From Planctomycetota bacterium (GTDB taxonomy: Bacteria > Planctomycetota > Planctomycetia > Gemmatales > Gemmataceae): a stretch of 36,179 nucleotides of DNA. Made by a program: the position numbers and the translations under genes. Within the stretch, counting starts at the first letter, position 1. The number at the start of each line of letters is the position of its first letter. The notes beneath the pieces are model-generated. The model worked only from the letters and a program-made list of their open reading frames with translations. It was not told the origin of the DNA and made no database searches. The stretch covers positions 1 to 36,179 of the forward strand of contig VGYC01000061.1 in NCBI GenBank assembly GCA_016873095.1, in the 5' to 3' direction. This document shows positions 1 through 36,179 of the stretch, in pieces.

Positions 1-238
1 GCGTGCCCGGCCTCTCCGCGCCCGCGTCGCGTCATCCCGTCACCCCGCGGCCCCGCGCCTGCCCCCCCCCGCCGGCCCAGCAACGCAACTGGCTCACTTG
101 TGCCTTGTACCGGGTGACGCTTGAAGCCGTTGCATTCCATATGTCGTTTTTCCGCTCGGCGAACAATGTGTGCGCCCAGCACTGGTCCCTTTTCGCGGGC
201 ACGTGATTTGCCGATATTGAATGTATTGCGGAGGTGAC
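1..238. other. Intergenic region, no gene seen
   Basis: A C-rich stretch at the left edge (C run around 62-71) followed by mixed sequence leading to the start at 239. I see no coding or RNA signal, and the short frames have no family resemblance. The promoter of the zinc-ribbon gene should lie here. Confidence 0.4.
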
Positions 239-1387
239 ATGGCAATTGCGGTTGTCTGCTCAGGTTGCGGCCAGTTGCTGCAAGTTTCGCCAGACGATCC
301 GCGTCCGGAGATCGAGTGCCTGTGGTGTGGCGGCAAAACAGTCGTCGCGCGACCTGTCGCGTCTCCACAGTCTCCGCCGCCTGCAGTAGGCACGGCACAG
401 ATAGGAGACGATATTCTTCCGGGCGACGAGCTTGGTCTGGCGCCCGCCGAACGAAATGAAACCCAGCAGCTATCGGCTACTCAACCGGCTACAGTCCCGC
501 GCTGGTATGAACAGGCGCCGTACTCGCTGGAGGATCCGCGGCTTCAGCCGTCCGCTTCACCAGCGCCGACACCGTTATCAACACCGTTAGCAACGCCCGC
601 GCCGGCATCGATTCCTTCGTCGCAGCGCGGGGGCGACGATGATGACGATAGCCAGCCCTACGAGGTTGATGCAAAGCAGGATCGGCCCTGTCCCGATTGC
701 GGCCGGTTCGTCAAGTTTGACGCAGCAGTATGCCTGTCATGCGGTTTCGATCTCAGGTCCGGCAAGCGGCTCAAGAAGACCTATGAGCCGATCAGCCGTG
801 CCTGGGAATCCGGCTGGCCGCTCGCCACGCGCAAGATGCTCTTCGCCATCGGCCAAGGCGTGATGCTGCCAATGAGCATCATTGGCGCCATCTCGCTGGG
901 CAGTCCGCTGGGGTTCATCGGCCCCTGGGGAGTGTTCACGGCGATGACCATCTATCTGCTGGGTACGTGCAACCGTGTCGAACTGTCACGCACCAAGAAA
1001 GGCAAGGTCACGCTGACGCAAACCTGGTTCGTTTTCTTTCAAAGGCGGCCGGCCCAGACGATCTCGCTCAGCGAATATGACGGCGTGACCTCGGGTACCG
1101 TCTACAAGGCGGACTTTTGGGACTGGATGGTGACAGTGGTCTGGCTGGGCTCCGGCTTCATCTGGGGTGTGTTCATCACGCTGCCGCTCATTGCCATCGG
1201 CCTGGCAATGGCGATCTTGTGGTGGTATTACTTCGTGAACAAGGAAACGTACTACGTGGCGTTGACGAAGGACCATGGGCACCCGGCGCTGCATCTATAC
1301 CGCGGCTGGAGCGAGCCGCAAATGCACAACATGGCCGACACCATCAAGGACATCGCCTTCGCAGTCTCATTTGGCGGGCAGCCATAG
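239..1387 (+). CDS. Double zinc-ribbon membrane protein, function unknown
   Basis: Protein of 382 aa. The ATG at 239 is chosen over an in-frame ATG at 221 because GGAGG (230-234) lies 4 nt before it. The N-terminus has one CxxC pair at C7/C10 and another at C27/C30, a zinc-ribbon layout. A long Pro/Ala/Ser-rich linker follows, then a second ribbon with C151/C154 and C165/C168. The C-terminal half holds about four hydrophobic helices in two pairs (roughly residues 200-245 and 295-335), separated by a soluble segment. Zinc-ribbon plus membrane architectures of this kind are common among uncharacterised planctomycete proteins. The ribbons are probably cytoplasmic, as there is no signal peptide. 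I do not recognise a specific function. The gene appears monocistronic, and the next gene is convergent. Confidence 0.8.
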   Translation: MAIAVVCSGCGQLLQVSPDDPRPEIECLWCGGKTVVARPVASPQSPPPAVGTAQIGDDILPGDELGLAPAERNETQQLSATQPATVPRWYEQAPYSLEDPRLQPSASPAPTPLSTPLATPAPASIPSSQRGGDDDDDSQPYEVDAKQDRPCPDCGRFVKFDAAVCLSCGFDLRSGKRLKKTYEPISRAWESGWPLATRKMLFAIGQGVMLPMSIIGAISLGSPLGFIGPWGVFTAMTIYLLGTCNRVELSRTKKGKVTLTQTWFVFFQRRPAQTISLSEYDGVTSGTVYKADFWDWMVTVVWLGSGFIWGVFITLPLIAIGLAMAILWWYYFVNKETYYVALTKDHGHPALHLYRGWSEPQMHNMADTIKDIAFAVSFGGQP

Positions 1388-1417
1388 GGCCGTCTTGGCC
1401 ACGCCTCCCTCGCCGCA

Positions 1418-1780
1418 TCAATCGACAACGTACGGCATGTACAACCGTGGCATGGTGGTCGTCCACGGGAACGGCGCGCCGTTCATCTGGTAGTAAGAGT
1501 TGCCGTACGGTGAATAGATGACGCGCGGGCGGAAGCGGCCGAAGCGATCGACGCCATACATTTGCCAGGCACTACGCCGGCCAAATTCCGGCGGTGGATC
1601 AGGCGGGGCGTACGGCGAAACCAGCGGCATGATCGGCGGCATGAGCACCTGCGGTGCTTGTGCTGCACGCGGCGCCGGCAGCGTCTCTTCCTGTTTGGGC
1701 GCAACTTGCACAGGCGCTTCCTGACCGACGACGCCGCAGGTCAGCGCTCCGAGCATCAGCAAACCGACACATTCTTTCAT
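1418..1780 (-). CDS. Small secreted Pro-rich protein, unknown
   Basis: Protein of 120 aa with a typical Sec signal peptide: a Lys-containing N-terminus, the hydrophobic core VGLLMLGALTCGVVG, and likely cleavage after VVG near residue 19. The Cys in the core does not make a good lipobox. The mature part is rich in Pro, Tyr, Met and Gln, with a Pro-rich stretch followed by an aromatic C-terminus. GGAG lies about 8 nt upstream of the ATG. No known domain is recognised. Small secreted proteins of low complexity are common in planctomycetes. It converges with the zinc-ribbon gene, leaving a 30-bp gap. Confidence 0.7.
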   Translation of the reverse strand: MKECVGLLMLGALTCGVVGQEAPVQVAPKQEETLPAPRAAQAPQVLMPPIMPLVSPYAPPDPPPEFGRRSAWQMYGVDRFGRFRPRVIYSPYGNSYYQMNGAPFPWTTTMPRLYMPYVVD

Positions 1781-1943
1781 GCCACTGCTCCAAAGGATTT
1801 CGCGATGTTTCTGGGACGAATTTCAGAATAGCAAGGATAATCGAAGAAAGCATGGGAGTTTCGATGCTTTGATTGTTCCTGCCCTCGCAAGCGTTGACAC
1901 GATCGCTACAATCCGCGCGGGTCGCCGGCATCTAATCGAAGCG

Positions 1944-2954
1944 CTACGTCGAAGCCTTGACCGTGGCGACGTAGCGCAGGAAGTTCTCGACGGGTGTGGT
2001 GCGGTCCACACCGTGGTTGAGGTTGACGATGTGGTGCTTGCGGCCTCCAGCTTCCAGGCAACGACGTGTGGCGTCGGCAACCTGGTCCGGCGTGCCGGTA
2101 CGGAGGATCGCCTCGTCCACATTGCCTTGAAACACCAGGTGCGGATAGTCGCGGCGGGCAGCGGCCAGATCGTGCCGTGTACCAAGGCTGATCACCTCTG
2201 CGCCGCTGCCAGCCATCAGGTCGAGGTAGGGGCATTCCTTCACGAACAGGATGCGCGGCACGCCGGTCGCGCTGGACAGGATGGCCTGGTGCTGCGCCTG
2301 GGCCCAGCGCTCGTACTCGCCACGCTCCAGCATGCCTGCCCAGGAGTCAAAAAGCTGATAGACGTCGGCGCGCTCCGCGATCAAGGTCGAGAGAAAGTGA
2401 ATGGTGGCTTCTTGAAGGCGCTCGAGGAGTGCTAGCCAGACAGCTGGCACCTCCTGGGTGAATCGGCGCGTGGCATCGATGTCCTTGCCCGTGCCGATGC
2501 AATAGGCGGCCACGGTGAACGGCGCACCCGCGAAGACGATCACTGGCAGTTCACCGCGCAATTCATGGCGGACACGCCGCAGCAGTTCGATGATGTGACC
2601 GAAGCATTGGACGTCCGGCCGGGCCGACAGGCGCTGCACATCGTCAAGCGTGCGCACGGCTGGTTGTGGCACCGGGCCCTTGCCTGCTTGCAATTCGAAT
2701 GGCAAGCCCATGGCCACGGGCAGAGTCGTGATATCATAGAAGAGGATGATGGCATCTACGCCGAAACGACGCGGCAATAGAGATGTCTGTGCCGACAGAT
2801 CGACGTTCTCCGAGAATTCGTAGAAAGTCAACCCCGCGCGCAGCCGGTTGAACTCCGGATCCCAGCGACCCGCCTGGCGCATGGCCCACACGGGCGGCCT
2901 CTCCACGGCATCGCCCCACGCCGCACGCACCAGCAAATGGTCCGATTTCTTCAA
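1944..2954 (-). CDS. hemE: Uroporphyrinogen decarboxylase
   Basis: Protein of 336 aa, close to the usual 340-355. It decarboxylates the four acetate side chains of uroporphyrinogen III to give coproporphyrinogen III in cytoplasmic heme synthesis. Family landmarks are present: the RQAGR substrate-binding motif at residues 26-30, the catalytic Asp region ILFYDI with D74, Y151, the FDSWAG motif with S204, and NLNHG with H314 near the C-terminus. These match the known Arg/Asp/Tyr/Ser/His active-site set. Some neighbouring positions depart from consensus (RQAGRW rather than RQAGRY, FYDI rather than FSDI), so it is a somewhat divergent member. The start codon overlaps the stop of the upstream methyltransferase gene by 4 bp, implying translational coupling. 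Confidence 0.9.
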   Translation of the reverse strand: MKKSDHLLVRAAWGDAVERPPVWAMRQAGRWDPEFNRLRAGLTFYEFSENVDLSAQTSLLPRRFGVDAIILFYDITTLPVAMGLPFELQAGKGPVPQPAVRTLDDVQRLSARPDVQCFGHIIELLRRVRHELRGELPVIVFAGAPFTVAAYCIGTGKDIDATRRFTQEVPAVWLALLERLQEATIHFLSTLIAERADVYQLFDSWAGMLERGEYERWAQAQHQAILSSATGVPRILFVKECPYLDLMAGSGAEVISLGTRHDLAAARRDYPHLVFQGNVDEAILRTGTPDQVADATRRCLEAGGRKHHIVNLNHGVDRTTPVENFLRYVATVKAST

Positions 2955-3718
2955 GCCGCCCCCTTGGTCCCGACATAGAGAGTTGCAATCCCGAACGTGA
3001 ATGGATGCCAGCGGACATCGACAAGTCCATGCCGGCCGAGGCGAGCCGCGAGCTGCGCGCCGTCGGGAAACTCCTGAACACTTGCCGGCAGATAGCGGTA
3101 CGCGTTGTCCTTGCTGCGCGAAATGGCCTGGCCCACGAGCGGCAGGATATGCGTGAAGTAAATGCGATACAGCCGGCCGAAAAACCAGCCGCGCGGCCGG
3201 GAAAACTCCAGAATCGCCACCCTGCCGCCCGGCCGGGTCACGCGGACCATCTCCGCGAGGCCCCGATCCGTATCGGTGACGTTGCGCAATCCGAACGCCA
3301 CGGTAACGATCTCGAAAAAGTTGTCCGGCAGCGGCAGGCGCTGCGCATCAGCTTCCAGTATACGGATGCGCGGCGACGCGCGACGACGGTCAATCTTGTT
3401 GCCCGCCACCATCAGCATCTCATGACAGAAATCAGCGCCGACGATTTCCGCCTTGCCGGCGGCCGCCCGGTCATAGGCAAGTGCCAGGTCGCCGGTGCCG
3501 GTGCACAGGTCGAGGATCGGCGCCTTACCTTGCGGCGGCACGAGGCGTGTCGTCCGCCACCGCCAGTACTTGTCCACATTCAGGCTGAGCAGGTGGTTCA
3601 AGAGATCGTAGCTGGGAGCAATGTGCCCGAACATTCGCCGAATGCGCGACTCACGCTTGTCAACGAGCAATTCCACGAAACACCTGTAGGGGTTGCGGGC
3701 GATCCGCGTATCATTCAC
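2951..3718 (-). CDS. ubiE: Demethylmenaquinone/ubiquinone methyltransferase UbiE/MenG
   Basis: Protein of 255 aa. It is a SAM-dependent C-methyltransferase that performs the last methylation of menaquinone (MenG) or a late ubiquinone step. The first family signature, YDLLNHLLSLNVDKYW, spans about residues 37-52. SAM motif I (ILDLCTGTGDLA) lies at 68-79, and the second signature, RNVTDTDRGLAEMVRVTRPG, lies in the middle. The C-terminus is the usual FGIATLYVGTK. Planctomycetes generally use menaquinone, so the MenG role is more likely. It is first in a two-gene unit with hemE (4-bp overlap), linking quinone and heme supply for respiration. It diverges from the SDR gene across 106 bp that must hold both promoters. 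Confidence 0.92.
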   Translation of the reverse strand: MNDTRIARNPYRCFVELLVDKRESRIRRMFGHIAPSYDLLNHLLSLNVDKYWRWRTTRLVPPQGKAPILDLCTGTGDLALAYDRAAAGKAEIVGADFCHEMLMVAGNKIDRRRASPRIRILEADAQRLPLPDNFFEIVTVAFGLRNVTDTDRGLAEMVRVTRPGGRVAILEFSRPRGWFFGRLYRIYFTHILPLVGQAISRSKDNAYRYLPASVQEFPDGAQLAARLGRHGLVDVRWHPFTFGIATLYVGTKGAA

Positions 3719-3824
3719 ATTATCTTGAATGTCCGTTGGCCTTTCCAGGCTGTATCGAGCATCGGGGATGCCCCCAGGGCAACGAACCGCACGGACCGCG
3801 CAGCATTAACCGCGGAGATCTGGC

Positions 3825-4568
3825 GTGGCTGACAAGGTTGCAGTGGTGACGGGCAGTGGCAAGCGCCGCGTCGGCTGGCATGTGGCACAGGCCCTGGCGG
3901 AGCGTGGATACGCGCTGGTGGTGCATTACCATCGCTCCGCCAAGGAGGCCGAACAGACAGTGGAAGAACTGCGAGCGCGCGGGGTCGAGGCTGTCGCGCT
4001 GCAAGCGGACCTGACGCAGGAGAAAGCGGCACGCGGCCTTGTGGAAGAAACGCTCGCGCGCTTTGCTCGGCTCGATGTGCTGGTCACTGCCGCCGCTATC
4101 TGGCAGCGCAAGCCCCTGGAGGACGTCACGGCCGACGACGTGCGCCGCCACTTCGACACCAACACCTTGTCCACGTTCATCTGCGCGCAGCAAGCCGGCC
4201 TGGCCATGGTGAAACAGCCGCAAGGGGGCAACATCATCACCATCGGCGACTGGGCGACGCAGCGACCCTACCTCGATTACGCGGCCTATTTCCCCTCCAA
4301 GGGGGCCATCCCTACCTTGACGCGCAGCCTGGCCGTCGAGCTTGGAACCCGCAACTCGAATGTGCGCGTCAATTGCATCCTGCCCGGCCCCGTCATGTTG
4401 CCGCCGGACCTCCCGGTTGCCGAACGCCGGCAAGCGATCGACGCCACGCTGGTCAAGCGCGAGGGCAAGCCGGAGCACATAGCCCGGACAGTGCTTTTCT
4501 TCATTGACAACGACTTCGTCACCGGCGTGTGCCTGCCGGTGGATGGCGGTCGGACGATCTTCAGCTAG
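3825..4568 (+). CDS. SDR family oxidoreductase, pteridine-reductase-like
   Basis: Protein of 247 aa with a GTG start at 3825, preceded by GGAGA (3814-3818) at 6 nt. It has a Rossmann N-terminus with VVTGSGKRRVG, a YxxxK pair within YFPSK, and a C-terminal VDGG, so it is a short-chain dehydrogenase/reductase using NAD(P)H. The usual catalytic Ser is replaced: in GDWATQRPYLDYAAYFPSK an Asp sits exactly 13 residues before the catalytic Tyr. Pteridine reductase PTR1 has the same Asp-Tyr-Lys arrangement, and the HYHRSA segment after beta-2 also resembles PTR1 and its bacterial relatives. A pterin or related carbonyl substrate is therefore plausible, but a FabG-like activity cannot be excluded. Confidence 0.85.
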   Translation: MADKVAVVTGSGKRRVGWHVAQALAERGYALVVHYHRSAKEAEQTVEELRARGVEAVALQADLTQEKAARGLVEETLARFARLDVLVTAAAIWQRKPLEDVTADDVRRHFDTNTLSTFICAQQAGLAMVKQPQGGNIITIGDWATQRPYLDYAAYFPSKGAIPTLTRSLAVELGTRNSNVRVNCILPGPVMLPPDLPVAERRQAIDATLVKREGKPEHIARTVLFFIDNDFVTGVCLPVDGGRTIFS

Positions 4569-4697
4569 TCGCGAGGCGATGTCCTCGGACCGTTGGCGCG
4601 ACCGGATCAGTTTGCATTGCAGCAGAGCCTGGTACAATGAAGGCACACTGTATCCAAGACCACACCCCGCTGACGCGAAACGAAAACAACGCGCATC

Positions 4698-6305
4698 ATG
4701 TCCATTCGCGTTTCCAACCTGCGACTAGGCCTGGACGAGCCGGAACAGGCGCTGGGTGCGCACATCGCGCACGCACTCGGGCTGTCGCGCGATGACCTGC
4801 CGCCGTGGCGACTTTTGCGCAAGAGCCTGGATGCCCGGGTCAAGGACGATCTATGCTTCGTCTACACTGTGCTCGTCGCCGAATGTGCGGACGAGCCGCG
4901 TGTACTGGCTCATGCACGCTCCGGCGCGTGCCGCATTGAGCGGTATGAAGAACCTGCCTTTGTCATGCCGCCGACCGGTTCGCGACCGCTGACACAGCCT
5001 CCAGTCGTGGTTGGTTCGGGGCCGGCTGGACTGGTGGCAGGCTACTTCCTCGCGGAGCGCGGCTACAAACCGATTGTTATCGAGCGCGGCAAGCGAGTCC
5101 GCGAGCGCATTCACGATGTGCATGGATTCGATGCCGGCGGGCCGTTCGATCCGGAAAGCAACTACCTGTTTGGCGAGGGCGGCGCCGGCACCTTCAGCGA
5201 CGGAAAGTTGACCTGTCGCGGCAGTGGGCCGGAAGTGCGCCGCGTGCTGGAATTGTTCGCCGAATGCAAGGGGAAACCGTCGATCCTTTACGACTATCGA
5301 CCGCATCTGGGAAGTAACCGGCTGCCCGCCGTCGTCAAAGCGATCCGCCGCAGGATCGAGGCGCTGGGCGGCGAGATTCGTTTTTCCTGCAGAATGGAGG
5401 ATATCGACATTGCCGATGGCCGGATGCGCGGGCTCGCCACGTCATCGGGCTACGTCCCGGCATCGGTTGTCCTGCTAGCGATAGGCCATAGCGCCCGCGA
5501 CACGCTGGCGATGTTGCATCGCCGCGGCGTGCCGATGATTCGCAAGGCGTTTCAATTCGGCATACGCATCGAGCAGCCGCAGGACACCGTCAATCGCGTG
5601 CAATACGGCCCGACCCGTCTGGAAGAGAAGCTTGGCGCAGCCGATTACACGCTTGTTGCTCGCGGCCCGCATGATCTGTTCAGTTTCTGCATGTGTGCCG
5701 GCGGCAACGTTATTCCCAGCGTTTCGGAGGCGGGTTTCTTCTGCACCAATGGCATGAGCCTGTCGAAGCGCGATTCACCCTTCGCGAATAGCGGGCTGGT
5801 CGTCACCATCCCGGAGAAAGCATTTGGCGATAGCGACGTGCTGGCAGGAGTGCGACTGCAGCAAGAGTATGAGCGGCGCGCTTATGAACTGGGACGCGGC
5901 GAGTATCGCTGTCCCATTCAATCGGCTCATGATTTCTTGCAGGGGCGGCGGACGACGACATTGCCGCCGAGCAGCTATCCACGCGGCCTGGTTCAGGCGG
6001 ACCTTGCCGATCTCGTCCCGCCGCTGGTGAGAAAGTCCTTGCTTCATGGCTTGCCCATCCTGGACCGCCGCTGGCGAGGCCGGTTTCTCGCCAATGCGAC
6101 GCTGGTCGGACCCGAATCGCGTGGGAGCTGTCCCGTGCGGCTCGTCCGCGACTCCGCCAGCCGCGAATCGACAGGAGTGATCGGCCTTTATCCGGTTGGG
6201 GAAGGCGCCGGTTTCGCGGGAGGCATCGTCAGCGCGGCCGTGGACGGATTGCGCTCCGCCATGGCCGTTTCGGCCCGGTTTGCGCCGTTGCAGGAGCGTC
6301 GTTGA
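4698..6305 (+). CDS. FAD-dependent dehydrogenase, COG2509-like
   Basis: Protein of 535 aa. The first ~100 residues form an N-terminal domain without cofactor motifs. A Rossmann dinucleotide-binding motif (VVGSGPAGLVAGYFLAERG) follows, ending in the acidic IERG that binds the FAD ribose. Further on are the GEGGAGTFSDGKL block typical of the COG2509 flavoproteins, a second flavin-contact segment (LLAIGHSARDT), and a C-terminal GLYPVGEGAGFAGGIVSAA motif closing the FAD site. Length and motif order match this family of uncharacterised oxidoreductases. The substrate is unknown. It lies 129 bp after the SDR on the same strand, so cotranscription is possible but not evident. Confidence 0.85.
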   Translation: MSIRVSNLRLGLDEPEQALGAHIAHALGLSRDDLPPWRLLRKSLDARVKDDLCFVYTVLVAECADEPRVLAHARSGACRIERYEEPAFVMPPTGSRPLTQPPVVVGSGPAGLVAGYFLAERGYKPIVIERGKRVRERIHDVHGFDAGGPFDPESNYLFGEGGAGTFSDGKLTCRGSGPEVRRVLELFAECKGKPSILYDYRPHLGSNRLPAVVKAIRRRIEALGGEIRFSCRMEDIDIADGRMRGLATSSGYVPASVVLLAIGHSARDTLAMLHRRGVPMIRKAFQFGIRIEQPQDTVNRVQYGPTRLEEKLGAADYTLVARGPHDLFSFCMCAGGNVIPSVSEAGFFCTNGMSLSKRDSPFANSGLVVTIPEKAFGDSDVLAGVRLQQEYERRAYELGRGEYRCPIQSAHDFLQGRRTTTLPPSSYPRGLVQADLADLVPPLVRKSLLHGLPILDRRWRGRFLANATLVGPESRGSCPVRLVRDSASRESTGVIGLYPVGEGAGFAGGIVSAAVDGLRSAMAVSARFAPLQERR

Positions 6306-6400
6306 GCGGTCACATTCATGGTGCCTCTTCTTGCATTGCACTGCCACATGGGCTATAAATCGAGGAACGCAGGCATCGTGTCCAGGGCAACCCTTACGTT

Positions 6401-6985
6401 GTGGCCACCATGGGCGAAACCGATCGCGAGTTCCGGGCCTTGATGGAAAAGGTCCTGGGGCATTCCGATGCGGCTTCCAAGGAACTGCTGGATCGCTATC
6501 AGTCCACCTTGCTTCGGGCCATCCGCAGGAGGCTGAACAGAAAGATACGCTCGAAATTCGACTCGCTCGATTTTGCCCAGGATGTGTGGGCGTCGTTCTT
6601 CGCCGATCTGCCGCAAGAGAAGTCGTTCGCCCGGCCTGAAGACCTGGTCGCCTACTTATCCGCACTGGCTGAAAACAAGGTCATCGAGGCCGTTCGCCAG
6701 CGGCTCTTGCTGCAGAAATACAATGTCACTCGGGAACGATCCCTGGACGACTCGAGAGAGGTCGATAAAGAACAATTGATAGGCCCGCAGCGGTCGCCGC
6801 AAGATGCCGTTGCCGGCGACGAAGAATGGCAGGAGTTTCTGCGAAAACAGCCCCTGGTGTATCGTCGAATTTACTCACTTCTGCGCGACGGCACGGAGAC
6901 CAAGAAAATTGCGAATGAGCTTGCCATCAGCGAGCGAACTGTCCTGCGGGTAGTTAACCGGTTAAGCTCCAGATCCATGCCATGA
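6401..6985 (+). CDS. ECF-type RNA polymerase sigma factor
   Basis: Protein of 194 aa; an in-frame ATG at 6410 is an alternative start and no clear Shine-Dalgarno decides between them. The N-terminal half is a sigma region 2 (DRYQSTLLRAIRRRLNRKI then FDSLDFAQDVWASFF), which binds core polymerase and the -10 element. The C-terminus is region 4, a helix-turn-helix (GTETKKIANELAISERTVLRV) for the -35 element. No anti-sigma gene is adjacent. The stop codon overlaps the kinase start (ATGA), so the two are translationally coupled. ECF sigma factors encoded next to Ser/Thr kinases are an established planctomycete arrangement in which the kinase is thought to control the sigma factor. Confidence 0.9.
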   Translation: MATMGETDREFRALMEKVLGHSDAASKELLDRYQSTLLRAIRRRLNRKIRSKFDSLDFAQDVWASFFADLPQEKSFARPEDLVAYLSALAENKVIEAVRQRLLLQKYNVTRERSLDDSREVDKEQLIGPQRSPQDAVAGDEEWQEFLRKQPLVYRRIYSLLRDGTETKKIANELAISERTVLRVVNRLSSRSMP

Positions 6986-8424
6986 ACACGCCAGCTAACA
7001 AGAACCTTGAACAGCGAAGCCTGACCAGCGTCCTTGATGCCGGGACGCCCGGGATGTCGGGGACGCCTGTCTTTTCCCCGCCGGATGAACCCGCGGACAC
7101 CTCGAGTTTGCTGGACCTGGCCTATCAGCAGTATTGCCGCGAAAAGGGTCAGGGCAACGCGCCGGATCCGGATGCGTTCTGCGCGCAGTTTCCCGGCATG
7201 AAGAGTTCCTTGAAGCGACTTGTCGAGGCTCATCTGTTCCTCGAACAAGATGCTGAGTCCCAGGTTGCAACGTCCGCCAATCGGCCGAAGTTGGGGGACA
7301 TATTTTCGGGCTTCCTGTTGCAGCGTGAACTTGGCAAGGGGTCATTTGCCACGGTCTACCTGGCCACCGAACCGATGCTGGGCAATCGCGACGTGGTGGT
7401 CAAGATTTCCATGCATGGCGCCTGGGAAGCGGATATCCTCGGACGGATCAATCATCGGCACATTGTGCCAATTCATTCCGTGCGCGTGGACAAGGCGACG
7501 GGACTGACCGTCGTGTGCATGCCGTACCTGGGCAGCGCCACACTCCGCCACGTGCTGGAACGGATCTTGGCCGGGGCAAAGCCCCCCACCCATGCGCGTG
7601 CGATTTTGGAGGCAGTCAGGGAACCCGGCGCAGACGCTTCCAAAGCCGAAGCATCGCCATTCCTCGAAAATGGGACCTTTGTCGATGGCATCTGTCAAAT
7701 CGGTGCCCAGCTGGCCGATGCGCTGGCCTTCATCCATGAGCGCGGGATCTGCCACCGAGATTTGAAGCCGTCAAACGTCCTGATGACACCGGCCGGTCAC
7801 CCGATGCTCCTGGATTTCAACCTCTCGACCGACGCCGGCAACTCAGCTACCCGGCAGGGCGGGACGCTCCCCTACATGTCCCCGGAACAGCTGCTGGCCT
7901 TCGATCAGCAAGGCGCTCGCGACGTCTCCTTGCTCGATCCACGATCGGACATCTTCTCACTGGGCGTGATCCTGCATGAACTCTTGACGGGTTCTCATCC
8001 CTTCGGCCCCTTGCCGCTGAAGATGTCGCACCAGCAGTTGCGCCGGCAACTGCTCGAGCGCCAGCGCGCAACGCCGCCGCTCATTCACCAGCTGAACTCC
8101 GAGGTTGACAAGCCCTTGTCTCGCCTGCTGGCGCAGTGCCTGGCCTACAACCCCAATGACCGGCCCCAATCGGCCGCAGACATCGCCGTCGCACTGCGAA
8201 GAGCGATGTCTCCGTGGCGCCGTGGCATGCGCTGGGTGCGCCGGCATCCTCGCAAGCTTCTGGCTGCCGCCGCCGCCACGATAACGCTCGTCGTCTGTGG
8301 ATTCTTGTTCTGGTCGCTGCGCCCGCCGCTCAGCGTCCGCGAGTTTCGCGAAGGCGTGACACAGCATCGGCAAGGTCAATACCGCCAGGCCGTCGAGCCG
8401 TCGAGCATTTCAACAAGTCCCTGA
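6982..8424 (+). CDS. Membrane Ser/Thr protein kinase, frameshifted before its TPR region
   Basis: Reads 480 aa as it stands. The kinase domain spans about residues 110-405. It has a glycine loop (ELGKGSFATVYL), the ATP-anchoring Lys K141, the catalytic loop CHRDLKPSN (D260, K262, N265), a DFN variant of the DFG metal motif (278-280), MSPEQ (299-303) and RSDIFSLGVILHELLTG. A transmembrane helix lies near 426-446, so the kinase is cytoplasmic and what follows is outside. The frame then ends 11 codons after an exact 8-bp tandem duplication (8389-8404). Removing one copy gives a 734-aa protein continuing into TPR repeats up to 9194. It is probably the partner and regulator of the upstream sigma factor. 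The kinase domain itself is intact and likely active. Confidence 0.9.
   Translation: MNTPANKNLEQRSLTSVLDAGTPGMSGTPVFSPPDEPADTSSLLDLAYQQYCREKGQGNAPDPDAFCAQFPGMKSSLKRLVEAHLFLEQDAESQVATSANRPKLGDIFSGFLLQRELGKGSFATVYLATEPMLGNRDVVVKISMHGAWEADILGRINHRHIVPIHSVRVDKATGLTVVCMPYLGSATLRHVLERILAGAKPPTHARAILEAVREPGADASKAEASPFLENGTFVDGICQIGAQLADALAFIHERGICHRDLKPSNVLMTPAGHPMLLDFNLSTDAGNSATRQGGTLPYMSPEQLLAFDQQGARDVSLLDPRSDIFSLGVILHELLTGSHPFGPLPLKMSHQQLRRQLLERQRATPPLIHQLNSEVDKPLSRLLAQCLAYNPNDRPQSAADIAVALRRAMSPWRRGMRWVRRHPRKLLAAAAATITLVVCGFLFWSLRPPLSVREFREGVTQHRQGQYRQAVEPSSISTSP
8389..8404 (+). repeat. 8-bp tandem duplication causing a frameshift
   Basis: GCCGTCGA occurs twice in direct succession (8389-8396 and 8397-8404) inside the kinase gene. 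With one copy the reading is Gln-Ala-Val-Glu-His-Phe-Asn-Lys, a normal TPR helix. With two copies the frame shifts and meets TGA at 8422. The repaired gene is 2205 bp, an exact multiple of three. Confidence 0.95.
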
Positions 8425-9194
8425 ATGCCGCGCCGACGAACGAAGCCTACTTTGCCCGCGGCCGTGCCTATTTGAAGCTGGGGGAAACGGAGAAACGCTA
8501 CTTGAACCTGGCTGCAGCCGACCTTCAAACTGCCGACCGGTTGGCACCAAGGGGGCAGACGAAGGCCTCGCTTGGTTACTGCCTGAGTCGCCTCGATCAG
8601 ACCCGTGAGGCCATCCACTACTACCGTCAGGCCCTGGACCTGGGCCTGACGTCGGCGGAAGTGTACGGCAATCTCGGATTCTCGTACCTGAAACTACATG
8701 ATCTGGACAAGGCCCTTGACTGCCTGGATCGAGCGATTCAACTCAAGCCCGATTTTCAAGCAGCCCACCACAACCGCGCGCGGCTGTTTCTGCTAAAGGC
8801 ACAAGCAGCCTTGCCTGCTCGCAAACGCCTGGTCGGCCACGGCAAGCGCGCGGCGCCCTCACGCGAGTTTTCCGCAAGTCTGGAACAAGGCATGGCCGCC
8901 GCGCACAGGGCGCTGGAACTTGGCCCGCGTCCCGCGGATCTGTACTTCAACGCCGCTTGCCTGTGTGCGCTGGCAGGCACTACGATCGACGGTCGGTTGC
9001 TTGACGCCGCGCTGCAGCACCTCGGCGACGCCGTCGCGAGTGGCTACAATCCGCAGAACCTGGCCTCGGTAGCGGCCTTCGCGCCGCTACGAGACCGCCA
9101 GCGCTTCACAGCCCTGTGTGCGTCCAGGCCCGGCGCTGCCAGCCCATCCGAGACAATTCGTGTGGTCGATCCCATCGGCGCGGTCGTCCCCTGA
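8405..9194 (+). pseudogene. Severed C-terminal TPR region of the Ser/Thr kinase
   Basis: This frame continues the upstream kinase after the 8-bp duplication and has no convincing start codon of its own. It reads HFNKSLNAAPTNEAYFARG and onward through about three or four tetratricopeptide repeats, including AIHYYRQALDLG and ALDCLDRAIQLKP, followed by a helical C-terminal region with LYFNAACLCALAG. TPR domains form helical superhelices that bind protein partners. In planctomycete kinases they typically lie outside the membrane after the transmembrane helix and may act as sensor or docking parts. As written it would not be translated, unless the duplication is an assembly artefact or reverts in part of the population. 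Confidence 0.8.
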
Positions 9195-9212
9195 CCACTC
9201 GCCACGCACCCG

Positions 9213-9791
9213 TCACGGCTCGCCCCAGTCGCCATCGGGAAAGCGCCCCGGTGGGAAAGCGAATGCCGCCGACACCGAAGGCAAGAACAGCAAGATGACC
9301 ACGACGATGGCGTAAATGAGCGCAAGCAGGCTGCTGCCCGCTTCAAGAAAGCCCGTACCCATGATGCCGTCACCGCCGAAAGCACCTTGCCGGCCCTCGA
9401 AGCGATTCAGTACGGGATTGACGAACGCGAAGAAGAATAACAGGTAGGCAAACTGAACCAGGATCATCGATATCCCAAAGATCAGAGAAAGCATCCGTCC
9501 CCAGTTACGTAGCGATAGTAGCCCGATGCTGCCGGTGATGGCCAGCACGGAGATCACCAGGTAATAGATGGACAGGCCGATCTCGACCGGCACATAGGCC
9601 GGGATATTCCTCACGATGAAGTCCCAGTACTGGCCGATACCCTGGAGCATCGGGTCCGGATCGTTGGCGGATATACTGGCCATGAATGCCATGATGACGC
9701 CATTGAAGCAAGCGCACAGGATGCCGAGGACGCCAAAGATCATGTTGGCGACGGCCACGAAAGTGACGGCCGGCGGCCGATTGGCTCTCAT
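9213..9791 (-). CDS. Four-helix membrane protein, unknown
   Basis: Protein of 192 aa. The ATG at 9791 is preferred because GGGGA lies about 7 nt upstream, and the preceding in-frame codon is only TTG. There are four predicted transmembrane helices, around residues 10-35, 65-88, 98-121 and 150-174, the third being very rich in Phe, Leu and Ile. A Gly-rich loop with several charged residues separates helices 3 and 4, and the tail is Pro-rich with acidic residues. No family is recognised. It converges with the kinase/TPR gene, leaving 18 bp. Confidence 0.7.
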   Translation of the reverse strand: MRANRPPAVTFVAVANMIFGVLGILCACFNGVIMAFMASISANDPDPMLQGIGQYWDFIVRNIPAYVPVEIGLSIYYLVISVLAITGSIGLLSLRNWGRMLSLIFGISMILVQFAYLLFFFAFVNPVLNRFEGRQGAFGGDGIMGTGFLEAGSSLLALIYAIVVVILLFLPSVSAAFAFPPGRFPDGDWGEP

Positions 9792-10070
9792 CAATCGTCC
9801 CCTGTATCGGAATCTCCGCGGTCAGAACCACGGTGGAGTTCATCCAGCCTTATCATACCGACGGCCCCGACGGATGTGACGTCGATGCCAATTTTCCATG
9901 GGTTCAGCTATCTCCCAGGCCGAGCCGCGCAGGACCAATAATGCGTCAGAAGCGCGGCCCGCAGCCGGCAAGTGATGCTCGAAATCTTGTTGAGTGCCGC
10001 CGCTTGGATGGTAGGATCGATGGAGGTATCCGTCGTGGGGAAACGGCGATTGTCGCCGGGGAGATGAACA
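9792..10070. other. Divergent intergenic region, 279 bp
   Basis: Separates the minus-strand membrane gene from the plus-strand DUF1501 gene and so must hold two promoters. I see a Shine-Dalgarno for each gene at the edges, but no convincing gene, terminator or RNA structure inside. Confidence 0.4.
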
Positions 10071-11426
10071 ATGCTCAGCGTCGGCAGCTTCCCGACACGA
10101 GATTGCCAGGGAATGACGCGACGGACCTTTGTTCAAGCCGCGTCGGCGCTACCATTCGCCTGGCAACTCGCAGGTCAACCAGCGGCTGCCTCAACTGCCG
10201 CGCGGGCCCGCTCGGTATTACTGATCTGGCTGGGTGGCGGGCCAAGCCACCTGGACCTCTTTGATCCCAAGCCGCGCGCCCCCGTGGAATTTCGCGGCCC
10301 GTTTTCAACCATCGCAACACGCAGCGCCGGCGTCCGCTTCACCGAATTGTTGCCTAAGCTCGCGGCCTGCAGCAACCACTTTTCCTTGATCCGAACGAAC
10401 ATCAACTACAATGGCGGCCATCGGCCGGCCGGTTCAATCGCCTTGACGGGATCGACGGCTCCCGACGGCGGCGAGGATACCGGCGGCGCTCCCGGGCGCT
10501 ATCCTCCTCATTTCGGCTCCATCCTTGCCCGCCACCGCGGCGCCGGTCAACTCCCTTCGTTCGTCTCGCTGGCCCGCGGTCCGATCGGCGACGGCGTTGG
10601 ACCGGTATTTGGCTTCGGAGGCGGCGCCTGGGGACGCAACTACGATCCGTTCATGATGCAATGCGCCGAAGACGGACGTGTCGATCTCCCGGAATTGCGA
10701 CTCCTGGACGGGCTGACGCCGGCGCGACTCGCCGACCGGCGCATGCTGCTGCAGGAATTGAGTCGCCTGGACCGCCTGGCAGAGCGGTCGCACGTGCGCC
10801 AATGGCGTGATCTGCACGAGCGCGCCTTCGGACTCCTGGCGTCGCCGGCGGCGCGCCGGGCCTTCGATCTGTCGCAGGAACCGGCACGGCTGCGCGAAGC
10901 CTACGGGCAGTCCTCGTTTGGCCAGAGTTGCTTGCTTGGCCGGCGCCTGGTAGAAGCGGGAGTGCCCTTTGTGCAGGTCAACTGGAGCCAGTATGTCGAG
11001 GTCTTCTATCCGTTTTCGGACTATGGCTGGGATACTCATGCCGACAATTTCGGCTTGCTGGCAGACTGGCATGGGCCGCTGCTCGATCATGTGATGGCGA
11101 CCTTGCTCGATGACCTCGATGTGCGCGGTTTGTTGCGTACCACGCTTGTGGTGTGCATGGGAGAGTTCGGGCGCACGCCGCGCATCAACAGCATCGGTTC
11201 GCGCGATCACTGGCATCCGTGTTATTTTTCCTTGTGGGCCGGCGGGGGCGTGCAGCCTGGCCGCGTCATCGGCGAAAGCGACGCTCGTGGCGAACATCCC
11301 GCGACGGAACCGATCACGCCGGCCATGGTGGGCGCCACCATTCTGGACCTTGCCGGCGTCTCCTCCGCGGCGCGAGCCCAGTTCAACGTACTCGAAAGAG
11401 GGAGGGTGATCGATGGCCTCCTCTAG
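10071..11426 (+). CDS. DUF1501 family protein (alkaline-phosphatase-like fold)
   Basis: Protein of 451 aa. The start at 10071 has GGGGAG about 7 nt upstream, and the first residues (MLSVGSFPTRDCQGMTRRTF) match the conserved N-terminus of planctomycete DUF1501 proteins, so this start is preferred over the ATG at 10113. The TRRTFVQAASALPFAW segment looks like a twin-arginine signal. Other family marks are VLLIWLGGGPSHLDLFDPKP near the mature N-terminus, SYGWDTH-like DYGWDTHADNF, and GEFGRTPRINS followed by RDHWH. These His/Asp residues probably bind metal in a sulfatase/phosphatase-like fold. DUF1501 genes usually sit next to a DUF1549/PSD1 cytochrome gene; here the partner is a TolB-like propeller overlapping by 14 bp. 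The substrate is unknown. Confidence 0.88.
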   Translation: MLSVGSFPTRDCQGMTRRTFVQAASALPFAWQLAGQPAAASTAARARSVLLIWLGGGPSHLDLFDPKPRAPVEFRGPFSTIATRSAGVRFTELLPKLAACSNHFSLIRTNINYNGGHRPAGSIALTGSTAPDGGEDTGGAPGRYPPHFGSILARHRGAGQLPSFVSLARGPIGDGVGPVFGFGGGAWGRNYDPFMMQCAEDGRVDLPELRLLDGLTPARLADRRMLLQELSRLDRLAERSHVRQWRDLHERAFGLLASPAARRAFDLSQEPARLREAYGQSSFGQSCLLGRRLVEAGVPFVQVNWSQYVEVFYPFSDYGWDTHADNFGLLADWHGPLLDHVMATLLDDLDVRGLLRTTLVVCMGEFGRTPRINSIGSRDHWHPCYFSLWAGGGVQPGRVIGESDARGEHPATEPITPAMVGATILDLAGVSSAARAQFNVLERGRVIDGLL

Positions 11427-12243
11427 CTCGTCTCTTCGGGCCGAACCTCGCCGGCTGACTCTTGACGGCAAGCGGAAACTGGCTCCCGCGTTCCTCAACG
11501 CTCAGGAAATTGCCGTCGCCGTCCACGAGTCGCCGAATCTCGTCGCTCTCATGAAGATACGGCTGCGGGATGGCACGCAAGAGCGCTTGCACCCGACCGT
11601 GGCGGCCCATCAATTCGATGCCGCCTTTTCGCGCGATGGTCGCTTGCATGCCTATGTCATGTCCGCGAGTAGCCCGCAGATGGTGCTGGTGATCCAGGAC
11701 CTGCGCAGTCGCCAGGAACACTTCTTTCGTGCCCGCGATTCCCGAGCCACGGCCCGTTGCCCAAGTTTTTCCGCAGACGGCAGGCGCGTGATCTTCAGCT
11801 TGTCGGACGTGGGTGGCCATCAGATTGCCTCGGTGAATACACAGGGAGGCGATCTCAGACCGCTGACCAGTTCAATCGGTCTCAACACTTCGCCGGCCTG
11901 CTCGCCGGACGGTGCCCAGATCGCCTTCAGTTCGAGCCGCGATGGCACGTTCGATATCTATGTCATGGACGCCGACGGCGGCAACGTGCGTCGCCTGACC
12001 CGAAGTCCCGGGCTTGACACTCGTCCCACCTGGTCGCCGGATGGTCGGCGAATCGCCTTCACCAGCAATCGCGACGGCCGCTACCAGATCTACATCATGA
12101 ATGCCGACGGTTCGGACCAGCGTCGCCTGCGCAACCACCCGGGGCGAGACGATTACGCCGCCTGGTATCCCGACAGTGGGCAAATCCTGTTCGTCTCCGA
12201 GGTTGCCGGCAAGTGCGATCTGCTGGCACTTGACGCCGGTTGA
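11413..12243 (+). CDS. TolB-like PD40 beta-propeller protein
   Basis: Protein of 276 aa beginning inside the 3' end of the DUF1501 gene (14-bp overlap), which suggests coupled translation. The C-terminal two thirds carry about four PD40/WD40-like blades with the repeating pattern SPDG..IAF.S.RDG..IYVMDADG...RRLT, as seen in TolB and related periplasmic propellers. The clearest are at PACSPDGAQIAFSSSRDG and PTWSPDGRRIAFTSNRDG. No signal peptide is visible at the chosen start, so its location is uncertain; cytoplasmic is the simple reading. Such propellers usually mediate protein contacts. The TolB N-terminal domain is absent, so it is not TolB itself. Confidence 0.82.
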   Translation: MASSSSSLRAEPRRLTLDGKRKLAPAFLNAQEIAVAVHESPNLVALMKIRLRDGTQERLHPTVAAHQFDAAFSRDGRLHAYVMSASSPQMVLVIQDLRSRQEHFFRARDSRATARCPSFSADGRRVIFSLSDVGGHQIASVNTQGGDLRPLTSSIGLNTSPACSPDGAQIAFSSSRDGTFDIYVMDADGGNVRRLTRSPGLDTRPTWSPDGRRIAFTSNRDGRYQIYIMNADGSDQRRLRNHPGRDDYAAWYPDSGQILFVSEVAGKCDLLALDAG

Positions 12244-12255
12244 ATCTTCGGCTCG

Positions 12256-13416
12256 CTACTCCTGGGATTTCGGTAGGCGAAGGATCCGGATGCAGGATGG
12301 GCTCGTTAGAGTGACCGGATCTCCAGCGGAGGTCAGCCGGCCCGTCTTTTGGTCGATACGAAAGACCGCCACGTTATTCCCGGGCAGGTTGGCGCACAGC
12401 AGCAACTTGCCATCGGGCGAGATCGCCAGATTCTGAGGCCCCTTGCCCAGGCTGGGTTCAATGCCGATCAATGTCAATCGGCCATCCTCGGCAATCCGAT
12501 AGCTAGCGATGCTGTCGTGGCCTCGATTCGTGCCGTAAAGAAAGCGGCCATCCGGAGTGATTTTCAGGTCCGCGCAATAACTCTTGCCCGCAAAATCCTT
12601 TGGCAACGTGGCGATGGTCTGTCTCTCGATGAGAATCCCCGAGGCGGCATCGTGGTCGAACCGGGTGACGGAGTTGGCGAGTTCATTGATGACGTAGACA
12701 CGTTTGCCGTTCGGGTGAAACGTCAAGTGTCGGGGGCCGGCCCCGGGCGGCGTCCGCACAAACGGCTGTACACCGGGCGTCAATTTCGACCCGGCGGCAT
12801 CGAGCCGATAACACAGCACCTGATCCATTCCCAGGTCTGCCGCGTAGGCAAACTGGTTGTTGGGACTCACGACAAAGCAGTGAGCATGAGCTTCCTTCTG
12901 CCTTGCAGGATCAACACTGGAACCGGTGTGCTGAATGAACGATGATGCCTTGCCGAGAGCGCCGTCCTCTTGCACCGGCAGCGCCGCCACGCTACCGGTC
13001 GAGTAATTCGCGACGAGCACGGTCTTGCCAGTTGCATCCACATCCAGAAAGCATGCCGCCGTGCCACGTGCCGATTGCCGGTTCAGCAGTTGCAATTCGC
13101 CCTTTGATCCGGCAATCCGATACGCGGCAATCTCTTCATGTTCCTTGCCGCCGAATTGCCTGGCGTGGATCGAATACAGATACTTCTGGTTCGGCGCAAT
13201 CGCCAGGTAGAACGGGTTCTCGATGCCGGTCGTGCGCTGAAGTGGCTTGAGGCTGGCCGTGGCAAGATCCAGCCGGCACGCATGTATCGCGCCTTCTTTC
13301 CCAGGCGCAAACGACGAGATGAACACCAGTTCTTCCGCAGATGTTTGATGAGCGTCAATATCCAACGCCAGACCAGCCATGATCAAGACCAGGTATCGCC
13401 AAAGTCCACGATTCAT
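12256..13416 (-). CDS. Secreted lactonase-family seven-bladed beta-propeller (YbhE/Pgl-like)
   Basis: Protein of 386 aa. The ATG at 13416 is preferred over one at 13428 because GGAG lies 6 nt upstream of it. A signal peptide (YLVLIMAGLALDIDA) leads into a propeller with repeated blades such as GPRHLTFHPNGKRVYVINE, ITPDGRFLYGTNRGHDSI and GPQNLAISPDGKLLLCANL. These are the signatures of the 6-phosphogluconolactonase/carboxymuconate-cyclase (lactonase, PF10282-type) family. Secretion argues against a cytosolic 6-phosphogluconolactone substrate, so an unphosphorylated sugar lactone is more likely. It lies 30 bp downstream of the Gfo/Idh/MocA gene on the same strand, last in a three-gene sugar cluster. 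Confidence 0.85.
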   Translation of the reverse strand: MNRGLWRYLVLIMAGLALDIDAHQTSAEELVFISSFAPGKEGAIHACRLDLATASLKPLQRTTGIENPFYLAIAPNQKYLYSIHARQFGGKEHEEIAAYRIAGSKGELQLLNRQSARGTAACFLDVDATGKTVLVANYSTGSVAALPVQEDGALGKASSFIQHTGSSVDPARQKEAHAHCFVVSPNNQFAYAADLGMDQVLCYRLDAAGSKLTPGVQPFVRTPPGAGPRHLTFHPNGKRVYVINELANSVTRFDHDAASGILIERQTIATLPKDFAGKSYCADLKITPDGRFLYGTNRGHDSIASYRIAEDGRLTLIGIEPSLGKGPQNLAISPDGKLLLCANLPGNNVAVFRIDQKTGRLTSAGDPVTLTSPSCIRILRLPKSQE

Positions 13417-13446
13417 GTGACACTCCATTAAGAAACAGGATTCGCG

Positions 13447-14532
13447 TCAAACGCACAGAGGCAAGCCTACGGACCTTCGTTCCCGGTTGGAAAGGTAAAT
13501 GGCCGTGAACAATTCCACGGTGGCGCGGCCATCTTCGCCGGTCACCAGAGGCGGACGACGCTGGCGGACGGCTTGCAAGAAATCTTGAATCTGCAAGGCA
13601 TGATAATGCGTCGTCGCATCATGCCTCTCGAAGCGTTCCCGATCCTCCGCCCGGAAGCGCGGCAGCAGATGCTCCTCGCCAGGAATGGTCCACAGATCGT
13701 TCAGAGGCGGCTCCGTGATCCTGGAATATCCCGCGATGAAGGTCGCTCCACGGTCGGTCTCGACGCCCACCGACGCGCCGTTGCTTCCGTGGACATGCAC
13801 CTTCGTGTAGATTCCAGGCTGCTGCGCGACGCTCGTCACGATGGAGCCGATGCCGCCGTCTTGGAAGCGAAGCACGGCCACTGCCGTGTCGTCCACCTCG
13901 ACTCCCGGATGATTGACGTTTGCCCAGTAACCGCTGACTTCCGCGATCGGCCCCATGAACCAGCGCAAGAGATCGAGTTGATGGGGCGACTGGTTGACCA
14001 GCACGCCGCCGCCTTCGGAGTCCCACTTTCCTCGCCACGGATCGGACTGGTAATAAGCCTGCTCGCGCCAGCTATACATGAGAAAGAGTCCAAGGGCAGG
14101 GCGGCCGATCTTGCCGGCGTCGATGGCGGCGCGCAGCCGCTGTACCGGCTCGTACCAGCGCCGCTGGCTGATGACACCTAGCAACGTACCGGTCTTGCGG
14201 GCCGCCGCCAGCATGGCGTCGCAGTCCCGCAGATTGGCCGCCATTGGCTTCTCGACCAGGACGTGGACTCCCGCATCGGCCGCAAGGATGGCGGGTTCGG
14301 CGTGCAGCGGATGCGGCGTGCCGATCAGCACGACTTCGGGACGAGCCTCCCTCAGCATGAGCGCGGTGTCCGTATATGCTCGAGCCCGCAAGCGCGCGGC
14401 AAGTGTTTCGCTGCGCTCCGAGATCGCATCACAGACCGCGACCAGTTCCGCCTCGGCCAGGCTGGCGACGGCGCTGGCGTGAATCTGGCCGACCTTCCCG
14501 CAGCCAACCAGCGCTATCCGCACGGGTTGCAT
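13447..14532 (-). CDS. Gfo/Idh/MocA family NAD(P)-dependent oxidoreductase
   Basis: Protein of 361 aa. The N-terminal Rossmann domain has GCGKVG (residues 10-15). The family hallmark EKP is at 94-96, whose Lys acts in catalysis. The C-terminal alpha/beta domain has the NQSPHQLDLL motif with H184 and D187, which bind or activate the sugar hydroxyl. These enzymes oxidise or reduce sugars and cyclitols, often at C3. No signal peptide or Tat motif is present, so it acts in the cytoplasm, unlike the two flanking gene products. It sits 43 bp after the DUF1080 gene and 30 bp before the lactonase gene, so the three probably form one operon. The exact substrate is unknown. Confidence 0.9.
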   Translation of the reverse strand: MQPVRIALVGCGKVGQIHASAVASLAEAELVAVCDAISERSETLAARLRARAYTDTALMLREARPEVVLIGTPHPLHAEPAILAADAGVHVLVEKPMAANLRDCDAMLAAARKTGTLLGVISQRRWYEPVQRLRAAIDAGKIGRPALGLFLMYSWREQAYYQSDPWRGKWDSEGGGVLVNQSPHQLDLLRWFMGPIAEVSGYWANVNHPGVEVDDTAVAVLRFQDGGIGSIVTSVAQQPGIYTKVHVHGSNGASVGVETDRGATFIAGYSRITEPPLNDLWTIPGEEHLLPRFRAEDRERFERHDATTHYHALQIQDFLQAVRQRRPPLVTGEDGRATVELFTAIYLSNRERRSVGLPLCV

Positions 14533-14575
14533 CGCTTTCTTGCCTTTCTCGACCTGGATACCTGACTCGTCCCGG

Positions 14576-15241
14576 CTATTCTCTCCGGCGGGCCGCCTGG
14601 AACTTGATATTCTTGAACTCGATGAAGTAAAATTCAGCTTGGAGGCCGACGCGGCCCTTCCTGACCTGGCATTCGTTCCAGGTCGTGGCGAGCTTGCCGT
14701 TAACGTTGACCGTCACTTTCGGGCCGTCGCAGGTGATGTCGTACACATTCCATTCGCCGGGCGGCTTGATCAGAGAAACGCCGCGGCCTTTCACGAGAAA
14801 CTTGTCCGCCTTGCCATTTACCTGGGTTACGCCGAAGAGATCGCCGGCGTGCGGCGGCTTGGGAACGTGAGCCACTTGCACCTGGTGCCAGATCATTCCA
14901 TCTGGCGAGGTCCGCAGGTACACGCCGCTGTTGTAATCAGGCGTCCCTTTAAGCTTTCGGAAACGCCACTCGACATGAAACGTTCCGTTGCCCAGATCCT
15001 TGTCATGAAGCAGCATCTCCTTGACGTCCACGCCGTCACAGAGCAGCACCTTGCCGGTCTCGTCGAGTTTCCAGGCGTTCCTGGCAGTCAGCTTGACATC
15101 CGGCGCGATCGGGACGCGTTGCCAGCCCTTGAGATTCGGACCAGGCATGAGGTCGATCCAGTCGCCATCGGCAGCGTCGACGCCTGCGACCGACAACGCC
15201 ACAAGCAAGCCTGCCAGGATGCCGCGTAATTGAATGGACAT
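14576..15241 (-). CDS. Secreted DUF1080 protein (3-keto-disaccharide hydrolase family)
   Basis: Protein of 221 aa. The ATG at 15241 has AAGGAG 6 nt upstream and begins a clean signal peptide (LRGILAGLLVALSVAGVDAA); a longer reading frame from 15295 is not needed. The mature part is one DUF1080 domain, a concanavalin-like beta-sandwich. It opens with DWIDLMPGPNLKGWQ and contains GNGTFHVEWRFR, NSGVYLRTSPDG, GEWNVYDITCDGPKVTVNVNG and GRVGLQAEFYFIEFKNI. Some members hydrolyse 3-keto-glycosides made by sugar 3-dehydrogenases, and many planctomycete copies are uncharacterised. It is first in the cluster with the Gfo/Idh/MocA oxidoreductase and lactonase, which fits a role in keto-sugar cleavage outside the cytoplasm. 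Confidence 0.88.
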   Translation of the reverse strand: MSIQLRGILAGLLVALSVAGVDAADGDWIDLMPGPNLKGWQRVPIAPDVKLTARNAWKLDETGKVLLCDGVDVKEMLLHDKDLGNGTFHVEWRFRKLKGTPDYNSGVYLRTSPDGMIWHQVQVAHVPKPPHAGDLFGVTQVNGKADKFLVKGRGVSLIKPPGEWNVYDITCDGPKVTVNVNGKLATTWNECQVRKGRVGLQAEFYFIEFKNIKFQAARRRE

Positions 15242-15312
15242 GATGCACTCCTTGATGACACGGGATACCGCGACTATCTTGGCAGCACGCATCACAAAGG
15301 CAAGGCGACTTG

Positions 15313-16170
15313 ATGTCCTGGGTCATTTACTTTTTCGGCAGCGGTTTCGCCTTCTTCGCCGGCTGCGGCCTCATCCTGGCGGCGCTGGCGGCGTTCTCGT
15401 CGGCGCAGCATCGCTGGCAACGCAGCGTTGCCCTGGTCGCGGCCGTCACCGGTCTGATACTGGTCGCCCTGTCGGCGACGCCATTGCCCTACGGTTTCTA
15501 CGCGGTTGCCGGCGTCGTCACGCTCGCCTGGCTAATCGTTGAGCAGTTGAAGGAAGAACGCTATCCGCGCGTGCGGAACTGGCTGCGTCGGGCCACTGCC
15601 ATCATCTGGTTTGCCGGCCTGGTCGTCGAGGCGCCGTTCCTGGTGACGCCAACGCTGAAGGTCGACGGTAATCCGACGCTGTATGTGATCGGCGACTCCG
15701 TGGCCGCTGGTGTGGGCGACGAAACGGAGACCTGGCCGCGCATCCTGGCTCGCAAGCACGCCATCGAGGTGAACGATTTCTCGCACGCCGGCGCCACGGT
15801 CAGCTCTGCGCTCAAGCAAGCGGAGCGCCTGCCGCCGCGCGGCGGCATCGTGCTACTGGAGATTGGCGGCAACGACGTGCTTGGAAGCACCACGGCCGCC
15901 AGGTTCAACGAGAATCTCGACCAGCTGCTCGCCAGGGTTCGCGCGCCCAATCGGCTGGTCGTCATGTTCGAGCTGCCGTTGCCGCCGTTTCAGAATGAAT
16001 ATGGCCGCATTCAGCGGCGGCTCGCTCTGAAACACGGCGTGCGTCTGGTGCCGAAGCGCGTGTTCGCCGGTGTGTTGACAAAGGACGGCGCAACGCTGGA
16101 CTCGGTGCACCTGAGCGCCGCCGGACATCAAACGATGGCGAACGCCGTGTGGGGGGTGCTCGGACGATGA
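15313..16170 (+). CDS. Membrane-anchored SGNH/GDSL hydrolase
   Basis: Protein of 285 aa from the ATG at 15313; AAGG lies about 7 nt upstream and the preceding in-frame TTG is not needed. Three or four hydrophobic helices fill residues 1-110. A hydrolase domain follows with SGNH block I YVIGDSVAAG (nucleophile S129), block III GGND (N187) and block V DSVHLSAAGH (D263, H266). The catalytic Ser, Asp and His are thus all present. Such enzymes act as esterases, lipases or carbohydrate deacetylases, and the substrate here is unknown. It is divergent from the DUF1080 gene (71 bp) and convergent with the caspase-like gene (4 bp between stops). Confidence 0.85.
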   Translation: MSWVIYFFGSGFAFFAGCGLILAALAAFSSAQHRWQRSVALVAAVTGLILVALSATPLPYGFYAVAGVVTLAWLIVEQLKEERYPRVRNWLRRATAIIWFAGLVVEAPFLVTPTLKVDGNPTLYVIGDSVAAGVGDETETWPRILARKHAIEVNDFSHAGATVSSALKQAERLPPRGGIVLLEIGGNDVLGSTTAARFNENLDQLLARVRAPNRLVVMFELPLPPFQNEYGRIQRRLALKHGVRLVPKRVFAGVLTKDGATLDSVHLSAAGHQTMANAVWGVLGR

Positions 16171-16174
16171 CAGT

Positions 16175-18439
16175 CTAGTCGCGGCTGGCGCGCCATTCGA
16201 GGCCGAGGGCGGTCATGCTCTCACGCTTGGCCATGACAGCCCAGGGAGTGTCTGGATACTCCTTGAGGATGCGATTCCAGGACTTCTTGATGTCCTTGAG
16301 CCAGCCTTTGACCTTGGCTTCCTTCTTGGCGCTCTGGACATCCGGAATCGCGCCGACGCGCCAGCCGTTGTGGATATCGGCCTTCAGATCGGGGAGCCGG
16401 TCGGCACGGACGTCGCCCAGGATGAAGTTGTACTCGAAGGTGTAGACAAGTCGCGACAGCAAGCGGGCCTTGGCGTAGTCGTAGTTGGCTTGCCAGCGCT
16501 TGGAGGTTTCCTTGTCGCGCTCATCCTCGGCGGTCAAGAGTTCGCCGAGCGCCTCTTCCAGCTTGAAGATTGCCACGCCCGGTTCCTTCTGCTTGGCCAG
16601 GAAGCCTTTCTTGATCTGCGGGGTGACCGGGCCGCCCGGACTCGTAAGTGCTTCTTCCATGACGAACTTGGCGTTCTCGCTCAAGGCCTGCGCCACCTTC
16701 AGCACGGCAACGCGGAGCGGATACTCCTTCGGGTTCGCCTCGACCATCTGCTTCAGTTCGGAGAAGGAGGTGTATTTCTCCTTGAAAAGCTCGAGTGCCT
16801 TGGCGGGAAACGGTGGCAGATAGTTGAACTGCAGCGAGTTGTCGGTTCCGGGCCGGGCGGCGCGGACCGGTGGGATGCGGTTGATCTCGTCCAGTATGTT
16901 CTTTACCAGGGCATCGCCGGCAAACTGGCCGGGCGCCGGGGCAAGTCGGCGTACCTCGAGATGCACCGGCATCGGCTCGGCAGGATCGTAGGGGGGCGTG
17001 CTGGACGGCGGCTTGCCGGTCAAGCGCGGCGTCTGCTCGAGCTTGTCGCTGGCGAGCAGCATCTTCATCTTTTCCTGCACGCGTGCCGCCAGCGAGTCCA
17101 GCGGCAACGGATTGCTTTGCTCCTGGATGCCGGTAAGGCCTTCTTGCATGGCGTGGCAGAGCGATTGCAAGAAGATACTGCCGCGCTCGAACTCGTAGGC
17201 CTTCTGGTCCTTGGCGCAGGACGCCCAGACCTGGACATTCTTGGGAGGGGTCTTGATCATGGTGTCGAGGATTTCCCCCATCTCGCCGCTGCCGGGGAGT
17301 TCCAGGCCGCGCGCCGGGGAATAGCGGCACACGTCCAGGATCAGCACTTTCTGCCAGGCCAGGCATTTCGAGAGCTTGTCGTAGACCCACTTCAACGGGA
17401 TGAGCGTCTTGGCATCTTTCATGTCGCCTTCGATGGGAACCAGGTACGCTTCCTTGTCGATATCGACGGCATGGCCAGCGAACAGCAGCACAATTCGGTC
17501 CTGCTCGCGGCAAGTAGCCAGGAAATCGCTGATGGCATTTTCGATGACCGGCTTGAGAGTGGGTTGCGGGCTGCGGGCGCCGTCGGAAAGCTCGAAGACC
17601 TGGGTGGCCGGCATGTTCATGGGCCGGCGCTGCATCTGGTCGGCAAGCACGGCCGTACTGCTGCCTGGATAGCGCTCGTCGCGGGCGCTGCCGTAGTTCA
17701 GAGGGTTGGCGAACAAGTAGTTGTTGACGTTGATCAGCAAAGCACGGCGCGGAAACGGCCGGCCCGACGCGATGGGGACCTTCTTCAGATTGATTCCTTT
17801 CTTGGTGCCGACCGGCGAGTAATCGGACTTCTTGTCCGCATCCTTGGTCTTGCCCGTGCCGGGGGTTGCACTGGCCTTTTTCTTGACATCCTTCTGGCCC
17901 GCGTCAGAAGGATCGTAGTTCTCATCGTGGTCGGAGTCGCCCTTCCTGTTGGCAATGCCCTGGCTCTTGTCCTTTTTCTGGAACAGGCTCGCGATGTGCT
18001 CGCCGGCGAAGAAGTAGACGCCGCCACCGATGGCGAGGACGCACACGGCGAGAAATGCGCCCACCTTGAAGCCGCTCCCCTGCTTGCGCCGGCGGGGAAT
18101 CGGAGTCGACTCGAGTGGTGCATCATCGTCAAACGCGAATGGATCACCACTCGTGGGCCGGGTACGCACTGGAGCCGCGGCGCGCGGAGCGGTGGCAGCA
18201 GCAGGTTTGACGGCAGCCGCCAGTGCCGGCTGCGACGGAGCGGCGCTGGTCAGCGGTGCGCTGGTCAGCGGTGCGCTGGTCAGCGGTGCGCTGGTCAACG
18301 GTGCGGTCGGAACGGACGCCACCCGCGCCTGGATGATTTCTCGGCAGAGCTTGCAACGCATCGACTTGCCGATCCATTCGGACGGAATGCGCAACACACT
18401 CTGGCACTTGGGACACCTGCTTTGAACCACCGAAGCCAT
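16175..18439 (-). CDS. Membrane-anchored caspase-like (C14) protein with N-terminal zinc ribbon
   Basis: Protein of 754 aa. The N-terminus is a zinc ribbon (C9, C12, C29, C32) followed by four copies of a five-residue APLTS repeat and an Ala-rich linker. A transmembrane helix lies at about 125-145, then a Lys/Asp-rich stretch. The caspase-like domain starts near residue 230 (RRALLINVNNYLFANPLNYG) and carries the catalytic His in LLFAGHAVD (H323) and Cys in LILDVCRYS (C371), so it should be proteolytically competent. The region after about 480 has no recognised domain and looks helical and charged. With the ribbon inside, the protease domain would face outside the cytoplasm. Bacterial metacaspase-like enzymes usually cut after Arg or Lys; the target is unknown. 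Confidence 0.87.
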   Translation of the reverse strand: MASVVQSRCPKCQSVLRIPSEWIGKSMRCKLCREIIQARVASVPTAPLTSAPLTSAPLTSAPLTSAAPSQPALAAAVKPAAATAPRAAAPVRTRPTSGDPFAFDDDAPLESTPIPRRRKQGSGFKVGAFLAVCVLAIGGGVYFFAGEHIASLFQKKDKSQGIANRKGDSDHDENYDPSDAGQKDVKKKASATPGTGKTKDADKKSDYSPVGTKKGINLKKVPIASGRPFPRRALLINVNNYLFANPLNYGSARDERYPGSSTAVLADQMQRRPMNMPATQVFELSDGARSPQPTLKPVIENAISDFLATCREQDRIVLLFAGHAVDIDKEAYLVPIEGDMKDAKTLIPLKWVYDKLSKCLAWQKVLILDVCRYSPARGLELPGSGEMGEILDTMIKTPPKNVQVWASCAKDQKAYEFERGSIFLQSLCHAMQEGLTGIQEQSNPLPLDSLAARVQEKMKMLLASDKLEQTPRLTGKPPSSTPPYDPAEPMPVHLEVRRLAPAPGQFAGDALVKNILDEINRIPPVRAARPGTDNSLQFNYLPPFPAKALELFKEKYTSFSELKQMVEANPKEYPLRVAVLKVAQALSENAKFVMEEALTSPGGPVTPQIKKGFLAKQKEPGVAIFKLEEALGELLTAEDERDKETSKRWQANYDYAKARLLSRLVYTFEYNFILGDVRADRLPDLKADIHNGWRVGAIPDVQSAKKEAKVKGWLKDIKKSWNRILKEYPDTPWAVMAKRESMTALGLEWRASRD
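18243..18302 (-). repeat. 15-bp tandem repeat, four copies
   Basis: Four head-to-tail 15-bp units (GCGCTGGTCAGCGGT on the plus strand); the first three are identical and the last has one mismatch. They encode APLTS repeats in the linker of the caspase-like protein. The unit length keeps the frame, so copy number can vary without breaking the gene. Confidence 0.95.
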
Positions 18440-18616
18440 GCCACACCATCAGGTAAGCGGTTTCAATTCCTTCATTCTATATGACGCATCGTATCGCATA
18501 ATGTTCCTTGGCGGAAATAAATTTGGCACCGGCGCTCCGCTCTTTCCAGGAACGGACGGCAGGCATATCAATAAGCCCAAGCAATTCTTTTCCAGCAAGT
18601 CCTGAGGAGCCGGATC

Positions 18617-19042
18617 ATGTTTCGCTTGACTGCCGTAGCCGTTCTCGCGGGATGCGTGTGGACGCTTGTCTCGGCCGAGGCCGTGGCCGAGAAAAAAAAG
18701 GTTCTGATCACCATGAAGTGGAATGGCTCGGTCGCCGATGAAGAGTTGCGGAAGACCGCGCCCGAGTGCATCACCAGCTACAAGGGTCTGGAGAAGATCT
18801 GGAAGGCCTGGAAGATCAAGGGGACGGCTCCGAAGCTCGACTTTTCCGAGGTCATGGTGGTCGCCGTATATTCCTCGGGCAGCCGGCTGAGCTTCGCCGA
18901 TCCCACGCTCGATGAGAAGGGCAATCTCCAGGTTGTCGGCTTCGGCACGCGCGACCTTCGGCCCGGCTTTCGCTACGTGCTCGGCACGGTCAGCAAGGCA
19001 GGCGTGGTCACCGTCAACGGCAAGAAGCTGCCGAAGGAGTGA
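18617..19042 (+). CDS. Small secreted protein, unknown
   Basis: Protein of 141 aa with GGAG about 8 nt before the ATG. A signal peptide (RLTAVAVLAGCVWTLVSAEA) ends near residue 23; the Cys is not in a lipobox context. The mature domain of about 115 residues is mixed alpha/beta, beginning with a strand (KVLITMKWNGS), a region with a single Cys (TAPECITSYKGLEKIWKAW), then strands MVVAVYSSGSRLSF and FRYVLGTVSKAGVVTVNG. The order is loosely reminiscent of PrcB-like small secreted domains, but I cannot assign a family. It is divergent from the caspase-like gene and convergent with the DUF1499 gene. Confidence 0.75.
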   Translation: MFRLTAVAVLAGCVWTLVSAEAVAEKKKVLITMKWNGSVADEELRKTAPECITSYKGLEKIWKAWKIKGTAPKLDFSEVMVVAVYSSGSRLSFADPTLDEKGNLQVVGFGTRDLRPGFRYVLGTVSKAGVVTVNGKKLPKE

Positions 19043-19058
19043 GCGGCGCCGCATCCAG

Positions 19059-19439
19059 TCACGCTGGCGACCCTTGTGCGGTGGCATCGCGAAGGACAGC
19101 CCAGAGCTGCAGCAAGTTGCGGCGGTTCTGGCCGAAGTCGCCCTTGCCGAGTCGCGCCTGGCTGCGGGCGTGCACGCGTGTCTGTTTCTCGGCCACGGGT
19201 TCACAACGCACTGTGATGTCGTCCACGAAACGAAACAACCGTGTGCGACGCAGCGCACGAATGGTTGCGTTGGCAACGTCGACCGCCACGATTTCCCAGA
19301 GCGGCAAGCCGCGTACGGCGTTTTCAACTTTCGCCAGCGCTTCGGCCAGCGACAAGGGCAAGTCGAGCGGCCGCAAACGCGAATCCTCTCCCTTGTCCGT
19401 GTCGGCCCAGTTTCGCGTCAGCCAGGTTAGCACTCCCAT
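19059..19439 (-). CDS. DUF1499 family protein
   Basis: Protein of 126 aa starting at the ATG at 19439; longer reading frames upstream run antisense into the nuclease gene and are rejected. The body matches the DUF1499 pattern: an alpha-helix with the AL.KVE..VRGLPLWEIVAVD type, then TIRALRRTRLFRFVDDITVR, a strand with VHARSQARLGKGDFGQN, and a short helix RRNLLQLWAVLRD. DUF1499 proteins are small, soluble, of unknown function and widespread in bacteria. No signal peptide is visible. It diverges from the AddB-like gene over 97 bp. Confidence 0.8.
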   Translation of the reverse strand: MGVLTWLTRNWADTDKGEDSRLRPLDLPLSLAEALAKVENAVRGLPLWEIVAVDVANATIRALRRTRLFRFVDDITVRCEPVAEKQTRVHARSQARLGKGDFGQNRRNLLQLWAVLRDATAQGSPA

Positions 19440-19536
19440 GTTCTTATTGTCCGGATAAGTGCGACAAACGGCGAACCGCTCGCTCCGTAGAATGGACATG
19501 AGTACATCGTGTATCATTCCCTCGGAGAAGGCACTC

Positions 19537-22500
19537 ATGCTGAGGGTGGTCTGCTCGCCGGCGCCGGAGTTGCGCTGGCAGCCGGAATCCTTGCCTGAAG
19601 AACTGGCGGCGACTGGCCGGCGGCTGCTGGAAACACCACGCCGCTGCCTGTGGATCGTCTCCACCAGCCGGCGGCGGCGGGCCCTGTTGCGCCAGGCGGT
19701 AGGCGGCGGCAGGCGAGCCATCCTCCTGCCACGCGTCCACACCCTGGAGAGCTTCGTCGCCCAGGCGCTCGAGTACTGCCCGCGCGCGGGGCAGCGCGTG
19801 ACCGGTCCGGAAAGGCTTCTCCGTCTCGCCCGCGCCTGGAGCGATGTCACCAGCCGGCCCCCGCAAGCGCAGCGCATCCGTCAGCTCGACCGCTTCATTC
19901 GCGATTGGCAGGCGTGCCGAATGACGTCGGACGACGCGAACGATTACTTTGCAAGGGTCGTCAAGCGATTTCAGGTCGACCTGGCCAATGATAAGCGTCT
20001 CGATCGCATGTCCAGCTTCGCCTTGTTGCTGGACGAGTTGGCGGATGAACGCAGCTGGCCACGGCGTTATTTCTTCAACGCGATCGACACCGTCATCTTC
20101 GACGGCTTTCACCGTCTTGAGCGGATTGAACTCGATCTCGTCGGCACGCTGTCGCGACAGCATGACGTGACGTTGTGGCTCGTGGCCACGTCAGGGCAAG
20201 AGTCTGAAAAGACGGCGCTGGCCGCGCTCAAGTATCTCGATGAAGGCGGATTCGCGCCGCGCAAGATGGACGTACCCGCATGCTCCACGAATCCGATTGC
20301 GGAGGTGGGTCGGCGACTCTTCCCGGCCGCGAACCACTCTCGAACGGCCTGCGCGGGCCCTATCGGCAATGAAGCCGCCATCTTCAAGCTGGAACGGCTA
20401 ACGCCGCTTGAGGAGGTCGAGGCTGTGGCGCGGTCGATCAAGCATGATTACCTGGCGGCGCGGACACGGGGCGATGCCATGCGCCTGAGCGATGTCGCGG
20501 TCATCATCCCCGGACCGGGTTATGATCCGCTCATTCGCGAGGTTTTTCCCCGCGCCGGACTGGAGTTCAATCTCGCCGGCCGGGCCCTGGAAGTCAGCCT
20601 GTCCCGTCCCGCACGCGTGCTGACTGCGGCGCTGGATCTCGTCCGCAACCAGTGGCGCCACGACTTGCTGCTCGATTTCCTCGGCCTACCGCTGGTCAGT
20701 CGATGCCTCGTTGATCGGCATCGTTTGCACGATCTCTTTGGCAATCGACCGCGCTCTCGCAAACGGCTGGACCATGACGCCTGGCGGCAATCATGGCAGG
20801 CATATCTCGCGGGCCTGCGCCGGCAGATCGAGCGCTGGTTTTCCGGCGAAGAGGCATTGCCCGAACGAGATCGGCACAGGCCACAGGAGTTTCTCGATCG
20901 CCGCAAGGAAGCAGCCGACAGCCTGGAGCGCCTGGTCGCGTCCATCGAGCATGTCCTGGAGCCCGTTGCCGCCATTGAGAAGTTGCTGGCCGAGCCGCCG
21001 GAGCGACATGCGCTGCGCGAACTGGTGAGAAGGATCGGCAACCTGCTGCGTCTGCTTGCCATCGAAACTTGGCTGCAGCCGCCGGGCCTGCCATCCTCGA
21101 CAACGACACAGCCTGTCCCATGGGTTGAGTACGAAAAGGACCAGCAGGCGTACTTCAAGCTGCTGAGCGTGCTGCAGTCGCTGGCGGAGACGCCGGATGC
21201 CCGTTTGCCGGTGCGGGCGGATGGCCGGCCCGATGTCCGCATGGCGCTGTCGCTGGCCCTGGATGGCGAGAGCTATCAGATCAAGACCGAGGATGATGCC
21301 GGCGTGCAGATTTTCGAGATTCGCGAGATTCGTGGCATGCGCTTTCGCCACGTTTACGTCCTGGGCCTCGTGGACGGCCTGATGCCGGCGTTGCCGGAAG
21401 AAGGCATGCTGGCCGCGCGCCGCCGCAGGTTTCCGGCGCTCGAACAGCAGCTCCAGGCCAAGGAGGATGAAGTCAAGCACCTGTTCACGCAAGCCTTCGA
21501 GTCGGCCGGCGAAAAACTGATCCTGTCGCGCTGGACGCTCGAGGGGGACCGTCCGGCAACGCCCAGTCCGTTCTTCGAGCGCGTGAAAGCGCCGCCACTG
21601 GAGATGCCACGGCTTGTTCCCAGCGTGGCCGATGCCGCGTCGCTGCTGGGCATGCGCTGCGCCGCCATGGTCGACCTGTCCCGGTCATGGCCCACGGCAA
21701 AGGGCGACGCGCAATCGGTTCTGCAACGCATGTGCGAATCGATCGCCGGCTGGCGGGCCCGACCGGCAGCCAGTGCACCAATCCACCTCGGCTTGCCGGC
21801 ATTGCTGGCGCGTATCTACGGAGAGGACCGGGCCTTCAGTCCAAGCGAGTTGGAGCAGTATGCCGCCTGTCCGTTTCGCTACTTCGGCGCCCGCGTGCTC
21901 AATCTGCGTGAGCGCGAAGGGGACGAGTCGATTTTCGCCCATGGCTCGCTGCTACACCGCGTGTTGAACCGCTTTTACGAGGAGCGCCGTGCCGCGGCTG
22001 CGGCCGGCAAGCCGTTGCCGGCCGTCGGCCCGGCGGATCGGTCCAACATACTCGAGATTTACCGCAAGGAATGGAACGAACAAGAGGATGGCATCGTCTC
22101 ACCGGAGCTGCTGACGATCTTCGAGCGCCGTAACGGGCTACTGGATTTCTTCCTGGAACTAATGGCGACCATCGAGGCAGACGGCGGCAACCTCTGGACC
22201 GAGTTGCCGTTGCGCGTTCGACTCGGTAGCGACCCCTCAGGGCACTCGGTCTTGCTGCATGGGACCATCGATCGCATCGATGGCCTGAATCACGGGGCAA
22301 ACACCGCCGGCGTCATCGATTACAAGTCGGGCGCCATCGTCGATCACAAGGAACTGGCTGTGAAGCTGGGCGACGGTCGGCGGATCCAGTTGCCGCTCTA
22401 TGCCGCCGGCTTCGAGGCGGCACACCCAGGCTGGAAGGTGACGCGCGGGCATTATCTTCATCTGACGTCGCGCAAGAGGTCCAACGAAAGGCCCAACGAT

Positions 22501-22716
22501 GCAATCGTCAATATCGGACCATTGCAAGCCAACGGCACGTTCGATACCCAGGCGGCCGTGGACATGGCCCTGGCGTTCGCCGGCCGAATTCGCGGCGGGG
22601 ACTTCCCGCTCACCCCGTTTCCCCGCGGAACCAACCAGCACGAGTGTAATAGCCGGTGCCCGCTGCGCCATGCCTGCCGTCATCCGAACGGCTACGAAGT
22701 TTCGCCGTGGAGGTGA
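19537..22716 (+). CDS. AddB-like PD-(D/E)XK nuclease with inactive helicase region
   Basis: Protein of 1059 aa. The ATG at 19537 has a strong GGAGAAGG 5 nt upstream; longer frames from 19459 are not needed. It resembles the AddB/RexB subunit of double-strand-break processing nucleases. No Walker A (GxxGxGKT) is seen at the N-terminus, but helicase-like landmarks remain (VIFDGFHRL; EIREIRGMRFRHVYVLGLVDGL). The C-terminal nuclease has FSPSELEQYAACPFRYF (from 767), GTIDRID with D912, and IDYK with D928 and K930, followed by QLPLYAAG. Cysteines C778, C1037, C1041 and C1047 are placed like the AddB iron-sulfur staple, though the C-x3-C spacing differs from the usual C-x2-C. The AddA partner is not in the window and may lie elsewhere. 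Nuclease function is likely. Confidence 0.85.
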   Translation: MLRVVCSPAPELRWQPESLPEELAATGRRLLETPRRCLWIVSTSRRRRALLRQAVGGGRRAILLPRVHTLESFVAQALEYCPRAGQRVTGPERLLRLARAWSDVTSRPPQAQRIRQLDRFIRDWQACRMTSDDANDYFARVVKRFQVDLANDKRLDRMSSFALLLDELADERSWPRRYFFNAIDTVIFDGFHRLERIELDLVGTLSRQHDVTLWLVATSGQESEKTALAALKYLDEGGFAPRKMDVPACSTNPIAEVGRRLFPAANHSRTACAGPIGNEAAIFKLERLTPLEEVEAVARSIKHDYLAARTRGDAMRLSDVAVIIPGPGYDPLIREVFPRAGLEFNLAGRALEVSLSRPARVLTAALDLVRNQWRHDLLLDFLGLPLVSRCLVDRHRLHDLFGNRPRSRKRLDHDAWRQSWQAYLAGLRRQIERWFSGEEALPERDRHRPQEFLDRRKEAADSLERLVASIEHVLEPVAAIEKLLAEPPERHALRELVRRIGNLLRLLAIETWLQPPGLPSSTTTQPVPWVEYEKDQQAYFKLLSVLQSLAETPDARLPVRADGRPDVRMALSLALDGESYQIKTEDDAGVQIFEIREIRGMRFRHVYVLGLVDGLMPALPEEGMLAARRRRFPALEQQLQAKEDEVKHLFTQAFESAGEKLILSRWTLEGDRPATPSPFFERVKAPPLEMPRLVPSVADAASLLGMRCAAMVDLSRSWPTAKGDAQSVLQRMCESIAGWRARPAASAPIHLGLPALLARIYGEDRAFSPSELEQYAACPFRYFGARVLNLREREGDESIFAHGSLLHRVLNRFYEERRAAAAAGKPLPAVGPADRSNILEIYRKEWNEQEDGIVSPELLTIFERRNGLLDFFLELMATIEADGGNLWTELPLRVRLGSDPSGHSVLLHGTIDRIDGLNHGANTAGVIDYKSGAIVDHKELAVKLGDGRRIQLPLYAAGFEAAHPGWKVTRGHYLHLTSRKRSNERPNDAIVNIGPLQANGTFDTQAAVDMALAFAGRIRGGDFPLTPFPRGTNQHECNSRCPLRHACRHPNGYEVSPWR

Positions 22717-22743
22717 GCGCCGGCGTCTGCTACAATGCCTCGC

Positions 22744-23640
22744 ATGACGCCGCCTGACGTTCCGCCTGCCAAACTCACATCCGCCGGCACCCGCACGCCG
22801 TTGCTCGGACGCGTACTGGGCACGCCGCAGCCCTCATGGGAGACCAGCCTCGACCGGCAGTTCTTTCCCTGGCTTGACGATCATCGCTTTCGAGGCCGGA
22901 TGGTGTTCCCCGGTATGGGCTACCTGGACCTGGGGCACGCCGCCGGCATTTCGCTGCACCCCGATACTCCGCTGGCACTGCACGATGTGAAGTTCTCCCG
23001 CGCCTGCCTGATATCCGAGAATCAACCGCCGACCTTGCAGACCATCCTGCAGGCAGAGAGTGGCGAGTTTACCGTGCATGGCCGGCGCTCCGCAAAGGCC
23101 GGCTGGACGCTGCATGCACGCGGCTTCGTTCGCCCAAACCAAGACGCAGCGACCGAGCCGCAGCGGCTAACCGACATCTGGGATCGCTGTCCCATCGACC
23201 TGGCCCGCCAGGATTGCTATCGACTCTTTCACGAGCGCGGTCTGGACTACGGTCCCGCGTTTCAGGGGATTGACCAGATGTGGCGCGGCCAGGGGGAATG
23301 TCTCGCTCGCATCGACGTCCCGAAGCAACTCAAAGACGCCGATCGCTGGTTGCATCCTGCCACGGTGGACGCCTGCCTCCACGTACTGCTTGGTGCGATC
23401 CTGCCCGGTGATGGCTCGCCGTCGCACGCGACATGCCCCGTCTACCTGCCAGTCGATGTCGCCGAGGTACATGTACACGCGCCTTCCGGCGAGACGCTCT
23501 GGAGTCACGGCCGAATAAGCGAGCAAAGCGCCTACGCCATCGTCGCCGACATCCGCGTCTTCGAGGAGACCGGGCGCGTCGTCTGGGAAGCCAACGGACT
23601 CCGCTGCCAGGCAATGGGGGGCGGCGTGCCAGAGAAATAG
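22744..23640 (+). CDS. Free-standing polyketide-synthase-type dehydratase (PKS DH)
   Basis: Protein of 298 aa that is one complete PKS dehydratase domain (double hot-dog fold) with nothing else attached. The N-terminal hot-dog has HRFRGRMVFP, the HxxxGxxxxP catalytic motif with H47, and the TPLLGR start typical of DH domains. The C-terminal hot-dog has LDYGPAFQGI and HPATVDACLH, the DxxxH catalytic motif with D209. Both active-site residues are therefore present. Such domains dehydrate beta-hydroxyacyl chains on an acyl carrier protein. No ketosynthase, acyltransferase, ketoreductase or ACP lies in the window, so its partner is unknown. It starts 27 bp after the AddB-like gene on the same strand; an in-frame ATG at 22735 is an alternative start. 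Confidence 0.82.
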   Translation: MTPPDVPPAKLTSAGTRTPLLGRVLGTPQPSWETSLDRQFFPWLDDHRFRGRMVFPGMGYLDLGHAAGISLHPDTPLALHDVKFSRACLISENQPPTLQTILQAESGEFTVHGRRSAKAGWTLHARGFVRPNQDAATEPQRLTDIWDRCPIDLARQDCYRLFHERGLDYGPAFQGIDQMWRGQGECLARIDVPKQLKDADRWLHPATVDACLHVLLGAILPGDGSPSHATCPVYLPVDVAEVHVHAPSGETLWSHGRISEQSAYAIVADIRVFEETGRVVWEANGLRCQAMGGGVPEK

Positions 23641-23753
23641 TGTCGATGCGACTCGCCATGACCGCTGGCGCCGTTCGTCGGCAACGGACGGGACCCGCTG
23701 CGAAGCTACGAAGTGTTGCATCCCGAGGTCTGATGATAGGGAGGAACGGCTTC

Positions 23754-25562
23754 TTACCCTGCCAGCTTTTCCGCTTCGCCCACCATGTCGCCGAGTAGCT
23801 TCAATCCCAGTTCCCAGAAGGTGGGGTCGTTGACGTTCATGCCGAGCTTGCCGAGGAGGACGTGCGGCGCTTCCGAACCGCCGGCAGCGAGCAGATCGAG
23901 ATAGCGCGGCACGAAGGCGGGACCATCTTGCCGGTACTTTTGCACCAGGGCCAGCACCAGCAGTTCGCCGAACGCATAAGCGTAGCAATAGAACGGGACA
24001 TGGATGAAATGGCCGATGTACAGCCACCACCAGGCATAATCGTCCGTGAGAAGGACAGCGTCGCCGTGCATGGGACGATTGGCGGCCATCCAGATGTCGT
24101 TGATCTGCTCAGTCGAGAGCTCGCCCTTGTCCTTGCGGGCCTGATGCAACCCTTGTTCGAAGCGCGTCAGCACGACCTGGCGAAAGACGGTGGCGAAGGC
24201 ATCCTCGATCTTGCCGCACAGGAGCCCGAGGCGGATACGCGGGTCCGGGAACATCTCCAGCAGCCGTTGAAACGTCAGCATCTCGCCGAAGACGCTGGCC
24301 ATCTCGGCCGTTGTCAGAGGCGTGTCACACTGGAGGTAGCCGACGCCGCGTGACAGATACTGATGCAGACCGTGGCCCAGTTCGTGGGCCAGGGTCATCA
24401 CGTCGCGCAGCCGATCGGTGTAGTTCATGAGGATGTAGGGGTGCGCACTCGGAACGGCGCTGCTGGAGAAGGCGCCGCCTCGCTTGCCTGGCCGCAGTTC
24501 GGCGTCGATCCAGTTCTTGTCGAAAAACTCCCCGATGATGCCGCCGGCACGTGGGCTGAACGCCTGGTAGCTCTCCTGCACCATTCGTCTCGCCCGAGGC
24601 CAATCGCATTCCGGCATGTCGCCGTGGATCGGGGCGTAGCGGTCATAATCGTGGAGCTGGTCGATGCCCAGGAGCTTGCCCTTGAGGCGGTAGTAGCGCT
24701 GCACGAGGGAGTGATGCCGTTCCGTCGCAGTCATGAGCGCCTCGACCACCTCGTCGGTGATCTCGTTGGACAGGTGCCGCGACGACATGAAATGTGGGTA
24801 TTTGCGCAGCCGGCAATCGCCGTGATGATCAAGGACGAGATTGTTGAAGATGAATGTCAGCAGTCGCGAGTTCTCCTGCAGGCCGACGGTCAAGCCGCGC
24901 GCCGCTGCCTTGCGAATCGTACGATCCGGATCGTAAAGCTTGGCGAGAATCTGCTGCTGGCTGACTTTCTGAGACGCGCCGGCGTGCTCGAACGGGAATT
25001 GCATGGCGGACACGGATTCGTCGAACAGCCGGACGAAGGCGGCCCTGCCGGTGACCGATTTTTCATCGAGGATCTTCTCCTCCAACTCGCTGAGATAGTG
25101 AGGCCGCCAGATGCGCTTTTGCTCCAGGTGGTGCCGGTAGCGGGCCAGCGATGGGTTGGCCAGCAACTTGGCGACGACGTCGTCGGCCACCTTGACCCAC
25201 TCCAAATCGAAGAAGATGAGATGCTTGTTGCTGGCCGTGCGTTCTTCGCGCGTGCGTGACAGGAGTGCGCCGTGTCGCGAGTCGTCCGTCTTGGCGGCAT
25301 GGACCAGCCCGGCGTAGACGGCCGGCCTGTCCAGTTGTTCGAATAAGCCTTCAAGTTCAATCAGGGCCTCGCGCAACAAGCCGGCCGAGGCGGCATCCAG
25401 CGTCTCGATCTTGCCACGATATCGCGCCTCGAAGGCACGCGCTCGCTCCAGCGCGCCGGCAAGGTCCGCGCCGATCTTCGGATCGTCCACGCTCTGGTAG
25501 AGATCGCTCAGGTTCCAGGAAATCCCGACGGCGCTGCTGGCAGGAACGGTCGGCTGCTCCAT
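23754..25562 (-). CDS. pepF: Oligoendopeptidase F (M3 metallopeptidase)
   Basis: Protein of 602 aa, the normal length for PepF. The zinc motif HELGHGLHQYL is at residues 393-403, with H393, E394 and H397. A downstream Glu in the TTAEMASVFGEML block (E420 or E427) supplies the third ligand. The N-terminus has WNLSDLY, typical of this family. PepF hydrolyses short peptides in the cytoplasm; no signal peptide is present. The start lies 5 bp after the stop of the adaptor gene, so it is probably last in the efflux transcript, although the functions are unrelated. It converges with the DH gene across 113 bp. Confidence 0.92.
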   Translation of the reverse strand: MEQPTVPASSAVGISWNLSDLYQSVDDPKIGADLAGALERARAFEARYRGKIETLDAASAGLLREALIELEGLFEQLDRPAVYAGLVHAAKTDDSRHGALLSRTREERTASNKHLIFFDLEWVKVADDVVAKLLANPSLARYRHHLEQKRIWRPHYLSELEEKILDEKSVTGRAAFVRLFDESVSAMQFPFEHAGASQKVSQQQILAKLYDPDRTIRKAAARGLTVGLQENSRLLTFIFNNLVLDHHGDCRLRKYPHFMSSRHLSNEITDEVVEALMTATERHHSLVQRYYRLKGKLLGIDQLHDYDRYAPIHGDMPECDWPRARRMVQESYQAFSPRAGGIIGEFFDKNWIDAELRPGKRGGAFSSSAVPSAHPYILMNYTDRLRDVMTLAHELGHGLHQYLSRGVGYLQCDTPLTTAEMASVFGEMLTFQRLLEMFPDPRIRLGLLCGKIEDAFATVFRQVVLTRFEQGLHQARKDKGELSTEQINDIWMAANRPMHGDAVLLTDDYAWWWLYIGHFIHVPFYCYAYAFGELLVLALVQKYRQDGPAFVPRYLDLLAAGGSEAPHVLLGKLGMNVNDPTFWELGLKLLGDMVGEAEKLAG

Positions 25563-25567
25563 GTTGT

Positions 25568-26764
25568 TTATTTTCCTTCCCCGGAATGGTGCCCCGGCCG
25601 GCGCGGCATGGAGCCTTCACGCGGTGTGACGGTCACGCCGGGACGCACCATGGTGACGCCGTCGACGATGATCCATTCGTCGCCCTTGAGGCCGGCGTCA
25701 ACGACGCGCAGGCCGTCCTCTTGCAGGCGGCCGGCCTCGATGTCCACGCGCTCCACCAGGTTTTCCTTGGACCGATTGACCTTGAGAAGATACTTCATGT
25801 TCTGGTCGGTGAGGATGGCGCGATCGGCGACGAGGATGGCGGGATGGGGATCGGCCACCGCGGCGCGAATGCGCGCGAACATGCCGGGAGCCAGCAAGCG
25901 GCGGCCGTCCGCACGCTTCGGATTGTCGAAGCGGGCGCGAACCTTGATGGTGCCCGTACTGGAATCGACCCGATTATCGATGAAGTCGATGATGCCCTTG
26001 TGCGGATAGTCGCGATCGGTGGCCAGCCCCATCTGCACCTTGATGTCCATGTCGCTCTTCTTTCCCGTGTCCTTGTTCTTGCTGGCCAGTGCGATCATGT
26101 GGTTGCGGTAGCGCAGCAGGGCTCGTTCGTTCACGTGGAAGTACACGTACATCGGATCGACGGAAACAAGCGTGGTCAGCAGGTTGTCACCGGCGGCATT
26201 GACGAGATTACCCTTGGTGAGGAAAGCTCGCGAGATGTGGCCGGAAATGGGCGCCACAATGCGGCAGTATTCGGTGTTAAGACGGGCCTCCTGAATCTGC
26301 CCCTCGGCGGTGGCCATGCCGGCGATGGCCTCCCCCTGGTCGGCCATGACCTTGTCCAGTTCCTGCTTGGCGGCCGAGCCGCTCTTGACCAACGGCTCCA
26401 GGATGCCGATCCGCTCCTGAGCCAGTTTCAGCTTGGCCGTGTACAGTTTCATCTGCCCGTCGGCCTGCTTCTCTTGCGCCCGGAACGGGCCATCATCGAT
26501 GAGGAACAGCACGTCGCCTTCCTTCACCTCCGCGCCTTCCTTGAATTTCACTTCCTTGATGTGCCCGCGCACACGCGGACGAATCTCTACCGACTCCTTT
26601 GCCTCTACCAGGCCCGTGAATGTGTCCCAGTCTTCGATGACTTCCTTCAACGGCCGACTGACGATTACTTCAAGCGGCGGCGGCACCGTGACCTGCGGCT
26701 CACGTGTGCATCCCGTCAACATGATGAGCGTGAAGAGACATGGCGAGTAACTGCAGCGCGGCAT
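25568..26764 (-). CDS. Efflux RND-type periplasmic adaptor lipoprotein (MFP/HlyD)
   Basis: Protein of 398 aa from the ATG at 26764, which has GAGG 5 nt upstream; the GTG at 26770 is less likely. The lipobox LTGC places a lipidated Cys at about residue 19. The protein then shows the adaptor layout: a lipoyl half (VEIRPRVRGHIKEVKFKEGAEVKEGD), a helical hairpin, the second lipoyl half (CRIVAPISGHISRAFLTKGNLV), a beta-barrel (VDPMYVYFHVNERALLRY), and a membrane-proximal domain. It resembles the MexA/AcrA adaptor class and would bridge an inner-membrane transporter and an outer-membrane channel. The channel gene lies upstream on the same strand. The transporter is not found here, so the cognate pump could be encoded elsewhere. 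Confidence 0.9.
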   Translation of the reverse strand: MPRCSYSPCLFTLIMLTGCTREPQVTVPPPLEVIVSRPLKEVIEDWDTFTGLVEAKESVEIRPRVRGHIKEVKFKEGAEVKEGDVLFLIDDGPFRAQEKQADGQMKLYTAKLKLAQERIGILEPLVKSGSAAKQELDKVMADQGEAIAGMATAEGQIQEARLNTEYCRIVAPISGHISRAFLTKGNLVNAAGDNLLTTLVSVDPMYVYFHVNERALLRYRNHMIALASKNKDTGKKSDMDIKVQMGLATDRDYPHKGIIDFIDNRVDSSTGTIKVRARFDNPKRADGRRLLAPGMFARIRAAVADPHPAILVADRAILTDQNMKYLLKVNRSKENLVERVDIEAGRLQEDGLRVVDAGLKGDEWIIVDGVTMVRPGVTVTPREGSMPRRPGHHSGEGK

Positions 26765-26873
26765 CGGCACCTCGGGGGACGGCGACTGGTGGGCGAAGGT
26801 ATTCTACAGACTCGGTTGCCGCGCGCCGTGGCCTGCGGCGTCCTGTCAGCGTTTCGCTGCCGCAAGCCTTGCC

Positions 26874-27185
26874 TCAGTGTGGGGGCGGCGGACAATAGAG
26901 CGATGGAAATGGCTTGCGGCAATAATCGCTGGGGCTGCCGCAACGCGGAACGCCTGGGATCAGAGGACAGGGCTTGCGCAGATAGTCATTCGCGCCTGGG
27001 CAACTCAGCGGACCGGCGCTGGGCGGGAACGGCTTGGGCCAGTAATCATTACAGTCGCAAGTGACAGGGCAGCCATTTGTATCGGTGCCGGCAGATCGCC
27101 AGAAACACCAGCCCGGCCAGCCACGCGCCGCCACGTCGCCGGTGGTGATCGTCCCCAGAATCAGCAAAGCAACAACTCGACTCAT
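26874..27185 (-). CDS. Small secreted Cys-rich repeat protein
   Basis: Protein of 103 aa starting at 27185; no convincing Shine-Dalgarno is visible, so the start is inferred from the signal peptide (VVALLILGTITTGDVAARG). The mature peptide is short and has 9 Cys. It carries three imperfect repeats of the form (N/S)DYxxKPxP (NDYWPKPFP, NDYLRKPCP, SDYCRKPFP), each flanked by Cys, and ends in a Pro run. No family is recognised. It lies between the outer-membrane efflux gene (49 bp upstream) and the adaptor gene (109 bp downstream), all on the minus strand, so it is probably cotranscribed. The Cys pattern suggests disulfides or metal binding outside the cytoplasm. Confidence 0.6.
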   Translation of the reverse strand: MSRVVALLILGTITTGDVAARGWPGWCFWRSAGTDTNGCPVTCDCNDYWPKPFPPSAGPLSCPGANDYLRKPCPLIPGVPRCGSPSDYCRKPFPSLYCPPPPH

Positions 27186-27234
27186 TGAAGTTAACCAGCA
27201 GATACCCGGGGACTGGCCAAGCTCGACAGCTGGC

Positions 27235-28839
27235 TCACGGCAGCAGTTTTTCATTCCCTTGCCGGGGCGCAGGCAGGATTTCGATCGGCCCGTCAGCAGG
27301 TTCCAGCAGCAGGGGATCGCCGAGCATCGGTCCCCCATTCAAGTTCTGCAAACGGAGTTCCCAGCCGCCGCCCAGGGCCTTGTAGACCTGGATCATCCCC
27401 AAGGCGATGTCGCCGCGGGCCACGGCCAGCTTGTCCTGCTGTCCCACCAGGAAGTTTGCTGTCACGAAGGCCCGGTTGATGTCGAACTTCAACAGCTTGA
27501 TCTCATCCTCGACCACGCGGACCGCGATTTCGGCCTCGCTGGCGCTCTCATCGAGATAGCGGACCTGAATCTGGCTGCGTATGTAGGCGATCAGTCCGTC
27601 CTCCACTTCCTTGCCGGCCTTGAGCACGGTGCTCTGGTAGTTGAGGACTTCCTTCTGAAAGCGTGCATCTTCGACTCGAATCTTGTTCAGCAAACGACCA
27701 TAGTTCAGGATGTCCCACTGGAAGCTGGGCGCGATGGTCCCGAACTGGCTGTTCGTGTTGAAAAGCTGCGACAGGTTTTCCGCCGAGTAGCCGATGTTGC
27801 CGAAGACGATGAAGTGCGGATACAGGTCAGAAGTGGCGACGCCAATGCGGGCGCTCTGTGAGGCGACCAGGCGCTCGGCCCGGCGGACGTCCGGCCGTCG
27901 CCGCAGCAGATCGGCGGGGACGCCGACGGCCAGTTCCGGCGGTGCTTGCGGAATCGGGGCAGTACCGATCTCTGCTACCAGGTCGCGTGTGGGAATGCCC
28001 AGCAGGACGCACAGGCGGTTGTTCGACTGGCGTAGGCCGATCTCCAGGCGTTCCTTGAACGCCTGCGTATCCGTTAGGTTCGAGCGCATCTGCGCCAGGT
28101 CGAGCTTGCTGGCCGCGCCACGCTTGAAGCGATCCTCGGCGCGCCTGGCGAGCAGCGACTGGATCTCGATGTTGCTCTCGGCGAACTGAATGCGCGCCTG
28201 GAAGGTGCGGATCTCGACGTAGGCCGTGGCGACCTCGCCGATGAGCAGCACCAGCACATCGTCGTAATTCTCGATCGAAGCATCGAGATCCGCGTTGGCG
28301 GATTCGATGGCCCGGCGGAAGCGACCCCAGAAATCGATCTCCCAGGAGACATTGAGCCCGAATTCCCACATGTCGAAGATGCGCTGGAAGCCCGGAATGT
28401 CCGGGATATTCGCCTCGTTCCTGCTGATCTGGTTCCGCGAGTAAGAGCCAAATCCTTGCTGTACCTGCGCGAACAGGTTGCCGCAGGCGATGTTGCGCAG
28501 GGCGCGCGCTTCGAGGACGCGCATGCCGGCGGTGCGTAGATCGAGATTCTGCCGGTAAGCCGACTCCACCAGTGAGTTGAGAACGGGGTCGTTGAAGGCC
28601 GTCCACCAGCCGTTCAGGTCGGCGGCAATCGGATTGACTCCTTTGCTGCCGGAATCGAGCCATTGCTGGGCGACGGGCGCGGCCGGCTTCTGGTAGTTGG
28701 GGCCGACCTTGAAGCCGTTGTGAATGTACTCGCTCGGACCCGTGCAGCCGCTGGACAGCACGACGCAAACCACCCAGACGACCACGCCGTGGGGTTTCCA
28801 GGAGCGTCGGTCCGCCACACTATTCGGCACTATGCACAT
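27235..28839 (-). CDS. Outer-membrane efflux lipoprotein (TolC/OprM, NodT family)
   Basis: Protein of 534 aa from the ATG at 28839; the ORF also has a GTG one codon earlier. The N-terminal hydrophobic segment (VVVWVVCVVLSSGC) ends in a lipobox with Cys near residue 32, followed by FKVGPNYQKPAAPV, the marker of NodT-type factors. Two OEP repeats follow, each with long helices and beta-strand pairs (for example YVEIRTFQARIQFAESNIEIQ and QWDILNYGRLLNKIR). These trimers form the outer-membrane channel of tripartite export systems. With the adaptor gene downstream it makes an efflux pair, but the inner-membrane RND gene is missing. The promoter should lie in the 28840-29091 gap. Confidence 0.9.
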   Translation of the reverse strand: MCIVPNSVADRRSWKPHGVVVWVVCVVLSSGCTGPSEYIHNGFKVGPNYQKPAAPVAQQWLDSGSKGVNPIAADLNGWWTAFNDPVLNSLVESAYRQNLDLRTAGMRVLEARALRNIACGNLFAQVQQGFGSYSRNQISRNEANIPDIPGFQRIFDMWEFGLNVSWEIDFWGRFRRAIESANADLDASIENYDDVLVLLIGEVATAYVEIRTFQARIQFAESNIEIQSLLARRAEDRFKRGAASKLDLAQMRSNLTDTQAFKERLEIGLRQSNNRLCVLLGIPTRDLVAEIGTAPIPQAPPELAVGVPADLLRRRPDVRRAERLVASQSARIGVATSDLYPHFIVFGNIGYSAENLSQLFNTNSQFGTIAPSFQWDILNYGRLLNKIRVEDARFQKEVLNYQSTVLKAGKEVEDGLIAYIRSQIQVRYLDESASEAEIAVRVVEDEIKLLKFDINRAFVTANFLVGQQDKLAVARGDIALGMIQVYKALGGGWELRLQNLNGGPMLGDPLLLEPADGPIEILPAPRQGNEKLLP

Positions 28840-29091
28840 CACCCGAACTTACGAAAAGGTCATCGTGATCGTTCTTTTCCGCAGCATCGCTTTTATCGGC
28901 CCATCTTGTCCTGCTTCGTTAAGCAATCTCGGGGCGGGTCCTGGGCAGCTGGATGGTTCTGCCACTACACAAATTCATAACAATAATCGTGGAACACGCT
29001 GTCCGCCCTGAAGACGCCGCCGCGCCCGTTGTGAGATCAGCTCGGGCGATCCACGGCGTTCAGTGGCTTGACGAATGCAAGGAATGACCAC

Positions 29092-29625
29092 ATGGCACGC
29101 GCCTTGAAACGGAGCACCGGCGACGAAACCGAGTTCGCGCCGGCTGGTCCTCTCTCCCCCGGGGAGTTACGCAGAATGCACGCCTACTGGCGGGCTGCAA
29201 ACTATCTATCGGTGGGGCAGATCTACCTCCTCGACAATCCGCTTCTCAGGGAACCGCTCAAGCGCGAGCATATCAAGCCGCGGCTGCTGGGGCACTGGGG
29301 CACGTCGCCCGGTCTCAACATGCTGTGCGTGCACCTCAACCGGGTCATCAAGCGCGATGACCTCGACATGATCTACATCATCGGCCCTGGGCACGGCGGA
29401 CCATCTTTGGTGGCCCACGCCTATCTGGAGGGAACGTACACCGAGGTCTACCCGAACATCAGCCAGGACGAGGAGGGGATGAAGAGGCTTTTCAAGCGCT
29501 TCAGTTTCCCGGGAGGCATCCCCAGCCACGTCGCGCCGGAAACGCCGGGCAGTATTCACGAGGGAGGAGAGCTTGGTTACGCCCTGAGCCATGCCTATGG
29601 CGCTGCCTTTGACAATCCCACCTGA
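29092..29625 (+). pseudogene. xfp: Phosphoketolase, N-terminal fragment (frameshifted)
   Basis: The ATG at 29092 has AAGGA about 8 nt upstream and is preferred over a TTG at 29068. The fragment of 177 aa covers the start of xylulose-5-phosphate/fructose-6-phosphate phosphoketolase: [58 protein letters not shown] and [18 protein letters not shown]. The frame then meets TGA at 29623. In normal enzymes this point reads FDNPDLIVAC; here a single G is missing between CCC (29617-29619) and ACC, and adding it restores Asp-Leu-Ile-Val-Ala-Cys. The whole gene spans 29092-31542. If intact, the enzyme cleaves xylulose-5-P with phosphate to acetyl-P and glyceraldehyde-3-P. Confidence 0.88.
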
Positions 29626-31542
29626 TCGTCGCCTGCATCGTGGGCGATGGCGAAGCCGAGACGGGGCCGCTGGCCACCGGCTGGCACGGCAACAAATTCC
29701 TCAATCCTGCCCGTGACGGCTGTGTCCTGCCAATCCTGCATCTCAACGGCTACAAGATTGCCAACCCGACGATACTGGCTCGAATTCCGAGGGAAGAATT
29801 GCAGAGGTTCTTCGAGGGCATGGGCTACAAGCCGTACTTCGTCGAAGGGCACGAGCCGGCCGCGGTCCACCAGCAGCTTGCCGGCGTGCTCGACTCGGTG
29901 GTGCCGGAGATCAAGGAGATCTGGGCGGACGCCCGCGGCAAGGGGGCGGCCAAGCGGCCAGCCTGGCCAATGATCGTTTTCCGCACTCCCAAAGGATGGA
30001 CGTGCCCTGCGGAGATCGACGGCAAGAAGTGCGAGGATTACTGGCGCAGCCATCAGGTGCCGATGGGCGACATGGACAAGCTCGAGCACATCAAGATCCT
30101 CGAGAAGTGGATGAAGAGCTATGGTCCCGAGGAATTGTTCGATGCCGAAGGCCGGCTGCAGCCGGAGCTTGCCGAGCTGGCGCCCGCGGGCCCGCGCCGC
30201 ATGAGCGCCAATCCGCACGCCAACGGCGGGCTGCTGCTGCGCGATCTCAAGATGCCGGACTTCCGCGGCTATGCCGTCGCGGTGCCCAGCCCCGGCGCCA
30301 CCATCGCCGAGTCAACGCGTGTGATGGGCAAGTTTCTCCGCGATGTCATGAAAGCCAACCTGGATAGCAAGAATTTCCGCCTGTTCAGCCCGGACGAGAA
30401 CAACTCGAACCGTTGGCAGGATGTTCTGGAAGTGACCACGCGCTGCTTCATGGCCGAGATCTACCCAGAGGATGACCATCTATCCCCGGACGGTCGGGTG
30501 ATGGAAGTCCTCTCGGAGCACCAGTGCCAGGGCTGGCTCGAAGGCTACTTGTTGACCGGACGGCACGGCTTCTTTTCCTGCTACGAAGCGTTCATCCACA
30601 TCATCGATTCAATGTTCAATCAGCATGCCAAGTGGCTCAAGGTGAGCAAGCACATCCCGTGGCGGCGGCCCATCGCCTCGTTCAACTACCTGCTCAGCTC
30701 GCACGTTTGGCGGCAGGACCACAACGGCTTCAGCCACCAGGATCCCGGTTTCATCGACCACGTCGTCAATAAGAAAGCGGAGATCATCCGCGTCTACTTG
30801 CCGCCGGACGCCAATACTCTGCTGTCGGTGACCGACCATTGCCTGCGCAGCCGCAACTACGTGAATGTCGTCGTCGCTGGCAAGCAACCCGCGCCGCAGT
30901 GGTTGACCATGGACCAGGCCGTCAAGCACTGCACGATAGGCATAAGCATCTGGGAATGGGCCAGCAATGACAAGGGTTCTGAGCCGGACGTGGTGATGGC
31001 TTGCTGCGGCGACGTGCCAACCCTGGAGACGCTGGCGGCCGTCGAGATGATCCGCAAGCACCTGCCCGAGTTGAAGATTCGCGTCGTCAATGTTGTGAAC
31101 CTCATGAAGCTGCAGCCGGCGAGCGAGCATCCACACGGTCTTTCGGACCGCGAATTCGACGCCCTGTTCACCAAGGACCGGCCGATCATCTTCGCCTTCC
31201 ACGGTTATCCGTGGCTGATCCACAGACTGACTTACCGGCGAACGAACCATGACAATCTTCACGTCCGTGGCTACAAGGAAGAAGGCACAACCACGACGCC
31301 GTTCGACATGTGCGTGCTCAACGACATCGACCGCTTTCACCTGGTCGAGGATGTGATCGATCGCCTGCCGCAACTCGGCGCCCGGGGCCGCCTACTTCAA
31401 GCAGGCCATCCATGAGAAGCTGATCGAACACAAGCATTACATCGCGGAGCACGGCGACGACATGCCGGCCATTGCCGGCTGGCGCTGGGGCCAGGACGGC
31501 GCGAAGCCGGCCAGGCGCGACACGGCGGCGGATAACGTCTGA
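29622..31542 (+). pseudogene. xfp: Phosphoketolase, main C-terminal part (second frameshift at 3' end)
   Basis: Continues the phosphoketolase after the missing base. The open frame from 29640 begins at a GTG inside the thiamine-diphosphate motif [19 protein letters not shown] and runs to TGA at 31413-31415. Conserved blocks include [45 protein letters not shown]-type [12 protein letters not shown] and [16 protein letters not shown] second lesion is an extra G in GGGG (31384-31387): with three G the frame reads [19 protein letters not shown] and ends at TGA 31540-31542, the expected terminus. One missing and one extra base cancel, so the repaired gene is 2451 bp (816 aa). It is either disabled or a sequence-error artefact. 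Confidence 0.9.
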
Positions 31543-31560
31543 GTGTGCATACCGCGCTGC

Positions 31561-31812
31561 TCACGCCGGGCCATTCTCCCGCGCGCGCAAGTGCGGGCCC
31601 CAGTACATCCCCAGCGCGAAGATGCCGACAAGCCCCGCAAACGTGATGAGCATGCTGACAGAGTCTGGCGCCGGCACCAACGCGGCGAGAATTGCGAGCG
31701 GGCCCAACGCCATCAGCCACCGGCGCCCAGGCGCGCCAAAGGTTAAGGCCGTGACAACCATGACCGCCAGCAAGAAGAGTTTAGGCCAGGTCAACATGAG
31801 ATTTGGGTCCAT
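31561..31812 (-). CDS. Small membrane protein, unknown
   Basis: Protein of 83 aa. The ATG at 31812 has GGAG 6 nt upstream, which decides it over an upstream in-frame ATG at 31893. Almost the whole chain is hydrophobic, in three candidate helices: PKLFLLAVMVVTALTFG, WLMALGPLAILAALVP and MLITFAGLVGIFALGMYWG. The C-terminus is short and basic. No family is recognised. It converges with the phosphoketolase gene (18 bp) and diverges from the SDR gene (117 bp). Confidence 0.65.
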   Translation of the reverse strand: MDPNLMLTWPKLFLLAVMVVTALTFGAPGRRWLMALGPLAILAALVPAPDSVSMLITFAGLVGIFALGMYWGPHLRARENGPA

Positions 31813-31929
31813 GGCTGTCTCCGTCGCCAGACATTTCAGGCTATTTCGTGACTCTGGTTCATCATACAAAAGACGCGTGCGCAACACAAGCACCCAGAAT
31901 TGGCAGGCGCCCGGCGACGGAGCACTACC

Positions 31930-32703
31930 ATGACCGTGACCCTGATCACTGGCGCCGGCAGCGGCATTGGCCGCGAGTTCGCGCGGCGCCTAGCCGCCGA
32001 CGGCATGGCCATCGCCGCCATCGACTGCCAGCCGGAGGGGCTAAGTCAACTCGAGGCGGAGCTGCAAGGTCAGAATCGCCAGGTTGCCTGTGAGGTCGCC
32101 GACGTCACGGACGGACCGCTGTTGCTGGAGATCGTTGCCGCCCTGGAGCAGCGACTCGGGCCCATCGACCTGATGATCGCCAGCGCCGGCGTTGGCCGCG
32201 AAACCTCCGGCCTCGACTTGCGAATGGACGACCTGCAAGCGGTGATCGGCGTCAATCTGCTGGGCGTGGCCAATAGCATCGCAGCGGTGTTGCCCGGCAT
32301 GATCAAGCGCCGCCGCGGGCACATCGTCGCCATCTCCAGCATGGCCTCGTATCGCGGCGTGCCGCGCATGCTCGCCTACTGCGCAAGTAAATCGGGCGTC
32401 AACGCCTTCATGGACGGCCTGCGTATCGAGGTTCGGCCATATAACATCTTCACGACCACGCTCTGCCCAGGCTGGATTCGCACGCCCATGACGGCCCACA
32501 TCAACGGCCCCATGCCCGGCCTCATGGACGTGGACTACGCCGTCGGCCGCATGCTGCACGCTATTCGCCGGCGCAAGGCCTTCTATGCCTTCCCGGCGTC
32601 GCTGGCGTGGCGGCTGCGCGTGTTGCGCTGGCTGCCGCGCTCGACTGCCGACTGGCTCATCGCCCGCATGCTCGGCAGAATGAAAATCAGCCGCCAAGGT
32701 TAG
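31930..32703 (+). CDS. SDR family NAD(P)-dependent oxidoreductase
   Basis: Protein of 257 aa with GGAG 7 nt before the ATG at 31930. It is a classical short-chain dehydrogenase: the TGAGSGIG cofactor loop near the N-terminus, an ADVTD segment after it, ASAGVG (NNAG-equivalent), catalytic Ser in ISSMASYRG and the YCASK YxxxK pair. The CPGWIRTPM motif follows the active site, as in many SDRs. The C-terminal ~40 residues are unusually basic and hydrophobic (LAWRLRVLRWLPRSTADWLI), compatible with membrane or lipid association. The substrate is unknown. The downstream transferase gene follows closely on the same strand. Confidence 0.9.
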   Translation: MTVTLITGAGSGIGREFARRLAADGMAIAAIDCQPEGLSQLEAELQGQNRQVACEVADVTDGPLLLEIVAALEQRLGPIDLMIASAGVGRETSGLDLRMDDLQAVIGVNLLGVANSIAAVLPGMIKRRRGHIVAISSMASYRGVPRMLAYCASKSGVNAFMDGLRIEVRPYNIFTTTLCPGWIRTPMTAHINGPMPGLMDVDYAVGRMLHAIRRRKAFYAFPASLAWRLRVLRWLPRSTADWLIARMLGRMKISRQG

Positions 32704-32787
32704 TTGCGCATTCATGTCCACACAGATGCACGCGGACTGTGCCGACGGCAATTCAATGTTTTGCAATTCCCGCTGCCACGCCTTATC

Positions 32788-33507
32788 ATGCAAGGGATGG
32801 AGATTCTCTACGAGTTCGTGTCTCCACCGAGCCCATGCGGCTATCTGCCACACCGCGTCTGGAGCCTGGAATATGAAATGGTCGGCGCCCTGACTCCGGC
32901 GGAATACCAGCAACAGCTGGAAGCGGGTTGGCGGCGCTTCGGGACCATGCTGTTTCATCCGCGGTGCCCGAGTTGCTCAGCCTGCCAGTCCCTGCGTGTG
33001 CTGGTCGAGGATTTCCGCCCGAACCGCAGTCAGCAGCGCACCATCAAGGCGAACATCCACGACGTAGAACTGGTGATCGCCGCCCCGTCGGTGTCGCGCC
33101 GCAAGCTCGATCTGTATGACCGTTACCACGCCTTTCAGTCGCTCAACAAGGGCTGGACCGAGCACGCCGCCAAGGACGCCGAGAGTTTTTGCAGCTCATT
33201 CATCGATAATCCAATTCCGACCGAGGAGTGGTGCTACTATCTGGAGGGCGAATTGATCGGCGTCGGCTATGTGGACGTGCTGCCGGCAAGCATGTCGGCC
33301 ATCTACTTCTTCTACGAGCCGGAGCTGCGCAATCGCTCGCTGGGAACATGGAATGTGCTGAGCTTGCTTGCCGAAGCCCGCCTGCGCTGTCTGCCGCACA
33401 TGTACCTGGGCTACTTTGTGGCTGATTGCCCATCGCTTGCCTACAAGGCGAATTTCACTCCGAATGAAGTGCTTGGGACCGACAGTCGCTGGCGGAGGTT
33501 TCGCTGA
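32788..33507 (+). CDS. bpt: Aspartate/glutamate leucyl- or arginyl-tRNA-protein transferase
   Basis: Protein of 239 aa, the usual length for Bpt. These enzymes add Leu (Bpt) or Arg (ATE) from aminoacyl-tRNA to N-terminal Asp or Glu, marking proteins for Clp degradation by the N-end rule. The conserved N-terminal Cys set is present: C17 in SPCGYLP, and C60, C63 and C66 in HPRCPSCSACQSLRV. The C-terminus has EEWCYYLEGELIGVGYVDV and YFFYEPELRNRSLGTWNVL, the GNAT-like acyltransferase core. The start at 32788 is chosen by homology to the family N-terminus; 32797 is a near alternative. No Shine-Dalgarno decides it. A single promoter with the SDR upstream is possible. Confidence 0.88.
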   Translation: MQGMEILYEFVSPPSPCGYLPHRVWSLEYEMVGALTPAEYQQQLEAGWRRFGTMLFHPRCPSCSACQSLRVLVEDFRPNRSQQRTIKANIHDVELVIAAPSVSRRKLDLYDRYHAFQSLNKGWTEHAAKDAESFCSSFIDNPIPTEEWCYYLEGELIGVGYVDVLPASMSAIYFFYEPELRNRSLGTWNVLSLLAEARLRCLPHMYLGYFVADCPSLAYKANFTPNEVLGTDSRWRRFR

Positions 33508-33520
33508 GGCGTGGCGCATG

Positions 33521-33551
33521 AAAAAGGGCCCCCGAAAAGCTCAGGGGCCCT
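33521..33551 (-). terminator. Rho-independent terminator for the TIGR03000 gene
   Basis: On the minus strand this is a perfect 8-bp stem (AGGGCCCC/GGGGCCCT, 33525-33532 and 33544-33551) with an 11-nt loop, followed by TTTTT at 33525-33521. It lies 22 bp past the stop of the minus-strand Cys-rich gene. On the plus strand, the same hairpin sits just after the transferase gene but lacks a T tract. Confidence 0.85.
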
Positions 33552-33573
33552 GACAATTCAGCATCAGTCGAGC

Positions 33574-34293
33574 TTACTCCTCAGACTGCGCGGTTGCCAG
33601 CGATTGCTCGGTGAAGCTGACATTCACGCGCTGGCCGGCGGTCACGATGACGCGCTGGCTCTGGCTGACCGTGCGGCCATCGCGATTCGCCTCGGTCCGC
33701 AAGGTGTAGTAATACTTGCGTCCCGGCTCCAGCGCAGGTGTGTTGAAGGCGCGCGTCCCGGATGGCAGGTTGCACAGGACGTTGTCCACGTACAGTCGAG
33801 CGTCGCTGGGCAGCTTGACGACAACCCGAGCGCTATTGGTCGCCTTGATGGCGCGCGCTTCGGAGTCCTCGCGAACCTTCTTGATGGCGTCGCGGACGGC
33901 GGCACGCTCGGCGTCGGTTCGCGGCGTCAGCGCCGGATCGGTTGCCGGCCGAGCGGGCACGGCAGCGACCGCCTGCTGCTGAACGACCACCGGTTGGCGT
34001 ACGACCACTACTGAGCTGCCGTAGCAAGTGCAACTGTAGCACCCGTAGCAGCTGCAGCTGTAGCAGCCATAGCAGCTGCAGCCATAACAACTGCAGCTAT
34101 AGCAGCTGTAGCAACCGTGGCAGCCCCAGCAACCGCAGCAGCCGTGACAACCCCAGCAGCCACAACAGCCGTGGCAACCCCAGCAGCCACAGCAACCGTG
34201 ACAGCCCCGGCAACCACAGTGGCAACCACAGTGGCAGCGCCCGGGCGCTTCGACGCCGCCCGAAAGAGCCGCCATCAAGACAATCGTATACAT
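33574..34293 (-). CDS. TIGR03000-type planctomycete protein with Cys-rich repeat region
   Basis: Protein of 239 aa from the ATG at 34293, which has GGGGG upstream; the longer frame to 34620 lacks support. Residues 1-16 look like a short signal peptide. Residues 20-90 contain 30 Cys among Gly, His, Tyr, Ser and Trp, including four diverged copies of GCHGCCGCW-type units. A linker with a Val-rich stretch and a charged helix follows, then a C-terminal TIGR03000-like domain at about 156-227: RVVVKLPSDARLYVDNV, RAFNTPALEPGRKYYYTLRTE, NRDGRTVSQSQRVIVTAGQ. TIGR03000 domains are essentially restricted to planctomycetes and their function is unknown. The Cys/His array could bind metals or cross-link at the surface. 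An intrinsic terminator follows. Confidence 0.82.
   Translation of the reverse strand: MYTIVLMAALSGGVEAPGRCHCGCHCGCRGCHGCCGCWGCHGCCGCWGCHGCCGCWGCHGCYSCYSCSCYGCSCYGCYSCSCYGCYSCTCYGSSVVVVRQPVVVQQQAVAAVPARPATDPALTPRTDAERAAVRDAIKKVREDSEARAIKATNSARVVVKLPSDARLYVDNVLCNLPSGTRAFNTPALEPGRKYYYTLRTEANRDGRTVSQSQRVIVTAGQRVNVSFTEQSLATAQSEE
34117..34224 (-). repeat. 27-bp imperfect tandem repeat, four units
   Basis: Units at 34117-34143, 34144-34170, 34171-34197 and 34198-34224 each begin GTG(G/A)CA and are 27 bp long. They encode the diverged GCHGCCGCW-like nonapeptides of the Cys-rich protein and keep the reading frame. Confidence 0.85.
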
Positions 34294-34620
34294 CGAGACA
34301 CCCCCGTTAGAATGACGCCCTGAGCGCTGGCTTCCGGGCGTACCTCCACTATGAACGTAAACGACTTCACAGTCTGGGCAAAAAAGGCTGACTTTTCCGT
34401 CTTTGACGGACTCAACGATCAAGATAAGGCCGGAAAAACGATTCGTCAAAGAGAATATGGAAAAAATGGCAGATCTGTAGCGCGCATGGGTCGGGTTGGG
34501 CGGGTAATGCCGGCCATCCAGCCGGCAGTGTCGGTACACGAGCGACAACCGGACAAAGCAACTTGGCGTTGCGGGTGAATTGCGCGTGGCAAGCGGGATG
34601 CAGAGTCCCTGTCGCTTCAA
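34294..34620. other. Intergenic region between the TIGR03000 and helicase genes
   Basis: This 327-bp stretch has no credible gene. It contains a perfect 7-bp hairpin (TGCCGGC/GCCGGCA, arms 34508-34514 and 34521-34527, 6-nt loop) without a T tract, and a smaller one at 34396-34410 (TCCGTC/GACGGA). The part around 34370-34480 is richer in A/T than its neighbours and probably holds the promoter of the minus-strand Cys-rich gene. The hairpin at 34508 could help end helicase transcription. Confidence 0.5.
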
Positions 34621-35862
34621 CTACAGCCGGCGGCTGTAACGACGTTGACGGCGCGAGCCAAAGATGGGGACAATCGTCTTCGGTGCCTCCGGTTGCACGA
34701 TCTTGCGCGTGAAGGCCTCAAAGCCTTCGATGCGTGCTTCCTTGACCTGCATGTTGATGAATGACTCGATCGCGGTGAGCTGCTTTCCCTGTTCGGGTGT
34801 GACAAAAGCGAAAGCGACGCCGTCGGCCCCCATGCGTCCGGTACGGCCGATGCGGTGCACGTAGCTCTCAGGGTCCTCGGGCAGGTCATAGTTAATGATG
34901 TGTGAGATGCCGGTGACGTCAATGCCCCGGGCCACGACATCGGTGGCCACGAGATAGACGATCTCGCCGTCCCGGAACCTCTTCATGATCTTGTTGCGCT
35001 CGGACTGCTGTAGATCGCCGTGCATGGCAGCCACGCGGTGCCGCTCGTGTCGTAGGTCACGGTACAGCTCGTCTGCCCAGCGTTTGCGCTCGCAGAAGAT
35101 GATGCATTGCTTGGGCTTCTCACGGTCCATCAAGCGCAACAGCAGATCCAGTTTCTTTTCCGGGTCCACGGTTATGAAGTACTGCCGGATGGTATCGACG
35201 GTCAGCCGCTCGGGCGACAGGTTGATGTTGAGCGGCTCACGCATGTAACGCTGGGCAAGTCGCAGGACCGGCGGGGGCAGGGTGGCCGACAGCAGCATCG
35301 TCTGCCGGCGCTGCGGACAGCGGCGCAGAATCTTCTCGATGTCCGGCCGAAAGCCGATGTCGAGCATGCGATCGGCCTCGTCCAGCACAACATAGCGGAG
35401 GCGATCCAGATGCAACGTGCCGCGGCTCAAGTGATCGAGCAAGCGCCCGGGAGTGCCGACGGCGAGGGAGCAACCCATCTTCAGGGCGGCAAGTTGCGTG
35501 CCGAAGCGCTGGCCGCCGTAGATGGCCACGGTGCGGCAATGCTTGCTGGGCGCCAGCTTGGCGGCCTCCTCGGCAACCTGCACGACCAGCTCGCGCGTCG
35601 GTGCCAGGATCAGCGCCTGCGGGCCCGGTTCGTTGTTGTCCCGCCAGCTATCGAGGAAAGGCAACAGGAACGCGGCGGTCTTGCCAGTCCCGGTCTGAGC
35701 CTGGCCGATGACATCGCGACCCTGCAGCGCCTCTGGAATGAAGGCAGCCTGGATCGGCGTCGGTTCATAATAACGAGCGCGATTGAGTGCGGCCAGGACG
35801 GTGGGTGAGAGGGAGAGAGCGCTAAACCCGTTCGGCGCTTCAACAGGCATGGCAGTCGTCAA
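34621..35862 (-). CDS. DEAD-box RNA helicase (RhlE-like)
   Basis: Protein of 413 aa from a TTG start at 35862, which has a perfect GGAGG (35868-35872) 5 nt upstream; the ATG at 35850 is four codons further in but 17 nt from that site. All DEAD-box motifs are present: F13 and Q38 of the Q motif, AQTGTGKT (55-62), PTRELV, TPGRLLDH, DEAD, SAT, then FCERK, HGDLQQSERN, VATDVVARGID and HRIGRTGR. Length and the short basic tail (RRQRRYSRRL) fit the RhlE branch. These enzymes remodel RNA in ribosome assembly and mRNA decay. The upstream region is an AT-rich leader that may carry regulation. Confidence 0.92.
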   Translation of the reverse strand: MTTAMPVEAPNGFSALSLSPTVLAALNRARYYEPTPIQAAFIPEALQGRDVIGQAQTGTGKTAAFLLPFLDSWRDNNEPGPQALILAPTRELVVQVAEEAAKLAPSKHCRTVAIYGGQRFGTQLAALKMGCSLAVGTPGRLLDHLSRGTLHLDRLRYVVLDEADRMLDIGFRPDIEKILRRCPQRRQTMLLSATLPPPVLRLAQRYMREPLNINLSPERLTVDTIRQYFITVDPEKKLDLLLRLMDREKPKQCIIFCERKRWADELYRDLRHERHRVAAMHGDLQQSERNKIMKRFRDGEIVYLVATDVVARGIDVTGISHIINYDLPEDPESYVHRIGRTGRMGADGVAFAFVTPEQGKQLTAIESFINMQVKEARIEGFEAFTRKIVQPEAPKTIVPIFGSRRQRRYSRRL

Positions 35863-36179
35863 ACAGACCTCCAAGGACCGATAAACACGGAATCATTTGT
35901 TTAACCTTCTTGCTAATCAAATGTATCTCGAATTCTGGATTCTGTCCAGAGCAGTGCACAGCGGGAGAGCCCGTTGCGATGTACGACGAGCCAGTCTTTT
36001 TTCGGTTCTCACCAAGGGGCAAAAATCTCTTCCCCCGCAGAACTCTCGACTTCGTAAGAATAAGCCCGCGGTTGCAGTTTTTTTCAGAATTTTTCGACCA
36101 TCCTCCAAACCAAACGGGGATATATTGTGTTGTAATGGTGGCGCCCGCCACCTTCCCCGTTCGGCATTGGAGGCCGTCA
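35863..36179. promoter_or_regulatory. AT-rich leader region upstream of the helicase
   Basis: About 300 bp with no convincing gene. Poly-A/T runs (around 35996-36005, 36077-36099) make it clearly less GC-rich than the coding DNA. It likely holds the helicase promoter and 5' leader on the minus strand. At the right edge are a 7-bp inverted repeat (GGTGGCG/CGCCACC, 36137-36152) and a GGAGG at 36169-36173 on the plus strand, which suggests that a plus-strand gene starts just beyond the window. Confidence 0.45.

Follow-up and report, generated by a model that had tools for sequence, protein, structure and literature searches.

The window (the whole 36,179-nucleotide stretch that we analyzed, from a planctomycete of the family Gemmataceae) encodes a genuine and intact single-domain polyketide synthase (PKS) dehydratase (DH), which occupies a protein of its own on a contig that carries no other recognizable part of a PKS. 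Our best reading of the sequence is that this free-standing DH derives from a DH domain in a reducing PKS that belonged to the same planctomycete family. As to its present role, we regard it as about an even prospect that the detached domain has been kept as a separate protein and acts in trans on acyl-ACP, with C68, a synthase encoded on a different contig, as the sole certain maker of its substrate.

A complete dehydratase in one reading frame

The free-standing DH gene lies at 22735..23640 on the plus strand and encodes 301 residues; a second in-frame ATG at 22744 would give 298 residues, and the stop-to-stop frame around the gene spans 307. We number residues from 22735, so that His50 and Asp212 are the H47 and D209 of the preliminary description, which counted from 22744. 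Both hot-dog halves of the domain exceed their Pfam cut-offs: PKS_DH_N (PF21089) matches residues 22-115 (E 5.9e-18; 65.1 bits against a cut-off of 27), and PS-DH (PF14765) matches residues 142-299 (E 2e-36; 125.5 bits against 23.7), covering positions 3-164 of the 166 in the profile. No Pfam family besides this one complete DH was found in the 301-residue frame, and there was no match to the FabA type (PF07977), PS-DH families alone matching the protein. NCBIfam matches were confined to part of the fungal product-template model and of the DH stretch of a mycobacterial PKS, both far under their cut-offs.

The catalytic motifs were evaluated in an alignment of 59 DHs. The first, D-HRFRGRMVFP (HxxxGxxxxP; 22879..22911, plus strand), contains His50 (codon 22882-22884), and the second, HPATVDACLH (DxxxH; 23353..23382, plus strand), contains Asp212 (codon 23368-23370) and His216 (codon 23380-23382). 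The equivalents of His50 and Asp212 are invariant in 59/59, as are the G and F of the core motif YGPAF (23248..23262, plus strand). At its final position the second motif has His in 10 of the 59 sequences and Gln in the other 49, and in the free-standing protein this Dxxx(Q/H) motif reads DACLH. All invariant residues of the aligned DHs are retained in it.

An AlphaFold2 model built with 38 relatives in the alignment (pLDDT 90.4, pTM 0.88) confidently predicts a double-hot-dog fold. The best structural match to the model is the CurF DH (VIA Z 35.1, 1.9 Å over 263 residues), followed by the AlnB DH (Z 35.0), and several PKS DHs match it at Z of about 35 and rmsd of about 2 Å. Foldseek places AlnB first (E 1.3e-26), as does phmmer by sequence (PDB 7TZL, 6e-38). 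The profile search and structure prediction that the preliminary description had recommended therefore bear out its view of a complete single-domain PKS DH with both catalytic residues intact, Pfam, motifs and predicted fold being in agreement; its suggestion that the fold has been put to a new purpose finds no support, because the model is that of an ordinary PKS DH.

The frame also has the composition of a living gene. Its codon bias is strong (0.25 bits per codon, versus no more than 0.12 in any of the other five frames), indicating that the open reading frame did not arise by chance, and its codon usage and third-position GC content (GC3, 0.75) are native to the host, like those of its neighbors.

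Kinship, constraint and distribution

The nearest relatives of the free-standing DH are all PKS domains, belonging to reducing PKS and PKS-NRPS enzymes. The closest (39-41% identity) is the DH of a synthase from another member of the family (G010:C1057), which has the layout KS-AT-DH-MT-ER-KR and ends at a contig edge. In a 59-row tree the two are joined at a starred node (96/84), beside other PKS DHs of the family; one further row in the branch of the free-standing DH, from genome G396, is very long and its placement is unsure. The DHs of four synthases from the family (G010:C1057, G466:C215, G499:C273 and C68 of the window's own genome) share 33-41% identity, their motifs and one tree branch with the free-standing protein, but each of them forms part of a frame of 2,204-3,549 residues, whereas it is a separate protein of 301. 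We infer that the domain was excised from such a family PKS.

Constraint on the sequence was assessed in several ways. In a leave-one-out profile comparison the free-standing DH ranks 24th of the 59, so its constraint resembles that of domains working in cis. It departs from the consensus at seven of 34 well conserved positions; 1 to 11 such departures are normal, which puts the protein toward the less conserved side. Its terminal branch in the 59-row tree measures 0.95 versus 0.35 for its sister, but with just three of the nine outgroups did relative-rate tests give p < 0.05. Taken together, profile rank, consensus departures, branch length and rate tests suggest a protein that is constrained, perhaps somewhat relaxed.

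We searched for orthologues at three levels. The window's genome (G000; a draft of 548 contigs, 95.5% complete, with an estimated contamination of 3.3%) holds only one other DH, that within C68. No free-standing orthologue was found in 94 other genomes of the family, in 391 other Planctomycetota genomes or in a single-protein scan of 84,980 species. In a profile scan, every locus among the best 80 of 552 candidates lies inside a frame of 1,464-4,289 residues, a coverage that leaves more distant free-standing DHs possible. Several DHs in short frames elsewhere in the phylum were discarded as free-standing candidates: that of G078 is interrupted by the contig end, those of G121, G306 and G381 are placed by their coordinates close to a contig end or on a very small contig, and that of G161 is one DH split across two frames. 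Within the genomes searched, the free-standing DH is thus a singleton. The preliminary description had named a lone remnant without orthologues as an outcome that would count against it; orthologues are indeed missing from these searches, but the domain is not degenerate.

At the G161 locus (L198:4471-8782, G161:C1), the PKS DH extends over two adjacent frames, the second of which opens with a luciferase-like monooxygenase domain, followed by the second DH half and an ACP.

The contig and the candidate partners

Immediately upstream of the DH gene is a gene for an AddB-like nuclease of the PD-(D/E)XK type (19459..22716, plus strand; Pfam PDDEXK_1, 2.5e-30, with the AddB model under its cut-off). 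The spacing of 27 bp given in the preliminary description is right when counted from the ATG at 22744, and is 18 bp from that at 22735. Such spacing makes co-transcription of the two genes likely; a scan for promoters and terminators found nothing above chance. The adjacency does not recur in relatives, as had been proposed for checking: of the two genomes with the closest AddB relatives, one has addA in the following position (G028) and the other a small, unrelated open reading frame (G023), and addA of the window's genome, a UvrD helicase with a PD-(D/E)XK end, is on contig C146. Because the neighbor differs and addA is unlinked, addB and the DH gene do not form a conserved unit, and the pairing is most likely incidental co-transcription of genes with separate functions. 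A defence-system reading of addB and its neighbors was dropped, as PADLOC gave no match. Downstream, and convergent with the DH gene, lies an M3 family oligopeptidase gene (PepF-like; 23754..25562, minus strand; Pfam Peptidase_M3, 4.6e-48), an enzyme for which we know of no polyketide link.

We record two further features of this region. addB and addA are separated in the window's genome, against their adjacency in G028, and AddB relatives were found in only seven of 59 related genomes at E 1e-20. At 16175-18439 (minus strand) the window encodes a caspase-domain protein that has a short APLTS tandem repeat and whose N terminus resembles a zinc ribbon (CPKCxxxL...CxxC).

The contig itself offers the DH no partner. 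No KS and no carrier protein were found on its 36 kb, and tblastn revealed no convincing trace or debris of other PKS domains. The absence of KS, AT, KR, ER and ACP reported in the preliminary description thus holds, except that for KR it applies to the PKS type only, since two SDR-type reductases are present (matches at 3843-4157 and 31936-32418).

Elsewhere in the genome there are two type I PKSs, C68 and C39, both on contigs other than that of the DH. By Pfam, C68 is a PKS-NRPS hybrid (KS-AT-DH-ER-KR-ACP-C-A-T-TE), and C39 has the layout FAAL-ACP-KS-AT-MT-ACP, lacking DH, KR and ER. The only PKS-type KR is in C68 (E 2e-71; the next best matches are SDRs, at 4e-21 or weaker), and C68 is therefore the only certain source of a substrate. 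Its own DH keeps the catalytic His and Asp; the Arg at the motif Gly of this DH cannot be read as a sign of inactivity, because relatives carry K, Q, S, D or N there. C39 emerged from the search for KS or ACP genes without a DH that the preliminary description had advised, as the one of the two type I PKSs to lack this domain, but its candidacy is weakened: it has no KR to make the hydroxyl, and its orthologues G010:C804 and G027:C23 (51-53% identity) have the same DH-less layout, with no DH detected in the G027 genome by the search used across the family genomes.

The comparison with G027 also bears on how pathways are arranged. Four genes clustered in G027:C23 (L108, L109), encoding a FAAL-ACP-KS-AT-MT-ACP PKS, a C-A-T-KASIII protein, an MbtH-luciferase fusion and a FAAL-ACP protein, have counterparts of 52-59% identity on three contigs of the window's genome (C39, C66 and C79), and the C39 PKS is more than 14 kb from either end of its contig. 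This dispersal favors a distant partner for the free-standing DH. The cluster has a feature common to two genera, an unusual NRPS that ends in a KASIII-like domain (C-A-T-KASIII; L109:10-4311 and L194:3735-9089) beside the MbtH/luciferase-like monooxygenase fusion.

Other candidates were rejected. The fatty-acid-type cluster C77 has two FabA-like DHs of its own, and C86 and C79 carry FAAL-ACP proteins without a KS. The preliminary description had pictured a trans-acting DH for a remote pathway, PUFA-like or otherwise. A remote pathway is possible, given the two type I PKSs on other contigs; the PUFA-like link is unsupported, since the kin of the protein are DHs of reducing PKSs and PKS-NRPSs, it has no FabA-like match, and the window's genome contains no tandem, PfaA-like ACP array (11 carrier-domain matches, with no tandem runs).

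Function and comparison with known systems

In the model that we favor, the DH would have separated from a reducing type I PKS belonging to the planctomycete family and been retained as a protein in its own right. It would most likely remove water from a beta-hydroxyacyl chain carried by an ACP, following the general PKS-DH mechanism, in which His (here His50) serves as base and Asp (here Asp212) donates a proton to the departing hydroxyl. Dehydration would take place in trans, the synthase being encoded at another locus, and the C68 PKS-NRPS is the only certain substrate source. Against action on C68 stands the DH that C68 already possesses, and against any trans-acting reading stands the lack of an orthologue attesting long retention. 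No docking element was identified in the free-standing protein. The true partner may be missing from this assembly of 548 contigs, which is 95.5% complete. An extended form of this proposal, which we consider unlikely, is that the DH left its megasynthase to become an independently encoded subunit, dispersed in the genome and expressed behind a DNA-repair gene, which edits what a remote PKS-NRPS line (C68 or C39) makes, the polyketide pathways of this organism being spread across several loci.

The main rival, to us somewhat unlikely, is that the gene came away not long ago from a PKS since lost, is intact in sequence with its role gone, and owes its expression solely to having landed behind addB. 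It would account for the missing orthologues (in the 94 family members and the other genomes searched), for the lack of a partner clearly needing the protein and for the long end branch, though the rate tests were mostly non-significant. A neutral fragment should gain stops and lose core residues, however, unless detachment was recent, and this one has exact domain boundaries, every invariant residue and, with divergence of about 60%, a mid-ranking profile score, together with native codon usage and no PKS debris on its contig. An assembly artefact or contaminant, in which the DH was joined onto the contig from another organism, would be conceivable in a draft so fragmented and with some estimated contamination, but we find it hardly credible for a gene that is interior to a 36 kb contig, matches its neighbors in codon usage and GC, and has its nearest kin in the same family.

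Two other roles were considered. The protein could dehydrate for the C39 line, made up of the C39 PKS and the C66 NRPS-KASIII; an SDR ketoreductase would then likewise act in trans. This pathway is already spread over contigs, and the C39 PKS, the one without a DH, has an SDR gene upstream; yet the line evidently works without a DH in G027, its orthologues in G010 and G027 are equally DH-less, and it has no KR in cis, which makes this role very unlikely. An even slighter prospect is a role in primary or lipid metabolism, on hydroxyacyl-CoA or fatty-acyl-ACP outside any PKS: it would suit the lack of a PKS neighborhood and the free FabG-like SDRs and carrier proteins in the genome, but not the exclusive kinship with PKS domains or the FabA-like DHs that C77 owns. 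What is at stake differs accordingly. A trans-acting protein would be a minimal PKS dehydratase that occurs in nature outside any cluster, bearing on how domains of megasynthases turn into discrete enzymes and warning that genome mining by cluster overlooks pathway parts; a relic would be a minor curiosity.

Natural trans-acting DHs seem scarce, since such an enzyme was sought for the haliamide (PMC6274090) and mupirocin (PMC10098928) pathways and found for neither. The best solved relatives, the DHs of AlnB (PDB 7TZL), CurF and CurK (3KG6, 3KG9), at about 30% identity, are excised domains of PKS proteins from known pathways, whereas the protein described here is encoded separately. The PKS-type FclC DH of Xenorhabdus bovienii worked in trans when expressed alone (PMC9113149); it was excised by experimenters and is fused in nature. 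A parallel by description is LkcB of the lankacidin PKS, likewise a DH on a polypeptide of its own, for which action in trans has been proposed (PMC6162330). Detached PKS DHs are thus already known, and what differs here is the setting: LkcB is encoded inside its PKS cluster, but no PKS gene accompanies the present DH on its contig. For that reason we class it as a protein that would work like LkcB and not as a cluster member of the LkcB type.
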